Source of the DNA: Sphingobacterium sp. ML3W
GTDB taxonomy: Bacteria > Bacteroidota > Bacteroidia > Sphingobacteriales > Sphingobacteriaceae
DNA length: 64,000 bases
NCBI RefSeq assembly: GCF_000747525.1
Contig: NZ_CP009278.1
Location: 1,550,001 to 1,614,000 of the forward strand
Direction: 5' to 3'
Shown: in pieces, positions 1 through 64,000 of the stretch
How the letters are laid out: every line of letters starts with the position of its first letter
Position numbering within the stretch: the first letter of the stretch is position 1
Program-made: the position numbers and the translations under genes
Notes under the pieces: generated by a model
The model's input: the letters and a program-made list of their open reading frames with translations, nothing else
The model's database searches: none
Told to the model about the DNA's origin: nothing

Positions 1-36
1 CTTTTTTGGAAGTAAATTCCGTTTCTGAAAGTGATG

Positions 37-67
37 CAAAGGTAGAAAAAATAGTGATATGTGCCAA
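37..67 (-). promoter_or_regulatory. Bacteroidota-type promoter reading left, out of the window
   Basis: On the minus strand TTGG is followed by exactly 19 bases and then TACCTTTG, which matches the -33/-7 pattern (TTTG-N19-TAnnTTTG) of the primary sigma factor of Bacteroidota. It points toward position 1, so it should serve a gene lying to the left of the window rather than prmC, whose stop codon lies to the right. Confidence 0.6.
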
Positions 68-136
68 CTATTAGATCTGATATGGTTGAATTATTTTATT
101 ACTGTTTGGTAATGAAATGATTAATTTTTCGCTAGC

Positions 137-991
137 TTATCTTTTTGCGTGTATCATCCTAGGGTTTTGTTGCATATCATGATGTAATGTCACGGTTTTG
201 AATCCTTTTTTACGCAGCATATCTACCGTTTCTGGGCCATAATACTGATTAATTTCAAAATATAAGTCTCCATCCGCAGTTAAATGCTTCAAAGCGAAAG
301 AAGCGATGGTTTCATAAAATAGTAAAGGAGCGGTTTCTTCAACAAAAAGTGCGAGGTGTGGTTCAAATTCTAATACATTGGGATGCATCTCCTCTTTTTC
401 TTTTGGCGTGATGTATGGAGGATTGCTCACAATGATATGATATTGTTGCGTTTGGAAAATGTATTCCCACTCCAAAATATCAGCGTTTACAAAATCAACA
501 GGAGTACCCAATCGTTGTGCGTTGCGCTTTGCTGTTGCGATAGCTTCCTTAGATATGTCCAATGCTGAAATATGTGCTTCTTTTAGGTGTTTTTTTAAAG
601 AAATAGGGATACAACCCGACCCCGTTCCGATATCGATAATGCGGAGAGGCGTTTGGTCTTTGTGATTACGGATAATCATATCGACGAGCTCTTCGGTCTC
701 TGAACGGGGGATTAAGACGAATGGATTAACTTCAAAAATCTCACCATAGAAGTCTGCTTTTTTTAATATATGTTGAATTGGTTTTTGATTCTTCAGATCC
801 TTTAAAATACGAGTTATTCGAATGCTTTGTTCTTCCGATAATACGTGTTCTTTGTTTAAACTATATTGCATTCTAGAAAGCCCTAATACATCTTCTACAA
901 CCATATAGAAGATGTTTTTAATTTCTTCTGTATGATAAAATGTGGCTAGTTCCTCTTGGAATAAGCTGTCATAGGTTTTTAAATTTTCCAT
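137..991 (-). CDS. prmC: Peptide chain release factor N5-glutamine methyltransferase
   Basis: PrmC (HemK) methylates the glutamine of the GGQ motif in release factors RF1/RF2, using S-adenosylmethionine, in the cytoplasm. The 284-residue protein has the family's usual length. A helical N-terminal domain is followed by a Rossmann methyltransferase domain with the SAM-binding IGTGSG at residues 121-126 and the glutamine-binding NPPY at 190-193, the family signature. It is divergent from ribD. The first ATG lies about five bases after a TAAGTTTG promoter element, so the transcript may begin at or next to the start codon. Function is certain at family level. Confidence 0.95.
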   Translation of the reverse strand: MENLKTYDSLFQEELATFYHTEEIKNIFYMVVEDVLGLSRMQYSLNKEHVLSEEQSIRITRILKDLKNQKPIQHILKKADFYGEIFEVNPFVLIPRSETEELVDMIIRNHKDQTPLRIIDIGTGSGCIPISLKKHLKEAHISALDISKEAIATAKRNAQRLGTPVDFVNADILEWEYIFQTQQYHIIVSNPPYITPKEKEEMHPNVLEFEPHLALFVEETAPLLFYETIASFALKHLTADGDLYFEINQYYGPETVDMLRKKGFKTVTLHHDMQQNPRMIHAKR

Positions 992-995
992 AGGT

Positions 996-1026
996 CAAAC
1001 TTAGATAAATTTGTTTTATTTACAAT
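996..1026 (-). promoter_or_regulatory. prmC promoter, close to the start codon
   Basis: The minus strand shows ATTG, a 19-base spacer and TAAGTTTG (complement of 996-1003). The -7 element ends only five bases before the A of the prmC ATG at 991. If this is the real promoter, the mRNA is leaderless or nearly so. Confidence 0.45.
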
Positions 1027-1165
1027 TATAATTGCATCATATATAAAACATTTATTCGTTCGTATCTTTTTTATTTGGTACTTATGGCTGTTATACAATT
1101 ATCTATTTTCCCTCTACAATCAAGAGTTATTTTATAGCGTAAATTTACAATATATCTTGTATTTT

Positions 1166-1193
1166 TTGTTACAGCATTGTTTTGATACTTTTG
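1166..1193 (+). promoter_or_regulatory. ribD promoter, close to the start codon
   Basis: TTG at 1166-1168, then 17 bases, then TACTTTTG at 1186-1193. The ATG of ribD starts at 1197, so transcription should begin at or beside the start codon. This favours ATG 1197 over an upstream codon at 1182, which would lie inside the promoter. Confidence 0.5.
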
Positions 1194-1196
1194 TGT

Positions 1197-2243
1197 ATGA
1201 ATAAGCAAGAAAGCTACATGCATAGGTGTCTCGAATTGGCAGTTTTAGGTGCTGGTACTACAAGTCCCAATCCAATGGTCGGGGCTGTGATTGTTTTTGA
1301 AGATCAAATTATAGGTGAAGGATACACTTCTCCTTACGGTGGGGCACATGCAGAAGTAAACGCTATTCAACAAGTCTTGGATCGTTATCATGAAGATGCT
1401 GCTGCTATATTACATGCTGCCGTTTTTTACGTTAGTCTCGAGCCTTGTGCGCACTATGGTAAGACTCCTCCTTGTGCGGATCTAATAGCGAAATATAAAC
1501 CTAAAAAGGTGTGTATAGCCTGTTTGGATCCTTTTGCTAAAGTGGACGGTAAAGGAATTACGATCTTAAAAGAGGCTGGTATTGCAGTTGAAGTCGGTTT
1601 ATTAGAGCAAGAAGCTTTATGGCTAAACAGAAGATTTTTCACACGTGTTCAAAAAAATAGACCTTATGTAATCCTCAAATGGGCCGAAAGTGCAGATGGG
1701 TTTATTGGGAAAGAGGGTGAGCAGGTATGGATTAGTAATCAAGCGAGTAAGCAATTGGTTCATAAATGGCGGGCTGAAGAAGATGCCATCCTAGTTGGAA
1801 CCAAAACTGCATTAGTTGATAATCCAAGTTTGACTGTCCGCGAATGGAAGGGGAGGAACCCAAAGCGGATATTGATCGATAAATTACTTGTCGTACCGAC
1901 TGATGCGGCTATATTAAATGATGAAGCCGAAACCCTGATATTCAATGCTGTTAAATCAGAATGGATGGGGCATAATAAGTATATTGAGTTGGAAAACTTT
2001 GATTGGTACCTACCTCAGAATATCCTATATCAATTATATTTAATGGATGTGCAATCTATTATTATTGAGGGTGGAGCTAAGACCCTCAATTTATTTATTG
2101 AAGCTGGCCTGTGGGATGAAGCACGTATATTTAAGGGGACAAGTATATTGGGTGAGGGCATCAAAGCGCCTCATATCAGTGGCACACTTAAAAAAACTAA
2201 GAAAGTTTCTGATGATCGATTGGAAATTTGGGTCAATTCGTAA
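1197..2243 (+). CDS. ribD: Bifunctional riboflavin biosynthesis protein RibD
   Basis: RibD deaminates the pyrimidine ring of the GTP cyclohydrolase II product and then reduces its ribosyl side chain, the second and third steps of riboflavin synthesis. From ATG 1197 the protein has 348 residues. The N-terminal zinc deaminase domain shows TSPNPMVGA (22-30), HAE at 51-53 and PCAHYGKTPPC at 83-93, giving the His and two Cys zinc ligands. The C-terminal reductase domain follows from about residue 150 (NRPYVILKWAESADG) with EGGAKTLN near the end. An upstream in-frame start (1182) would overlap the promoter. No other rib gene is nearby. Confidence 0.95.
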   Translation: MNKQESYMHRCLELAVLGAGTTSPNPMVGAVIVFEDQIIGEGYTSPYGGAHAEVNAIQQVLDRYHEDAAAILHAAVFYVSLEPCAHYGKTPPCADLIAKYKPKKVCIACLDPFAKVDGKGITILKEAGIAVEVGLLEQEALWLNRRFFTRVQKNRPYVILKWAESADGFIGKEGEQVWISNQASKQLVHKWRAEEDAILVGTKTALVDNPSLTVREWKGRNPKRILIDKLLVVPTDAAILNDEAETLIFNAVKSEWMGHNKYIELENFDWYLPQNILYQLYLMDVQSIIIEGGAKTLNLFIEAGLWDEARIFKGTSILGEGIKAPHISGTLKKTKKVSDDRLEIWVNS

Positions 2244-2281
2244 TTATTTAATTTTTAGAATTATTTGATTATCTTTAGGTT

Positions 2282-3562
2282 ATGGCTATTCCTGAAGACC
2301 TATTGCAATTTATATGGAAGTTTCGTCTTTTTCAGACGTACCCATTAGAAACCGTTAATGGAGACCTCATTCATGTCCTTCATGTAGGAGAGCATAATAA
2401 AAATGCGGGTCCCGATTTTTTACTTTCAAAAATCCGCATCGGAAGAGAGGAGTGGACGGGTAGCGTAGAGATTCATGTCAAGTCGTCGGATTGGTTTCTG
2501 CACGGGCATCAGCACGATGCGAAGTATGCAAATGTAATTCTACATGTTGTATGGGACGATGATAAACAAGTTTTTCATGACGATGGTTCAGTCATTCCAA
2601 CCTTTAAATTGGCGGATTATGTTTCGGAAAAGCTGCTAGGGCAATATCAACGGTTGATGGAGGGGCAAAGTTGGATTCCCTGTGAAAGTCAGATACAGCA
2701 TTTAAATACCTTTAAGGTGGAAGGATGGGTTGACCGTATGGCTGTAGAAAGAATGGAAGAGAAATCAAAAGTAATTCTAGGATTGCTTAAAAAATTTGAT
2801 GGAGACTGGGAGAAAACGTTCTTTATCTGGTTGTTTCGAAGTTTAGGATTTAAAGTAAATGCAGAGGCTTTTCAAGCTCTAGGCGAGCAATTGTCTAGCT
2901 TGTTGTTACAAAAGTATAGAAATGACGGACTTAAGTTAGAAGCTATGATTTTTGGTCAAGCAGGACTTTTGAATACAAATTTTGATGAAAGTTATCCCGT
3001 GAAATTACAACAGGAATATCAGTATCTTCAAAAAGCCCACGCTTTGAAGGAAACTCATTTTCCATTGCTTTTTTCGCGGATGCGACCGCATAATTTCCCT
3101 ACAATTCGATTAGCCCAACTAGCCATTTTATTGCAGCATGAGAATATACGTTTACAAGGTATATTGGATTTGGTGAACTTGGACGACTTTAGATGCGTAC
3201 TCGATAATCTTCACATGAATTCGTATTGGAAAAGTCATTTTAATTTTGGAAAGCAGACGCATATCGTCAGTAATCATCGGTTGAGTATGATGACTCAAAA
3301 TAGTTTAATTATTAATGCTGTCATTGCATTTACTTTTTCTTATGGAGATTATTTTAAACAGGAGCATTTTAAAGAAAAGGCGATGAACTGGCTGGAGGAG
3401 CTACCTACAGAGAAGAATAATATTGTTCAGAAATTTGAATATATAGGAATAAATGCTTCGCATGCAGCCCATTCACAAGGCTTATTACACATCAAGAACA
3501 AGTACTGTGACTTAAAAAAATGTTTAAACTGTGGAATTGGCTTAGAGTTATTAAAAAGGTAA
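2282..3562 (+). CDS. DUF2851 family protein with C-terminal cysteine cluster
   Basis: A 426-residue cytoplasmic protein of the DUF2851 family, found across Bacteroidota with no established function. Recognisable conserved stretches are GEHNKNAGPDFLLSKIRI and the following WTGSVEIHVKSSDW, typical of its N-terminal half. The end carries CDLKKCLNCGIG (C-x4-C-x2-C), which could bind a metal or form a disulfide. It lies 38 bases after ribD on the same strand and may be co-transcribed, although a weak TATCTTTA element stands just before its ATG. It converges on the ankyrin gene with a one-base gap. The family call is fairly sure; the role is unknown. Confidence 0.8.
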   Translation: MAIPEDLLQFIWKFRLFQTYPLETVNGDLIHVLHVGEHNKNAGPDFLLSKIRIGREEWTGSVEIHVKSSDWFLHGHQHDAKYANVILHVVWDDDKQVFHDDGSVIPTFKLADYVSEKLLGQYQRLMEGQSWIPCESQIQHLNTFKVEGWVDRMAVERMEEKSKVILGLLKKFDGDWEKTFFIWLFRSLGFKVNAEAFQALGEQLSSLLLQKYRNDGLKLEAMIFGQAGLLNTNFDESYPVKLQQEYQYLQKAHALKETHFPLLFSRMRPHNFPTIRLAQLAILLQHENIRLQGILDLVNLDDFRCVLDNLHMNSYWKSHFNFGKQTHIVSNHRLSMMTQNSLIINAVIAFTFSYGDYFKQEHFKEKAMNWLEELPTEKNNIVQKFEYIGINASHAAHSQGLLHIKNKYCDLKKCLNCGIGLELLKR

Positions 3563-3563
3563 T

Positions 3564-4217
3564 TTACAATTCTTTAAGGATGTTTGAAATGTCACTATAA
3601 CCTTTTGATGCGGCAAGATCCGAAGCCGTTTTGTTGTTTTTGGTCTTTAGTTCAATATGGGATCCATGTTCTAAGAGTAAAACTATGAGTTCAATATTTC
3701 CCATTTGTGCGGCCAAATGTAATGCTGTCACACCATTGTTTTGGGTATTATTGACATTAGCGCCCGCTTCTATGAGCAATTTGCTGATATTATTGTTTTT
3801 GTTTAGTAAGGCAATATGTAAAGGGAAAAGGTTCTCCTCATTTTGAGTAGGGACGTCTGGGTTTGCTTTGTTTTTGAGCAATAGCCTTACCGTATCTTCT
3901 TTATTAAAATGGGTTGCTAGAGCAAGAGCAGAGTATCCATGTGTGGAAATTTCATTGACAACAGTAGGTATCTGTTTGATCATAGCTTCAATATAATTAT
4001 TCAGACCTGCCGCAACCGCCTCATGTATATTCAATCCTTGATTATGTTTTAGGAGCACACGGATAATTTGCGGTTTGTGAAAGTAACAAGCTAATAATAG
4101 TGGTGAAATACCATGACTTGTTTCTTCTAATATTAAAGCAGGATTACTTGTTAAAAGTAAATCTAAATCTCTACTATTTCCAGATTCAATATATTGTTCT
4201 AATATGCTTAAACTCAT
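3564..4217 (-). CDS. Ankyrin repeat protein
   Basis: A 217-residue protein made almost wholly of ankyrin repeats, about five or six, with typical turns such as GYSALALATHFNKEDTVRLL and GVTALHLAAQMGNIELIVLL. Such repeats mediate protein-protein binding. No signal peptide, membrane segment or catalytic domain is visible, so it is probably a cytoplasmic adaptor. It reads toward the DUF2851 gene and nothing around it suggests a partner. The start at 4217 is the first ATG and gives a half repeat at the N terminus. Confidence 0.85.
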   Translation of the reverse strand: MSLSILEQYIESGNSRDLDLLLTSNPALILEETSHGISPLLLACYFHKPQIIRVLLKHNQGLNIHEAVAAGLNNYIEAMIKQIPTVVNEISTHGYSALALATHFNKEDTVRLLLKNKANPDVPTQNEENLFPLHIALLNKNNNISKLLIEAGANVNNTQNNGVTALHLAAQMGNIELIVLLLEHGSHIELKTKNNKTASDLAASKGYSDISNILKEL

Positions 4218-4465
4218 TTTTGTACTATTCGTTTATTTATGGTATCTAAAATAGTGAAAATTTATGATGGAAATCTGTATAAAGAAAAAAAACAAGGAAT
4301 TTATCTACTGTAGTTGATCTTTTTAGCACTGAGACTATGGTCTTTTACTTGCGTTTTTATCCGCGTTTATTGTGGATAAGATAGAATTTGCAACAGTTTT
4401 GTAGATGCATGTTTACAAGTTTAACTGTCGGTTGTTAATTTTTACAAAATTATTATTTCGAATGC
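4218..4465. other. Gene-free stretch upstream of the candidate small RNA
   Basis: About 250 bases between the start of the ankyrin gene and the candidate small RNA. It must hold the ankyrin promoter on the minus strand. I see no complete -33/-7 pair, no ORF of note and no strong hairpin. Confidence 0.5.
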
Positions 4466-4546
4466 TACATTTGTAATGCCCCTCCCAAAGGGCATGTTTT
4501 TCATAGGTAGATGTAGGGTCGAATATTTCTTATTCGACCCTTTTTT
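4466..4546 (+). ncRNA. Candidate small RNA with two hairpins and its own terminator
   Basis: A TACATTTG element (4466-4473) is followed by a hairpin ATGCCC/GGGCAT (4476-4481 with 4490-4495, loop of 8), a short linker, then a perfect 10-bp hairpin GGGTCGAATA/TATTCGACCC (4516-4540, loop of 5) ending in TTTTTT (4541-4546). No gene lies upstream on this strand that would need this terminator, because the ankyrin gene reads away. A short transcript starting near 4475-4480 and ending at 4546 is the simplest reading. The -33 element is poor, and the first hairpin plus its T-run could itself be a terminator, so this is a candidate only. Confidence 0.4.
4516..4546 (+). terminator. Intrinsic terminator overlapping the ubiX promoter
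   Basis: Perfect 10-bp stem with a 5-base loop and six T residues. The ubiX -7 element TAGCTTTG follows immediately at 4548-4555, so the terminator occupies the place of the ubiX -33 region. Confidence 0.8.
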
Positions 4547-4572
4547 ATAGCTTTGCTTATTAAATTGAAAAT

Positions 4573-5136
4573 ATGGCAAGAAAAATTGTAGTGGCGATAA
4601 CTGGGGCTAGTGGTTCCATATATGCTCAAGTTCTGCTGAATCGACTTGTCGAATTGCAAGGTCAGATCAGTGAGGTAGGGGTTGTGATGTCTGATAATGC
4701 CAAAGATGTGTGGCAAGAAGAGTTGCAAAATCAAGATTATAATGATATTCCTTTCCAGTTTTACAATAAAAATGATTTTTTCGCTCCTTTTGCGTCAGGG
4801 TCTGCACGTTTTGATACCATGATTGTCTGCCCTTGCTCGATGGGGACATTGGCTCGTATTGCTCATGGAATCTCTTCAGATTTGACAACGCGAGCTGCGG
4901 ATGTGATATTGAAAGAAAGACGTAAATTAATTTTAGTTACCCGAGAAACACCATTAAGTCACATACATATTCAAAATATGAAGACTGTCAGCGACGCAGG
5001 AGGTATTATTTGCCCGGCATCGCCTTCCTTTTATAGTTTACCTAAGACTTTCGATGAGTTGGCCGGTACAGTTGTTGATCGTGTCTTGAGTTTGGCGGGT
5101 TTTGATTTCGATCATTACCAATGGGGTCAGGAATAG
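4573..5136 (+). CDS. ubiX: Flavin prenyltransferase UbiX
   Basis: UbiX joins dimethylallyl phosphate to FMN to make prenylated FMN, the cofactor of UbiD-type decarboxylases. The 187-residue protein has the family's flavoprotein fold: KIVVAITGASGSIYAQ at the N terminus (FMN phosphate loop), CPCSMGTLARIAHGISSDL in the middle, and RRKLILVTRETPLS with the conserved Arg-Glu pair. No ubiD gene is visible in the window, so the client enzyme must be encoded elsewhere. It is probably a single-gene transcript from the TAGCTTTG element at 4548-4555. Confidence 0.95.
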   Translation: MARKIVVAITGASGSIYAQVLLNRLVELQGQISEVGVVMSDNAKDVWQEELQNQDYNDIPFQFYNKNDFFAPFASGSARFDTMIVCPCSMGTLARIAHGISSDLTTRAADVILKERRKLILVTRETPLSHIHIQNMKTVSDAGGIICPASPSFYSLPKTFDELAGTVVDRVLSLAGFDFDHYQWGQE

Positions 5137-5190
5137 ATGGGTAATACATGAATATTTTTTAAAATTCAATGCAGAATCGATACTATTTTG

Positions 5191-5198
5191 TAACTTTG
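5191..5198 (+). promoter_or_regulatory. -7 element TAACTTTG upstream of the pyrC-like operon
   Basis: TAACTTTG fits the Bacteroidota -7 consensus and would start a transcript near 5203-5205. It is the only good promoter element between ubiX and the dihydroorotase-like gene, which begins about 165 bases later. Confidence 0.4.
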
Positions 5199-5207
5199 TT
5201 TTTTGAA

Positions 5208-5375
5208 ATGAAGCAGTCTAAAGCTACACGTATTAAAAATCATCCTTCCTCTAATTTTCAAAGAGAAAAATCACTGTTTTTATTGGATTCTGTTAAAGAG
5301 ATGATGATTTCATGCTGTAAAACTGCACATATTTACTATTCAAATTCAATAAATTACAATTTCTTAAGCATATGA
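5208..5375 (+). CDS. Possible small protein overlapping the pyrC-like start (55 codons)
   Basis: An ORF beginning with ATG 5208, about ten bases after the TAACTTTG element, and ending in TGA 5373-5375. Its stop overlaps the next start as ATGA, an arrangement typical of translational coupling. The product would be a 55-residue basic, soluble peptide with no motif I recognise. It may instead be just the untranslated leader of the operon. Confidence is low because its composition is not clearly protein-like. Confidence 0.25.
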   Translation: MKQSKATRIKNHPSSNFQREKSLFLLDSVKEMMISCCKTAHIYYSNSINYNFLSI

Positions 5376-6640
5376 AAAGCGTTTTAATTACTTCAGTAAA
5401 AGTGGTTTTGCCAGGAAATGAATTTGATCAACAGGTGGTTGATGTATTCATTGAAAAGGGGAAGATTTCGAAAATTGCAAAATCCATTGAAGTCGCTGAT
5501 AAAAATATTGAAATATTCGACGGTACAGGCAATATTCTTTCTGTCGGTTTTTTTGATTTAAATGCCAATTTTGGAGAACCAGGGTTGGAAACAAAAGAAG
5601 ATATCAGTTCAGGTTCTGCTGCTGCAGCAGCAGGTGGTTTTACAGCAGTAGCGGTTATGCCGAATACAGAACCTGCAATCCAAAGTCGTGCTGAAGTGGC
5701 TTTAATCGTGAATATCGCAAAAGGTAATTTAGTTGATGTATTGCCGATAGGTGCTGTAAGCAGAAACCGTGAGGGCAGTGACATGGCTGAATTGTACGAT
5801 ATGAAAAAAACCGGAGCAATTGCTTTTAGTGATGGCAATAGAAGTATTCAGCAAGCCGGTTTAATGAGCCGTGCTTTGTTATATGCGCGTGGGTTTGGTG
5901 GTTTGATCATCTCTCATGCCGAAGATGCGTCTATGGCAGGTGGAAATAAAATGAATGAGGGTGTTATGAGTACTTATTTGGGCATGAAAGGTATTCCTAA
6001 TCTTGCCGAGACTTTGATGATTTCCCGCGATTTATATTTGGCAGAATATGCCGAATCGCCCATTCACTTCACTTCCATCAGTACTGCAGAAGGGGTAGAT
6101 CTAATTAAAAAAGCGAAAGCGAAAGGAATTCAGGTTACTTGTGATGTTGCAGCCCATCAATTGGTTTTTACAGATGATGATATCTTTAGTTTCGATAGTA
6201 ATTATAAAGTAAATCCGCCATTGCGTACCAAAGCCGATGCAAAAGCGTTAATAAAGGGATTAAAGGATGGTGTTATTGACGCTGTGGTTTCGCAACATAC
6301 TCCGCATGAAATTGAATTTAAAAATGTTGAATTTCATATTGCAAAAAATGGAATAATCGGATTACAAACGGTATTGCCTCTTTTAGTAAAAGCTGGGTTG
6401 AACGATCAACAAATAGTTGAAAAATTAGCTGTAAATTCACGTCAGGTAGTAGGCTTAACCATTCCTCAAATTAAGGAGGGTGAAGAAGCAAATCTCGTGC
6501 TCTTTAATCTGGACGAAGCTTGGGTTTTTGATAATCAGTCAAATAAATCCAAATCAAGAAATAGTCCTTTATTTGGAAAAGAGCTAAAAGGAAAAGTTAA
6601 ATTAGTGATCAATAATGGTCAAATCATAAAAAATGCTTAA
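5372..6640 (+). CDS. Dihydroorotase-like protein lacking most metal ligands
   Basis: A 422-residue protein of the class I dihydroorotase/amidohydrolase family, of normal length and clearly recognisable (MPNTEPAIQSRAEV, SHAEDASMAGG, STAEGVDLIKKAKAKG, KVNPPLRTKAD). Real enzymes read DxHxHxREPG; here it is DLNANFGEPG, so both metal-binding histidines are Asn (residues 64 and 66). The later metal-ligand histidine of the H-x-x-H-x-S-T motif is Ser 235. The catalytic Asp of DHAPH is Gln 308 (QHTPH). His 182 of SHAED and an Asp at about 154 remain. It should not work as a metal-dependent dihydroorotase and resembles the non-catalytic PyrC-prime partners of aspartate transcarbamoylase. It heads an operon with the two following genes. 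Confidence 0.85.
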   Translation: MKSVLITSVKVVLPGNEFDQQVVDVFIEKGKISKIAKSIEVADKNIEIFDGTGNILSVGFFDLNANFGEPGLETKEDISSGSAAAAAGGFTAVAVMPNTEPAIQSRAEVALIVNIAKGNLVDVLPIGAVSRNREGSDMAELYDMKKTGAIAFSDGNRSIQQAGLMSRALLYARGFGGLIISHAEDASMAGGNKMNEGVMSTYLGMKGIPNLAETLMISRDLYLAEYAESPIHFTSISTAEGVDLIKKAKAKGIQVTCDVAAHQLVFTDDDIFSFDSNYKVNPPLRTKADAKALIKGLKDGVIDAVVSQHTPHEIEFKNVEFHIAKNGIIGLQTVLPLLVKAGLNDQQIVEKLAVNSRQVVGLTIPQIKEGEEANLVLFNLDEAWVFDNQSNKSKSRNSPLFGKELKGKVKLVINNGQIIKNA

Positions 6641-6642
6641 TA

Positions 6643-7317
6643 ATGGAAGCGAATATTAAAGCGGCTGTTGCTGCAGGGATCAATACCTACGGTAGAGTAG
6701 ATAACATCGAAACAAAATCAGAGTTCTTAACAAAAGTTGAATCAGTTTTTGATACAGATGGAAAATATATCGATAAATTGGCTTTGTTGGATCAGGCATT
6801 TGACGACTATCCACTATTTGATGAGTTGAGAGAAGTATATGTCGATTTACTATTGATGAATTTCTTCTCTACAGATATTCTAAAATTAGAAGAGGATTAT
6901 TTAGAATCTGAGGAATGGGAGAAAATCGAAGATGAAACGATTGACCGTGGAACAGAATTGTTAAACATATTTTTATATCTACGTGAATGTAAGGATGATG
7001 AAATCGATCCAGATTTAGATGATTACTTGAAAGAGTTCTTGTTGGTTGATGAGGATGAATTCCAGGATGAGCATGAGATCTATGAAGATATCATTGCAAA
7101 TCAAATTTTAGTAGAGAGTACATATGCAGAAATTGCGAAGACAGCGAAAACAATTGACCCTTCAAGTGAGGTTTATGAGTTGTTTTATGCGATCTTAAGT
7201 TTCTTTAGCGAAATTAATCCAAAAGAGGCTCAATTAGCAGATTATGAGGCTCAAAGTGAAAACAAAGCTTTTGACGCAGCACTTTATCAAGTCATCACTA
7301 ACTTTTACAAAGCGTAA
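6643..7317 (+). CDS. Acidic protein of unknown function
   Basis: A 224-residue, strongly acidic, probably all-helical cytoplasmic protein, rich in Glu/Asp clusters such as LEEDYLESEEWEKIEDE and DEDEFQDEHE. No signal peptide or membrane segment. I do not recognise the family. It begins two bases after the dihydroorotase-like stop, and its own stop overlaps the next start by one base (TAATG), so the three genes are almost certainly one operon. Its acidic character could fit a binding or chaperone role, but nothing in the sequence shows this. Confidence 0.7.
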   Translation: MEANIKAAVAAGINTYGRVDNIETKSEFLTKVESVFDTDGKYIDKLALLDQAFDDYPLFDELREVYVDLLLMNFFSTDILKLEEDYLESEEWEKIEDETIDRGTELLNIFLYLRECKDDEIDPDLDDYLKEFLLVDEDEFQDEHEIYEDIIANQILVESTYAEIAKTAKTIDPSSEVYELFYAILSFFSEINPKEAQLADYEAQSENKAFDAALYQVITNFYKA

Positions 7318-7913
7318 TGGAAGTTGGCGTTGACAAAAATAGTAAGATTACAAGTATCGTATATGGTGTTGTCTTGGGGGTTACTTCTTTTGTTTTGGGA
7401 TTATTTTCTATTTATTCAATAAAACCATTAGAGGGAACATCTTTATTACAATTCATCAATCCTTTTTTTAACTTTATTTTATTTTTTGGTGTTACGGTTT
7501 TACTAACCTTTTCGCTAAGAAAAAAAATGGGTGGAATATGGGATTTTACTAAAGCTGTAAAATGTATTTACATCATGCTTGTTATTAACCATTTAGTCGC
7601 TTCAGTAAGTACTTTTTCATATTTAAGCTATTTTGAACCAACAATTCAAGAGGAAAATTTTCATATCATGATGAATGCTCGGATTGAAAGTATGGAAAAT
7701 AGTACAGCCTTTGATAGTGAAGAGGAAAAGCAGCAAACAATTGATATGAGTATAGAACAAATGGAGAAGGATAATGAATCAGTTGCTACGATGACTTTAG
7801 GGGCGCGTATGAAAGGTTTTGTTATTACACTACTTCCTTATTTTTTGTTTGCCCTATTGTTAGCAGCATTGACAAAGAATGGTCAAAAAAGTATAGGTAA
7901 TCCTACAGTTTAA
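7317..7913 (+). CDS. DUF4199 family membrane protein
   Basis: A 198-residue inner-membrane protein with four predicted membrane segments, at about residues 9-31, 45-64, 78-100 and 165-185, and a charged loop between the third and fourth. The pattern and the stretch RKKMGGIWDFTKAVKC match DUF4199, a Bacteroidota family with no known function. DUF4199 genes often stand directly before a family 2 glycosyltransferase, as here, which suggests a link to polyprenyl-sugar or envelope glycan synthesis. This link is inference from context. Confidence 0.75.
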   Translation: MEVGVDKNSKITSIVYGVVLGVTSFVLGLFSIYSIKPLEGTSLLQFINPFFNFILFFGVTVLLTFSLRKKMGGIWDFTKAVKCIYIMLVINHLVASVSTFSYLSYFEPTIQEENFHIMMNARIESMENSTAFDSEEEKQQTIDMSIEQMEKDNESVATMTLGARMKGFVITLLPYFLFALLLAALTKNGQKSIGNPTV

Positions 7914-7941
7914 AAGTATAATTTTTAAATAAAATCAATAC

Positions 7942-7980
7942 GTTAAGGTGTTGTCATGAAGACGATACCTTAACTTGTTT
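7942..7980 (+). terminator. Weak terminator or attenuator hairpin
   Basis: GTTAAGGT (7942-7949) pairs with ACCTTAAC (7967-7974), with an inner GTC/GAC pairing and a short T-rich tail. It lies between the DUF4199 gene and the glycosyltransferase and may reduce read-through between them. Confidence 0.4.
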
Positions 7981-8015
7981 ATAAAGCAAATATATTGACA
8001 ATGATCAACGTACAT

Positions 8016-8966
8016 ATGGATATTTCAGTTGTTGTTCCTCTTTTTAATGAAGAAGAGTCGTTGCCCGAGTTGACCTCTTGGATAGACCGTGTAATGGCAA
8101 AGCATCAGTTTTCTTATGAAATTATTTTAGTTGATGATGGAAGTAAAGATAAGTCTTGGTCTATCATTGAAGATTTAAAGAGAGACAACAATAATATTAC
8201 AGCTATCAAATTCAGACGTAATTATGGTAAATCAGCAGCCTTAAATGTTGGCTTTGCAGCCGCTCAAGGGGATGTGGTGATTACGATGGATGCCGATTTA
8301 CAGGATAGTCCTGATGAAATTCCAGAATTGTATGATCGTATCATGAATAAAGGAGCAGACCTTGTTTCGGGATGGAAGCAGAAGCGTTATGATCCGCTAA
8401 CGAAGACATTACCAACTAAACTTTTCAATGCCGTTACACGTAGCATGTCTGGTATAGATAATTTACATGATTTCAATTGTGGTCTAAAAGCATATCGCAA
8501 AGAAGTGGTCAAAAATATTGAAGTATACGGTGAAATGCATCGCTATATTCCAGTGATTGCCAAATGGGCAGGTTTTACGAATATTCAAGAACAGGTGGTA
8601 CAACATTATCCCCGTAAATATGGAGTGACTAAGTTTGGCGCCGGACGTTTTGTGAAGGGATTTCTAGATTTATTGTCCATATTTTTTGTTGGTAAATTTG
8701 CTAAACGACCGATGCATTTTTTCGGTGTTATGGGGGTAATCAGCTTTTTACTGGGTCTTGTAATTACGCTATTTTTGATTTGTCAAAAATTGATGAGTAT
8801 AGCGGCAGGGACAGCATTTAGAGATATTACCGATCAGCCTATGTTTTTCCTTTCACTAACGGCAATCATAATTGGTACGCAATTGTTTTTGACCGGATTT
8901 CTTGCAGAGTTGGTTTCAAGAAATAGTACAGATCGTAATAATTACCAGATTGATAAAGTAATTTAA
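8016..8966 (+). CDS. Family 2 glycosyltransferase, polyprenyl-phosphate type
   Basis: A GT2 enzyme of the dolichol-phosphate-mannose-synthase/GtrB type, which moves a sugar from a nucleotide to a polyprenyl phosphate at the cytoplasmic face of the inner membrane. The start ISVVVPLFNEEESLPEL, the nucleotide-binding DDGSKDKSW and the DxD-like MDADLQDSPDEIPEL are diagnostic. Two membrane segments follow in the last third (FFGVMGVISFLLGLVITL and PMFFLSLTAIIIGTQLFL). ATG 8016 puts the first beta strand at the N terminus as in relatives; ATG 8001 is an alternative. The lipid-linked sugar made cannot be told from sequence. A GT4 gene follows nine bases later. Confidence 0.9.
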   Translation: MDISVVVPLFNEEESLPELTSWIDRVMAKHQFSYEIILVDDGSKDKSWSIIEDLKRDNNNITAIKFRRNYGKSAALNVGFAAAQGDVVITMDADLQDSPDEIPELYDRIMNKGADLVSGWKQKRYDPLTKTLPTKLFNAVTRSMSGIDNLHDFNCGLKAYRKEVVKNIEVYGEMHRYIPVIAKWAGFTNIQEQVVQHYPRKYGVTKFGAGRFVKGFLDLLSIFFVGKFAKRPMHFFGVMGVISFLLGLVITLFLICQKLMSIAAGTAFRDITDQPMFFLSLTAIIIGTQLFLTGFLAELVSRNSTDRNNYQIDKVI

Positions 8967-8975
8967 GCTACTGAT

Positions 8976-10103
8976 ATGCGTATTGTAATTTTAGGATCTG
9001 CATATCCATTGCGAGGAGGAGGCATTGCTTCATTTAATGAACGGTTAGCAGAACATTATCAGCAATTGGGACACGAAGTCGATATCTATTCTTTCTCATT
9101 GCAGTATCCTAATTTTCTATTTCCAGGCAAATCGCAGTTTTCAGACGAACCTGCACCAAAGGATTTACGCATTTTTTCGAAAGTGAATTCGATTAATCCA
9201 TTTAATTGGATAAAAATAGGACGAGAGCTTAAAAAAGCTAAATATGATCTTTTGATCGTGCGCTTTTGGATGCCTTTCTTTGGTCCTTGTTTAGGTACGA
9301 TACAGCGAATTGTACGTCAAAATAACCATACGAAGGTCGTCTGCATTGCTGATAATATTATTCCGCATGAACAGCGGATAGGGGATAAAATATTGGCTCA
9401 ATATTTTTTAAATGCGGTCGATGGCTGTGTTACGATGAGTCAAAGTGTATTGGAAGATTTAAGCAAAATTAATCCACATATACCAGCCATCTATAGCCCT
9501 CATCCGCTATATGACAACTACGGACCAGCTATTGGTTTAGAACAAGCAAGAGCACAGCTAAACATTCCGCTATCAGAAAAAGTTGTCCTGTTTTTTGGTT
9601 TTATTCGCCAGTATAAAGGATTGGATATACTGTTGGAAGCCTTAGGAAAACCTGAAATAAAAAACTTAAATGTCAAATTACTCTTGGCAGGAGAGTTTTA
9701 TGGAGATGAAGCATATTATCAAGATTTAATTCAAAAATATCATTTACAAGATCGCATATATCTGCATACTTCTTTTATTCCTAATGATGAAGTTGGAAGG
9801 TATTTTTGTGCTGCTGATGCAGTAGTGCTGCCTTATCGAACTGCCACGCAGAGTGGTATTACACAAGTAGCATATCATTATGATGTCCCAATGATTGTTA
9901 CTCGAGTAGGGGGCTTACCCGAGCTGGTGCATGACGAAGTAGTGGGCCTTGTCGTCGAGCCAACAGCAGAAGAGGTTGCTAAGGGGATCATTGCCTTCTA
10001 TCAGGATGATAGAAGTAGATTGTTTCGTGAGAATATGAAAGAAGAAAAGAAAAAGTACAGTTGGGATACCTTTGGAGAGGAAATCCTACGCTTGGGACAG
10101 TAA
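8976..10103 (+). CDS. Family 4 glycosyltransferase
   Basis: A 375-residue GT-B fold glycosyltransferase. The N-terminal domain starts with a glycine-rich acceptor loop (GSAYPLRGGGIASF). The C-terminal nucleotide-sugar domain (about residues 190-375) shows the GT4 features FFGFIRQYKGLDILLEAL, DRIYLHTSFIPNDEV and the E-x7-E-type motif region around SGITQVAYHYDVPMIVTRVGGLPELV. Donor and acceptor sugars cannot be named. It follows the GT2 gene closely and is probably co-transcribed, so both likely act in one envelope or exopolysaccharide pathway. The following 196 bases hold no recognisable element. Confidence 0.88.
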   Translation: MRIVILGSAYPLRGGGIASFNERLAEHYQQLGHEVDIYSFSLQYPNFLFPGKSQFSDEPAPKDLRIFSKVNSINPFNWIKIGRELKKAKYDLLIVRFWMPFFGPCLGTIQRIVRQNNHTKVVCIADNIIPHEQRIGDKILAQYFLNAVDGCVTMSQSVLEDLSKINPHIPAIYSPHPLYDNYGPAIGLEQARAQLNIPLSEKVVLFFGFIRQYKGLDILLEALGKPEIKNLNVKLLLAGEFYGDEAYYQDLIQKYHLQDRIYLHTSFIPNDEVGRYFCAADAVVLPYRTATQSGITQVAYHYDVPMIVTRVGGLPELVHDEVVGLVVEPTAEEVAKGIIAFYQDDRSRLFRENMKEEKKKYSWDTFGEEILRLGQ

Positions 10104-10299
10104 TTTTAGCTGCAGCGATTTTCGGTCTTTAGCAACCTGTACAGGCGTCGTAAATAATGAATAAAGCGAAAGCCATTCCTGTATGTTATTAAAATACTTA
10201 GTAGCGAATGATTTACGTATATGTTAATGCAATTTTATTGTGAATCTAATCAAATTTATCTAAGTTTGAATATAGACAATTGCATAAATTAAGGGAACA

Positions 10300-10572
10300 T
10301 TGGTAGCATTAACACAGGGTAGTTTAGATAAGATCGAAGAACTTTTTAAGGATCAAGGATATAGGGTGAGGTATGAGAAAGGAACCTTTAAAACAGGCGC
10401 ATGTCTTTTGCAAAGCTCACATGTAGTGGTAGTGAATAAGTTTTCTAATCTTGAAATGAAAATTCAATCCTTAATAGGGATTTTAAATGATGTTGATATT
10501 GATGAAGCACTCATTAGTGATAAACATCATGCTATTTATACACAAATTGCTAAACTAAAATCAAAACGTTGA
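10300..10572 (+). CDS. Conserved small protein of unknown function
   Basis: A 90-residue soluble protein beginning with TTG at 10300. The stretch YRVRYEKGTFKTGACLL followed by VVVVNKF resembles a small uncharacterised protein that I believe is widespread in Bacteroidota. It has no membrane segment and one Cys. Its TGA overlaps the TTG start of the next gene as TTGA, which implies translational coupling with the PhnP-like hydrolase. That coupling, rather than the sequence, is the best clue to its role. The unusual TTG starts of both genes would keep translation low. Confidence 0.7.
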   Translation: MVALTQGSLDKIEELFKDQGYRVRYEKGTFKTGACLLQSSHVVVVNKFSNLEMKIQSLIGILNDVDIDEALISDKHHAIYTQIAKLKSKR

Positions 10573-11333
10573 AAATCAAATTTTTAGGAACGGGAACTTC
10601 ACAGGGTGTACCTGTAATAGCTTGTCAATGTGTTGTTTGTAAGTCAAATAGCCATTATGACAAACGCTTACGTTCTTCAATTTTGATTAGCTATCATGAT
10701 AAAAATATCGTTGTAGATACTGGTCCTGATTTTAGATACCAGATGCTGCGGGAACAGGTGATGCATATGGATGCCGTATTGATGACACATTCGCATAAGG
10801 ATCATATTGCTGGTTTGGATGATGTGCGCGCATTCAATTTTAAACAACAATCTTCGATTGATATTTATGGTACGAAAGTGCTACATGATGCATTGAGGCG
10901 TGAATTTTATTATGCCTTTTCTGGAGTAAAATATCCAGGGATTCCGCGCCTTGAATTAGTTGAAATAGAAGCCTTAAAATCATTTTCCCTGTTTGAGAAG
11001 GAAGTTCTTCCACTTGAGGTGATGCATTATCAGATGCCGGTCTTGGGTTTTAGAATAGATGATTTCGCATACATTACTGATGCTAAAACAGTTTCAATAG
11101 CTACTCGAGAAAAATTGACCGGATTGAAAGTGTTGGTCATTAATGCACTACAGAAAGAAAGTCATGTTTCCCATATGACGTTGGAAGAGGCAATCCTATT
11201 TGCGCAAGAAGTTGGTGCTGAACAAACTTATCTCACCCATATTGGCCATCGCATGGGCTTGCATGATATGGTTTCAAACGAGTTACCTGATGGTATTTCT
11301 TTAGCATATGACCAACTCGAAATCAACCTATAA
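10569..11333 (+). CDS. PhnP-like metallo-beta-lactamase-fold phosphodiesterase
   Basis: A 254-residue hydrolase of the metallo-beta-lactamase fold. KIKFLGTGTSQGVPVIAC is followed by a Cys cluster CQCVVC (structural zinc site of the PhnP group), then the active-site THSHKDH, DTGPDF, and later YITDAKT and THIGHRMG supplying the remaining metal ligands. PhnP enzymes cleave cyclic phosphodiesters; no phn cluster is near, so the substrate here may be another cyclic phosphate or nucleotide. The start is TTG 10569, overlapping the stop of the upstream gene by four bases. Confidence 0.85.
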   Translation: MKIKFLGTGTSQGVPVIACQCVVCKSNSHYDKRLRSSILISYHDKNIVVDTGPDFRYQMLREQVMHMDAVLMTHSHKDHIAGLDDVRAFNFKQQSSIDIYGTKVLHDALRREFYYAFSGVKYPGIPRLELVEIEALKSFSLFEKEVLPLEVMHYQMPVLGFRIDDFAYITDAKTVSIATREKLTGLKVLVINALQKESHVSHMTLEEAILFAQEVGAEQTYLTHIGHRMGLHDMVSNELPDGISLAYDQLEINL

Positions 11334-11416
11334 AGGTATTACTTTTTTACATTTCCAAACAACAAGCCCATTCATATGTTATATGAACATGTAATCACAT
11401 GTTAACATATTATATT

Positions 11417-11569
11417 ATGGGAAATTTATTGTACATCATCGCTGTGATTTTAGTTATTATCTGGGCGATTAGTTTTTTGGGAGGTTTCTATACAGGTGGA
11501 ATCATACACACTTTACTCGTTATCGCAATTATTGTGATATTATTGCGTGTGATAAGAGGAAATACATAG
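11417..11569 (+). CDS. Small two-helix membrane protein, lmo0937 type
   Basis: A 50-residue ORF. Translation begins MGNLLYIIAVILVIIWAI, then a Gly-rich turn (FLGGFYTGGIIH), then a second hydrophobic helix (TLLVIAIIVILLRVI) and a short basic tail RGNT. This matches the small lmo0937-type membrane proteins common in Bacteroidota and Firmicutes, often stress-induced, of unknown function. It stands alone between convergent genes and ends four bases before the ispD stop. Confidence 0.8.
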   Translation: MGNLLYIIAVILVIIWAISFLGGFYTGGIIHTLLVIAIIVILLRVIRGNT

Positions 11570-11573
11570 GTCT

Positions 11574-12263
11574 TTACATTTTTAAATAGAGTTGGGCAAT
11601 TTCTATATCTTCGGGATAGGTAATTTTAATGTTTTTATAATCACCGGTCACGATTTCAATGGAGTTGCCTAATTTTTCTACCACGGAAGCATCATCTGTA
11701 AATGTTGCTTCTTCGTTTTGTTGATATGCAGTTTCTAATAAGTTCCCTTCAAAGACCTGTGGTGTTTGTACAAGCCAGATTTGGCTTCGGTCAATAGCCT
11801 TGTTACAGTTTCCTGTTGTGAAACGAACAGAATCTGTACACGATCTTGCGACGATAACTGCTTTTGATTTCTTAACTTTTTCAAAGGCAAGATCTATCGT
11901 TGAGATCGCAATTAAAGGTCTTGCTGCGTCATGGACAGCTATTGCATGGTCATTTAGTTGTAGTTGTCTATTTTTGATAAAGGCGATTCCATTTTTGACG
12001 GATTGAAATCGAGTCTTGCCCCCATAAGTAATAGCATGCGGAATGCTGAAGTTGTATTGTTGGCAAAGTGATTTCCAAAATTCCTCCATTTCAGGGTCGA
12101 TTGCAATAATAATTTGTGGCTGCGTTTTACTTGCATAAAATTTTTCGATCGTATGCATCAATACAGGCTTGTTGTCCAGAAGGAGGTATTGCTTAGGTAA
12201 ATCTGACTGCATTCGACTTCCTTTTCCTGCGGCCACTATAATTACGAAATTTTGATCACTCAT
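11574..12263 (-). CDS. ispD: 2-C-methyl-D-erythritol 4-phosphate cytidylyltransferase
   Basis: IspD activates MEP with CTP in the non-mevalonate isoprenoid pathway. The 229-residue protein has the usual length and motifs: the nucleotide-binding VIIVAAGKGSRMQSDLPKQY at the N terminus, HDAARPLI in the middle and the C-terminal TFTDDASVVE. Upstream on the same strand is queA, but a strong terminator lies between them, so ispD probably has its own promoter, which I could not identify with confidence. Confidence 0.95.
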   Translation of the reverse strand: MSDQNFVIIVAAGKGSRMQSDLPKQYLLLDNKPVLMHTIEKFYASKTQPQIIIAIDPEMEEFWKSLCQQYNFSIPHAITYGGKTRFQSVKNGIAFIKNRQLQLNDHAIAVHDAARPLIAISTIDLAFEKVKKSKAVIVARSCTDSVRFTTGNCNKAIDRSQIWLVQTPQVFEGNLLETAYQQNEEATFTDDASVVEKLGNSIEIVTGDYKNIKITYPEDIEIAQLYLKM

Positions 12264-12300
12264 GTTATATTGTCAATATGGGGTGGGTCGGAAACAAAAA

Positions 12301-12329
12301 ACGTGGATAAATACGATATTTATCCACGT
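12301..12329 (-). terminator. Terminator after queA, 13-bp perfect stem
   Basis: ACGTGGATAAATA (12301-12313), loop CGA, TATTTATCCACGT (12317-12329). On the minus strand it is followed by TTTTTGTTT, so it ends the queA transcript before ispD. Confidence 0.85.
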
Positions 12330-12348
12330 TTATATTTTATATATCTGA

Positions 12349-13398
12349 TTAGATAATCAACATGGCATCGCCATAGCTATAAAATCTGTATTTTTCTTTA
12401 ACAGCTTGTTCGTAAGCATTCATGACATGTTCATAACCTCCAAAAGCAGCAATCATAACCAATAAAGTAGATTCTGGTGTATGGAAATTTGTAATCATAG
12501 AGTTTGCAATACTGAAATCGTACGGAGGATAGATGAACTTACTTGTCCAATCATTAGCAGGCTTTAAATGACGATCTGCAGAAACAGCAGATTCGATAGC
12601 ACGCATTGATGTAGTACCTACAGCACAAACTTTTCTCTTAGCATCAATCGCTTTATTAACAGTTTTGGCAGCTTCTTCAGTAATGATGAACTGCTCCGAA
12701 TCCATCTTGTGCTTTGTTAAATCTTCTACTTCAACGGTTCTGAAAGTACCCAATCCTACGTGAAGCGTTACTTCAGCAAAATCAACACCCTTCAATTCCA
12801 AACGTTTCATCAACTCACGAGAGAAGTGAAGACCTGCTGTTGGAGCTGCTACTGCACCTTCATTTTTAGCATAGATCGTTTGGTAACGAAATTTATCTTC
12901 AGGTGTTGCTTTACGAGTGATATATTTTGGAAGTGGTGTCTCACCTAAAATCTCGATATTACGACGGAATTCTTCATCCGTACCATCAAATAAGAAACGG
13001 ATCGTACGACCACGAGAAGTTGTGTTGTCTACTACTTCAGCAACTAATAAATCATCATCTCCAAAATAAAGTTTATTACCTACACGGATTTTACGAGCTG
13101 GATCAACTAGAACATCCCATAAGCGAAGTTCTTTGTTTAATTCACGTAACAAGAAAACTTCGATTGTAGCTCCAGTTTTTTCTTTATTGCCATACAGACG
13201 TGCTGGAAAAACTTTTGTATTATTTAAGATCATGACATCTTTGTCATCAAAATAATCTAATACATCTTTAAAAATTTTATGCTCAATTTTACCAGTGTCG
13301 CGGTGTAAAACCATTAAGCGTGATTCGTCACGATTTTCAGTTGGTTCAGACGCCAAAAGAGACTCTGGTAAGTTGAATTTAAATTGAGATAACTTCAT
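12349..13398 (-). CDS. queA: tRNA preQ1(34) S-adenosylmethionine ribosyltransferase-isomerase
   Basis: QueA transfers and isomerises the ribosyl part of SAM onto preQ1 in the anticodon of Asp/Asn/His/Tyr tRNAs, the step before queuosine. The 349-residue protein has the family's normal length and signatures: [10 protein letters not shown] near the start, [33 protein letters not shown] and [17 protein letters not shown] -7 element lies upstream on the minus strand (complement of 13481-13488). The window also encodes queE, an earlier step, but about 26 kb away. Confidence 0.96.
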
Positions 13399-13589
13399 CT
13401 TTAATATTGATATTTTAAATGATTGCCTTTATTGTATTTAAGTTCCAAATAACAGACTTATCGGAACATAAATAAGCATACAAAGGTAGTCAAATTTTTA
13501 GTTAAAAGGGAGTTTCTTTCATGATTAAATTGATTAATGAATTGATTTTGACATAAAATCAAAACTAAATTGTAATTTAGAAGCTGAAT

Positions 13590-14834
13590 ATGCTAGCTAT
13601 AGGTCTCATAAAAGAAAGTGCGAAATTCGCACTATCGGCTTTAAAAGATAATCGAACACGGACATTGTTATCGTTATTAGGGGTGACAATTGGTATTTTA
13701 ACGATTATTGGTGTCTTTTCAGCCGTCGATACATTACGAAATAATATTGAAGACTCTGTCAAAAAGATAGGGTCAAATACACTGTATATCCAAAAATGGC
13801 CTTGGGCAGGTGGACCCGACTTCCCCTGGTGGAAATACTTGAATAGACCAGAACCTAAGTATGAAGATTATTTAGCGCTAAAGGAGCGTATTACTACAGC
13901 TGATAAAATAGCCTATATGATTGATATCGGTAACTCCACGATTAAATACAAAAATAATAATGCTTCGGGTGTTTCCATTTCTGCAGGAACGCAGGATCAA
14001 TATAATATCCAAAATCTGAATGTCGAAAAAGGAAGGTATTTTGTTGAGAGTGAAACGCGGGCCGGTTCTTTAGTAACGGTGTTGGGAGCTGTTATTGCGG
14101 AAGGTCTTTTTCCGAATACGGATCCTTTGGGTAAGTATGTCAATATGTTGGGGAGAAAAGTTCAAGTAGTAGGCGTCTTGAAGAAGGAGGGAGAAGGAGT
14201 CCTGATTAATACCTCACCGGATAACAGTGCCTTCATTCCTTTTGAACTTGCTCGAAATTTGGTAAACTACGATAATTTCTCTCCTAGTATAGCCGTTCGG
14301 GTGATGTCTAAATATACGCTGGCTGAAGCCGAAAGTGAAATTAAGGTGTTGATGCGTTCTATCCATCGTATTGCGCCACAACGTGAGGATGATTTTTCTA
14401 TTAATCAAACAACGATGATTACATCGCAGTTGGATAAAATGTTTGGGATTGTCAATTTAGCGGGATTTTGTATCGGTATATTTTCTGTTTTAGTAGGGGG
14501 ATTTGGGATTGCCAATATTATGTTTGTAAGCGTAAAAGAGCGAACGCATATTATCGGTATACAAAAAGCTTTGGGCGCAAAAAATTTCTTCATTCTATCA
14601 CAGTTTTTGATTGAATCCATTGTCCTATGTTTGTTAGGGGGGGCTATTGGATTATCGATTGTCTATCTAATCACCCTGTTAGTGAAACTTACCATTGGAA
14701 TGGCGATTATAGTGAGTTTGAAGATGGTCGTGTTAACTGTTTTTATTTCAACGATAATTGGATTGATTTCAGGAATAGTACCTGCCTTAATGGCTTCTAG
14801 ATTAGATCCTGTGGAAGCAATAAGAAGTAAATAA
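13590..14834 (+). CDS. MacB/FtsX-type ABC transporter permease
   Basis: A 414-residue inner-membrane permease of the MacB family. One membrane segment near residues 25-45 (LLSLLGVTIGILTIIGVFS) is followed by a large periplasmic core domain, then an FtsX domain with three membrane segments (about 285-410) that contains the typical ERTHIIGIQKALGAK coupling loop. MacB-type proteins work as mechanotransmitters for efflux or lipoprotein traffic with an ATPase subunit. Here no ATPase gene is adjacent, so the partner must lie elsewhere. It appears to be transcribed alone. Confidence 0.88.
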   Translation: MLAIGLIKESAKFALSALKDNRTRTLLSLLGVTIGILTIIGVFSAVDTLRNNIEDSVKKIGSNTLYIQKWPWAGGPDFPWWKYLNRPEPKYEDYLALKERITTADKIAYMIDIGNSTIKYKNNNASGVSISAGTQDQYNIQNLNVEKGRYFVESETRAGSLVTVLGAVIAEGLFPNTDPLGKYVNMLGRKVQVVGVLKKEGEGVLINTSPDNSAFIPFELARNLVNYDNFSPSIAVRVMSKYTLAEAESEIKVLMRSIHRIAPQREDDFSINQTTMITSQLDKMFGIVNLAGFCIGIFSVLVGGFGIANIMFVSVKERTHIIGIQKALGAKNFFILSQFLIESIVLCLLGGAIGLSIVYLITLLVKLTIGMAIIVSLKMVVLTVFISTIIGLISGIVPALMASRLDPVEAIRSK

Positions 14835-14873
14835 TAGGTTTTGCTCTCTTTTTACAATCCTGTAGACTGGTAT

Positions 14874-14990
14874 ATGTTGATAGCTAATAACGTTTCTAAA
14901 GAATTGATTCCATTGGAACGTGATAATATTACTATTCTATCACGTTTTGAAAAATATGCTATGAACAATCCTGACCATTTCGGTCGCTAG
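14874..14990 (+). CDS. Possible small ORF between the permease and the kdp regulator
   Basis: A 38-codon ORF from ATG 14874 to TAG 14988-14990. The product begins MLIANNVSKELIPLERDN, faintly reminiscent of the first strand-helix of a CBS domain, and it could be a truncated gene remnant. No promoter or ribosome binding site stands out. It is included so the space is accounted for; the evidence is weak. Confidence 0.2.
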   Translation: MLIANNVSKELIPLERDNITILSRFEKYAMNNPDHFGR

Positions 14991-15065
14991 GTGTTTTTAT
15001 TTCGTTTCACGTGTTCATCCATATCGTATACAATTTATTTAAGTTTGGTAAATAATTTTAAAAAA

Positions 15066-16403
15066 TTGAGCACTATCCTAATCATCGACGACGAAGATAA
15101 GATCCGTACATTACTCGCTAGAATAATTACGCTAGAGGGCTATGAGGTATTTCAAGCATCAGACCTAAAGAAAGGTTTGAGACGATTGGAAGAACAAGAT
15201 ATAGACGTTGTAATCTGTGATGTCAAATTGCCTGATGGAAGTGGAGTTGATATTACAAAAGTAATCAAGGACAAATATCCGTATATCGAAATCATTTTAT
15301 TGACAGCTTATGGGAATATTCCTGATGGGGTACAGGCGATTAAAAATGGTGCGTTTGATTATATTACTAAAGGAGACGATAATAATAAGATTATCCCTCT
15401 TTTATACAATGCTAGTGAAAAGGTAGCGCTGGCAAAGCGTGTGCGAGAGCTCGAAAGACAGCTTGGTGATCGTCATTCATTTGATAAAATTGTGGGGAAA
15501 TCTAAAGCAATCTTGAATGCTATTGATTTGGCAAAGAGAGTTGCTGTAACGGATACAACTGTTTTACTGACGGGTGACACGGGAACTGGAAAAGAAGTTT
15601 TTGCACAAGCGATACATCAGGCTAGCAATCGTCAAAAATTCAATTTTGTAGCCATTAATTGTGCTGCATTCAGTAAGGACTTGTTGGAAAGTGAATTGTT
15701 TGGACATAAAGCAGGTTCATTTACTGGGGCATTGAAGGATCAAAAAGGACTTTTCGAAGAGGCTAATAAAGGAACGATCTTTCTGGATGAAATTGGCGAA
15801 ATGGCCATAGAGCTGCAGGCTAAAATCTTAAGAGTATTGGAAACCGGTGAATTTTTGAAAGTCGGTGATACTAAGGTAACACGGGTGGATGTTCGTATTA
15901 TTGCGGCAACCAATCGTAACTTAGAGGAGGAAATGGTAAACGAGAACTTCCGGAGCGATTTATTTTATCGTCTTTCAGTATTCAGCATCTATTTGCCCGC
16001 ATTGCGTGAACGTAAACAGGATATCCATTTATTAGCGATTTATTTTACACAAATATTTTCTACACGAGCTAACCGGAGAGAGCTACAGATTTCGCCAGAA
16101 TATGTAACTGCTTTGGAAAACCATGATTGGAAAGGAAATATTCGAGAACTTAAGAACTGCATAGAACGTAGTGTGATTTTATCAGATACTGATGTATTGT
16201 GTGTAGAAACACTTCCTTTTGCCCGTATTTCTGTGGATTCGGGGACTAGAATATTATCTGCCTTCTCCATGGAGAGTGTAGAAAAATTACATATCCAAAA
16301 AGTATTGCACCATACCCATGGTAATAAAGCTGAAGCTGCTCGACTCTTGGAAATTGGTATTGCTACTCTTTACCGTAAGATAGAAGAGTACAAATTAGTA
16401 TAG
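15066..16403 (+). CDS. Sigma-54-dependent response regulator of the kdp locus (NtrC type)
   Basis: A 445-residue activator, counting from TTG 15066. Receiver domain first (ILIIDDEDKI; phospho-acceptor Asp in VVICDVKLPDGSG), then an AAA+ sigma-54 interaction domain with Walker A GDTGTGKE, Walker B GTIFLDEIGEM and the sigma-54 contact loop, which reads GSFTGA instead of GAFTGA, and a C-terminal Fis-type helix-turn-helix (NKAEAARLLEIGIATLYRKI). A TAAGTTTG promoter element about 20 bases upstream supports the TTG start over the more distant GTG 14991. In enterobacteria kdp is controlled by the OmpR-type KdpE; here this NtrC-type regulator stands in its place at the head of the locus, with a sigma-54-like promoter downstream. 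Confidence 0.9.
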   Translation: MSTILIIDDEDKIRTLLARIITLEGYEVFQASDLKKGLRRLEEQDIDVVICDVKLPDGSGVDITKVIKDKYPYIEIILLTAYGNIPDGVQAIKNGAFDYITKGDDNNKIIPLLYNASEKVALAKRVRELERQLGDRHSFDKIVGKSKAILNAIDLAKRVAVTDTTVLLTGDTGTGKEVFAQAIHQASNRQKFNFVAINCAAFSKDLLESELFGHKAGSFTGALKDQKGLFEEANKGTIFLDEIGEMAIELQAKILRVLETGEFLKVGDTKVTRVDVRIIAATNRNLEEEMVNENFRSDLFYRLSVFSIYLPALRERKQDIHLLAIYFTQIFSTRANRRELQISPEYVTALENHDWKGNIRELKNCIERSVILSDTDVLCVETLPFARISVDSGTRILSAFSMESVEKLHIQKVLHHTHGNKAEAARLLEIGIATLYRKIEEYKLV

Positions 16404-16760
16404 GAGTGAACTGAACAATAACATGCCTTAATGCTGTATTTTTCCGATTCAGCTTCAGACCAACTTATCCCCATATTCGGACTGTGAGCACGGTGAGACC
16501 ACTATAAGTCTACGTTGTGTCCACCTTTTATAGTGCTTTCACTATGGTAGCACTATAGTTAGAACCTAATTACATGAACAAGCTGTGTCAGCGTAAGTCC
16601 CAATTATGTCGCTCGCAGAGACCAATGTTTACGTATCAGTCTCGCATTTATGTATCTAAAATATACGCGTGATGGGCATCGTTTTAATAAATAACACTGG
16701 TGATTACCAATTTATATGTCATCATAAAAGCTAAGAACAATACTTCTATTATGATAAGAG
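16404..16760. other. Long control region downstream of the response regulator
   Basis: No ORF of note. It contains the cluster of CACTATA repeats (listed separately) and a GAGAC/GTCTC hairpin near 16615-16645. It lies within typical enhancer distance of the sigma-54-like promoter at 16857. Confidence 0.5.
16499..16558. promoter_or_regulatory. Cluster of four CACTATA-type repeats, candidate activator sites
   Basis: Four related 9-mers in 60 bases: CCACTATAA at 16499-16507 (+), GCACTATAA at 16528-16536 (-), TCACTATGG at 16539-16547 (+) and GCACTATAG at 16550-16558 (+). The second and third form a palindrome, ATAGTG-CTTT-CACTAT. Sites of this kind, about 300-360 bases upstream of a -24/-12 promoter, are what an NtrC-type activator would use. 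The assignment to the neighbouring regulator is inference. Confidence 0.5.
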
Positions 16761-16761
16761 G

Positions 16762-16785
16762 CCTATCAAAATGATAGGTTTTTTT
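16762..16785 (+). terminator. Intrinsic terminator
   Basis: CCTATCA, loop AAA, TGATAGG (16762-16778), then seven T residues. It would end transcripts from the response regulator gene and insulate the kdp promoter that follows about 70 bases later. Confidence 0.8.
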
Positions 16786-16856
16786 GTTTACAGTTATTTT
16801 TGTTTTTCGTGTAAACATCTGTTTTTCATTATGTTGATGTTATTTTTGTTGGGTTT

Positions 16857-16870
16857 GGAATAAAATTGGC
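16857..16870 (+). promoter_or_regulatory. Candidate sigma-54 (-24/-12) promoter of the kdp operon
   Basis: TTTGG ends at 16858 and GC falls at 16869-16870 after exactly ten bases, followed by A, so the invariant GG-N10-GC spacing is met. The -12 element reads TGGCA rather than the ideal TTGCA. Transcription would start near 16882, just before the first small membrane-protein ORF at 16895. The nearby NtrC-type regulator makes this the expected promoter type. Confidence 0.55.
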
Positions 16871-16894
16871 ATCAGCTATTTCAAATGAACACTC

Positions 16895-17035
16895 ATGTTA
16901 AATTCGAAATGGAAAAAAATCAGGCAGTACGACAAGTACTGGAAGTGTGGTATTACCCACGGGGTATTGAAACTTGCTTTTGTCGCAATCGTGATTTTTG
17001 CACTGGTAAAATTGGTAGACGAACTCAGTATATAA
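16895..17035 (+). CDS. Small single-span membrane protein at the head of the kdp operon
   Basis: A 46-residue ORF. The N terminus is basic and aromatic (MLNSKWKKIRQYDKYWKCG), followed by one membrane helix (LKLAFVAIVIFALVKLV) and a short acidic tail. A second ORF in another frame (ATG 16885) covers the same bases, but its product has no coherent features. It lies directly after the sigma-54-like promoter and ten bases before the next peptide gene. I do not recognise the family; position and topology suggest an accessory subunit or regulator of the Kdp pump. Confidence 0.55.
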   Translation: MLNSKWKKIRQYDKYWKCGITHGVLKLAFVAIVIFALVKLVDELSI

Positions 17036-17045
17036 ACTTATAGAT

Positions 17046-17129
17046 ATGATAGCCATAGTATTGACCCTCGTCGGTGTAATTTGTTTTCTACTATTTTTTA
17101 AATCAATTGACTTCTTTGATCAGATTTAA
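17046..17129 (+). CDS. 27-residue membrane peptide, KdpF-like in form
   Basis: The ORF encodes MIAIVLTLVGVICFLLFF followed by KSIDFFDQI. It has one hydrophobic helix starting at Met 1, as in KdpF, but lacks the KdpF ending (LLKPE). It stands between the 46-residue membrane protein and the 122-residue protein, all on the same strand with short gaps. It may be a paralogue of KdpF or a second small subunit. Confidence 0.5.
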   Translation: MIAIVLTLVGVICFLLFFKSIDFFDQI

Positions 17130-17174
17130 TTATTTACCCCTGCTTTTATTAACAAATGAAATACCTTGAATAAG

Positions 17175-17534
17175 ATGAAAACAAAAATGATAAGTACGCT
17201 TGAAGAATGGATGCCTGAGTCCCGTAGCTGGATTTCGGATAATGATTTTATTGATCATACAATTTCCGACTATCAAATTTTGGAAAAATTGGCTGATGTA
17301 TGTTTAAAAAAGATGAATTCTGAAAATGAGCATGAGAATGAAGATGCAGGCGAAATCGCCAAAGTTGTGAATCTGATGTATCAGGGGGGTAATCAATATA
17401 CACGCAATGCCATTGAAAATGAGTTTTTGACTAAACTAGCTATAGCAGAAAGTCCTGCAAGTTTGAAAAAACATCTAGACATACTCCCAAAAGAACTGAG
17501 AAAGGAATATCTAAAAACGATATTGGAAAATTAA
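17175..17534 (+). CDS. Unknown soluble protein in the kdp operon
   Basis: About 119 residues from ATG 17175; a TTG start at 17166 is possible. Soluble, acidic and probably helical, with no motif that I can name. The C-terminal SPASLKKHLDILPKELRKEYL is helix-rich. It sits between the small membrane peptides and kdpF with a 14-base gap before kdpF, so it should be co-expressed with the pump. A cytoplasmic regulator or assembly factor is possible, but nothing in the sequence proves it. Confidence 0.65.
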   Translation: MKTKMISTLEEWMPESRSWISDNDFIDHTISDYQILEKLADVCLKKMNSENEHENEDAGEIAKVVNLMYQGGNQYTRNAIENEFLTKLAIAESPASLKKHLDILPKELRKEYLKTILEN

Positions 17535-17548
17535 TATTAAAACAGGTG

Positions 17549-17626
17549 ATGATAGCATTATTCATAATAGCAATTGGCGTGTTTGCATACATCGTGTATG
17601 TATTGCTAAAGCCAGAACAGTTTTAA
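17549..17626 (+). CDS. kdpF: Potassium-transporting ATPase small subunit KdpF
   Basis: A 25-residue peptide, MIALFIIAIGVFAYIVYVLL then KPEQF. One membrane helix ending in the LLKPE signature is exactly the KdpF pattern. KdpF sits against KdpA and stabilises the KdpFABC complex in the inner membrane. An AGGTG sequence precedes the ATG. kdpA begins 38 bases later. Confidence 0.9.
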   Translation: MIALFIIAIGVFAYIVYVLLKPEQF

Positions 17627-17664
17627 CGATAAAACTGAGGTTGAAATATATTTGAAATTTAATT

Positions 17665-19353
17665 ATGAACACAGAAATAATAGCCATAATCGTCCTATTT
17701 CTGGGCACGATCGCCTTAGCAATTCCTCTTGGAAGATATATTGCCAAGGTATTTGCTGGAGATAAGACATTTCTCGACCCCATCTTCTATCCGATTGAAG
17801 GGTTTTTCTATAAAATAACAGGAATCGATTCAAAGGTTGAAATGAATTGGAAGCAACAGATGGTTGCACTATTGACGATTAATATGCTGTGGTTCCTATT
17901 GGGAATGTCGGTGTTGATGACCCAAGGTATGTTACCCTTAAATCCAGACCATAACCCAAGCATGTCTCCAGATTTAGCATTTAATACAGTGATATCTTTT
18001 GTCGTTAACTGCAATTTACAACATTATTCTGGTGAGACAGGGGTGAGTTATTTGGGGCAATATTGGTTGATGTTTTTGCAATTTGTAAGTGCGGGTACAG
18101 GTATGGCTGCTGTAGTAACTCTTTTTAGGGCTTTTAGGGATAAAACTGCGATAGATTTGGGTAATTTTTATGAATACTTTATAAAATCTTGCACCCGTAT
18201 ATTGCTTCCTTTATCCTTTGTTGTAGCTATTTTACTTGTTTTTCAAGGTACACCAATGACATTTGACGGCAAGGATACGATGGTGAGTTTGCAAGGAGAT
18301 ACGGTCCAAGTGTCAAGGGGCCCTGCAGCAGCATTTGTTGCCATTAAACATATTGGTACCAATGGTGGTGGTTTTTTTGGTGCGAATTCGGCTCATCCTT
18401 TTGAAAATCCGACGTACTTCAGTAATATGGTGGAAATGGCCGCCCAGATGATCGTTCCGTTTGCCATGATCTTTGCTTTCGGTTATTTTATCAAAAGAAG
18501 AAAATTATCGTGGATGATGTTTGCAGTGATGACTGTGGGGTTTTTGCTGCTGGCTATCCCTAATATTCGTATGGAGATGAATGGTAATCCTGCTATTGAA
18601 AAACTGGGAATAGATCAATCATTAGGTGCCATGGAAGGAAAGGAAATTCGTATCGGTGCTGCTACATCTGGTTTTTGGAGTATTGTGACAACAGTGATTT
18701 CAACAGGGTCTGTCAATTCAATGCATGATAGTTCTATGCCACTTTCTGGTATGAACGAATTGCTTGCCATGATGATCAATAGCTTCTACGGAGGGGCAGG
18801 AGTAGGTATTCTGAACTTTTTTATATTCATTATTCTGGCTGTATTTATCAGTGGTCTGATGGTAGGACGTACACCCGAATTTCTGGGTAAAAAAATCGAA
18901 GCTAGGGAAATGAAGATCGCCATGATCATTGCTTTGATCCATCCATTTTTAATTTTAGTTGGTGTTGGTTTAGCAACTGCTTTCCCGGGTCAGGGTGCCG
19001 CAACTTTAAATAATCCAGGATTTCACGGATTTAGTGAGATTTTATATGAGTATACTTCTTCATCAGCGAATAATGGAAGTGGTTTTGAAGGTCTAGGCGA
19101 CAATACCCCTTGGTGGAATATCAGTACGGGCATCGTTTTGATATTCTCGCGATTCTTACCCATTATTGGCCCCGTTGCTATTGCAGGCCTATTGGCTCAG
19201 AAGAAATTTATTCCACAAGGGGAGGGAACTTTGCAAACCGATACGGCAACTTTTGGGATTCTGATATTTACCGTTATCGCAATTGTAGCGGCATTATCAT
19301 TCTTCCCAGCATTGGCTTTAGGGCCCATTGCAGAGTATTTTTCAATGCATTAA
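17665..19353 (+). CDS. kdpA: Potassium-transporting ATPase, K+-binding subunit KdpA
   Basis: KdpA is the channel-like subunit that selects potassium in the high-affinity KdpFABC pump of the inner membrane. The 562-residue protein has about ten membrane segments and the family's filter loops, for example NCNLQHYSGE, IGTNGGGFFGANSAHPFENP and SSANNGSGFEGL, each lining one repeat of the selectivity filter. The length matches other KdpA proteins. It follows kdpF and precedes kdpB with no terminator between. Confidence 0.97.
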   Translation: MNTEIIAIIVLFLGTIALAIPLGRYIAKVFAGDKTFLDPIFYPIEGFFYKITGIDSKVEMNWKQQMVALLTINMLWFLLGMSVLMTQGMLPLNPDHNPSMSPDLAFNTVISFVVNCNLQHYSGETGVSYLGQYWLMFLQFVSAGTGMAAVVTLFRAFRDKTAIDLGNFYEYFIKSCTRILLPLSFVVAILLVFQGTPMTFDGKDTMVSLQGDTVQVSRGPAAAFVAIKHIGTNGGGFFGANSAHPFENPTYFSNMVEMAAQMIVPFAMIFAFGYFIKRRKLSWMMFAVMTVGFLLLAIPNIRMEMNGNPAIEKLGIDQSLGAMEGKEIRIGAATSGFWSIVTTVISTGSVNSMHDSSMPLSGMNELLAMMINSFYGGAGVGILNFFIFIILAVFISGLMVGRTPEFLGKKIEAREMKIAMIIALIHPFLILVGVGLATAFPGQGAATLNNPGFHGFSEILYEYTSSSANNGSGFEGLGDNTPWWNISTGIVLIFSRFLPIIGPVAIAGLLAQKKFIPQGEGTLQTDTATFGILIFTVIAIVAALSFFPALALGPIAEYFSMH

Positions 19354-19432
19354 TCTCATTTGAATGGTAAATAATCTGTGGCTCATATATTTCTGACATG
19401 GATGTTTACTTCATTAATAATAATATTTTAAT

Positions 19433-21442
19433 ATGAATAAGAATCAATCATTGTTTCAGCATGACCTATTGCTGCAAGCTGGCAAACAGTCGTTCGTGAA
19501 ATTGAATCCTAAACTCATGTTTCGGAATCCTGTTATGTTTACCGTAGAAATCGGGACTTTCGTGATGCTTGTAGTTTGTATATGGATACTGGCGGGAGAA
19601 TCATCGCAGGGTAGTTTTGGATATAATTTTATCATATTCTTGCTGCTATTGCTGACATTATTATTCGCCAATTTTGCTGAAGCTATTGCCGAAGCGAGAG
19701 GGAAGGCACAAGCCGATAGTTTGCGTAAAACGCGAGAGGAGACACCTGCTAAACTGGCAGATGGAAAAATAGTTTCTTCTTCGCAGTTAGTTAAAGGCGA
19801 TATTTTTATTTGCGAAGCAGGAGATATTATCCCTTCTGATGGAGAGATTGTTTCTGGATTGGCAACAATAGATGAAAGTGCCATAACCGGTGAATCAGCT
19901 CCAGTGATACGAGAGAGTGGTGGCGATAAGAGTAGTGTGACCGGTGGTACAAAGGTATTGTCCGATAGCATACAAGTGAGGGTAACGACCGAGCCTGGAG
20001 AAAGTTTTTTAGATAAAATGATTGCTCTGGTTGAAGGTGCAAGCCGTCAAAAAACACCGAATGAAATCGCATTGACAATCTTGTTGGCAGGTTTTACATT
20101 GGTATTTATTATTGTGACGGTCACCCTAAAGCCCTTTGCAGATTATGCTAAAGCTCCTATTACAATTGCGGCTTTTATCTCTTTATTTATCTGTTTAATA
20201 CCGACAACTATTGGCGGTTTGTTATCTGCTATTGGTATAGCTGGAATGGATAGAGCGCTACGAGCAAATGTGATTACTAAAAGTGGGAAAGCTGTGGAGA
20301 CGGCAGGTGATATTGATGTCTTGTTATTGGATAAGACAGGAACGATTACCATAGGTAATCGTAAAGCAACTCATTTTTATCCGTCCAATAACATAGCTGA
20401 ACAGCAATTGATAAGAGCAGCTGTTCTGAGTTCGATGAGTGATGAAACCCCAGAAGGGAAGTCAATCATCGAACTGGCTGGAATAAACCCAATTTCGTAC
20501 CCCATTCATTCGCCAGTTTTTATCAAGTTTACCGCAGAAACTAGAAGCTCAGGGATTGATTTTGATCAGACCCGTATTCGTAAGGGAGCAACAGATGCGA
20601 TTCGAAATATTGTAACGCAAGCAGGCCATGCCTTCCCATTAGATATAACGGATAACGTTACGAAAATATCTCAAAATGGAGGTACTCCTCTGGTTGTTTG
20701 TGAAAATGAAATAGCCTTGGGTGTAATCGAATTGCAAGATGTGATCAAGCCTGGTATCCAAGAAAGATTCGAACGTTTGCGAAAAATGGGAATCAAAACG
20801 GTGATGGTAACCGGTGATAACCCGTTGACCGCTAAGTATATTGCTGAAAAGGCGGGGGTAGATGATTTTATTGCTGAAGCTAAGCCTGAAGATAAAATGA
20901 ACTACATCAAGATGGAGCAGGCAAATGGACGTTTGGTTGCGATGATGGGCGATGGAACAAATGATGCTCCTGCACTGGCACAGGCAGATGTTGGTGTAGC
21001 TATGAATAGTGGGACTCAGGCCGCTAAAGAAGCTGGAAATATGGTCGACTTGGATAATGACCCTACGAAATTAATTGAAGTTGTAGAGATCGGTAAACAG
21101 CTGTTGATGACAAGGGGCACCTTAACTACTTTCAGTATTGCAAATGATGTAGCTAAATATTTTGCAATCATTCCAGCGTTATTCATAACGACCATTCCGG
21201 CATTACAAGGATTGAACATCATGCATTTACATAGTCCTGAAAGCGCTATTTTATCTGCTGTTATATTTAATGCGCTTATCATTCCATTTTTGATTCCTTT
21301 GGCGTTAAGGGGTGTGGCTTATAAACCAATTGGTGCTAGCGCTTTGTTACGTCGCAACCTACTGATATTTGGTCTAGGAGGTGTTTTAGTGCCTTTTGTG
21401 GGTATTAAACTTATTGACCTCATTGTTTCCTTATTTTTTTAA
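19433..21442 (+). CDS. kdpB: Potassium-transporting P-type ATPase, catalytic subunit KdpB
   Basis: KdpB hydrolyses ATP to drive potassium uptake. The 669-residue protein shows all P-type ATPase marks: TGES at 152-155 in the actuator domain, the phosphorylated Asp 300 in DKTGT, and [18 protein letters not shown] and [16 protein letters not shown] in the P domain. The membrane region carries [16 protein letters not shown], the type-IA signature. It lies between kdpA and kdpC, 11 bases before kdpC, and all three must be made together. Confidence 0.97.
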
Positions 21443-21453
21443 ATATTAACACT

Positions 21454-22020
21454 ATGAAAAAGCATATTTTACCAGCAATTAAGCTGACCATTATTTTGAT
21501 TGTTTTTTTTGCAGTAATCTACCCCTTTGCTATTTGGGCCATTGCCCAGGCAGCTCCAAATAACGGTAAAGATGAAATCATCACTTTTCAAGGCAAGACC
21601 TATTACAAGAATATTGGCCAGTCTTTTACCGATGATCATTATTTCTGGTCGCGTCCTTCTGCTGTAAATTATAATGCAGCAGGTTCTGCGGGTAGTAATA
21701 AAGGACCATCCAATCCATCATACCTCGCAGAGGTCGAAGCTAGAATTGATACTTTTTTGGTGCATAATCCTGAAATCACCAAACGCGAAATACCTGTTGA
21801 TTTGATTACGGCTAGTGGGAGTGGTTTGGATCCACACTTCTCTATACAAGCGGCTCAAGTACAAGTGAAACGTATCGCTAAGATCAGAAATATATCAACA
21901 GTAGCTCTTGTTGCTTTGATTGAGGATCATACCGAAAGACCGCTGTTTGGGATATTTGGTCCAGCGAAAATCAATGTGCTAAAATTGAATATTGCATTAG
22001 ATCAATTAGCCGCGAAATAA
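21454..22020 (+). CDS. kdpC: Potassium-transporting ATPase subunit KdpC
   Basis: KdpC is a single-span subunit that increases the ATP affinity of KdpB. The 188-residue protein has an N-terminal membrane helix (IKLTIILIVFFAVIYPFAIW) and the conserved segments GQSFTDDHYFWSRPSA, NYNAAGSAGSNKGPSNP, VDLITASGSGLDPH and NVLKLNIALD. Length and motifs are typical. The next 200 bases hold a doubtful 33-codon ORF, then the porin gene. Confidence 0.96.
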   Translation: MKKHILPAIKLTIILIVFFAVIYPFAIWAIAQAAPNNGKDEIITFQGKTYYKNIGQSFTDDHYFWSRPSAVNYNAAGSAGSNKGPSNPSYLAEVEARIDTFLVHNPEITKREIPVDLITASGSGLDPHFSIQAAQVQVKRIAKIRNISTVALVALIEDHTERPLFGIFGPAKINVLKLNIALDQLAAK

Positions 22021-22227
22021 TGATGATATGGAATACCTATGTAGCACAAGCTACAGACATGGATGAATCTAATTCTTTCATGAGTTTCATCGCACTCGGA
22101 TTGGATATTCCAAAAGGCCATTAAAAATCAAATTATATAAATATGAAATTGAGAAGTAAATAATTTTGACACAGGAGGCAAATATTATTTATTCAAGCTA
22201 TCATCAACAAATGAAAAAAATAATAGG

Positions 22228-23316
22228 ATGAAAAGATATATCATCTGTTCCATATTGTTATTAGGAACAATCCAAATTTTGCAAGCACAGGAAAAGGTTG
22301 AGGACAAAAAAGCGTTAACCGTGAGTGGTTACGTCGAGGTGTATGGGCAGTACGATTTTTCAAATCCGAAAAATAATGTGAGACCTGGATTTGTGTATAG
22401 CCACCATCGGAATAACGAGGTGAATTTAAACCTTGGACTGATTAAAGTGAATTACGATACCGAGAGGGTCAGAGCTAACCTCGCGCTTGGGGCTGGAACT
22501 TATATGAATGTAAATTATGCTGCGGAACCTGCAACATTAAAAAATAGCTATGAAGCAAATGTAGGGATTAAAATTTCGAAAAAACATAATCTATGGATTG
22601 ATGCAGGTATTTTTCCATCGCATATTGGATTTGAAAGTGCTATTAGTAAAGACTGCTATACCTTGACAAGGAGTATGGGCGCCGAAAACTCACCATACTT
22701 TGAAACAGGAGCAAAGGTGTCGTATACAACGGAAGATGGTAAGTGGTTGTTAAGTGGGCTAGTTTTAAATGGATGGCAAAGAATTCAGCGAGTTGACGGA
22801 AATAGTACTCCTGCCTTTGGACACCAAGTAACTTATAAACCAACAGATAAAGTAACGTTGAATAGCAGTTCGTTTATGGGGAGTGATCAAGCTGACTCTG
22901 TCCGTAGAATACGTTATTTTCATCATTTTTATGGACAGTTCCAATTATATGATAAGCTTGTTTTGATAACAGGTTTTGATATAGGGGTAGAACAAAAGCA
23001 GAAGGGAAGTTCGAAATACAATACCTGGCTTACCCCTGTTTTGATTGCTTCTTATAAGGTCCATGATGATTTAGCGTTTGCTCTTCGAGGTGAATATTAT
23101 CAAGATAAGGATGGCGTATTAATCGATACCGGGACACCACATGGCTTTCAAACTTTTGGCTATTCTTTTACGTTAGATTATACGGTTTTGACGAATTTAA
23201 TCTGGCGAACTGAATTTAAAAAATTACAGAGTAAAGATGCTATTTTTGTTGAACGAAATGCTGCCTTGACGAAAGATAATGTGATAGGAATCACTTCCTT
23301 GGCGTTGCGTTTTTAA
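22228..23316 (+). CDS. Outer-membrane beta-barrel porin (OmpL-like, porin-2 family)
   Basis: A 362-residue secreted protein. A signal peptide ends near LQAQ (residues 1-21). The mature part consists of alternating amphipathic strands typical of a barrel, beginning LTVSGYVEVYGQYDF, with the porin-2 family segments IKVNYDTERVRANLALGAGTY and GAENSPYFETGAKVSY, and it ends in the C-terminal aromatic LALRF expected of outer-membrane proteins. Its position between kdpC and the kdpD-like sensor suggests that it is induced with the pump and lets potassium cross the outer membrane. That role is inference from context. Confidence 0.82.
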   Translation: MKRYIICSILLLGTIQILQAQEKVEDKKALTVSGYVEVYGQYDFSNPKNNVRPGFVYSHHRNNEVNLNLGLIKVNYDTERVRANLALGAGTYMNVNYAAEPATLKNSYEANVGIKISKKHNLWIDAGIFPSHIGFESAISKDCYTLTRSMGAENSPYFETGAKVSYTTEDGKWLLSGLVLNGWQRIQRVDGNSTPAFGHQVTYKPTDKVTLNSSSFMGSDQADSVRRIRYFHHFYGQFQLYDKLVLITGFDIGVEQKQKGSSKYNTWLTPVLIASYKVHDDLAFALRGEYYQDKDGVLIDTGTPHGFQTFGYSFTLDYTVLTNLIWRTEFKKLQSKDAIFVERNAALTKDNVIGITSLALRF

Positions 23317-23369
23317 TTTAACCATTATTTTCACGCTAATCTATTGCATGTGTTTCACAATAGAATAGC

Positions 23370-24518
23370 GTGAATTATCATATGATCTATTCTTGTATGG
23401 AAGAAAGGAAAGATGCGGAATATTTCTTGAACCTGATAAAAAAGTCTAGGAAAGGAAAATTTAAACTGTACATCGGTATGAGTGCCGGTGTGGGTAAGAC
23501 ATACCGTATGTTGCAAGAAGCGCATACACTTTTGCATAATGGTATAGCTGTTAAAATAGGCTATGTGGAGACCCATAATAGAAAGGAAACGGAAGCGCTG
23601 TTGGATGGACTTCCTGTAATACCGAGACGTAAATTGTTTTATAAGGGTAAAGAGCTTGAAGATTTGGATGTACAGGCAATTATTAATTTGCATCCTGAGA
23701 TTGTTATTATTGACGAGCTAGCGCATAGTAATATGGAAGGTAGTCTCAATGAAAAGCGCTGGCAGGACGTTGTCGATATATTGGATAGTGGTATTAATGT
23801 GATTAGCGCAGTCAACATCCAGCACATTGAAAGTTTACATGATGAGGTTAAAGAAATCACAGGAATCGATGTGCAGGAACGTATACCTGATCGTGTTTTG
23901 GGCTTGGCAGATGAAGTAGTTAATATTGATTTGACTGCTGAAGAGCTAATTGATAGGTTGAAGGAGGGGAAAATTTATGATGCAGCCAAGATTGAAATGG
24001 CATTAGCCAATTTTTTTAATACTAATCATATCTTGCAGTTGCGCGAGTTGGCATTGAAAGAAGTGGCGTCGCAAGTACAAAGGAAAGTTGAGGCGGAGGT
24101 TATTCACAGTAAATACGTAAAAAAAGAACAACTTTTAGCTTGTATTAGTTCAAATGAAAAGACAGCAAAGATTGTGATTCGTAAGACCGCAAGATTAGCA
24201 AATTATTATAATAGTAAATGGTTTGTGCTTTATGTACAGACACCAAAAGAAAGTGTTTCTAAAATAGCCTTGGATAAACAACGGCATTTGATTAATAATT
24301 TTAAATTAGCAACAGAATTGGGGGCGGAAATCATTAAAATTAATCACAGAAATGTCTCAAAAGCGATTATAGACCAATGTGAAACAAGACAGATAACGAC
24401 AGTTTGTATTGGGAAGCCACATTTGAGATTGATAAAAATAATCTGGGCAACAAATACTTTTAATACCCTTTTAACAAAGCTTTCGAACGAAAAAATAGAC
24501 CTTATAATTCTTTCATAA
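23370..24518 (+). CDS. kdpD: Stand-alone KdpD sensor domain with universal-stress-protein domain
   Basis: A 382-residue soluble protein equal to the cytoplasmic N-terminal half of KdpD. The KdpD domain starts FKLYIGMSAGVGKTYRMLQEA with a Walker A GxxxGVGKT at residues 36-44, and contains VIIDELAHSN and INVISAVNIQHIESL. A Usp-like domain follows from about residue 250 to the end. The four membrane helices and the kinase of normal KdpD are missing; the next gene, which overlaps by one base (TAATG), is a separate histidine kinase. ATG 23397 is another possible start. It probably senses cytoplasmic potassium or ATP and acts on that kinase. Confidence 0.9.
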   Translation: MNYHMIYSCMEERKDAEYFLNLIKKSRKGKFKLYIGMSAGVGKTYRMLQEAHTLLHNGIAVKIGYVETHNRKETEALLDGLPVIPRRKLFYKGKELEDLDVQAIINLHPEIVIIDELAHSNMEGSLNEKRWQDVVDILDSGINVISAVNIQHIESLHDEVKEITGIDVQERIPDRVLGLADEVVNIDLTAEELIDRLKEGKIYDAAKIEMALANFFNTNHILQLRELALKEVASQVQRKVEAEVIHSKYVKKEQLLACISSNEKTAKIVIRKTARLANYYNSKWFVLYVQTPKESVSKIALDKQRHLINNFKLATELGAEIIKINHRNVSKAIIDQCETRQITTVCIGKPHLRLIKIIWATNTFNTLLTKLSNEKIDLIILS

Positions 24519-26266
24519 TGCGCATTAAAACAAAATTAACTTATGGTATTGGATTACTTTTTCTCATGATCGTACTATTGGTTGTGGTAAGCGGTTGGTA
24601 CGTCAATCAATTGAAGAGGGACACGAATAATATCCTAAATGCGAACTACAATACCTTACAATATGCTCGGAATATGTTATTAGCATTGGAAGAGTATACT
24701 GTTGATACTACAGCGTTACATGAGTTTAAAGAAAATTTAGAGAAACAAAAAGAGAATGTTACGGAGATTGGAGAGATACAAGCAACACAGTTGGTAGAGA
24801 AGCATTTTTATCAATTTATTGAAAATAAATTTGATCTGACACTCATTTCAAAAATTAGGAAAGATATCACAGAATTGATGCGGCTCAACATGGAAGCCAT
24901 AGAACGGAAAAGTGATATAGCGTCTGTCACAGCAGAAAAGGCCATTGCTGTTATTTCGATTACGGGAACATTATGTTTTTTGATTGCTTTTATTCTCATT
25001 GTCAATCTACCGTCCAATATTGCCAACCCAATAAAGGAATTAACAGAAAGTATTAAACAGATTGCGAATGAAAATTATAAAAAAAGAATTCATTACGAAG
25101 GACGCAATGAATTTGGTGAGCTTGCAAAGTCCTTTAATACAATGGCAGAGAAGCTTGAAGAATATGCCGAAAGCAAATTGGATAAGATATTGAAGGGGAA
25201 AAAGCGGATCGATACGTTGATTAATAAGATGCATGACCCCGTAATTGGTATCGATGAAGAGAAGGTGGTTTTATTTGCGAATGAAGAGGCTTTGAAGATT
25301 ACGGGTTTACTTGGAGAACAATTGATTGGAAAGCAGATACAGGATGTGGCTGTTACGAATGATCTGGTCAGGGATTTTATTAAAGATATCTTTCGCGATA
25401 AGCAGCAACGGGATGGGGAGCTTTTAAAAATTTATGCTAATGGTAAGGAAAGTTATTTTGAAAAAGAGATTGTCGACATCAATATTGTGCCAACGGGTGA
25501 ATCAGAATCACAATTTATAGGCCAGGTCATCATGTTGCGTAATATAACGCAATTTAAAGAGATGGATTTTGCAAAAACGAATTTTATAGCAACAATCTCT
25601 CACGAGTTGAAAACACCTATTGCCTCTATAAAAATGGGATTGCAATTGTTGGAAAATAAACAAATCGGTACGCTTAACGAAGATCAGAACAATCTTGTTC
25701 AAAGTATTCGTGATGATACGGTTCGGTTATTGAAAATTACGGGTGAATTGTTGGATATGACTCAGGTTGAAAGCGGAACAATTCAATTAAATGTATCACC
25801 CACGAATGTCAGCGAACTGGTGGAATATGCGATACGTGCAACAAAGGCTATGGCTGAGCAAAAGAACATTGAATTGCGATTGCAAATGGAAAATAATCTT
25901 CCGGATGTACTTGCAGATAATGAAAAAACGGCTTGGGTGCTGACCAATTTATTGTCAAACGCGGTGCGTTATTCTTATGAAAATTCGGCTATTTATATCA
26001 TCATAGCATCGACTGATGATCAGGTTAGAATCGCTGTAAAAGATGCTGGACAAGGAATAGAAGGACAATATAGGGATAAGATATTTGAACGTTACTTTCG
26101 TATACCAGGAACAAAAAAAGAAGGAACAGGTTTGGGGTTGAGTATCAGTAAGGAATTTATTGAGGCGCAAGGAGGAACCATTACGGTCGAAAGTGAATAT
26201 GGTTCGGGAAGTATATTTTCTTTTACATTGAATGGTGTGGTAACTGTCCATTCGAAAAATGGCTGA
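24518..26266 (+). CDS. Membrane histidine kinase with HAMP and PAS domains, kdp locus
   Basis: A 582-residue kinase. Membrane helices at about residues 8-27 and 144-164 enclose a helical sensor domain of some 115 residues facing the periplasm. Then come a HAMP domain (about 165-220), a PAS domain (about 230-345), the HisKA domain with phospho-accepting His 362 (FIATISHELKTPIASIK), and an ATPase domain with N box LLSNAVRYS, DAGQGIEG and GTGLGLSIS. It is fused by overlap to the KdpD-domain gene and flanks the kdp operon opposite the sigma-54 regulator, its likely phosphorylation partner. This pair would replace KdpD/KdpE. Confidence 0.92.
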   Translation: MRIKTKLTYGIGLLFLMIVLLVVVSGWYVNQLKRDTNNILNANYNTLQYARNMLLALEEYTVDTTALHEFKENLEKQKENVTEIGEIQATQLVEKHFYQFIENKFDLTLISKIRKDITELMRLNMEAIERKSDIASVTAEKAIAVISITGTLCFLIAFILIVNLPSNIANPIKELTESIKQIANENYKKRIHYEGRNEFGELAKSFNTMAEKLEEYAESKLDKILKGKKRIDTLINKMHDPVIGIDEEKVVLFANEEALKITGLLGEQLIGKQIQDVAVTNDLVRDFIKDIFRDKQQRDGELLKIYANGKESYFEKEIVDINIVPTGESESQFIGQVIMLRNITQFKEMDFAKTNFIATISHELKTPIASIKMGLQLLENKQIGTLNEDQNNLVQSIRDDTVRLLKITGELLDMTQVESGTIQLNVSPTNVSELVEYAIRATKAMAEQKNIELRLQMENNLPDVLADNEKTAWVLTNLLSNAVRYSYENSAIYIIIASTDDQVRIAVKDAGQGIEGQYRDKIFERYFRIPGTKKEGTGLGLSISKEFIEAQGGTITVESEYGSGSIFSFTLNGVVTVHSKNG

Positions 26267-26306
26267 TCTTTGGATGTTGATCTACAGGGAAATATACGTT
26301 AAATAT

Positions 26307-26355
26307 GCAAGCTGATTTTTAAGTTTATAATTGGTGAACTTAAAAATCAGCTTGC
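26307..26355. terminator. Bidirectional terminator, 19-bp perfect stem
   Basis: A 19-bp inverted repeat (26307-26325 with 26337-26355; arms begin GCAAGCTGA) with an 11-base loop and an A/T-rich stem core lies between the convergent histidine kinase and aminotransferase genes. It can stop transcription from both sides. Confidence 0.85.
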
Positions 26356-26376
26356 TTTAGCAGGGTAGTAAATGGT

Positions 26377-27582
26377 TTATGCCAATTTACCCAAAGCTTC
26401 TTTAATACGTCTTAATGCTTCTACTAGGCTTTCGTCTGAAGCAGCATAAGATAGACGAATATATTTGTCATTTCCGAATGAATCACCACCAACGGTAGCA
26501 ACATGACCTACGTTTAATAAGTACAATGCTAAGTCTGATGAGTTTTTGATTACATTTCCATTTTCATCTTTTTTTCCAAAGAATGAACTGATCTCAGGGA
26601 AGAAATAGAATGCGCCTTCAGGTAAATTTGTCTTAACACCTGGAATTGCAGCTAATAGATCATACACCAACTGACGGCGACGTACAAATGCTTCCTTCAT
26701 GATATTCACTGATTCTAATCCTTGCTCATAAGCAACGATACCAGCACGTTGTGAAATCGAGCACGTTCCAGAGGTTGTCTGTCCCTGTAATTTATCATTT
26801 GCAGCAGCAATCTCTTTATTACAAGCAATATAGCCTAATCTCCATCCTGTCATTGCAAATGCTTTAGAAAAACCATTTACGATAATAACGCGATCTTTAA
26901 TACTGTCAAATTGGGCAATTGATTCGTGTTTGTCTACAAAATTGATATGCTCATAGATTTCATCGGATAGGATGAACACATGTGGATGTTTTTCAAAAAC
27001 TTTTGCCAAAGCAGCCAATTCATCTTTACTATACACCGTACCTGTAGGGTTATTGGGTGATGAAAACATGAATAATTTAGTTTTTGGCGTGATGGCAGCT
27101 TCGAGTTGCTCAGGCGTAATTTTAAAGTTGTTATCAATTTCAGTATTAATGTAAACAGATTTTCCTTCTGCCAATACAACCATTTCTGAATATGAAACCC
27201 AATATGGAGTAGGGATTACGACTTCATCACCTGGATTAACAAGTGTTAAAATAACATTTGATAAAGATTGTTTTGCACCTGTGGAAACTACGATTTGAGA
27301 AATATCATAATCAAGATTATTTTCAATCTTCAATTTATTCACAATAGCCTGACGCAATTCTGGGTATCCTGGAACTGGAGAGTAACGCGTCCAATTTTCG
27401 TCCAATGCCTTCTTAGCAGCTTCTTTAACGTGGTCTGGAGTATTAAAATCTGGTTCACCAACACTTAAGCTGATAACATTAACGCCTTTTGCGGCTAATT
27501 CACGACCAAGCTTAGTCATTTTAAGCGTAGCCGATTCGGATAGATTGTTTATCCGATCTGATAAATATGATTGTGTGCTCAT
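26377..27582 (-). CDS. Pyridoxal-phosphate aspartate aminotransferase (class I)
   Basis: A 401-residue aminotransferase of fold type I, subgroup I-gamma, which normally exchanges the amino group of aspartate with 2-oxoglutarate. Conserved parts are VISLSVGEPDFNTPDHV, SSPNNPTGTVYS, ILSDEIYE (the Asp that contacts the PLP ring) and NGFSKAFAMTGWRLGY, which holds the PLP-binding lysine. The length is typical. On the minus strand TATCTTTG stands about eight bases before the ATG (complement of 27590-27597), so the leader is very short. The exact amino-acid preference cannot be fixed from sequence. Confidence 0.92.
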   Translation of the reverse strand: MSTQSYLSDRINNLSESATLKMTKLGRELAAKGVNVISLSVGEPDFNTPDHVKEAAKKALDENWTRYSPVPGYPELRQAIVNKLKIENNLDYDISQIVVSTGAKQSLSNVILTLVNPGDEVVIPTPYWVSYSEMVVLAEGKSVYINTEIDNNFKITPEQLEAAITPKTKLFMFSSPNNPTGTVYSKDELAALAKVFEKHPHVFILSDEIYEHINFVDKHESIAQFDSIKDRVIIVNGFSKAFAMTGWRLGYIACNKEIAAANDKLQGQTTSGTCSISQRAGIVAYEQGLESVNIMKEAFVRRRQLVYDLLAAIPGVKTNLPEGAFYFFPEISSFFGKKDENGNVIKNSSDLALYLLNVGHVATVGGDSFGNDKYIRLSYAASDESLVEALRRIKEALGKLA

Positions 27583-27589
27583 GGTAAGA

Positions 27590-27597
27590 CAAAGATA
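27590..27597 (-). promoter_or_regulatory. -7 element TATCTTTG of the aminotransferase gene
   Basis: TATCTTTG on the minus strand ends seven bases before the first base of the ATG at 27582. The transcript would have almost no leader. No clear -33 match at 19 bases is seen. Confidence 0.4.
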
Positions 27598-27757
27598 TTA
27601 TTTAGAATGCAATTAATGCGCTAATTTCTTGAAAAAAGACAAACGATTGTTTGTGTTTTCCTGAAAATATGTAAAGTTAGCTAGATTTCTATTATTTTAA
27701 AATAACTTGTAGTTTTGACGGGTCGCTTTTTTGTACACACATCAATACATGCATATT

Positions 27758-28732
27758 ATGAAAGTAAAAATAGACTCCTTTGTTATTGGCTTGTTTGTCG
27801 CTATTATTTTAGCATATATCTATCCCAACCTGGCATTAATAGAAGGAAAATTTTCTTTAGATTCAATTACTACGATAGGTATTTCCTTGATATTCTTTTT
27901 TTACGGGCTCAAATTAAGTTTAACAGATTTAAAAGCGGGATTGTCAAATTGGAAATTACATGTGCTCGTTCATTTTTCAACTTTTATCCTCTTCCCTCTA
28001 TTAGTCTTGCTATTTCTACCCTTTGTAAAGACAGAAATTCAGCACCAATTTTGGCTTTCTTTTTTCTTTTTAGCAGCGCTACCTTCGACTGTTTCTTCAT
28101 CTGTAGTGATGGTGTCGATAGCAAAAGGAAATATGCCAGCAGCTATATTTAATGCAAGTATATCCGGTATTATAGGAGTTATTGTCACCCCTTTATGGAT
28201 GGGGTTGTTTTTAACAGTGAACTCTGATTTTGATTTCGGTCATATTTACCTAGGACTGTTTCTAGAAATCATACTTCCAGTTATTCTTGGGATAGCATTA
28301 CAACCCTATTTGGGTAAATGGGCGCGTAGGTTTTCAAAGCCATTAAGTACGTTTGATAAAACGATCATTCTTTTAATAGTCTATAAAAGTTTTGCAGACT
28401 CTTTTATAGAAAAGATTTTTGATGCGGTGGACGTCTGGTATTTCATATCGGTTTTTGCAGGAGTAATTCTTCTGTTTTGCTTAGTCTATTTGCTTATCTG
28501 GTATATTGCTAAATTGTTGAAATTTCCAATCGAGGATCAAATTACAGCTATTTTTTGTGGCTCTAAAAAATCACTTACACATGGTTCTGTTTTTGCGAAA
28601 ATTATTTTTAGTCATGTGGGACTGGGTTTCGGACTTGTATTTTTCCCGATTATGATCTACCATGCTTTCCAGATATTTGTGGCTAGCATCATTGCGCAGC
28701 GTTATGCCAAAAGGTTGTCGGTTAAAAACTAA
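27758..28732 (+). CDS. SBF-like (bile acid:sodium symporter family) transporter
   Basis: About 324 residues from ATG 27758 (ATG 27749 also possible), with roughly ten hydrophobic helices in the SBF-like pattern. ISLIFFFYGLKLSLTDLKAG follows the second helix, LPSTVSSSVVMVSIAKGN forms the first crossing motif, and FCGSKKSLTHGSVFAKIIF the second. Proteins of this branch are predicted sodium-dependent organic anion transporters with unknown substrates. TAGTTTTG at 27709-27716 is a possible promoter. It is separated from the CDF gene by 56 bases and a TACCTTTG element. Confidence 0.85.
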   Translation: MKVKIDSFVIGLFVAIILAYIYPNLALIEGKFSLDSITTIGISLIFFFYGLKLSLTDLKAGLSNWKLHVLVHFSTFILFPLLVLLFLPFVKTEIQHQFWLSFFFLAALPSTVSSSVVMVSIAKGNMPAAIFNASISGIIGVIVTPLWMGLFLTVNSDFDFGHIYLGLFLEIILPVILGIALQPYLGKWARRFSKPLSTFDKTIILLIVYKSFADSFIEKIFDAVDVWYFISVFAGVILLFCLVYLLIWYIAKLLKFPIEDQITAIFCGSKKSLTHGSVFAKIIFSHVGLGFGLVFFPIMIYHAFQIFVASIIAQRYAKRLSVKN

Positions 28733-28757
28733 AAAGTAAACAATTACGTTATATCAC

Positions 28758-28765
28758 TACCTTTG
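28758..28765 (+). promoter_or_regulatory. -7 element TACCTTTG of the CDF transporter gene
   Basis: TACCTTTG lies 23 bases before the ATG at 28789. It is an exact match to the -7 consensus, but a -33 TTG at the proper spacing is not evident. Confidence 0.4.
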
Positions 28766-28788
28766 TCGCGATTGAAAATAATATATAT

Positions 28789-29766
28789 ATGTCTAAGCAA
28801 AAAAGATTAGTCCTACTTTCCCTTTTAACGGGATTAGGGTTAATGATTATTAAGTTTGTAGCGTATTTCCTAACGGCTTCTAATGCTATTTTTACGGATG
28901 CAGCAGAAAGTATTGTTAATGTTATTGCTTCCAGTTTTGCTTTTTATAGTATTTATTTAGCAGCACAACCTAAAGATAGGAACCATCCTTATGGACATGG
29001 TAAAGTGGAGTTCTTTTCTGTTTTTTTAGAAGGAGGATTAATCTTTATCGCAGGGGCAATTATTTTGGTAAAAGGTTTCTATAATATCTTTTTTCCTGCT
29101 ACATTATCCAATTTGGAGGAAGGTATTTGGTTAATTGCCATTACAGCGCTGATTAATTTTATCGTCGGATTTTATATCATGAAAAGGGGACGTGCATTGG
29201 GTTCTCTTACCTTGGAAGCTGATGGTAAACACTTACAGATTGATGCGTACAGTACAGTAGGGCTTATTGTCGGATTGATTCTCATGAAATTAACGGGATT
29301 GAACTGGATTGATATTGCGATATCATTTGCGCTTGGTAGTTTTATTTTATATAATGGGTATAAGTTGTTGCGCCAATCAATTGGAGGACTTATGGATGAG
29401 TCCGATGTGGATCTTGTGAAAGAAGTGGTTAATGTTTTACAGGAAAATAGGCATGCGGATTGGATTGATATTCATAACTTAAGGGTTCAACGTTATGGTA
29501 ATGAGCTGCATGTAGATTGTCATTTGACTTTGCCAAACTATTATTCCTTGAATAAAGTGCATGATGAAATATCAACGTTAGATAAGATCGTGAATACAAA
29601 AATGTCTATTAAAACAGAGTTTTTTATACATGCAGATCCTTGTTTACCAGAGTGTTGTCATTACTGTCAGGTAGAGAATTGTCCTATACGTTCTGAAGAA
29701 TTTAAAGCACGAATCGATTGGGTCGTCGAAAATGTTACTGCCAACCGGAAACATTTTCTTTCTTAA
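28789..29766 (+). CDS. Cation diffusion facilitator transporter with C-terminal Cys cluster
   Basis: A 325-residue CDF (ZnT-type) exporter that removes divalent metals, probably zinc or iron, from the cytoplasm in exchange for protons. Six membrane helices are followed by a cytoplasmic domain from about residue 205. Metal-site residues appear in FTDAAESIVNV (helix 2) and in LQIDAYSTVGLIVG (helix 5), and HPYGHGK gives the conserved loop. The tail holds HADPCLPECCHYCQVENC, a Cys-rich extension beyond the usual domain that could bind metal. It is transcribed alone, between the SBF transporter and lepA. Confidence 0.9.
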   Translation: MSKQKRLVLLSLLTGLGLMIIKFVAYFLTASNAIFTDAAESIVNVIASSFAFYSIYLAAQPKDRNHPYGHGKVEFFSVFLEGGLIFIAGAIILVKGFYNIFFPATLSNLEEGIWLIAITALINFIVGFYIMKRGRALGSLTLEADGKHLQIDAYSTVGLIVGLILMKLTGLNWIDIAISFALGSFILYNGYKLLRQSIGGLMDESDVDLVKEVVNVLQENRHADWIDIHNLRVQRYGNELHVDCHLTLPNYYSLNKVHDEISTLDKIVNTKMSIKTEFFIHADPCLPECCHYCQVENCPIRSEEFKARIDWVVENVTANRKHFLS

Positions 29767-29834
29767 ACTGAAAACTTAAAATTTAAGTGCATAAAAATAG
29801 GAGGGGGCTTGCCTTAAATGTCTATCAAAAAAAG

Positions 29835-29842
29835 TATCTTTG
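29835..29842 (+). promoter_or_regulatory. -7 element TATCTTTG of lepA
   Basis: TATCTTTG lies 30 bases before the lepA ATG. It is the only good match between the CDF gene and lepA. Confidence 0.4.
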
Positions 29843-29872
29843 CTTTTTAGAAACGATTTTTAAAAATCCTAT

Positions 29873-31663
29873 ATGAAGCAAATACGTAATTTCTGTATCA
29901 TCGCACACATTGATCATGGTAAAAGTACATTAGCCGATCGATTATTGGAGTACACGAATACCATTACAAAACGTGAAGCGCAGGCACAATTACTTGATAA
30001 TATGGATTTGGAACGTGAACGTGGTATTACCATCAAAAGTCACGCCATCCAAATGAATTATATACAGGACGGTCAAGAGTATATTTTAAATTTAATTGAT
30101 ACTCCCGGACACGTCGATTTCTCGTATGAAGTGTCACGCTCAATAGCAGCCTGTGAAGGTGCTTTATTGATTGTAGATGCTTCTCAAGGAATTCAAGCAC
30201 AAACAATCTCCAATCTTTATTTAGCTCTTGAGCATGATTTGGAAATTATCCCAATTTTAAATAAAATGGATCTTCCGGGTGCAATGCCTGAGGAAGTAAA
30301 AGATCAAATTATTGATTTAATTGGTGGTCAACGTGAAGATATTATTCCAGCATCAGGTAAAACTGGTTTGGGTATTCCAGATATTTTAAAAGCGATTATA
30401 GCGCGTGTACCAGCACCAGTAGGTGATCCGGCTGCACCATTACAAGCTTTGATCTTTGACTCTGTATTTAACTCTTTCCGTGGTATCATGGCCTATTTCA
30501 AGGTTGTAAATGGAGAGATTCGCAAAGGTGATAAAGTGAAATTTGTTGCAACAGGGAAAGAATATTCTGCGGATGAAATCGGTACATTGAAGTTAAATCA
30601 AGTTGCCAAGGATGTTATTAGAACGGGCGATGTTGGTTATATTATATCAGGTATCAAAGAAGCGCGTGAAGTAAAAGTAGGGGATACCATTACGCATAAA
30701 GAAAGACCTTGTACTGGAGCTATTCAAGGATTTGAAGAAGTGAAACCAATGGTTTTTGCAGGTATATATCCTGTTGATACGGAGGACTATGAAGAATTAC
30801 GGGAGTCCATGCATCGTTTGCAATTGAATGATGCTTCTTTGGTTTTTGAACCAGAGTCATCAGTAGCTTTAGGTTTTGGATTCCGTTGTGGTTTCTTGGG
30901 AATGCTCCACATGGAGATTATCCAAGAACGCCTTGAGCGTGAATTTGATATGACGGTTATCACAACGGTTCCCAACGTGTCTTACAAGGCTTATTTAACA
31001 AAAGACAATGAAGAGGTTCAAGTGCACAACCCGTCAGATTTACCTGATCCAAGTAAGCTGAATGCTATTCAAGAGCCTTATATCAAAGCAAATATCATTA
31101 CCAAATCTGATTTCGTAGGGCCAATTATGTCGCTATGTATTCAAAAACGTGGTACTGTTATTAATCAATCATATTTAACTTCCGATCGTGTTGAATTGGT
31201 TTTTGAAATGCCAATGGGTGAGATTGTATTTGATTTTTACGATAAATTGAAGACGATATCTAAAGGGTATGCTTCTTTCGATTATACTCAAATCGGTTAC
31301 CGCCAATCAGATCTAGTACGTTTGGATATTCTCTTGAATGATGAGCCTGTCGATGCATTATCATCTTTGATTCACAGAAGTAATGCATATGATTTTGGTA
31401 AGAAAATTTGTGAAAAGTTAAAGGAACTATTACCTCGTCAGCAGTTTGAAATTCGTATCCAAGCATCTATTGGGATGAAGATCATTGCTCGTGAGACGAT
31501 TTCTGCATTACGTAAGGATGTAACAGCAAAATGTTATGGAGGGGATATTTCTCGTAAGCGTAAGCTATTGGAAAAACAGAAGAAAGGTAAAAAACGTATG
31601 CGTCAAGTAGGTAACGTTGAAATTCCACAATCGGCATTCATGGCAGTACTGAAATTAGATTAG
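29873..31663 (+). CDS. lepA: Elongation factor 4 (LepA)
   Basis: LepA is a ribosome-binding GTPase that acts in translation under stress and in initiation or 30S assembly. The 596-residue protein has the usual length and G motifs [17 protein letters not shown] and NKMDLPG, the switch I RGITIKS, the EF-G-like domains, and the LepA-specific C terminus ending [20 protein letters not shown]. folD follows after 29 bases and may be co-transcribed. Confidence 0.98.
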
Positions 31664-31692
31664 AAAACTTATAAAATCCTATTCCTATAAAA

Positions 31693-32580
31693 ATGAATTT
31701 ATTAGACGGTAAACTCGTATCAGCTAAAATAAAAGAAGACATCAAAATAGATGCAGCTGATTTTACAGCGAAAGCTGGACGTAAACCTCATTTGGTAGCT
31801 ATCTTAGTTGGAAACGACGGTGGTAGTGAAACCTATGTGGCGAGTAAAATGCGTAATTGTGAATTAGTAGGTTTTGAATCTACCAATATTCGTTACGATG
31901 TTGATGTGACTGAAGAAGAATTGATTGCGAAAATTCAAGAAATTAATGCCGACGCAACCATTGATGGTTTAATCGTTCAATTGCCACTTCCAAAGCATAT
32001 CGATCCCGATAAAATAACAGAGGCTATTGATTACCGTAAAGATGTAGATGGATTTCATCCGATCAATTTGGGTAGAATGCAACGTAATTTGCCTTGCTTT
32101 ATCCCAGCGACTCCTTACGGTATTATGTTGATGCTTGATTATTATCAAATTGATACAGCAGGTAAGCATGCAGTAGTTGTAGGTAGAAGTAATATCGTTG
32201 GTTCGCCAATGAGTATCCTGCTAGCACGTAATTCAAATCCAGGGAATTGTACCGTTACATTAACGCATAGTCGTACGCAAGATTTGAAGACTGAAGTTTT
32301 GCGCGCAGATATTATTGTAGCAGCAATAGGGAAGAAAAATTTCGTAACTGCTGATATGGTAAAAGAAGGTGCTGTTGTCATTGATGTGGGAATCAATAGA
32401 GAAAATTCTACAGAAACAAAATCTGGATTTAAATTATACGGAGATGTGGATTTTGAGCATGTGGCACCAAAAGCTTCTTGGATAACGCCTGTACCGGGTG
32501 GAGTTGGCTTGATGACTATCGTCGGGCTCTTAAAGAATACATTGGAAGCAGCTAAGGGGAGCATTTATCCAAAGGGATAA
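31693..32580 (+). CDS. folD: Methylenetetrahydrofolate dehydrogenase/cyclohydrolase FolD
   Basis: FolD interconverts 5,10-methylene-, methenyl- and 10-formyl-tetrahydrofolate with NADP+. The 295-residue protein has the expected length, the catalytic tyrosine and lysine in [12 protein letters not shown], the QLPLPKHID loop, KDVDGFHP, and the nucleotide-binding [28 protein letters not shown] lies near the end. It follows lepA closely. Confidence 0.97.
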
Positions 32581-32629
32581 TTGGCATAAATATTGATTGG
32601 TTAAGTCTGTTAACCAAAAAATATATAAA

Positions 32630-33151
32630 ATGAAAAAAATTGCATTTTTAGCATTGTTTGCAGGAGCTTCGTTGACTTTTGCAGCTTGTAATAACACTCC
32701 AAAAGAAGATAAGAATAGTGACGGTGAAATTACTGTTGGAGAAAAGTTAGATAATTCTTTAGATAGTTTAGATAAACATACAGACATGGCAGCTAATGAA
32801 GCGAAAGCTAAATATGAGCAAGCTAAAAAAGATCTGGATGAAGCTATTGCTAAAGGAGACAAGAAAGCGGAAGAAGCTGCTCGTAAAACAGTAGATGAAA
32901 CAAAAACTGCTTGGGATAAAATTACAGCAGGAACTGAAAAAGTAGCGGATGACGTAGAAGATGGTGTTAAGGATGCTGCACATGCTACTGGAAACGCATT
33001 GGATAAAGCTGCAGATGCAACCGCTAAAGCTGGTAAATCTGCTGTTGAAGGAACTAAAGATGCAGCTAAAGCTGTAGGCAATGCGGCTGATAAAGCGGCA
33101 AAAGATGTTTCGAACAAAGCGAAAAAAGTAGGTGAAGCTTTGAAAAACTAA
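32630..33151 (+). CDS. Lipoprotein with Ala/Lys/Asp-rich helical repeats
   Basis: A 173-residue protein. The signal peptide MKKIAFLALFAGASLTFAAC ends in a lipobox with Cys 20. The mature part is low-complexity, rich in Ala, Lys, Asp and Glu, and forms a long amphipathic helix or coiled coil with LEA-like repeats (DAAHATGNALDKAADATAKA). Such proteins are usually periplasmic and stress-related, but the role is not known. ATG 32630 is chosen because it starts the signal peptide; the longer frame from 32597 would bury it. A perfect 50-base palindrome follows as terminator. Confidence 0.8.
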   Translation: MKKIAFLALFAGASLTFAACNNTPKEDKNSDGEITVGEKLDNSLDSLDKHTDMAANEAKAKYEQAKKDLDEAIAKGDKKAEEAARKTVDETKTAWDKITAGTEKVADDVEDGVKDAAHATGNALDKAADATAKAGKSAVEGTKDAAKAVGNAADKAAKDVSNKAKKVGEALKN

Positions 33152-33165
33152 TTTCATAAGCAAGA

Positions 33166-33215
33166 ACTCATAAAAAAACCCTTTCAGCATATGCTGAAAG
33201 GGTTTTTTTATGAGT
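33166..33215. terminator. Bidirectional terminator, perfect 50-base palindrome
   Basis: Two 25-base arms (33166-33190 and 33191-33215; left arm begins ACTCATAAAAAAACCC) are exact reverse complements with no spacer. Each strand ends in a run of seven T residues after the GC-richer core CCCTTTCAGCAT. It lies between the convergent lipoprotein and hisD genes. Confidence 0.9.
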
Positions 33216-33223
33216 TTAATCAA

Positions 33224-34513
33224 TTACTTCATTTTCCGAATACTAACAGCGTTCTTATGTGCGTGTAGCCCTTCTAATTCTGCAAGAATCTCTACAGTGG
33301 AACCTATATTTAATAAACCGTCTGGACTGATGTGTTGGAAAGTAATCTTTTTAACAAAAGAATCAACCGATACACCAGAATAAGATTTTGCATAGCCAGA
33401 AGTCGGAAGCGTATGATTCGTTCCTGAAGCATAATCACCTACGCTCTCTGGTGTTAAATGTCCTAAAAATACAGAACCTGCATTTAAAATAAGACGGATT
33501 AAACGTTCCCATTCATCTGTCTCTAAAATCAGATGTTCAGGGGCATAAGCATTACTAAATGCAATTGCTTTTTGTAGATCGGTTACCAATACAGCATAGG
33601 AATTTTCGATTGCCTTGTTTGCTAATTCAAAACGCGGTAAAACAGCTAATTGTTTTTCTAGTTCTAGATTTACCTCCGCAATAATACTTGCCGATGTCGC
33701 GACCAATACCGCTTGGCTGTCCGCTCCATGCTCTGCTTGTGCTAATAAATCAGCAGCAACAAAAGCAGGTGTTGCCGTCTCGTCAGCAATGACCAATACT
33801 TCGGAAGGACCTGCCGGCATGTCGATGCTAACATTTGTCATTCCTTGAACAATACTTTTTGCCTTAGTTACAAATTGATTACCAGGTCCAAATATTTTAT
33901 ATACTTGAGGAATGGTTTCTGTACCGAAAGCCATTGCGGCAATGGCTTGGGCTCCACCGACTAGATAGATGCGCTCTATTTTTAAAAGTTTGAGACAATA
34001 GGCTACAAAACCATTAATTTTTCCGCTTTTTTGAGGTGGAGAACAAACAACAATCTCTTTACAGCCGGCAATTCGAGCGGGTACCCCTAGCATCAATAAG
34101 GTGCTAGGTAATACGGCAGAACCGCCAGGGATATAAAGACCTACCTTCTCAATCGGACGAATTTCTCGCCAACATTTTACGCCTGCTGTTGTTTCTACGA
34201 CACGCTCACGTTTTACTTGTGAAGAGTGAAATTTATGAATATTTTGAAAGGCAATTTCTAAAGCTCTTTGTTGATCGCGATTAATGGTAGACGCTAATGC
34301 ATCAATATCGTCGGAGTCGAGATAAAGCTTTTCTAGCTCAACTTTGTCAAATTGCTGTGCATAGTGAATTAAAGCTTTATCGCCATTTTGACGTACCTCT
34401 TGTATAATATCCAAAACAGTATCTTGGATAGCATGGGAAGGGTCTGTATTACGCGTCGTTAATGCCAGCAGTTCTGCTGGTGTTAGCGTAGCATATTCAA
34501 AAGTTTTAAGCAT
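33224..34513 (-). CDS. hisD: Histidinol dehydrogenase
   Basis: HisD oxidises histidinol to histidine with two NAD+, the last two steps of histidine synthesis. From ATG 34513 it has 429 residues, the normal length (ATG 34516 is equally possible; an upstream frame to 34594 would overlap hisG). Typical parts are GLYIPGGSAVLPSTLLMLG, VVCSPPQKSGKINGF, IFGPGNQFVTKAK, DMPAGPSEVLVIAD, QAEHGADSQAVLV and APEHLIL, which hold the zinc ligands and catalytic Glu-His. hisG lies 35 bases upstream, and no further his gene follows before the terminator. Confidence 0.97.
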   Translation of the reverse strand: MLKTFEYATLTPAELLALTTRNTDPSHAIQDTVLDIIQEVRQNGDKALIHYAQQFDKVELEKLYLDSDDIDALASTINRDQQRALEIAFQNIHKFHSSQVKRERVVETTAGVKCWREIRPIEKVGLYIPGGSAVLPSTLLMLGVPARIAGCKEIVVCSPPQKSGKINGFVAYCLKLLKIERIYLVGGAQAIAAMAFGTETIPQVYKIFGPGNQFVTKAKSIVQGMTNVSIDMPAGPSEVLVIADETATPAFVAADLLAQAEHGADSQAVLVATSASIIAEVNLELEKQLAVLPRFELANKAIENSYAVLVTDLQKAIAFSNAYAPEHLILETDEWERLIRLILNAGSVFLGHLTPESVGDYASGTNHTLPTSGYAKSYSGVSVDSFVKKITFQHISPDGLLNIGSTVEILAELEGLHAHKNAVSIRKMK

Positions 34514-34547
34514 CATGAATTTTGTTTTAAGCGCAGAGCGCTTATTA

Positions 34548-35399
34548 TTACATAATAATTTTTTCAATCGGCATGACCACAATTCCTTGTGCACCTGCAG
34601 ACTTCAACTTGTTGATCTTATCCCAAAAGTCATCTTCTGAAATAACAGTATGTACAGCTACCCATCCTTCTTCTGCTAGAGGAACGACGGTTGGCGATTT
34701 TACACCATGTAAAAGTGCTGTAATCGTTGGTAAATTTATCTTTTCGACATTGAGAACGACATATTTCGTTTCTTTGGCTAATAAGACTGATTGAATTCTT
34801 TGTAAAAGTTCTGCTAAGATTTCATTATCCTCTATACCCGGGCGACCAATTAATATCGCTTCAGATTTACGGACATCAGCAAACTGTTTGAGTCCATTAT
34901 TTTTTAGTGTCCCGCCGGTGGAAACAATATCACAGATAGCATCGCTAAGCCCCAATCCAGGTGCAATTTCTACAGAACCTGAAATCATTTGGATATCCGC
35001 CTCAATACGATATTCATCCAAAAACTTCTTTAAGATAACGGGGTAAGAGGTTGCGATAGATTTGCCATTTAGATCTTTAAGATCTTTAATATGACTGTCT
35101 TTTTGAACGGCTAATTTCAAAGTGCATTTTCCAAAACCAAGACGCTGTAAGTAATTAACCTCAGATTCTGTTTCATCAATAACGTTTTCTCCAACTATTC
35201 CTAGATCTGCAATCCCTTGTTCTACGTATCCTGGGATATCATCGTCACGAAGGAAAAGAATTTCAAGAGGAAAATTAGAAACGGTTGTTATTAAAGAACT
35301 TTTATAGTTTTCGAAGTCAAGACCACAGTTTTTGAGTAATTGAACAGACTTTTCGTTTAGTCTACCCGATTTTTGGATAGCAATTTTAAGATTTTTCAA
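34548..35399 (-). CDS. hisG: ATP phosphoribosyltransferase, long form
   Basis: HisG condenses ATP with PRPP, the first and feedback-controlled step of histidine synthesis. At 283 residues it is the long form, with the catalytic domains at 1-210 (IAQKSGRL-like start IAIQKSGRLNEKS, SGSVEIAPGLGLSDAICDIVSTGGTL) and the C-terminal histidine-sensing domain (NLPTITALLHGVKSPTVVPL, TVISEDDFWDKINKLKSAGA, GIVVMPIEKIIM). It is the first structural gene after the histidine leader peptide and a terminator hairpin, so its mRNA level should follow charged tRNA-His. hisD follows. Confidence 0.98.
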   Translation of the reverse strand: MKNLKIAIQKSGRLNEKSVQLLKNCGLDFENYKSSLITTVSNFPLEILFLRDDDIPGYVEQGIADLGIVGENVIDETESEVNYLQRLGFGKCTLKLAVQKDSHIKDLKDLNGKSIATSYPVILKKFLDEYRIEADIQMISGSVEIAPGLGLSDAICDIVSTGGTLKNNGLKQFADVRKSEAILIGRPGIEDNEILAELLQRIQSVLLAKETKYVVLNVEKINLPTITALLHGVKSPTVVPLAEEGWVAVHTVISEDDFWDKINKLKSAGAQGIVVMPIEKIIM

Positions 35400-35452
35400 A
35401 GCTTTATAATGTTAGCTGTAAATTATTAATAAATAGAAATCAAACACAAGGG

Positions 35453-35479
35453 AAAAAATGCTTCACGTAGAAACACCCT
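35453..35479 (-). terminator. his attenuator terminator
   Basis: On the minus strand, just after the leader-peptide stop, TGTTTC and GAAGCA pair around the loop TACGT (one G-U pair), followed by six T residues; an outer AGGG/CCCT pairing also exists. The hairpin lies between the leader peptide and hisG, as needed for attenuation. The stem is modest, and I could not calculate its stability. Confidence 0.55.
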
Positions 35480-35481
35480 AA

Positions 35482-35541
35482 TTACATATCGCCGCAATGG
35501 CGATGATGCATATGAAAGTGATGTCCGTGAGCAAAAATCAT
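35482..35541 (-). CDS. his operon leader peptide
   Basis: A 19-residue ORF, MIFAHGHHFHMHHRHCGDM, with seven histidines, ending in TAA 83 bases before the hisG start. Translation of such a peptide stalls when charged tRNA-His is scarce, which in enterobacteria switches the mRNA from a terminator to an antiterminator fold. The codons for residues 13-18 overlap a hairpin ATCGCC-ATTGC-GGCGAT (complement of 35488-35504), the expected pause structure. A full promoter stands just upstream. Confidence 0.85.
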   Translation of the reverse strand: MIFAHGHHFHMHHRHCGDM

Positions 35542-35560
35542 GTTTGTATTAATAATGAGC

Positions 35561-35591
35561 CAAAAATAATACTTTGTTAATAGAAATCAAA
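35561..35591 (-). promoter_or_regulatory. hisGD promoter, complete -33/-7 match
   Basis: On the minus strand TTTG (complement of 35588-35591), exactly 19 bases, then TATTTTTG (complement of 35561-35568). Transcription would start near 35554-35557, about 14 bases before the leader-peptide ATG. Confidence 0.75.
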
Positions 35592-35722
35592 TTAAAATAG
35601 CTTTTATTTGATAAAAATAAAATAGAGATAGCATAAATATGACATATCGTTACTTATTTGACGTTTTATTTACTACAATTTCTAATTAGGATGTTGGTGC
35701 TTTGGAAGTACTAAGCCATAAG

Positions 35723-35742
35723 ATAATCTTACACAAGATTAT
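35723..35742. promoter_or_regulatory. Inverted repeat, possible operator
   Basis: ATAATCTT and AAGATTAT are exact reverse complements separated by ACAC, 115 bases before the oxidoreductase start. There is no T-run, so it is not a terminator. A regulator site is possible. Confidence 0.3.
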
Positions 35743-35857
35743 TACACATTGAAAGCATTAATACTTTTTTAGTCTAAAATTTAATATTAATTTTAAATTC
35801 TCCTTAATTGTAATGTTAATTGGGGATTTAAACATCCGATAAATAATAAACTATAAT

Positions 35858-37147
35858 ATGAATTTTGAAAATCTAAATCGCCGTTCTTTTCTAAAGAAAA
35901 CAAATACCATGGTTTTAGGAACTGCTCTTGCTGCCTCGAGTTTTGATTTATATGCAAATGGTGCTTCAAAAAAAATTAAAGTGGGGCTTGTGGGCTGTGG
36001 AGGTAGGGGAACCGGAGCTGCCTCACAGGCATTGCGTGCAGACCCTAATGTCATTATTACCGCTGTTGCGGATGTTTTTCAGGATCAGGTAGATCTTTGT
36101 TTGGATTCTTTAAAGCAGATTTCCAAGGATCAAGTCGCGGTAGATGATAAGCACATATTTTTAGGTTTTCTAGGTTTTCAAGAATTAATGAAGACAGATG
36201 TAGACGTTGTCTTACTCTGTTCTCCTCCAAATTTTAGACCAGACCACTTGGAGGAAGCCGTAAAAAGGGGGAAACATATTTTTTGTGAAAAACCTGTTGC
36301 CGTAGATATTCCGAACTTGAAGCGTGTGTTTGAAAGCGTTAAGATAGCAAAGGCTAAAAATTTGTGTTTAGTAAGTGGTTTTTGTTTTCGTTATGCAACC
36401 CCTAATCGTGAAATTTTTCAACGCGTAAAACAAGGGGATATTGGACAAATACAATCTGTTTCTACTTTTAGATTTGGGGGAGAGTTGTCGCATCGAGAGA
36501 GACAAGCCGGATGGTCTGATTTGGAATATCAATTGCGGAATTGGTTTTATTTTCAAAGATATTCTGGGGACCTTATTGTGGAGCAAGCCATTCATAGTGT
36601 CGATATGATGTCATGGGCATTGGGTGATGTTGTTCCAAAGAGTGTGGTTGCTACGGGTGGAAGACAGTCTCGAGAAATGGATAAATTTGGTAATGTCTTT
36701 GATCATATGTCTATTGAGTTTGATTATGGCGATGGATTAAAAGCTTTTCATTCTTGTCGTCAACAAAATGGTACAACATCTAGAAATACGGTTGATATTA
36801 TCGGTAAGAATGGAAGAGCAAATTTGAATATTCCTTCCAATTTCGAAATCTACGGGGATAAGGCTTGGAAGTTTGCGGGACGTAATAATAACATGTATCA
36901 GACGCAACATGATGAGCTTTTTCAAGCGATTCGAAATAAGCAAGTCATTAATGACGGACCTCATCTTGCGAATAGCACGTTACTTGCCATATGGTCGCGA
37001 GCAGCAGCTTATACAGGGCAAGCGATTACGTATGATCAGATTATGCAATCGACTGAGGTTTTGGGACCCAATTCATTAGATTATGCTTGGGAAATGGAAG
37101 CGGATAAGCTTCCGGTAGCCCAACCGGGTAAAACTCCATTTGTTTAA
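35858..37147 (+). CDS. Exported Gfo/Idh/MocA family oxidoreductase
   Basis: A 429-residue NAD(P)-dependent oxidoreductase of the glucose-fructose oxidoreductase family. The N terminus has a twin-arginine signal (NRRSFLKKTN, Arg 8-9, then a hydrophobic stretch to about residue 35), so it is probably exported folded with its cofactor. The Rossmann domain starts KIKVGLVGCGGRGTGAASQA, and CEKPVAVD is the family's EKP motif. The C-terminal domain probably binds a sugar or inositol. Substrate unknown. The next gene is a second member of the same family, overlapping the end of this frame, so they likely work together. Confidence 0.88.
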   Translation: MNFENLNRRSFLKKTNTMVLGTALAASSFDLYANGASKKIKVGLVGCGGRGTGAASQALRADPNVIITAVADVFQDQVDLCLDSLKQISKDQVAVDDKHIFLGFLGFQELMKTDVDVVLLCSPPNFRPDHLEEAVKRGKHIFCEKPVAVDIPNLKRVFESVKIAKAKNLCLVSGFCFRYATPNREIFQRVKQGDIGQIQSVSTFRFGGELSHRERQAGWSDLEYQLRNWFYFQRYSGDLIVEQAIHSVDMMSWALGDVVPKSVVATGGRQSREMDKFGNVFDHMSIEFDYGDGLKAFHSCRQQNGTTSRNTVDIIGKNGRANLNIPSNFEIYGDKAWKFAGRNNNMYQTQHDELFQAIRNKQVINDGPHLANSTLLAIWSRAAAYTGQAITYDQIMQSTEVLGPNSLDYAWEMEADKLPVAQPGKTPFV

Positions 37148-37151
37148 AAAT

Positions 37152-38237
37152 ATGAAGACTGTAATTAAGATATTAGTAGTGGGTTGTGGTAATATGGGGG
37201 CTTCCCATGCTCGTGCTTATCATGACTTAGCAGGATTTGAAATTGTAGGTTTGGTGTCCAGAGGAAATAGTAAATCTATTCTGAACGAATCGCTGCAAAC
37301 TTCTTATCCCGAATTCAATGATTATGAGCAAGCATTGGCTGCAACTAAGCCAGATGCTGTATGCATCTCTACTTACCCAGATACGCATGAAAGGTATGCG
37401 ATTCGTGCTTTTGAGAATGGAGCGCATGTTTTTGTGGAAAAACCATTGGCAGATACTGTTATTGGAGCTCAGAATGTAATAAAGGCTGCGCAGCAGTTTA
37501 ATAAAAAATTGGTGGTGGGGTATATTTTGAGACATCATCCTTCTTGGATAAAATTTATTGAGATCAGCCGCACACTAGGAACTCCATTGGTCATGCGCAT
37601 GAATTTGAATCAGCAAAGTCATGGTTTTATGTGGGATGTGCATCGTAATTTAATGGATAGTTTGAGTCCTATCGTTGATTGTGGGGTGCATTATATTGAT
37701 GTTATGTGTCAGATGATCGATGCTAAACCTATTCGGGTATCTGCTATAGGAGCACGTTTAACGGCTGATATACCGGAGACGAATTATAATTATGGTCAAC
37801 TTCAACTGCATTTTGATGATGGCTCTGTAGGTTGGTATGAAGCAGGTTGGGGACCTATGGTGAGTCAGACGGCATTTTTCGTGAAGGATGTTTTTGGCCC
37901 TAAAGGTGCGGTGTCCATTGTGCCGAACGCAGCAATCAAGGAAGGTGTTTCTGATTCGGTAGAAGCTCATACTAAAACAGAATCTCTACGGATTCATTAT
38001 GCTGATATCGATGCAGCGAACGAGTTTATAAGGACGGATGAATGGATGCACTTAGAAGATGAGCCTACGCATCAAGATTTATGTGAGCGAGAACAGTTAT
38101 TTTTCGAAAAAGCAATTGTTGAAAATTTGGATTTAACAAAGCAGTGTGAAGATGCCTTGAATAGCCTACGTATTGCTTTCGCTTGTGATCGGGCCGTGAA
38201 AACTAAAATGATGATAGATTTGCAGGATTTTTTGTAA
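37152..38237 (+). CDS. Cytoplasmic Gfo/Idh/MocA family oxidoreductase
   Basis: A 361-residue relative of the upstream protein, without a signal peptide. The Rossmann nucleotide loop is ILVVGCGNMGASHARAYHD, and VFVEKPLAD gives the EKP motif with catalytic lysine. VDCGVHYIDVMCQMI in the C-terminal domain carries the usual histidine. ATG 37152 is preferred because the dinucleotide-binding strand then lies at the N terminus. It begins four bases after the upstream stop. A matched exported/cytoplasmic pair suggests handling of one sugar-like compound across the envelope, which is inference. Confidence 0.87.
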   Translation: MKTVIKILVVGCGNMGASHARAYHDLAGFEIVGLVSRGNSKSILNESLQTSYPEFNDYEQALAATKPDAVCISTYPDTHERYAIRAFENGAHVFVEKPLADTVIGAQNVIKAAQQFNKKLVVGYILRHHPSWIKFIEISRTLGTPLVMRMNLNQQSHGFMWDVHRNLMDSLSPIVDCGVHYIDVMCQMIDAKPIRVSAIGARLTADIPETNYNYGQLQLHFDDGSVGWYEAGWGPMVSQTAFFVKDVFGPKGAVSIVPNAAIKEGVSDSVEAHTKTESLRIHYADIDAANEFIRTDEWMHLEDEPTHQDLCEREQLFFEKAIVENLDLTKQCEDALNSLRIAFACDRAVKTKMMIDLQDFL

Positions 38238-38310
38238 AAGTAGCAACCCTAATTTGTTGTGCATCTTTCCTATATCTGAAAAAGAAATTGAATTTAAATC
38301 TTTTTATTAC

Positions 38311-38338
38311 AAAAGATAGATCTTTTGGTCTATCTTTT
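38311..38338 (+). terminator. Terminator after the oxidoreductase pair
   Basis: AAAAGATAGA (38311-38320) and TCTATCTTTT (38329-38338) pair around an 8-base loop and end in T residues. A TATATTTG promoter element for the next gene follows at 38352-38359. Confidence 0.7.
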
Positions 38339-38351
38339 GTTGTTTACCAGC

Positions 38352-38359
38352 TATATTTG
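38352..38359 (+). promoter_or_regulatory. -7 element TATATTTG, close to the start codon
   Basis: It ends six bases before the ATG at 38366, so the mRNA leader is very short or absent. Confidence 0.4.
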
Positions 38360-38365
38360 TAAAGT

Positions 38366-39613
38366 ATGAGAAAGTTGGTTCATGTTGTTTTTCTGACTAT
38401 ACTGTTATCCCATTCTGCTATAGCTCAGGATAAAGTATGGCAAATGAAGTTAAGTTTTAAGGGGCAGGTGTCTTTGGAGGAATTAGGGCAATCAGTTCCA
38501 GAATTTGCTGTTGATTTTTATGAACCTTTTAGTAAGGGGACGGGGCATTCGGACGTCCAAGTATTTACCTCACCATCGAAAATAAAATCAATTGATCAGG
38601 TAGGTCGTGTTTTAATTGCAGACCGTATTCAAAAACAAGAGTATTCCTATACAACAGGAGACGATGTGCTTTCACAGGAGGCCTTATTTCAGGATTATCC
38701 ATTATTGAAGTCGCCTACTGATCAATCGGATGCATATCTTATTTTGGAAGAGGGGCCTGATCAAGAGATGATCAATGGAATAAATTGTGTGAAAGCAACA
38801 TTAAAAGTTGTCAATCCGGACGAAGGTGAAGTCGCGATGACGGTCTGGTATGCACCGGAGATTCCTAGCTATTATGTAAGTAGTATGCCATTCTTGATTC
38901 ACATTCCTGGTGCTGTATTGCGATTGAACGATCAGGTTCATCATTCTTTGGGTTTTGAAGTTTCGGATTTAACAGAAGTCAATGGCTTAAAAGAGTTTGA
39001 TTTGCCTCAGGATATGAAAATAGTTAAGCTTTCAGCAAATGAGGGCAGTAATTTGGACGATGCGAGTATTTTTCAGGATGCATTTGAATTGAAAGCTCCA
39101 TTGAAGTGGTTCTCGCAACATAGCACTTCTTTTGGTGATGAACATTTATTTGGGGTTAAAAAAACAGATGGTACTGTTGTTCAGCCTGCAAATTTTTACT
39201 CGATTGATGTATTGAATAAGGATAGAGCGATTGTTTCTGATAGTAGCAGTTTGTTTTGGATTATCGACGATGAGGCTAAGAAAATAAACCAAGTGGGTTT
39301 TGAGGTACTTTACGGTATCAATGAAGAGAATATGGTCTATGCAATAGAAGATCATTATGGGATTATTAATGCTTCTGGGGTGTCAATCATTGGTGGATTA
39401 AGTAATATCAGTAATTTTGTTGGGTCATATTTATTATTTTCAGAGAATAATAAGCAGGGATTGATGGATTTTGACGGAAATATTGTTTTAAAACCCGTAT
39501 TAGATTTTATAGATACGGATGATCAGGGTAATATTCTCGTTAAAGATTTAAAAGTTAGTCCTGAGATACAGCAATACTCACTTGCTGATTTTCAGGAAAA
39601 GTATCTTAAATAG
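38366..39613 (+). CDS. Secreted GLPGLI-like and WG-repeat protein
   Basis: A 415-residue exported protein with a clear signal peptide (MRKLVHVVFLTILLSHSAIAQ, cleavage after AIAQ). The first half resembles GLPGLI-type domains of Bacteroidota (KVWQMKLSFKG, INGINCVKATLKVVNP, VWYAPEIP, SMPFLIHIPGAVL). The second half, from about residue 255, has WG-type repeats (FGVKKTDGTVVQPANFYSID, YGIINASGVSIIGG, QGLMDFDGNIVLKPVLDFI) that form short beta units. It is probably periplasmic or on the cell surface and of unknown function. It is transcribed alone between two strong terminators. Confidence 0.75.
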   Translation: MRKLVHVVFLTILLSHSAIAQDKVWQMKLSFKGQVSLEELGQSVPEFAVDFYEPFSKGTGHSDVQVFTSPSKIKSIDQVGRVLIADRIQKQEYSYTTGDDVLSQEALFQDYPLLKSPTDQSDAYLILEEGPDQEMINGINCVKATLKVVNPDEGEVAMTVWYAPEIPSYYVSSMPFLIHIPGAVLRLNDQVHHSLGFEVSDLTEVNGLKEFDLPQDMKIVKLSANEGSNLDDASIFQDAFELKAPLKWFSQHSTSFGDEHLFGVKKTDGTVVQPANFYSIDVLNKDRAIVSDSSSLFWIIDDEAKKINQVGFEVLYGINEENMVYAIEDHYGIINASGVSIIGGLSNISNFVGSYLLFSENNKQGLMDFDGNIVLKPVLDFIDTDDQGNILVKDLKVSPEIQQYSLADFQEKYLK

Positions 39614-39738
39614 GCTGCATTGAAGATGCTTTATGGTCTGAAATAATAAGCTGGAACTTTATTACGGAGCTTACTGAATCAGTAATTATGGGCTTGTTGA
39701 ACAATAGTAAAGCTTTTAGTATTGGATTTAATTTTTTT

Positions 39739-39780
39739 GATAATTACAAAAGGCGACCATGGTCGCCTTTTGTAATTATC
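39739..39780. terminator. Bidirectional terminator, perfect 42-base palindrome
   Basis: 21-base arms (39739-39759 and 39760-39780) centred on CCATGG are exact reverse complements, with core AAAAGGCGACC. It lies between the WG-repeat gene and queE, which converge on it. Confidence 0.85.
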
Positions 39781-39785
39781 ATCCC

Positions 39786-40409
39786 TTAAGGGATATTTAA
39801 GTATTTATGAGTCTGAAGTGAGATATTCCATTTGGGATTATCTTTAACGTGGTCGATAATAAGTGGGGTCATTTCTGAATATTTGGACCATTCGGGCTGT
39901 AAATATAATTTACAGTTGCTACTCACTAAATTTGCATGCTCCTCCGCCCATTCAAAATCACTTTTATTGAAAACGATGACTTTTAATTCACCTGCAGCTT
40001 CTAGGACATCTTTTCGTGGGGCTTTGAATTTTTTTGGTGATAAACAAATCCAATCCCATTCGCCACTTAATGGGTATGCACCCGATGTTTCGATGAAAGT
40101 TTGGATTCCAGCATGATGTAAGCCTTTTGTTAAGTAATCCAGATTGTATATTAAAGGTTCTCCTCCAGTGATTACAACTGTTTTAGCAGGATACTTTTTT
40201 GCGTTTTCAATAATCTGGTCAGCAGTAGTAAGTGGGTGCAAATCAGCATCCCAGCTCTCTTTGACATCACACCAGTGACAACCCACATCACATCCTCCTA
40301 ATCGAATAAAATATGCAGCTTTTCCTGTGTGAAATCCCTCTCCCTGAATTGTATAGAACTCTTCCATCAACGGAAGTAAAGTGCCGTCTTCTGGAACTTG
40401 ATGTGACAT
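39786..40409 (-). CDS. queE: 7-carboxy-7-deazaguanine synthase
   Basis: QueE is a radical-SAM enzyme that makes the 7-deazaguanine ring of queuosine and related bases. From ATG 40409 the protein has 207 residues. EFYTIQGEGFHTGKAAYFIRLGGC is the family start, CDVGCHWC gives the C-x3-C-x2-C iron-sulfur ligands, and VVITGGEPL and FIETSGAYPL follow. The longer frame to 40454 adds a hydrophobic piece without family support. The window also holds queA, far away, and no queC or queD. Confidence 0.93.
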   Translation of the reverse strand: MSHQVPEDGTLLPLMEEFYTIQGEGFHTGKAAYFIRLGGCDVGCHWCDVKESWDADLHPLTTADQIIENAKKYPAKTVVITGGEPLIYNLDYLTKGLHHAGIQTFIETSGAYPLSGEWDWICLSPKKFKAPRKDVLEAAGELKVIVFNKSDFEWAEEHANLVSSNCKLYLQPEWSKYSEMTPLIIDHVKDNPKWNISLQTHKYLNIP

Positions 40410-40454
40410 ATGTAATGAATTTAAGATTGCAAAAATAATAAAAAAGATTGTCAT

Positions 40455-40843
40455 ATCGGGATTGTTTTAATTTCATTACTTTTAGATTAGATTGATTTGG
40501 AGATGGTAATTTCTTTTTTTTGATGATATTTTCCTTTTTTAAAGCTGGACGTTTTGGATAATAATGTGCCAAACTGTTATATACATGCAAGGGTCACATC
40601 ACTTTTCACATGTATTATCTGAAACAGGCTTAGGTATGAAAGCTGTTTGATTGGTTTGAGTGAAGAACAATCATGTATAAAGACTAAAATGCAATTGTGG
40701 ATTATTTTCAGTATATTTGATGCATAATAAATCTACTATTAGATTTTGAATTTTAAGCTTTATGAATAATAAGCAATTTAGTATGTTGTGTGTTTGTAAA
40801 GTGTTGTTTAATAAATAATTACTATAAATAATCATATTTGTTG
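40455..40843. other. Gene-free stretch upstream of thrS
   Basis: About 390 bases with an AAACAG/CTGTTT stem near 40621-40650 and a doubtful 18-codon ORF at 40761-40817 without threonine codons, so no attenuation peptide for thrS is seen. I find no convincing promoter pair or riboswitch. Confidence 0.5.
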
Positions 40844-42769
40844 ATGATTAAAATTACATTACCTGATGGTTCCGTTCGTGAATATGAAAAAGGGACTTCA
40901 GCTGCTCAAGTAGCATTGTCAATTTCGGAGGGTTTAGCTAGAAATGTTTTAGCTGCCGAAGTAAATGGAGAGGTTTGGGATTCATCCCGTCCAATTGAAG
41001 AAGATTCTACCGTAAAGTTGTTGACCTGGAATGATACAGAAGGTAAATCTACCTTTTGGCATTCTTCAGCGCATATCTTAGCCGAAGCATTGGAAGAGCT
41101 TTATCCAGGTATTCAATTTGGTATCGGTCCAGCTATTGAAACAGGTTTCTACTATGATGTAGATTTCGGAGATCGCGAATTTTCATCGGATGATTTTAAA
41201 CAAATCGAAGATAAAATGTTGGAATTGGCAAAACGTAAAGAAACTTTCGAACGTAAAGCTGTTTCAAAGGTAGATGCTATTGCTTATTTTACTGAAAAAG
41301 GAGATGAGTATAAATTAGATCTAATCAAGGATTTGGAAGATGGCAAGATCACGTTCTATACACAGGGCGAATTTACTGACCTTTGCCGGGGTCCTCATAT
41401 TCCCAATACGGGCTTTATTAAAGCGATTAAATTAACAAATGTCGCTGGTGCGTATTGGAGAGGTGATGAGTCTCGTAAGCAGTTGACTCGTATCTATGGT
41501 GTTACATTCCCTAAGGCTTCGGAATTAACGGAATATATTAAGTTTATCGAAGAAGCTAAGAGACGTGATCACCGTAAATTAGGTAAAGAAATGGAGTTGT
41601 TTGCTTTTTCAGAGAAAGTAGGCGCAGGGCTTCCATTATGGTTACCGAAGGGAGCAGCTTTGCGTCAGAAATTACAAGATTTCTTGCAGAGAGCACAATT
41701 GAAAGGTGGATATGAGCCTGTCATGACTCCCCATATCGGAAACAAGCAATTGTATGTCACTTCGGGTCATTATGATAAGTATGGTGAAGATTCATTTCAA
41801 CCGATAAGGACTCCAGTTGAAGGCGAAGAGTTTTTCTTGAAGCCAATGAACTGTCCTCATCATTGTGAAATATATAAAACAAAACCACGTTCTTACAAGG
41901 ATCTTCCTGTACGTTTTGCAGAGTTTGGTACTGTGTATCGATATGAGCAGTCTGGAGAATTACATGGTTTGACTCGGGTAAGAGGATTTACGCAAGATGA
42001 TGCGCATTTATTTTGCCGACCTGATCAAGTTAAAGAGGAGTTTAAAAAAGTAATCGACTTGGTGTTATATGTTTTCAAAGCTTTAGGTTTTGAAGAATAT
42101 ACCGCACAAATTTCATTACGGGACCCAGAGAATCGCACCAAATACATTGGTAGTGATGAGAACTGGGCTCTGGCTGAAAGTGCCATTATCGAAGCTGCAG
42201 CAGAAAAGGGATTGTCGACAGTTGTTGAATACGGCGAAGCGGCTTTCTATGGACCTAAGCTAGACTTTATGGTTAAAGATGCTTTGGGTCGCAGATGGCA
42301 GTTGGGTACTATTCAAGTGGATTACAATTTGCCTGAACGATTTGAATTAGAGTATACAGGTTCTGATAATGCAAAACATAGACCTGTGATGATTCATCGT
42401 GCGCCATTTGGTTCAATGGAGCGTTTTATCGCTGTATTAATTGAACATTGTGCAGGAGAATTTCCATTATGGCTTGCTCCAGAACAATTTATCATCTTGC
42501 CAGTATCAGAAAAATATGAAGAATATGCGAAAAATCTTTTAGAATCGCTAAATAATTCCGATATTCGCGGACTGATAGACTTGCGCGATGAGAAAGTAGG
42601 TCGTAAAATCAGAGATGCAGAGATGAAAAAACTACCTTACATGTTGATTGTAGGGGAGAAAGAGGCTGAGAGTGGCACGGTTTCTGTGCGTAAACATGGT
42701 TCAGTAGACTTGGGTTCCATGACTGCTGACGAATTTAGAGAAGTATTAATTAAAGAAATAACCGTTTAA
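40844..42769 (+). CDS. thrS: Threonyl-tRNA synthetase
   Basis: ThrRS charges tRNA-Thr. From ATG 40844 it has 641 residues. An N-terminal TGS domain ([21 protein letters not shown]) is followed by the editing domain ([17 protein letters not shown]), the class II catalytic core ([51 protein letters not shown]) and an anticodon-binding domain ([25 protein letters not shown]). It begins the thrS-infC-rpmI-rplT cluster, an ancient arrangement also seen in E. coli. Two TTG codons directly upstream are less likely starts. Confidence 0.98.
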
Positions 42770-42781
42770 ATATTTAAACAT

Positions 42782-43345
42782 TTGGCATTAAAAAGACCAG
42801 GTGGTCCTAGACCACCAATGAGAAAGAAAGAACCAGATCACCGCATTAATGAGCTAATCCGTGTGCCTGAGGTACGTTTGGTAGGTGATAATGTGGAAAC
42901 AGGAGTTTATCCTACACGTAAAGCTTTAGAGCTTGCAGATGAATTGGAACTTGATTTAGTTGAGATTTCGCCAAATGCTGTTCCGCCGGTTTGTAAAATT
43001 ATCGACTACAGTAAATTTGTTTACGAGCAAAAGAAGAAACAAAAAGAAATCAAAGCTAATGCAAAACAAACTGTTATTAAGGAAATCCGTTTCGGACCTA
43101 ATACCAGTGAACATGATTTTGATTTCAAATTGAAACATGCAATCAAATTTCTTGAAAGTGGAGAAAAAGTTCGTGCTTACGTACACTTTAAAGGCCGTGC
43201 AATTGTACACAAGGAACAAGGCGAAATCTTGTTATTGCGTTTTGCACAAGCTTTAGAAGAAGTGGGTAAAGTAGAATTGCTGCCGAAATTAGAGGGAAAA
43301 CGTATGTTTTTGACTTTAGCACCTAAAGTGGTTGCTAAGAAATAA
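42782..43345 (+). CDS. infC: Translation initiation factor IF-3, TTG start
   Basis: IF-3 holds 30S subunits apart from 50S and checks start codons. The 187-residue protein contains the N-domain segment [16 protein letters not shown], the [12 protein letters not shown]-type linker and the C-domain [25 protein letters not shown]. Translation must begin at TTG 42782; no ATG or GTG lies in a suitable place. E. coli infC uses AUU, so that IF-3 represses its own mRNA; the TTG here may serve the same purpose. It starts 12 bases after thrS. Confidence 0.96.
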
Positions 43346-43385
43346 TAATAGAAATTCTAACAGATTGATATAAAATTTAAGTATT

Positions 43386-43586
43386 ATGCCAAAAGTAAAA
43401 ACCAATTCCAGTGCTAAAAAACGTTTTAAGCTTACTGGAACAGGTAAAATCGCAAGAAAAAACGCTTTCAAAAGCCACATCTTGACAAAAAAGAGCACAA
43501 AACGTAAACGTAACTTAACAACAACAAGTTATGTATCTGATGGCGACATGGGCAACGTTAAACGTATGCTTGCTATCGGAAAATAA
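43386..43586 (+). CDS. rpmI: Ribosomal protein L35
   Basis: A small, basic 50S protein of 66 residues with the family pattern [20 protein letters not shown] near the start and [15 protein letters not shown] in the second half. It lies between infC and rplT in the usual order, so the three are probably one transcript. Confidence 0.97.
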
Positions 43587-43615
43587 GTTTTATTCGATTT
43601 AATTAATAATAATTT

Positions 43616-43680
43616 TTTAACCGGGTACAGGGTAGTAAGTTCATTGTGAAACATGACGCCTTTTACCAAATAATTTTAAA
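43616..43680 (+). promoter_or_regulatory. Possible structured leader before rplT
   Basis: In the gap between rpmI and rplT, GGTAGTAAG near 43630 can pair imperfectly with CTTTTACC near 43665, enclosing a TCAT/ATGA hairpin. In E. coli and Bacillus, L20 represses this operon by binding a leader that mimics its rRNA site. Whether this structure does the same is not shown. Confidence 0.25.
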
Positions 43681-43683
43681 AAT

Positions 43684-44028
43684 ATGCCACGTTCGGTTAA
43701 CGCAGTTGCTTCGAGAAGAAGACGTAAAAAAATCCTAAAATTAGCTAAAGGCTATTATGGGTCACGCAGCAAAGTATATACTATTGCTAAGAATTCAGTA
43801 GAAAAAGGTTTACAGTACGCTTACCGCGACCGTAAAACTAAAAAACGCGAGTTTAGAGCTTTATGGATTCAACGTATTAACGCTGGAGCTCGTCAACAAG
43901 GTTTATCTTATTCCGTGTTGATTGGTAAATTAAATGCTAAAAACATTGGTTTAAACCGTAAGGTTTTAGCTGATTTAGCTTTAAACAACCCAGATGCTTT
44001 CAAAGCAGTTATTGACGCAGTAAAATAG
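43684..44028 (+). CDS. rplT: Ribosomal protein L20
   Basis: A 114-residue, basic 50S assembly protein that binds 23S rRNA early. The sequence [39 protein letters not shown] and [20 protein letters not shown] is fully typical. It ends the cluster, followed by a strong terminator. Confidence 0.98.
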
Positions 44029-44062
44029 AGTTTTAACCCCGAGTCAATTTGTTAGATATTGG

Positions 44063-44091
44063 AAAGGAACCCATCAGGGTTCCTTTTTTTT
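44063..44091 (+). terminator. Terminator of the thrS-infC-rpmI-rplT cluster
   Basis: AAAGGAACCC (44063-44072), loop ATCA, GGGTTCCTTT (44077-44086), then further T residues. Confidence 0.9.
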
Positions 44092-44215
44092 ATTTTTAAT
44101 GTTACAAGCTTCAACTAATTTTATCATTAGTAATGAGCTGTTTTAATGTTTATTTTTTTGAACTGTTTTGAAGTTTGTAATATATTTTTATTTTTATATA
44201 AAAGAGTCGTAGTTT

Positions 44216-46501
44216 ATGAAGTTTCAAGATCTAGTTAATTTGTATGAAGAAGGGAGATATGAGGATTGTTTATCTGAATTAGAAGTTTTTCTAGTATTAA
44301 ATCCACAAGATATTCCCGCATTAATTTTAAAAGCTACCGTACTTAAGGAACTTGATTTTCAAAATTTAGATGAAGACAGTAATGAACTGACATTAGACGA
44401 TTTTCAAGAGGTTATTAGTATATACAAATCTATTTTACAGCTTGAACCAAATAATGAGGCCGCCCTTTTTGGTCTGTTGGAAACTACTCGTTTTTTCTAT
44501 AAAGATTTAGATTACGATGAATATGCTTCTTATATAGAACGATTGAGTATCCATGAGGATGAGTTAGAGAATGTATGTCGTTTCCGAGCTGATTTGAATT
44601 ATTTACATGAGAAATATCAAGAGTCTATTGGTAATATCAATGAATTGCTTTCCATTTATGAAGTATTATATGCCCATGATCGTATTAGTAAATGTGCACT
44701 ATTAACAGAAAGTGTACTTTTTAAAGCAATGATTCTTCGCGAGAACCTAAATCATCATCAACAGGCACTTGCCGAGTTCAGAAAATATAAACATGATATT
44801 TTATCTAATAATGTGCTGTTATACCTGGATATTGGTCAGCTTGCTATGGAGTATCATGATTATGAGATGATTGGTTGGGCGGGTGTCAAGGCCGTATTGT
44901 ATGGAAATGAAGAGCCTGAAATTGATGCTGAGATCTTCAAATTTTATGAACAGGTCGTATCGCTGTTAAATGGTGGTTTGGAGGATAAACAGTGTATTTA
45001 CTTTGCTATCATGGTGCAACGTAATTTTCGGGAAGAACTCGGATTAGACTTATCAGATCCTTTAATAGAAGCTAAGCGTTACATCCAACGTTATCCAGAT
45101 TGGTTTATTCCTTATCATTTTGCAGGAACCTATATACTTGAAGGTGGAAATCATGAAGAAGCGTTACCTTACCTTCAGAAAGCAGTAGAGCTTGGTGGTT
45201 TTTCAATAACCATTCATCGCTTCATCCTTACTTACTACGAAGTCCATAAAGAGTTACCTGAAATATTGAATTGGCCAGTAGATGGTCCTATTGACTATTT
45301 TAATGCAGGCTGCGAGTTTTCTGAATTTGAGAATTCTATCGGTTCACCAATTCTTGATATGTCCTTGCTAAATTATCGATTGCAGTTTTTTGAGCGATCA
45401 TATTTAGCTTTTAAAGCATATTTTCACGAAAATCAATTTGAAGCAAATTACTTTATCAATAGTCAGTTGATGTCTATGTGTTGTAATAATTATGCACTGG
45501 CATTGAATAGCAAGCGAAAATATGATGAAGTAATCGAAATATGTAAGGAGGGACTTACTTATAGTCGATTTTGGGAACTGTATAATACATTGGCGGATGC
45601 GTATTTTGAGAAAGAAGAGTATGAAGATGCATTAATCAACTACCATGAGTTATTAGATGATAGCTTTAAAGAGTTTGATATGCCAAATTATCTTCGAATA
45701 TCTGCATACGTGACCAAATGTGAGTTTAAGTTGGGGTATATAAAAGAAGCTGAGGAAAGGTTGAGGACTATTGCACAAGAATATGATGAACTCATCCAAT
45801 CTTCAGAATATGCTGACTATGAGGAAGAAGAGCTGTTTGTTACACGTCAAGCTTATATGGAGATTCAGAACGCACGTTTTGATCTAATCAATCATAGGGG
45901 AGATTCAGAAACTTTGAAGGATTGGCAAAAGGAATTGGAAAGTAAACCTGATGATGCATCGAACTGGTACATGTTGATGCAAAATTACTTTCAATTGGAG
46001 CAGTATGATCAATGTATAGCTTGCGCAAATAATTATGAAGCTACTAAACCGTTGCAGGAAATGGCTTTAATCGATTATCGTAAGTTGCATTATTTGAGAG
46101 GAAAATCATATTTCTTAATTGGGGATTTTCCAGCTGCGCTAAAGGATTTATTAGTCGCTTATGACTCTACGAAGTCTACTTTAAAAGAAGAAGAATCGTA
46201 TGGCGATTTCCACTTGATACTACTGCATCTTATACATTCTTATTTCCATTTACAAGATTGGGAAAATGTAATTCGTATCAGCCAGGAATCTGATGCTATG
46301 TATAGTAGTGAAAATTGGGAAGAAGACGATGATTGGAATGAAATGACCTTTATGTCTGCCGAAGCATCTTTTGCAATTGGTGCTGGCGAAGTTGCTAAAG
46401 AGAAGATACAAGCTATCCTAAAGTTATTCCCTAAGGATGAAAAAGCGTTAGAGAAAAAGAAAGCATGGAGCTCTGGTTGGTTTGGTTGGTTGAAAAAGTA
46501 A
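44216..46501 (+). CDS. Large tetratricopeptide-repeat protein
   Basis: A 761-residue, acidic, all-helical protein with TPR-like units across its length, for example YEDCLSELEVFLVLNPQDIPA near the start, EEALPYLQKAVELG near residue 320, and YDQCIACANNYEATKP and FPAALKDLLVAYDS in the last third. No signal peptide or membrane segment, so it is probably a cytoplasmic scaffold. The C-terminal tail ends in SSGWFGWLKK, an aromatic and basic end that could anchor it. No catalytic domain is present and the partner is unknown. Confidence 0.8.
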   Translation: MKFQDLVNLYEEGRYEDCLSELEVFLVLNPQDIPALILKATVLKELDFQNLDEDSNELTLDDFQEVISIYKSILQLEPNNEAALFGLLETTRFFYKDLDYDEYASYIERLSIHEDELENVCRFRADLNYLHEKYQESIGNINELLSIYEVLYAHDRISKCALLTESVLFKAMILRENLNHHQQALAEFRKYKHDILSNNVLLYLDIGQLAMEYHDYEMIGWAGVKAVLYGNEEPEIDAEIFKFYEQVVSLLNGGLEDKQCIYFAIMVQRNFREELGLDLSDPLIEAKRYIQRYPDWFIPYHFAGTYILEGGNHEEALPYLQKAVELGGFSITIHRFILTYYEVHKELPEILNWPVDGPIDYFNAGCEFSEFENSIGSPILDMSLLNYRLQFFERSYLAFKAYFHENQFEANYFINSQLMSMCCNNYALALNSKRKYDEVIEICKEGLTYSRFWELYNTLADAYFEKEEYEDALINYHELLDDSFKEFDMPNYLRISAYVTKCEFKLGYIKEAEERLRTIAQEYDELIQSSEYADYEEEELFVTRQAYMEIQNARFDLINHRGDSETLKDWQKELESKPDDASNWYMLMQNYFQLEQYDQCIACANNYEATKPLQEMALIDYRKLHYLRGKSYFLIGDFPAALKDLLVAYDSTKSTLKEEESYGDFHLILLHLIHSYFHLQDWENVIRISQESDAMYSSENWEEDDDWNEMTFMSAEASFAIGAGEVAKEKIQAILKLFPKDEKALEKKKAWSSGWFGWLKK

Positions 46502-46630
46502 TGCTATTGCGATTGGTGAAAGCCTAAATTTTATCATGCCATTTATTGTTGTATAGCAGTAAATATAGTTAAGGTTATGATAATAAAAATATATTACATA
46601 GCTATGGCTATGTTATAAGGGACCGATACC

Positions 46631-46762
46631 ATGAATAGTAAGGCTTCGAAAAACAAGATAAGAAAGGCGGTGACTGTTATAGCGGCGCAAATAATATGGT
46701 CGTGCAAATTAAATGAACTTACCAGATTTAAAAAATACTTAATAAAGGGACTGATTTTATAA
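46631..46762 (+). CDS. Possible 43-residue basic peptide
   Basis: An ORF from ATG 46631 to TAA 46760-46762, preceded by AAGGGA twelve bases upstream. The product starts MNSKASKNKIRKAVTVIAAQ, is basic with a hydrophobic middle, and ends in a second hydrophobic stretch. Its stop codon lies in the loop of the terminator at 46744-46776. No family recognised. Confidence 0.3.
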   Translation: MNSKASKNKIRKAVTVIAAQIIWSCKLNELTRFKKYLIKGLIL

Positions 46763-46776
46763 GGTCCTTTTTTATT
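46744..46776 (+). terminator. Plus-strand terminator
   Basis: AAAGGGAC (46744-46751) pairs with GTCCTTT (46764-46770, one G-T pair) and is followed by T residues. It ends the 43-codon ORF or read-through from the TPR gene. Confidence 0.55.
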
Positions 46777-46803
46777 TTGTTACTATTTCATCAATTCTTA
46801 TTC

Positions 46804-46827
46804 GAAAAAAAACACGCTGTAAGCGTG
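46804..46827 (-). terminator. Minus-strand terminator after the 31-codon ORF
   Basis: CACGC (46813-46817), loop, GCGTG (46823-46827). On the minus strand the hairpin is followed by eight T residues. The only ORF that it can serve is the small one at 46852-46947. Confidence 0.7.
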
Positions 46828-46851
46828 CGACATTTTTTGAATAAGGGCAGG

Positions 46852-46947
46852 TTAATCTTCACCTGATAATAAATCATCTCCATCAAATGTAAACTCAATT
46901 ACCTCGGTGTAACTTTCTAAAGCTTGTAGTTCGAAATCTTTAATCAT
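46852..46947 (-). CDS. 31-residue acidic peptide with its own terminator
   Basis: The ORF encodes MIKDFELQALESYTEVIEF and then FDGDDLLSGED, with AAAGAAG seven bases before the ATG and an intrinsic terminator 25 bases after the stop. The peptide is acidic, soluble and has no known motif. The flanking signals make a real small gene more likely than chance. A weak TACCTTTA element lies upstream on the minus strand. Confidence 0.5.
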   Translation of the reverse strand: MIKDFELQALESYTEVIEFTFDGDDLLSGED

Positions 46948-47158
46948 CTTCTTTAATTTTTATTTACCATAAAGGTAAGCTTAGTTGTTAACCTCAGAGT
47001 AAATTTGATGTGAAGTTTTTGTTAAGTCTTGAAATATATTTATTTGCTTAACATTGGATTCTTTTTTAGAGGATTTATAAACGAAAAAGGGTCTATAATC
47101 CTTAGTATTTTAAAAGAAAAACTTATCTTAGTAGACTTACTTACTTTAGGTTTCATAC

Positions 47159-47166
47159 TATATTTG
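47159..47166 (+). promoter_or_regulatory. -7 element TATATTTG of nhaA
   Basis: It lies 44 bases before the nhaA ATG and matches TAnnTTTG. No clear -33 at 19 bases. Confidence 0.4.
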
Positions 47167-47210
47167 GAGCTTATATTTTTCCTTATTCATCACTAAATGA
47201 AAATGTCTTT

Positions 47211-48386
47211 ATGGCAAACTTAATTAATTTAAAAATTTTCAAACAGTTTTTACAGTCTAGTAATATAGGTGGTATCTTATTGTTTATCTGTGTTATTCTG
47301 TCTTTGATTGTTGCAAATACTCCTTTAGCGGAATCTTTTAACAATTTATTGAATACAACATTAGGGTTCGAAACAGAACATATCCAATTAAACTATTCGG
47401 TGCTGCTATGGATTAATGACGGTTTGATGGCCATATTTTTTCTTTTGGTAGGTTTAGAGATAAAGCGCGAACTGGTTGAGGGTGAATTGTCGTCACCAAA
47501 AAAAGCGCTATTACCAATCTTAGCTGCTTTTGGTGGAGCTATTTTACCTGCACTTATTTATTTGTACATTAATAAAGGATTACCTACCGAGCATGGCTGG
47601 GGGATTCCAATGGCTACTGATATTGCATTTGCATTGGCAGTTATTACTTTGTTGGGTAAGCGTGTTCCAGCTAGTTTAAAGATATTTTTGGCAGCTTTAG
47701 CAATCGTTGATGACTTGTTGGCTATTTTGGTAATCGCTTTATTCTATAGCGGCGATCTACATTACAACTATTTATTTATTGCATTGGGCATATTTGCTTT
47801 CTTATTGCTTTTAAACTATTTAGGGGTTAAAAAAATATGGGCTTATTTGATACCAGGAGTTTTTATATGGTATTTTATACATCACTCAGGTATACATGCA
47901 ACGATAGCCGGTGTATTGGTGGCATTAGCCTTACCAACAAATACGACAGATGATGAATCACCTTTAGAGAAATTGGAACATATGCTGACTTCTCCTGTTA
48001 ATTTTATTATTATACCTCTTTTTGCAATAGCCAATACCAATATTACGATTCATAGCGAAATGGTCGGTGGTTTGACTACAGCATTGGGGCTCGGTATTAT
48101 TGGTGGGTTGATTGTTGGAAAGTCTTTAGGCATATTGGGAGTATCTTTCATTGCTACCAAATTGAAGCTATGTACATTGCCTGAGGGCGCAAATTGGAAG
48201 CATATATTTGGCGTGGGACTATTGGGTGGTATTGGATTTACAATGTCCATTTTTGTATCCATATTAGCTTTTACAGATCCACTCTTGGTGGAGGAAGCAA
48301 AATTTGCCGTATTGATTGGTTCTTTATTTTCAGGTGCAGCAGGATACCTGTTTCTATCGAGTATAGGCAATAAAAAAAGCGCTTAA
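47211..48386 (+). CDS. nhaA: Na+/H+ antiporter NhaA
   Basis: NhaA exports sodium in exchange for protons at the inner membrane. The 391-residue protein has the expected length, about twelve membrane segments and the key stretches LLVGLEIKRELVEGELSSPKKALLP, GWGIPMATDIAFALAVI and LAALAIVDDLLAILVIA, which includes the Asp-Asp pair that binds the ions. VGLLGGIGFTMSIFVSILAF lies near the end. It is transcribed alone and ends before a long terminator. Confidence 0.97.
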   Translation: MANLINLKIFKQFLQSSNIGGILLFICVILSLIVANTPLAESFNNLLNTTLGFETEHIQLNYSVLLWINDGLMAIFFLLVGLEIKRELVEGELSSPKKALLPILAAFGGAILPALIYLYINKGLPTEHGWGIPMATDIAFALAVITLLGKRVPASLKIFLAALAIVDDLLAILVIALFYSGDLHYNYLFIALGIFAFLLLLNYLGVKKIWAYLIPGVFIWYFIHHSGIHATIAGVLVALALPTNTTDDESPLEKLEHMLTSPVNFIIIPLFAIANTNITIHSEMVGGLTTALGLGIIGGLIVGKSLGILGVSFIATKLKLCTLPEGANWKHIFGVGLLGGIGFTMSIFVSILAFTDPLLVEEAKFAVLIGSLFSGAAGYLFLSSIGNKKSA

Positions 48387-48390
48387 TACT

Positions 48391-48466
48391 AAAAAGCAGT
48401 CTCTACTTGAAGTGCCCCAGATGTATCTAACATTTTCGGGACACTCCGACATCGAGGCTGCTTTTT
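48391..48466. terminator. Long hairpin terminator after nhaA
   Basis: AAAAGCAGTCTC (from 48392) pairs with GAGGCTGCTTTTT (48454-48466, one G-T pair); inside, AGTGCCC pairs with GGGACACT. Both strands end in T-runs, so it can act in both directions. Confidence 0.75.
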
Positions 48467-49371
48467 ATCAATTACCTACCACATTAACTGCAATTTCGAA
48501 ATCTACTCGATCTTTTATACGTTGAAGTAAGACGGCCATACTATACCACTGATAGTAATCACGTTAATTTGGTATCCTTTATTTTATTCTATATTTTTCT
48601 GTTTACTATTAAACGTGCCTTTTACCCCTTAAGGAATAACAGTAATAGCTGGGTTTTAACCAAGCTTGCATAGAAATTAGCATTGACTTTTATTCATTAC
48701 ATGAACTTCTAAAGTTTCAATATCTTTAAAACTTAGTTATTGGGCGGTGGAAATATTGACTCGTAGCTATAATTAAGGAAAAGATTGTGCATATTTCGAC
48801 GAGAATAATCGAATTTAAATTTCGAAATGGTTGTTGATCAAGTGCTTTCCATTTATTTAAACCAATAAATATACTTTGCACCTCTATACGGCTAGGTTTC
48901 ATTAAGGTTGTAAAGTAGACTTAGTAGTTTCATAACAGTTTCTTATTTTGATGCGAGCAGCTATAGATCAACGGCGAGCTTCAAGATTGGTATCCAATGA
49001 ATTTGTACATCTATGTAACCGGCTTCATCTTTTAGGTGTCTGTTGTGCAATATCAGGATATTAAAATGCCTAAAAAATAGCACATACTCATAGCCAAAGA
49101 ATGACTAAAGAGAATAGGTGCGGTTTGTACTATATGTCTAATTGCATGCCTTTAATAATATGGACTTCTTTTCAGAGCCTATTGTATTGGTACTGCTTTG
49201 GAAAGGACTTATAGAGGTTAGTTACAATAGGATTATGCATCTAAAATAATGATGTCGAAAATGCTGAATACATGGATATATTCAGTCGCCATTTTAATGA
49301 AGTTATTTCCATCTTTTGTCTTTTTGTTGTTACATACTGTACTAGTTACAATAAGTTGATGATTTTTTTAT

Positions 49372-49386
49372 TGTTGATAATCAACA
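49372..49386. promoter_or_regulatory. 15-base palindrome TGTTGATAATCAACA
   Basis: An exact 7-1-7 palindrome about 155 bases upstream of susC. No T-run follows, so it is a candidate regulator site rather than a terminator. It shares GATAATC with Fur-type boxes, but this is not enough to name the regulator. Confidence 0.35.
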
Positions 49387-49471
49387 TTTTAATCTTTAAT
49401 TCAAAAGATATTTCATGAATAATTATGAAGAGTCAATCGATTGCGTAAATTGTAATTAACAACTAAACATA

Positions 49472-49509
49472 CAGTGCTAGGGGAGATCCTGAGATAGGGT
49501 ATAGCACTG
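49472..49509 (+). promoter_or_regulatory. Leader hairpin just upstream of susC
   Basis: CAGTGCTA (49472-49479) and TAGCACTG (49502-49509) form an 8-bp stem with a 22-base purine-rich loop (GGGGAGATCC onward), 32 bases before the ATG. It could influence mRNA stability or translation. It does not match any riboswitch that I know. Confidence 0.35.
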
Positions 49510-49541
49510 ATTAAATTACCAAATTAAACCTTTTTCACATT

Positions 49542-52500
49542 ATGAGAAAACTACTACAGTTTCTTAACGAGGATTTTATTGAGCACAAATTATCGGTAAA
49601 ACACTCTCTATGGGCATCCACTGCTTTGCTACTGATTAGTCATCAGTCTTTGGGTAGTCCTATGTCAAAATTTACAGAAATCTCGGCTCATGAGGTTCAT
49701 GTTACTGCAATTCAGACACCTATCCGGGGAAAGATTCAAGATGCACTCACAAAAGAGCCTATTAGTGGCGCAACAATTAAAGTACTAGGAAAGTCTATTG
49801 CAACTTCATCCGATTCAGATGGTAATTTTCAAATTGCTGCTGCTTTAAACGATGTTTTGGAAATTACTTATATCGGGTTTTCAAAGCAATCGCAAACAGT
49901 AACTTCAACAGCAGGACCTTTGGTTATCGGATTGCATGTTAAAAGTGATGATTTGGAAGAGGTTGTCGTGACGGGATATAGTACACAGCGTAAAAAGGAT
50001 CTGACAGGTGCTGTTGCAGTCGTGAATGTTGATCAGTTGAAAAGTACACCAGCAGCTAGTGCTGTGGAATCTTTGCAGGGTAGGGCCACAGGTGTCCAAG
50101 TTGTCACGGATGGTGCTCCAGGAGCGACACCTGCAATAAAGATTCGAGGATTCAGTACGATCAATAATAATGAGCCATTATATGTTATTGATGGCGTGCC
50201 TTATGAAGGAAAGTTAAGCTGGCTCAATCAGAATGATATTGAATCTATGCAGGTATTGAAGGATGCTTCTGCAGCATCTATTTATGGGTCCCGTGCAAAT
50301 AATGGAGTTATTATTGTGACTACGAAATCAGGAAAGACAGGTCCTCCCAGTATTAACTTTGACTCTTATTATGGTATACAAGTACCAAATAGAGGCCGTT
50401 TTCCAAAGATGTTAAGTCCGCAGCAAATATTAGATTTAAATAATGGTTTGAGCGGTAAAAATGATGTTTTACCAGATTATCTGATTGCAGGAAGCGCCGT
50501 AGGGAGTTTGATAACAGCTGCGGATTTCGATATGTCTAAATACAATTATGCGGATAATAAAGAAGAGTTTTATCAAATTACGAAAGCAAATAAAGAGGGT
50601 ACCAATTGGTTCGATGCTTTATCGAGAAATGCACCTACGCAGTCGTATCAATTGAGTGCTACTGGTGGTGGAGAAAATGCAAATTATGCCGTTTCTGGTG
50701 GATACCTTGGACAAAAGGGAACAATTATCCATACAGGTTTCGAACGTTTTAATGTGCGTTCTAATACCAGTTTTTCTGCTTTTAATAAAAGGTTGCGTTT
50801 TGGAGAAAATATGCAATATAGCATGACGAAGGGACATGGTATAGGTGTGAATACGAATACTGCAGGTGATTATATCGGTGAAGGAAGTGCCTTAGGCTTT
50901 GCATATCGAATCAAGAATATTATTCCTGTTTATGATGAAGGAGGTAATTTTGCAGGTTCTAAAGGTGGCTGGGGAAATGGTGAAAGCCCTGTCGCGATTG
51001 CTTATCGTGCTAAAGACGATGTGAACAAAAGTAATTTGTTTTTTGGAAATGCATTTGGGGAATATGATTTACTCAAAGGATTGACGTTTAAGACAAGTTT
51101 TGGTATTAAATATGAGAATTATTATTCTACTGACTATACTTATCCAAATTTAGAATTTACTGAAGGTAGCTCCAATAATGGTGTCGCGGAAACATCGGGT
51201 TATAATACAGAATGGACCTGGACCAATACTTTAAATTATAAAGCGAACTTTAATGATGTTCATAATCTGAATATTTTACTTGGAACAGAAGCTATTGATA
51301 ACTCGTATCGTCAGGTTCGAGGGATAGGAAATGATTATTTTATTAGTAATAATACAGATTTTTTTTATGTGAGTTCTGGTGCTAAAAAATCTGGAGAAAG
51401 TGAAGGTACATTTGGGTCATTATTTTCCATTTTTGGGAAAGCAGACTACTCGTTAATGGATCGCTATATTTTTAGCGCAACAATTAGGCGTGATGGCTCT
51501 TCCAATTTCGGCTCCAATAATAAATATGGTACTTTCCCTGGAGTAAGTGCGGCTTGGCGACTATCGGAGGAAGATTTTATGAAAAGTGCAACTTGGCTTA
51601 ATGATTTAAAGATTAGAGCAGGTTATGGTATTACTGGAAATCAACGCATACCATCTTTTCAATATTTAAAAAGATATCAACTTTCTCAAAATTCGTCCTC
51701 TTATCCAATTAATAGTGGATTAGTGAGCGGTATGTGGATCAGTGATTATCAAAATGAAAATGTAAAATGGGAACAAGTGAAGTCCTTAAATCTAGGTCTG
51801 GATTTTTCAATCTTAGATGGAAAATTTGATGGATCATTTGATTGGTATAATAAAAAAACTTCGGATATGCTCTTTGCATTGCCACTTCCAGCAAGTGCAG
51901 TGGGTAGGGGTGCATCACCCTATTTGAATATAGGTGATATGCAGAATAAAGGAATAGAACTTTCTCTTAATTATCATCAGCAACAAAAAGATCCTGACAA
52001 ATTTAATTTTGATTTAGGTGTGAATTTTTCTAAAAACAAAAATGAAATCTTGTCTTTGGCTCCTGGAGTTGATGAAGTGATTTATGGCGCATTTAGAAGT
52101 ATGGAGACCTCTATTATGAAGACAGGTCAACCATTTGGCGCATTTTATGGGTATAAAATAGCAGGAATTTATCAAAACGATAGTGAATTGGCTAATTTAC
52201 CTTCTTATGATAAGGCGCGTGTTGGCGGTTTTAGATATGAAGACTTAAATGATGATGGAAAAATTGATGCAAATGACAGAACAGTCATTGGAAGTCCTCA
52301 TCCTGATTTCACATATTCGATTAATTTCAACGCAAATTACAAGAATTTTGATATGATGATGTATTTCTATGGATCGCAGGGAAATCAAAATTATGAAGCG
52401 ACTCGTTATTATACCGACATGGGAGTGTTTGATGGTCAAAAAAGCGTTCGAGTATTGGATGCATGGTCAGAAAAAAATCCCTCTGGTACAGTTCCTAAAC

Positions 52501-52817
52501 AAGAATTACCAGGTTACAATTATGTCGATATCGAATCTGCATCCTCAACTTATTATATTCAAGATGCTAGCTTTTTTAAGCTGAAAAATTTGCAACTCGG
52601 TTATAACTTCAAAACGGAAAAATTATTTGGTGCAGATACTGGAATCAAAAAATTGCGTGCTTATTTAGGCGTAACCAATTTATTTACCATTACTAAATAT
52701 GAGGGATTAGATCCTGAGATTACTGCAACACCTTCAAAATATCCAGCACTGGGTGTAGACTTTGGCGTGTATCCACAATCTAGACAATATATGTTAGGTG
52801 TAAGTTTGGGTTTTTAA
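49542..52817 (+). CDS. SusC/RagA family TonB-dependent outer-membrane transporter
   Basis: A 1091-residue outer-membrane transporter. After an N-terminal signal region (SLWASTALLLISHQSLGS, to about residue 45) comes a carboxypeptidase-regulatory-like domain (IRGKIQDALTKEPISGATIKV), the TonB box region (DDLEEVVVTGYSTQRKKDLTG), the plug (LQGRATGVQVVTDGAPGATP, SIYGSRANNGVIIVTTKSG) and a 22-strand barrel ending in LGVSLGF. It works with the next gene, a SusD lipoprotein lid, to import a glycan or peptide. No carbohydrate-active enzyme or regulator is adjacent, so the ligand cannot be guessed. Confidence 0.93.
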   Translation: MRKLLQFLNEDFIEHKLSVKHSLWASTALLLISHQSLGSPMSKFTEISAHEVHVTAIQTPIRGKIQDALTKEPISGATIKVLGKSIATSSDSDGNFQIAAALNDVLEITYIGFSKQSQTVTSTAGPLVIGLHVKSDDLEEVVVTGYSTQRKKDLTGAVAVVNVDQLKSTPAASAVESLQGRATGVQVVTDGAPGATPAIKIRGFSTINNNEPLYVIDGVPYEGKLSWLNQNDIESMQVLKDASAASIYGSRANNGVIIVTTKSGKTGPPSINFDSYYGIQVPNRGRFPKMLSPQQILDLNNGLSGKNDVLPDYLIAGSAVGSLITAADFDMSKYNYADNKEEFYQITKANKEGTNWFDALSRNAPTQSYQLSATGGGENANYAVSGGYLGQKGTIIHTGFERFNVRSNTSFSAFNKRLRFGENMQYSMTKGHGIGVNTNTAGDYIGEGSALGFAYRIKNIIPVYDEGGNFAGSKGGWGNGESPVAIAYRAKDDVNKSNLFFGNAFGEYDLLKGLTFKTSFGIKYENYYSTDYTYPNLEFTEGSSNNGVAETSGYNTEWTWTNTLNYKANFNDVHNLNILLGTEAIDNSYRQVRGIGNDYFISNNTDFFYVSSGAKKSGESEGTFGSLFSIFGKADYSLMDRYIFSATIRRDGSSNFGSNNKYGTFPGVSAAWRLSEEDFMKSATWLNDLKIRAGYGITGNQRIPSFQYLKRYQLSQNSSSYPINSGLVSGMWISDYQNENVKWEQVKSLNLGLDFSILDGKFDGSFDWYNKKTSDMLFALPLPASAVGRGASPYLNIGDMQNKGIELSLNYHQQQKDPDKFNFDLGVNFSKNKNEILSLAPGVDEVIYGAFRSMETSIMKTGQPFGAFYGYKIAGIYQNDSELANLPSYDKARVGGFRYEDLNDDGKIDANDRTVIGSPHPDFTYSINFNANYKNFDMMMYFYGSQGNQNYEATRYYTDMGVFDGQKSVRVLDAWSEKNPSGTVPKQELPGYNYVDIESASSTYYIQDASFFKLKNLQLGYNFKTEKLFGADTGIKKLRAYLGVTNLFTITKYEGLDPEITATPSKYPALGVDFGVYPQSRQYMLGVSLGF

Positions 52818-52839
52818 TTTAATTTTTAATGTGAGCAAA

Positions 52840-54570
52840 ATGAAAAATATAAAGATATTAATTGGTATAGCAGGGGTTGTAGTTGTAGGCTTAAGTAGCT
52901 GTGGTAAGGGATTTTTGGAGAAAAATCCGCAAGGTCAACTCATAGAAGAACAGGTAGCTATGAAGAAAGGTGTCGAATCCTCATTGATAGGTGCTTATGG
53001 GATTCTTAATGGTAATGTAAACGGTACCTGGGGTAACTATGCATCAGCTCCCAGTCAATGGGTTTTTGGGGAGATGATATCGGATAATGCGCATAAAGGG
53101 TCTACTCCAACTGATCAACCCAACATGAATAGTTTAGTTAACTTTGCTGCATTTTCTTCTAATGATAATTTGAGCACCATGTGGCAAGTGTATTATGAAG
53201 GTGTTCTAAGAGCTAATAGTACCTTAAAACTACTCGCCCAAGATCAAAGTGGCGATAAAACTATTCCAGCTGAGCGGGCAAAGCAAATTGAAGGAGAAGC
53301 GAAGATGTTGCGGGCACATTATTATTTTCTTCTTTGGAGGGTCTTTAAAAATATTCCTGTTATAGATGAAAATGTCTCAATAGAGGATGCAAAAATAATC
53401 AAAAATGATCAAGATATTTTACCTTTAATCGAAAGCGACCTTAAAACCGCAGTGGCAAATTTACCAACATCTAAGATTAACAGTGAGGGGGGGCGTATGG
53501 ATCAATTTGCTGCGAAATCATATTTAGGAAAGCTTTATCTTTATCAAAAAAAATATAAAGAAGCTCTTGATTTATTTAAGGATGTTTTGTCTGGTAGAGA
53601 TATTACAGCTATGCCATTTCAAGATAACTATGATGTGCTGAAAGAAAATGGCCCTGAAGCGATTATGGTTGCTAAGCATGTCATTAACCCAGATGGTTCT
53701 GGAGACAACGCTAATGTGGGGGATATGTTGGGTGGTCTCAATGGAGGACCTATCGGCTGCTGCGGGTTTTACCAACCAAGTATTGATTTAGTGAATGCTT
53801 ATAAAGTGGATGCAAATGGCCTTCCTATGTTGGATGGTTCTTATCGTAATAACCCGTATACTTCAGATATCACATTGACTGGAACTGCGCTCACAGGCTA
53901 CAAAGTGAATACTACATTACGATTTGATCCAAGATTAGATTATACAGCAGGTAGAAGGGGTGTTAATTATTTGGATTATGGAGTTTTTCCTGGAGATACC
54001 TGGCTTAGGTATGATGATGGATCTAGACCACATGCAGGTCCATTTTCAGGGATGAAGACAATGATTCCTAAAGCGCTCTTTTCTGGGCATACCTCCAATG
54101 ACGGGACTTATGTAACTGATTTAGATGTAAACATTATCCGATTGGCCGATGTTATCTTGATGGCTGCAGAATGTGAAGTTGAATTGAATAATTTATCGGA
54201 AGCATTAAAGTATGTTAATTTTATTCGAGTGAGGGCGTCAAAATTACCAGGTAAAACGACTTCTGATGGTGCTCCTGCGGCGGTATATGATGTAAAACCA
54301 TACCCTACTTTTTCATCGCAAGATTACGCGCGTAACGCGGTTCGTTTTGAACGTCGTTTAGAATTGGCAATGGAAGGACATCGGTTTTATGATTTAGTAA
54401 GATGGGGAAATGCGAAACAAGTAATCGAAAGCTATTCTGCTTTTGAAGGTGGAATTTTGCCAACATTTAAAGGGATTACATTTACACCCAACAAAAATGA
54501 AATTTTCCCAATCCCTCAGGTTGAAATCAATGCAAGTATGGGGAACTTAAAACAAAATACAGGTTATTAA
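52840..54570 (+). CDS. SusD/RagB family outer-membrane lipoprotein
   Basis: About 576 residues from ATG 52840 (GTG 52831 also possible). A lipoprotein signal ends in LSSCG, so the protein is anchored at the cell surface, where it forms the substrate-binding lid over SusC. The SusD fold shows in GEAKMLRAHYYFLLWRVFKNIP (TPR-like helices), NIIRLADVILMAAECEVELN and the C-terminal VRFERRLELAMEGHRFYDLVRWG, the family hallmark, ending NEIFPIPQVEINAS. It follows susC closely and ends at a strong terminator. Confidence 0.94.
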   Translation: MKNIKILIGIAGVVVVGLSSCGKGFLEKNPQGQLIEEQVAMKKGVESSLIGAYGILNGNVNGTWGNYASAPSQWVFGEMISDNAHKGSTPTDQPNMNSLVNFAAFSSNDNLSTMWQVYYEGVLRANSTLKLLAQDQSGDKTIPAERAKQIEGEAKMLRAHYYFLLWRVFKNIPVIDENVSIEDAKIIKNDQDILPLIESDLKTAVANLPTSKINSEGGRMDQFAAKSYLGKLYLYQKKYKEALDLFKDVLSGRDITAMPFQDNYDVLKENGPEAIMVAKHVINPDGSGDNANVGDMLGGLNGGPIGCCGFYQPSIDLVNAYKVDANGLPMLDGSYRNNPYTSDITLTGTALTGYKVNTTLRFDPRLDYTAGRRGVNYLDYGVFPGDTWLRYDDGSRPHAGPFSGMKTMIPKALFSGHTSNDGTYVTDLDVNIIRLADVILMAAECEVELNNLSEALKYVNFIRVRASKLPGKTTSDGAPAAVYDVKPYPTFSSQDYARNAVRFERRLELAMEGHRFYDLVRWGNAKQVIESYSAFEGGILPTFKGITFTPNKNEIFPIPQVEINASMGNLKQNTGY

Positions 54571-54592
54571 TTTTTTGAAACAAATAAACAGT

Positions 54593-54628
54593 AAAGGGTT
54601 CTTCAATTTATGAAGAACCCTTTTTTAT
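54593..54628 (+). terminator. Terminator after the susCD pair
   Basis: AAAGGGTTCTTCA (54593-54605), loop ATTTA, TGAAGAACCCTTT (54611-54623), then T residues. A perfect 13-bp stem. Confidence 0.9.
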
Positions 54629-54713
54629 TCTTAGTTATGATGTTCTTGAAATATGATATTCGATTGAAGGTGTTTAATAAAAACAATATTTCCGCAGCAT
54701 GTTCTTCAATCTA

Positions 54714-55739
54714 TTAGAGTAGTTTAAGATCTGCGATAAAAGCATCGACATATTGTTCGTCTGTTGCCCATGAAGTTATTAATCTAATTGCCGCATGATC
54801 TTCATCTATCTCCTTCCAAACAAAGAATAAATAATTCTCATTGAGTTTTGCAATGACGGTTTTTGGTAATATGGGGAAGATTTGATTTGTTGTAGAATTT
54901 GTTAAAAAAGAAAAACCTTTGGATTTCACAGTAGTTGCTATTTTCATAGCCATTTTGTTAGCATGATCTGCCAATTCGAAATATAGGTCTTCCTTAAACA
55001 ATTCAAGGAACTGTATAGCAAGTAGACGTCCTTTAGCTAACATTGCACCCCTTTGCTTCAGTACATATTCAAAATCTTCTGCCAGATGAGGGTCTCTGAA
55101 AATAACAGCTTCTCCTAATAAAGCACCATTTTTAGTCCCACCGATATAGAATACATCTGTTAAAGTTGCAATATCTGTAAGTGTCAAATCATTATCTTGA
55201 GCCATTAAAGCATGTCCCAATCGAGCACCATCAAGAAATAGCAATAGTTTATGTGCAAGACAACATGCTGCCAGATCCTCTAATTCTTTTTTGAGATATA
55301 TCGTACCTATCTCAGTGGAATTAGAAATATAAACGATTCTAGGTTTTACTACATGTGGTTTTAGTGCATATTCTTGCAATGCTTTTTCAATAGCAGCTGG
55401 ATTTAGTTTGCCATCTGTGGTTTCTACAGTAATGACTTTATGACCGGTAGCCTCGATAGCTCCTGTCTCATTCGCTGCAATATGTCCTGTTTTAGCACTG
55501 ATGACCGCTTCATGTGGACGCAAAAGAAAGGAAATAACAATAAGATTGGTCTGCGTGCCTCCAGAAAGAAAATGTATGGCAGCAAATGGATTATTAATTT
55601 TATTTTTTAAAATTTCTTTTGCTTGTATTCCATACTCATCCTCTCCATATCCAAGTTGTTGTACGAGGTTTGTTTCTATTAGTTTAGTTAGAATATTTGG
55701 GTGTGCACCCTCAGAATAATCATTTTTGAAATTATACAT
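54714..55739 (-). CDS. Threonine aldolase family protein (beta-eliminating lyase fold)
   Basis: A 341-residue PLP enzyme of the low-specificity L-threonine aldolase family, which cleaves threonine or allo-threonine to glycine and acetaldehyde. SGGTQTNLIVISFLL, the ring-stacking region TGHIAANETGAIEATGHKV, LFLDGARLGHAL (Asp and Arg contacts to PLP) and DVFYIGGTKNGALLGEAV with the PLP lysine are typical. The last third is short and variable. It appears to be transcribed alone. Whether threonine is the true substrate is not certain from sequence. Confidence 0.85.
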   Translation of the reverse strand: MYNFKNDYSEGAHPNILTKLIETNLVQQLGYGEDEYGIQAKEILKNKINNPFAAIHFLSGGTQTNLIVISFLLRPHEAVISAKTGHIAANETGAIEATGHKVITVETTDGKLNPAAIEKALQEYALKPHVVKPRIVYISNSTEIGTIYLKKELEDLAACCLAHKLLLFLDGARLGHALMAQDNDLTLTDIATLTDVFYIGGTKNGALLGEAVIFRDPHLAEDFEYVLKQRGAMLAKGRLLAIQFLELFKEDLYFELADHANKMAMKIATTVKSKGFSFLTNSTTNQIFPILPKTVIAKLNENYLFFVWKEIDEDHAAIRLITSWATDEQYVDAFIADLKLL

Positions 55740-55966
55740 CTTTTATTTTAGTGTCAAGCGTAAGGAAGTATATCTTTATTCTCTTATTATCACTTTAGGT
55801 TGTTTTATCCAATGTGATTTGAATGCAAATGTAAGAATAAAAAATAAAGGAGGGTTTAGCAAAAAGCCTTTGAGAGCGCATCTTTTTGATGTTCTTTAGG
55901 TATACTTAGTTCAGTAGGAAAGTAATGCCACTTTGATTTTTTTATTTTTTGAATACCGTTGTTTAT

Positions 55967-57256
55967 TTAACCTTTTTTATTTTTCATGGTCATTCTAGCT
56001 TTCTTGCCAGCACCATAATTATATGTTTTGGTATTACTTTCTTTCTTCTGATGGAAGGCCCCACCTCGAGTTTCATTACTTTCATCTTCAGCAGAACCGG
56101 CATCTTTATTTCCTTTTTTCGCACTATATATGGACATGCGTTCTGGTAAATCAAGAACCTCCATTTTTCGGCCTATAATTTGTTCAATTTTTCTAACTTC
56201 AGGTAACTCCAAGTCAGTTGCGAAAGTGAAAGCCAATTGCTCTTCAGAACCAGATTTTAAGATTCGTTGGATAAGCATATCATTGTTTTCAGGTATCTCA
56301 AAATGAAAGATATAGGGTATACCTGATAAATCTATCTCGTCAGCTCCCTCATTTGCTACGATTAAAATCCGATGGGTATCCTGTTGTTTAAATAAATCGA
56401 TATCTTCAATGGCTCTATCTTCAATAAATAAAGGATTGAGTATAAGGATTTCATCATTATATTTACGATGTAAGCTTTTACCAAGTTTTTGTGCAGTTAA
56501 CTTGCTATTTACGAAAATAATAACCTTATCGAAAGTCTCATTATCTAGCATTAAACTATTAAGTAGTGTAATTTTAGTTGTAAAATTTGGTACCTGATAG
56601 AGAAATAAATCATGTACTTCAAGTTGCTCTTGTGCTAATTCTTCCACTTCGATTAATGCAGGTAGGACCATGAAATCGTCAATCATCTGATGTAATTTTT
56701 CATGCTCTACTGTACTAAAGATGAGATGCTGGCATTTTTTACAACTTTGTGCAAGTTCTTTAACAGGCGTGATCATGCCGTTTTTTATAATCTCCTCCGC
56801 ATCGTCAATAATAAAAGTATGAATTAAGTTTAGATTTAAGCCTAATTTAAGGTATACCGCTCTTGCTCTGTTCGGGGTCGCCACGACAATCTCAACACCA
56901 GCTACAAGTTTTTCAATTTCCTGCTCCATACTGCCCCCATCACGTAGGCCTATAATACTCAGGTCTTTATTTTTGCTAATTAAATAAAATTGATCTAGAA
57001 TGTTTTGGATTCGTTCTTGATCGGGTGCTAAAATTAAAACTTTTGGCGCATCAGCAACATTGAATTTTAATCCAGAAAGTACACTGAGCACATAAGTCGT
57101 CGTTTTACCTGAATCTTCAGGACCAATCGCTATGATATCTTGGCCACCTAATATACGTGATATAGATTTGACTTGTAATTCCTTAGCTGTTAAATATCCC
57201 AAGTCCTCCATGGACTTATGTAACCGCTTACCTAGTTTTAATTTATCGAGAGACAC
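55967..57256 (-). CDS. DEAD-box helicase-like protein with degenerate motifs
   Basis: A 429-residue protein, GTG start at 57256, with the two RecA-like domains of a DEAD-box RNA helicase. Motif I is present (GPEDSGKT, Lys 51), but motif II reads DDAE (151-154) instead of DEAD, TPGR reads TPNR (128-131), motif III SAT reads STV (181-183), motif V is ANEGADEIDL, and motif VI HRxGRxxR is replaced by QRILKSGS (330-337), so the arginine fingers are missing. The C-terminal tail is basic and Gly/Asn-rich (GAGKKARMTMKNKKG), as in RNA-binding tails. It may bind RNA without unwinding. TAACTTTG lies upstream on the minus strand (complement of 57284-57291). Confidence 0.82.
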   Translation of the reverse strand: MSLDKLKLGKRLHKSMEDLGYLTAKELQVKSISRILGGQDIIAIGPEDSGKTTTYVLSVLSGLKFNVADAPKVLILAPDQERIQNILDQFYLISKNKDLSIIGLRDGGSMEQEIEKLVAGVEIVVATPNRARAVYLKLGLNLNLIHTFIIDDAEEIIKNGMITPVKELAQSCKKCQHLIFSTVEHEKLHQMIDDFMVLPALIEVEELAQEQLEVHDLFLYQVPNFTTKITLLNSLMLDNETFDKVIIFVNSKLTAQKLGKSLHRKYNDEILILNPLFIEDRAIEDIDLFKQQDTHRILIVANEGADEIDLSGIPYIFHFEIPENNDMLIQRILKSGSEEQLAFTFATDLELPEVRKIEQIIGRKMEVLDLPERMSIYSAKKGNKDAGSAEDESNETRGGAFHQKKESNTKTYNYGAGKKARMTMKNKKG

Positions 57257-57775
57257 TTTTTGTCGTATTTAATGAATAATGCTCAAAGTTACTTAAAATA
57301 CTTTGTAAAGACGGCGTTGTTGGCCTTTGTGGATTTAACCATAGGGGAGAAATAAACGGTGAAATCGGAGATAGATTGCGGTTAGGAAGCTAAGCAGCTT
57401 AATAATTGGGACATTATTTTTGGAAACAGAAATTATTCACCGTAACAGCTAATCGCTAAATATTAATTTTATCATTCAAAAAGATCAAGATATATTTTGA
57501 TGTTCTCTTCAGCTTTGTCAAGAACGTAAGCCTAGGTTTCGTAATGAGGTGCGCTTAGAGAACCTGCACATCTTTTTGATAAGTCAATTATGATGCCCAT
57601 GGTTTGGTTTATGGCTCTCATATTCATCATTGTTTGGTAGACGTATTTTTTGGTTTTAAATAAACAGATTGTGGCTTTAGAATAGAAATGGCGTATTGTT
57701 TGCCTGTTTCTCTTATTGCTTTATTATGGGTATCTTTAAAAAGATGCAGTAGCATTATTTAAAAAGGAGGGGCAG
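57257..57775. other. Gene-free stretch upstream of the 2H phosphoesterase
   Basis: 519 bases. Apart from the helicase promoter element (57284-57291, minus strand) and an AAGGAGG ribosome-binding site at the end, I see no convincing ORF, hairpin or RNA. A 15-codon hydrophobic ORF near 57600 is likely chance. Confidence 0.45.
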
Positions 57776-58354
57776 ATGTCCACAGATGTAGAACAATATT
57801 CATTCGTATTTCAGCCTTGTGAAAAGGGTATTCAAATTGTAAAATCCATTAAGGAGAACTTGAAAAGTAAAATTGGGTGGTTCCACAGTTGCCACTCATT
57901 GGCACATATTACGATATGTGAGTATCATGCCGATTTGGAGACGTTATCCAAAATTAAAAAACAAGTTGCTGAAGTATTGAAATACGAGGGCTCTCAATAT
58001 GTTTATTTTGACACTTATAACGCGTTCCGCAATGGTGCCTTTTATATTGCACCAGCGCTAAAATCAAAGCAGTTTTTGAAGAAAAAAATGGAAGCTATAA
58101 CGAAGATAAATATCTCCACACTACTTTCTAAATGTGATGAACCTCACTTGACAGTGGGCCGAGATTTGAACCCTGAGAAACTAGCGGTAGCTGTTGAAAG
58201 TTTTAAAGCAATTGATTTAGATTTTTTTTGTTCAAGCATTTTTCTGCGTAAATATAATCCGGCTAGAGAACAGTATGATATCATCGAAGAATTTAAGTTT
58301 GGCAATTTTCCAAAACCTCCTTTAGAGGAAGGGCAACTCACCTTTAATTTCTAA
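57776..58354 (+). CDS. 2H phosphoesterase superfamily protein (2'-5' RNA ligase-like)
   Basis: A 192-residue protein with the paired H-x-T motifs of the 2H phosphoesterase fold: AHITI (His 44, Thr 46) and PHLTV (His 124, Thr 126). Such enzymes open or hydrolyse 2',3'-cyclic or 2'-5' phosphodiesters in RNA ends or nucleotides. It has a near-ideal Shine-Dalgarno (AAGGAGGGG) nine bases before the ATG, rare in this genome. It precedes the Nramp-Usp gene by about 80 bases; any functional link is unknown. Confidence 0.82.
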   Translation: MSTDVEQYSFVFQPCEKGIQIVKSIKENLKSKIGWFHSCHSLAHITICEYHADLETLSKIKKQVAEVLKYEGSQYVYFDTYNAFRNGAFYIAPALKSKQFLKKKMEAITKINISTLLSKCDEPHLTVGRDLNPEKLAVAVESFKAIDLDFFCSSIFLRKYNPAREQYDIIEEFKFGNFPKPPLEEGQLTFNF

Positions 58355-58436
58355 TAAAAGTTTAGTTTTCTGTATTAGGATTTTTATCTTTATTTCTACA
58401 AGAATAGATTGCATCTAAAACACGAGAGATAGCTAC

Positions 58437-60317
58437 ATGAGTAAAGATCCTTATCAGCATGAGAAATCGCTTTCTGATGTGCACGAAAGTGTCGAAATCA
58501 GTAAAGGAAAGTCAAAGATCAAAAGGGTACTGAGTTTCTTTGGACCGGCTTATTTAATAAGTGTAGGCTATATGGATCCAGGAAATTGGGCTACGGATTT
58601 GGCTGGAGGAAGCCAGTTTGGCTACGCGTTGCTTTGGGTACTATTGATGAGTAATATCATGGCTTTGCTCTTACAAAGTCTTTGTACACGTTTGGGGATT
58701 GTAAGAAGAAAAGATCTGGCGCAGTGTAATCGGGAGACCTATCCAAAGCGGATGAATTTCGTTCTTTATATTTTAGCCGAAATAGCAATTGCAGCCTGTG
58801 ATCTTGCAGAAGTACTGGGTATGGCGATTGGGCTAAACCTACTTTTTGGAATAGATATCCTTTGGGGGGTACTCATCAGTTTTGCGGATACATTTCTAAT
58901 CATGTATTTGCAGAAATTGGGCATACGAAAAATGGAGCTCTTTATCATTGGGCTCATCACCATGATTGGGATGTGTTTTATGGTGGAAATGTTTTTAGTG
59001 AAACCTGACTTTGGCGAAGTTGTGAAAGGTTTTATTCCTAGTCTACCTAACAGTGCTGCACTTTATATTTCTATAGGGATTATAGGGGCAACCGTGATGC
59101 CGCATAATTTATATTTACATTCTGCTCTTGTTCAAACGAGAAAAATAGAGCGAGATGACTATTCCATTAAAAAAGCCATAAAATATAACTTTTTTGATAG
59201 TGCAATTGCTTTAAATATGGCTTTTTTGGTCAATGCCGCTATCCTCATCCTAGCTTCAGCGGCCTTTCATAAAAATGGTATGCACAATGTTGCCGATCTG
59301 GAGGATGCCTATCATTTATTGGGAAAAACCTTAGGTACAGATTTAGCACCTAAATTATTTGCAGTGGCATTGATATTGGCAGGTCAAAGTTCTACTGTTA
59401 CAGGTACATTGGCTGGGCAGATTGTAATGGAAGGTTATTTAAGGCTGCGTATCAGTCCAACTTTAAGAAGAATTATAACACGACTGCTAGCGATTATACC
59501 TGCCGTATTGGTGATTCTGATAGCAGGAGAATCGAAGGTAGGATCTTTACTTATTTTTAGTCAGGTTATACTTAGTATGCAACTGGCATTTGCAGTTATT
59601 CCCTTAATCCACTTTGTAAGTGATAAGAAAAAGATGGGAAAATTTGTGATTAAACCTTATGTGCAAGTATTGGCTTGGTTGGTTGCGGTCATTATCGCAG
59701 TACTGAATATAAAGCTGGTGTTTGAGGAGATATCCAGTTGGATAATCAAATATGATGTTTGGTGGTTAACAGTTCTATTGATAATGGGGGCAATCGGAAT
59801 GGTGACTTTTTTAATCATGACTCTTATGTACCCGATACTCCATAAGAAGAAATCAATTGAATTGGATGTACATGCTCCATTTGAGGATTTAAAATTTGAT
59901 GAACCCAAGCTTTTTAATAAAATTGTAATTGCATTGGACTATTCGACCTCAGATACAAAAGCAGTTCAATATGCCCTTTCTATATCTCAGCCAGATTCTC
60001 ATTTTATATTAGTGCATATTGTTGAGAGTGCGGGGGTAAAATATACAGGTGAAAGTACAGATGATTTAGAATCCAGGCAGGACTTAGATCGCTTGAAAAA
60101 ATATGAACAATTCTTTTTAGATCGCCATTTTAAGGTTGATTTTGAACTTGGATATAATAATCGTGTTGTTTCCATAACAAGAATATGTGAGCAGTACCAA
60201 GCCGATTTATTAATCGTTGGTAGCCATGGACATAGAGGTATAAAAGATTTTATTTTTGGAGAAACTGTAAATAAATTGAGACATGCCGTTAAAATACCTG
60301 TGTTTATTGCTCAATAA
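58437..60317 (+). CDS. Nramp metal transporter fused to a universal stress protein domain
   Basis: A 626-residue fusion. Residues about 30-470 form an Nramp (MntH-type) proton-coupled importer of Mn2+/Fe2+ with eleven membrane helices, the metal-binding DPGN at 47-50 and MPHN at 221-224. From about residue 490 a Usp domain follows (NKIVIALDYSTSDTKAVQYAL), with the nucleotide-binding pattern GSHG-x9-G near the end (GSHGHRGIKDFIFGETV). The cytoplasmic Usp part probably senses ATP or stress and adjusts metal uptake, which is inference. The transporter family is sure. Confidence 0.93.
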   Translation: MSKDPYQHEKSLSDVHESVEISKGKSKIKRVLSFFGPAYLISVGYMDPGNWATDLAGGSQFGYALLWVLLMSNIMALLLQSLCTRLGIVRRKDLAQCNRETYPKRMNFVLYILAEIAIAACDLAEVLGMAIGLNLLFGIDILWGVLISFADTFLIMYLQKLGIRKMELFIIGLITMIGMCFMVEMFLVKPDFGEVVKGFIPSLPNSAALYISIGIIGATVMPHNLYLHSALVQTRKIERDDYSIKKAIKYNFFDSAIALNMAFLVNAAILILASAAFHKNGMHNVADLEDAYHLLGKTLGTDLAPKLFAVALILAGQSSTVTGTLAGQIVMEGYLRLRISPTLRRIITRLLAIIPAVLVILIAGESKVGSLLIFSQVILSMQLAFAVIPLIHFVSDKKKMGKFVIKPYVQVLAWLVAVIIAVLNIKLVFEEISSWIIKYDVWWLTVLLIMGAIGMVTFLIMTLMYPILHKKKSIELDVHAPFEDLKFDEPKLFNKIVIALDYSTSDTKAVQYALSISQPDSHFILVHIVESAGVKYTGESTDDLESRQDLDRLKKYEQFFLDRHFKVDFELGYNNRVVSITRICEQYQADLLIVGSHGHRGIKDFIFGETVNKLRHAVKIPVFIAQ

Positions 60318-60336
60318 CCTGATATGATAATTATTT

Positions 60337-60379
60337 AAGATAAAAGATACTTGAACTGTTCGCTATCTTTTTTATCTTA
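60337..60379 (+). terminator. Terminator after the Nramp-Usp gene
   Basis: AAGATAAAAGATA (60337-60349) pairs with TATCTTTTTTATCTT (60364-60378) with a 14-base loop and a T-rich arm. It lies just before the DUF4011 gene. Confidence 0.65.
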
Positions 60380-60399
60380 GTCCTTTAGATGTAAGGCGG

Positions 60400-63300
60400 A
60401 TGGATATAATTAAACAGGTTCATATAGAGAAAGATGCAGCAAACTTCTTTAATCTTTCTATGTATCAGAATAAAATTACTTTTTTAAGTAATCTCATGAT
60501 TTCTTCAAACAGTAATCAGATTTTAGAAAGGGTGCGAATCGAAATCAGTGCAAGTAGCGCATGGATGGAATCATACTCTTATCAACTTGCTTATTTACCC
60601 ATAGGAATTTCAGTTAAAATTCCCACGGATAATATCGTCATTGATCCTGCATATTTTATGCAATTAACGGAGGTCGAGCGAAGTTTTTTTCGCATATTGA
60701 TCTATCAGGATGATCACCTATTGGGTGAAGAAGTTGCTTCAATTGAGTTGCAACCATTATCCTTTTTTGGTGGTTTTGCTACATTTCCAGAATTATTAGC
60801 TTCCTATATCACGCCCAACAACCCTTATGTTTATGCAATTAAAAAGAAAGCGATAGCTTATTTAGAGCAACAACGATTACCTGCTAAATTTGAAGGTTAC
60901 CAATCTGAGAATCCCGAGCGTATATTGGAAATGATGCGGGCTATTTATAACGCTATACAAGATGAAGAAATCGTCTATAGCGCATTGCCTCCAAGTTTTG
61001 AAGAAAAGGGACAGCGATTGAGACTTTTGGATTTGATCGCAAGCGAGCGTTTTGGTAATTGTATTGATATCAGTTTGCTATTAGCATCTTGTTTGGAAGC
61101 TATTGATTTAAACCCTATTATAATCGTCACAAAGGAACATGCATTTGTGGGCTGTTGGCTTCAAAAAGAAAATTTTTCAGAAACTATTAATGAAGATAAA
61201 ACTGCCATTACCAAACGAATTGCTAAAGGAATAAGTGAATTAGTGATTATCGAATCCACAAGTGTGTGTAAGGGTAATATTATTGGTTTTAATCAAGCTA
61301 TTGACTTGGGCGAATCAAACTTAATTGGAAAGGACGATTTCCTGTTGTCAATCGATATCAAGCGGGCTCGCTTGAGTGGAATAAAACCTCTCCCGTTAAA
61401 ACTGAGTGAAAGTATGGGTGATTTTTCTGAACATTTGTCTAACAATGATAATGGCAGTAGGACGGATGAAAAGATAGCACTTGGTAAAATATACGAAGAA
61501 CAGGATTTTATTGATTATAAATTACTCAGTAAGCAGAAAGTTTGGGAACGTAAATTATTAGATCTATCACTGCGCAACAATTTACTCAATTTGCGCATGA
61601 CCAAAAACATGTTGCAGATTATGGATGTCAATATTCATGATTTAGAAGATTTGTTGGTTGATGGAAAAAGTTTTTCAATCAGTGCAAATGCTGATGCAGA
61701 AGTACTAAAGCAGTATAATATTTTTAATGAAGCATTGCATTCCTCGTCTTTGTCATATCAATCTGCAAGTGAAGAATTGACTCATAATCGTTTGGTATCT
61801 TATTATCATAGTGAAGATTTAGATACTATTTTGACGCATATATCTCGAAATGCTAAACTTTCAATTGAAGAGAATGGGTATAGTACACTTTACCTGGCCA
61901 TTGGTTTATTAAAATGGCGAGATAAAAAGACACCGGATCAGTTGCGATCTGCTCCTATTATATTGATGCCTGTGGAATTAAACCGTCGTTCTATTAGCAG
62001 TAAATTTACGCTTCGAAGTCGGGAGGAAGAAGCCATGATAAATATCACTTTATTGGAATTTCTGAGACAAGAGCATGGTTTGAATTTAAGTGGTCTTGAA
62101 GAGCTACCAAAAGACGGTAAGGGAATCGATGTTGCTCAGGTGATTGCGCATATACGACGGGCAATCATGGAGTTAAAGGGATGGGATATAGCAGACCAGG
62201 TGGTATTGGGTAATTTTTCATTTAATAAGCTGATTCTTTGGAACGATATTGCGTATCAGGCGGATCAGATTGCCAAAAGTCCCATTGTTAGGAGTCTTAT
62301 GGATGGACAGTTACGATTAGATATTGCTGCGGATAATCCTGTTTTAGATTTTGATAATATTCATCCGACTTCATTAGCATTGCCCATTGCTACTGATGTC
62401 TCTCAATTAGAAGCGGTTTTTACTTCCAGTATAAATCAAAGTTTTGTTTTACATGGTCCTCCGGGGACAGGGAAATCACAGACGATTACTAATATTATCG
62501 CTAACGCGCTATATCAAGGAAAGAAAGTATTATTTGTAGCTGCAAAGAAGGCCGCATTAGATGTCGTATATAAACGATTGACAGCAATAGGTCTCGCAAA
62601 TTTTTGTTTGGAATTGCATTCCAACAAAGCGAAGAAATCGGATGTGCTTGCTCAGCTTTCTGATACGTTGGAACAGCCTCAATTGAAAGGAAATTTCGAC
62701 TTTAATGAAGAAGCCAATCGTTTAATAAATGCTAAAAAAGAACTTCAAGTTTATATAGAGTTACTTCATGAACAAAAACCGATTGGTTGGAGTTTATACG
62801 ACAGTATTTCTGAAATTAGTGTATTATCAAGCTATGGTTTCCCTGAAATAGAGCTGGGAGAAATAGATTTTAATGTGTTGACAAATGAAAAATGGAAATC
62901 TTGGAAAGATGTGGTCGAGGAATTGCAGTCGGTCTCAAAAATCATAATCAAACCCAGCGAAAATCCATTCAAAGGAATTTCACTACTTCAATATTCAGCT
63001 CCAATTCAGCAACAGGTTGAAACATCGGCTCTTCAAGTACAGGAAAATTTATCACACTATGATAGTTTGAGGAATCTCGTTTTATCGGCACTAGATATTC
63101 CGCTTCAAGTATCAACCTGGGACAATCTATATCGGTTTAACGAATTTGCACTTTTATTGTCGAAATTGCCACTGACAGCCTTGTCGCTGTGGCAATTTAT
63201 ATCGAAAAAGAAAGAAGAAGAGAAATTTCAAAAATGGTTATCCGATTTTGAAAACTTTCAGGTTAAGCGACAAAACTTATTGAATATTGCACACAAAAGT

Positions 63301-64000
63301 GTGTTGACGGCTAATTTAACGCCTTTAGAGTCGTTATGGAGAGTGGCACAACAAACATGGTTTTTACCTAAGTGGTTGAAAAAAAGGAAAGTAAAAAAAG
63401 GATTGTCTGCCTTTAGTATCCTAGTTTTTAATGACGATGAAACCATTGATCAATTTTTTGCTGATGTAAATACTTTTCAAGAACTCGAAACTAAAGTTAG
63501 ATCACGTGAATATGATGAGATACCAACTTTATTGTCCAGTTCATATTTGGCAGAAGAGACTAATGTAGGTATAATTAAAGAGCAACTTGTATTGTTAGCA
63601 TCGTTAAATCGGATTTTGGTAGAACTTACACCCCTCTCGGTAGGGGAAATTTTAACAAAGTGGATGACTCACTCGAAGCTAAATTCGAACGAGTTGATTC
63701 CTGATCAAGAACAAGTATTACACAGGTTTACCAATGCCTGGGATAGATTATCAGTTGCAATTGATCAATTGCAGGTTGATACACATTTGGATATTCGGAA
63801 ATACCCGATAGCAGGGGACTGGGTGAAGACTATCACTAAAAAGGTTTCTGAGATTGTGGAAAATATTGATACGTTGAAAAATTGGACTAATTATGCTAGG
63901 ATAAGAGAGCGGGCTATTGAATCAGATATACAATGGTTTATAGCGTTGTACGAGCAGGATCGCATTGAGCATGATAATTTGGTTCATCATTTTGATTATC
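60400..64000 (+). CDS. Large DUF4011 superfamily 1 helicase, partial at the window end
   Basis: An open frame of 1200 codons from ATG 60400 running off the right edge with no internal stop. The N-terminal region contains a transglutaminase-like core (RFGNCIDISLLLASCLEAIDL, Cys 221, then EHAFVGCWL with His 247). The DUF4011 signature follows (RKLLDLSLRNNLLNLR, about residues 385-400). The helicase starts near residue 670, with Walker A HGPPGTGKSQTITNII (Lys 692) and motif Ia LFVAAKKAALDVV. Relatives are giant single proteins, often ending in DUF3320 or a Vsr-like nuclease and linked to phage defence. The rest of the helicase and any nuclease lie outside the window. Start choice is by the first ATG after the terminator. 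Confidence 0.85.
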   Translation, partial: MDIIKQVHIEKDAANFFNLSMYQNKITFLSNLMISSNSNQILERVRIEISASSAWMESYSYQLAYLPIGISVKIPTDNIVIDPAYFMQLTEVERSFFRILIYQDDHLLGEEVASIELQPLSFFGGFATFPELLASYITPNNPYVYAIKKKAIAYLEQQRLPAKFEGYQSENPERILEMMRAIYNAIQDEEIVYSALPPSFEEKGQRLRLLDLIASERFGNCIDISLLLASCLEAIDLNPIIIVTKEHAFVGCWLQKENFSETINEDKTAITKRIAKGISELVIIESTSVCKGNIIGFNQAIDLGESNLIGKDDFLLSIDIKRARLSGIKPLPLKLSESMGDFSEHLSNNDNGSRTDEKIALGKIYEEQDFIDYKLLSKQKVWERKLLDLSLRNNLLNLRMTKNMLQIMDVNIHDLEDLLVDGKSFSISANADAEVLKQYNIFNEALHSSSLSYQSASEELTHNRLVSYYHSEDLDTILTHISRNAKLSIEENGYSTLYLAIGLLKWRDKKTPDQLRSAPIILMPVELNRRSISSKFTLRSREEEAMINITLLEFLRQEHGLNLSGLEELPKDGKGIDVAQVIAHIRRAIMELKGWDIADQVVLGNFSFNKLILWNDIAYQADQIAKSPIVRSLMDGQLRLDIAADNPVLDFDNIHPTSLALPIATDVSQLEAVFTSSINQSFVLHGPPGTGKSQTITNIIANALYQGKKVLFVAAKKAALDVVYKRLTAIGLANFCLELHSNKAKKSDVLAQLSDTLEQPQLKGNFDFNEEANRLINAKKELQVYIELLHEQKPIGWSLYDSISEISVLSSYGFPEIELGEIDFNVLTNEKWKSWKDVVEELQSVSKIIIKPSENPFKGISLLQYSAPIQQQVETSALQVQENLSHYDSLRNLVLSALDIPLQVSTWDNLYRFNEFALLLSKLPLTALSLWQFISKKKEEEKFQKWLSDFENFQVKRQNLLNIAHKSVLTANLTPLESLWRVAQQTWFLPKWLKKRKVKKGLSAFSILVFNDDETIDQFFADVNTFQELETKVRSREYDEIPTLLSSSYLAEETNVGIIKEQLVLLASLNRILVELTPLSVGEILTKWMTHSKLNSNELIPDQEQVLHRFTNAWDRLSVAIDQLQVDTHLDIRKYPIAGDWVKTITKKVSEIVENIDTLKNWTNYARIRERAIESDIQWFIALYEQDRIEHDNLVHHFDY

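Follow-up and report, generated by a model that had tools for sequence, protein, structure and literature searches.

Amino-acid attenuation is usually understood as the combination of a leader peptide and a terminator, and the DNA upstream of hisGD in Sphingobacterium sp. ML3W raises the question of whether both parts are present there. The original prediction was that this stretch holds a complete histidine attenuator in the enterobacterial arrangement, with a hairpin and six T residues standing behind a His-rich open reading frame (ORF), and that transcription of hisGD depends on charged tRNA-His. We examined the locus in the window (the whole stretch of DNA that was analysed, 64,000 nt) and in its relatives. 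The source genome is one contig of 5.33 Mb, and its closest named relative is Sphingobacterium faecium, with a HisG that is 98% identical. Both genes of the operon match NCBIfam models, and the terminator behind them serves as an in-operon yardstick:

34548-35399, minus strand: hisG, with its TTG start codon at 35399.
33224-34594, minus strand: hisD, coordinates of the listed open reading frame; the gene itself starts at an internal position.
33169-33212, minus strand: strong intrinsic terminator at the 3′ end of hisGD (-28.5 kcal/mol).

The remaining his genes (hisC, hisB, hisH, hisA, hisF and hisI) form a separate cluster at C1:670891-675921 of the same genome (about 2892-7922 of locus L241), and a check of this second operon (hisC to hisI) found no His leader. 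Any switch at hisG would thus govern hisGD alone in this genome. A search of the genome for further copies of the leader element returned a single copy, at hisG.

The first step in answering the question is whether a leader gene is present. Two features bear on it:

35561-35591, minus strand: promoter, with TTTG at 35591-35588, 19 nt, and TATTTTTG at 35568-35561.
35482-35541, minus strand: leader ORF MIFAHGHHFHMHHRHCGDM, read from 35541 to 35482, with 19 codons and 7 His, identified by sequence and conservation.

The promoter is present in the sequence as originally described and is of the typical Bacteroidota type; among 60 non-redundant representatives of the family, 59 have a TAnnTTTG box 5′ of the leader ATG. 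Start sites are predicted ones throughout. The seven-His ORF is likewise where it had been placed, and it lies beyond chance: an ATG ORF of at most 40 amino acids with seven His arose in none of 20,000 dinucleotide-preserving shuffles of the region, and one with at least five His in 33. Relatives had been proposed as a check on the ORF, and an ATG ORF with at least four His is found upstream of hisG in 157 of 164 Sphingobacteriaceae regions, where typical leader peptides resemble FTHHVHFHHRHCGD. Most other Bacteroidota sampled also have a His ORF upstream of hisG. A simple promoter/terminator scanner gave the leader no score beyond that of shuffles. Judged from sequence and its conservation, the His-rich leader gene before hisGD is real and is conserved throughout the Sphingobacteriaceae.

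The RNA structure around this ORF is more elaborate than the two local hairpins of the original prediction, which did not include the long-range helices P1 and 1:4. None of 200 shuffles folds as well as the 131-nt leader (z -4.1), whose elements are, in 5′ to 3′ order:

35539-35556, minus strand: 5′ strand of helix P1, ATTATTAATACAAACATG, from the 5′ UTR to the leader ATG; its covariation partner is the stretch 5′ of hisG (z -8.9 to -10).
35526-35533, minus strand: segment 1, TGCTCACG, whose rod partner is segment 4; helix 1:4 covaries (z -7.5 to -10.2).
35505-35520, minus strand: segment 2, CACTTTCATATGCATC, whose rod partner is 35487-35474; helix 2:3 covaries (z -3.6 to -6.2).
35488-35504, minus strand: hairpin P2, ATCGCC-attgc-GGCGAT, covering the final His codons, with arms at 35504-35499 and 35493-35488.
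35459-35475, minus strand: hairpin P3, TGTTTC-TACGT-GAAGCA, made of segments 3 and 4, with arms at 35475-35470 and 35464-35459.
35459-35467, minus strand: segment 4, CGTGAAGCA, paired either with segment 1 in the rod or inside P3.
35422-35446, minus strand: 3′ strand of P1, comprising TGTTTG at 35446-35441 and TATTAATAAT at 35431-35422.

The long-range helices come from an unbiased covariation test over all 45 pairs of leader regions, in which the within-genome duplex energy was compared with that of permuted partners in the 48 species with short spacing before hisG. Four pairs stand out: P1, which joins the 5′ UTR to the pre-hisG stretch (z -8.9); 1:4, between the start of the ORF and the 3′ arm of P3 (z -7.5); the arms of P3 (z -7.2); and 2:3, between the middle of the ORF and the segment that separates the stop codon from P3 (z -3.6). 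One additional region pair, at z -3.2, is unexplained. When all 60 representatives are used, the scores are z -10 for P1 and 1:4 and z -6.2 for 2:3, with control pairs at +0.8 to -2.5; because many representatives share common ancestry, these permutation z-scores do not translate into probabilities. Examples of P1 strands from relatives are UUUAAUCAGGAACCAA/UUGGUCUGAUUAAA and AUUAUUAAAAAGAC/GUCUUUUAAUAAU. Both hairpins are also upheld by comparison. P2, the ATCGCC/GGCGAT hairpin that had been described as overlapping the His codons, is present and is paired in 100% of cells, with one pair doubly changed (34 species), and P3 (GUUUC-UACGU-GAAGC) is paired in 97.5% of cells, with 6 of 6 pairs changed on both sides. 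Together the helices build a rod, with 1:4 as its base, 2:3 in the middle and P2 at the tip; P1 seals this rod, and P3 and the rod are mutually exclusive. The alternative leader folds that had been suggested as a check are therefore supported, as P3 against 1:4 and 2:3, all of them covarying. The structural evidence throughout is comparative or thermodynamic.

The second part of an attenuator is the terminator, for which the candidate is P3 together with the run that follows it:

35453-35458, minus strand: T6 run directly 3′ of P3, present, of the relatives examined, in the S. faecium clade alone.

As sequence, the second hairpin and its six T residues are there as predicted. The terminator role assigned to them is not supported: the window's P3 is weak (-6.5 kcal/mol versus -28.5 for the operon's own 3′ terminator), a terminator scanner run on the window did not call P3 plus T6, and a U-rich tail 3′ of P3 is present in 6 of 60 family representatives. 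A scan of these 60 for intrinsic terminators yielded none that we accepted; its calls in two loci (L098 and L105) fell on the P2 hairpin, which has AT-rich sequence behind it there, and were set aside. The same scan finds a strong intrinsic terminator in 31 of 42 his leaders outside the Sphingobacteriaceae. By this comparison of genomes, the Sphingobacteriaceae his leader has no conserved intrinsic terminator.

How the position of the ribosome would select between P3 and the rod was calculated by equilibrium folding with the ribosome masked, using an assumed footprint. The mean probability of P3 is 0.20 in free RNA, 0.86 with the ribosome on the first His codon and 0.03 with the ribosome at the stop codon; in the window it is 0.84-1.00 for stalls at codons 5-13 and 0.00 at the stop codon. 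This contrast between stall and stop is robust if the leading edge is set anywhere from A+10 to A+14; with an edge at A+8 or A+9, the probability at the stop codon rises to 0.54 or 0.49, respectively, versus 0.85. Stalling also weakens P1 in 42 of 48 species, from a mean of 5.0 to 2.8 kcal/mol and from 5.1 to 1.3 kcal/mol in the window. Sister-family terminators put through the same masked calculation have a probability of 0.95 with the ribosome at the stop codon, and upon stalling fall modestly at equilibrium, to 0.79-0.83; since this fall is so modest, masked folding is a better guide to footprint masking than to antiterminator strength. The conserved leader and the exclusive RNA folds, predicted to be sensitive to ribosome position, make it very probable that expression of hisGD responds to charged tRNA-His. 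That part of the earlier claim is retained, whereas the complete, enterobacterial-type attenuator is not supported.

These findings lead us to propose that a ribosome-stalling switch that senses charged tRNA-His precedes hisGD, that it operates without a conserved intrinsic terminator and that it probably acts on translation of hisG; we consider the chances of this whole reading to be about even. When histidine is sufficient, the ribosome would complete the leader and depart, and the free RNA would fold into the long rod, P2 and 2:3 followed by 1:4 and then by P1, which pairs the leader 5′ UTR with the AU-rich stretch just 5′ of hisG. This would be the OFF state. When charged tRNA-His is scarce, the ribosome would halt on the His codons and cover segments 1 and 2, and P3 would then form from segments 3 and 4, with the rod lost, P1 weakened and hisG expressed. 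We infer from this scheme that the stalled state is ON, and the output would be translation of hisG, with P1 limiting access to a weak TTG or GTG start at a fixed distance. For the family as a whole we suggest, tentatively and with confidence a little short of even, that a translational switch replaces the terminator of the relatives, that P1 couples the starts of the leader and of hisG, and that P3 is the ON structure of the stalled ribosome.

Translation of hisG is favored as the controlled step because of its start codons, its fixed spacing and the weakening of P1 upon stalling. The gene starts with TTG or GTG in 46 of 47 short-spacing species, with ATG in 12 of 13 long-spacing species and with ATG in 41 of 44 cases outside the family. 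To place the long spacer on the HisG tree takes three or more independent changes. The distance from P3 to hisG hardly varies (sd 1.8 nt in Sphingobacterium and 3.5 nt in other genera), and the distance from the U tract to hisG outside the family has an sd of 33 nt. In the short-spacing species P1 pairs positions -30 to -8 relative to hisG and leaves the start codon itself unpaired. Direct occlusion of the hisG start does not show in its mean accessibility, which in equilibrium folding (-22 to +10) is the same in both states. The switch, mostly including P1, is retained where hisG starts 78-190 nt past P3, which argues against a translational output. The start codon and the spacing could be inherited features that have no function.

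This retention is what transcriptional control would lead one to expect, and it fits a variant in which the same stalling switch has a Rho-dependent output. Once the leader is finished, Rho would load on the C-containing sequence that lies untranslated between P3 and hisG, and upon stalling the changed fold or occupancy would keep it from doing so. A run of at least three C lies 2-18 nt past P3 in 39 of 60 representatives (35452-35450 in the window), compared with 17 of 216 control windows; a G-rich partner for this single-stranded run was sought within the leader and none was found. However, in the OFF state P1 takes up part of the stretch that Rho would need, and a Rho output leaves the fixed spacing and the weak start codons of hisG unexplained. 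We regard this variant as possible but unlikely.

Lower still in our estimation is a terminator private to the S. faecium clade, made of the base of the rod (1:4, TGCTCACG/CGTGAAGCA) and T6 and active except when a ribosome is stalled at the His codons. Free RNA is predicted to fold into the rod, whose end abuts T6, and the arrangement has the right sign, since in the window 1:4 is lost upon stalling and is predicted with the ribosome at the stop codon. Nevertheless, nearly all relatives with the same fold lack the T run, the structure would be a bulged 8-bp base beneath a large loop, unlike the operon's own terminator, and the scanner did not call it. These points make such a terminator improbable.

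The classical his attenuator, in which P3 and T6 form the terminator with the ribosome at the stop codon, is very unlikely. It is suggested by the hairpin and six T residues behind a His-rich ORF and by the genuine examples in sister families. In those families the terminators start 19-46 nt past the stop codon. In 57 of 60 Sphingobacteriaceae representatives, by contrast, P3 starts 5-14 nt past the first base of the stop codon, inside the ribosome footprint, and the U run is not conserved. A ribosome at the stop masks P3, and a stalled one lets it form, so that as a terminator P3 would turn the operon off in histidine starvation. On this wrong sign the classical reading fails, and with it the description of the locus as a complete attenuator of the enterobacterial type. 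Least probable of all is that a repressor binds TGTTTC-TACGT-GAAGCA as its DNA operator, or that the RNA is a ligand-binding riboswitch, with an incidental ORF: the palindrome does have a nearly invariant centre, but its arms vary with compensation that includes G-U pairs, the His ORF and the stop-to-P3 distance are conserved along with it, and Rfam offers no match.

The translational stalling switch that we prefer shares features with several known systems. Like the enterobacterial his attenuator, it would use a His-rich leader ORF before hisG and let ribosome position select the RNA fold; here, however, there is no conserved terminator, the hisG-proximal hairpin is predicted to form on stalling rather than on completion, the stop codon lies 5-14 nt from that hairpin and a long-range P1 is present. 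The Rfam His_leader covariance model gives no match at the gathering threshold or at E up to 10. The terminator-type his leaders of Flavobacteriaceae, Cytophagales and the neighbouring Ignavibacteria precede the same gene with the same kind of His ORF, in the same phylum or its neighbours, and differ in their strong U-tailed terminators and ATG hisG start. In erm-type translational attenuation, stalling on a leader ORF likewise switches folds with no need of a terminator, but P1 pairs upstream of the start and not over the SD sequence or start codon, and the sensor here would be His codons. For some attenuators, an RBS-sequestering structure in place of the terminator has been mentioned (PMC9413887). 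The Bacteroid-trp leader RNA (RF01692), a putative amino-acid leader RNA of Bacteroidota (PMC2864571), comes from the same phylum but belongs to another operon, and its covariance model has no match in the region.

Rfam searches at gathering and relaxed thresholds produced no relevant match for the element. R1, a model that we built, recovers it within the Sphingobacteriaceae, and among 247 genomes of the class the confident matches came from that family only; his leaders of Flavobacteriaceae are among the weak matches elsewhere. In view of these weak matches, the his leaders of Sphingobacteriaceae and those of the terminator type in other Bacteroidota and neighbouring groups probably share leader ancestry. 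Earlier work on a flavobacterium reported clues that leader peptides attenuate amino-acid operons, and for Flavobacterium psychrophilum a structured hisG 5′ element that is conserved in Flavobacteriaceae and has no Rfam match (PMC9723704). The literature searched, which did not extend to older attenuation papers behind subscription, contained no description of the Sphingobacteriaceae element.

A whole family thus retains the leader and a bistable fold without a conserved terminator, and its sister families within the phylum possess one; this contrast provides a natural comparison for the rewiring of attenuator output. It also carries a caution: a weak hairpin and T residues behind a His-rich ORF are insufficient for calling a transcription attenuator.

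Several further observations concern individual lineages. Outside the family, in other Bacteroidota families and neighbours (L176-L216, L068, L069), U-tailed-terminator His leaders are widespread, with several more recognised by eye in addition to those found by the scan. In Pontibacter and related loci (L065-L067, L186, L197) the His leader ends in HHFHHSS and a hairpin lies at the stop codon; no U-tailed terminator was found in these leaders, which are possibly a second terminator-less variant. Within the Sphingobacteriaceae, loci from other genera (L104, L106, L108, L135, L160-L162) have the His-rich leader and lack the usual form of P3, and the switch seems to have been replaced or rebuilt there. 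In L093, L103, L110, L113 and similar loci the P1 5′ strand can fold on itself within the 5′ UTR as a small hairpin, for example CCCAAgcatatTTGGG, and in these several genera this may be a further competing state. A spacer of about 60-250 nt separates P1 from hisG in L011, L013, L021, L092, L096, L097, L101, L105 and L155. An origin of this spacer as a repeat or mobile element was rejected, there being no repeats of it in the genome tested. In several cases it lies directly 3′ of an apparent old TTG AAA start, with hisG then starting at ATG, and it often carries a hairpin, CTGCATGA...TCATGCAAGC.
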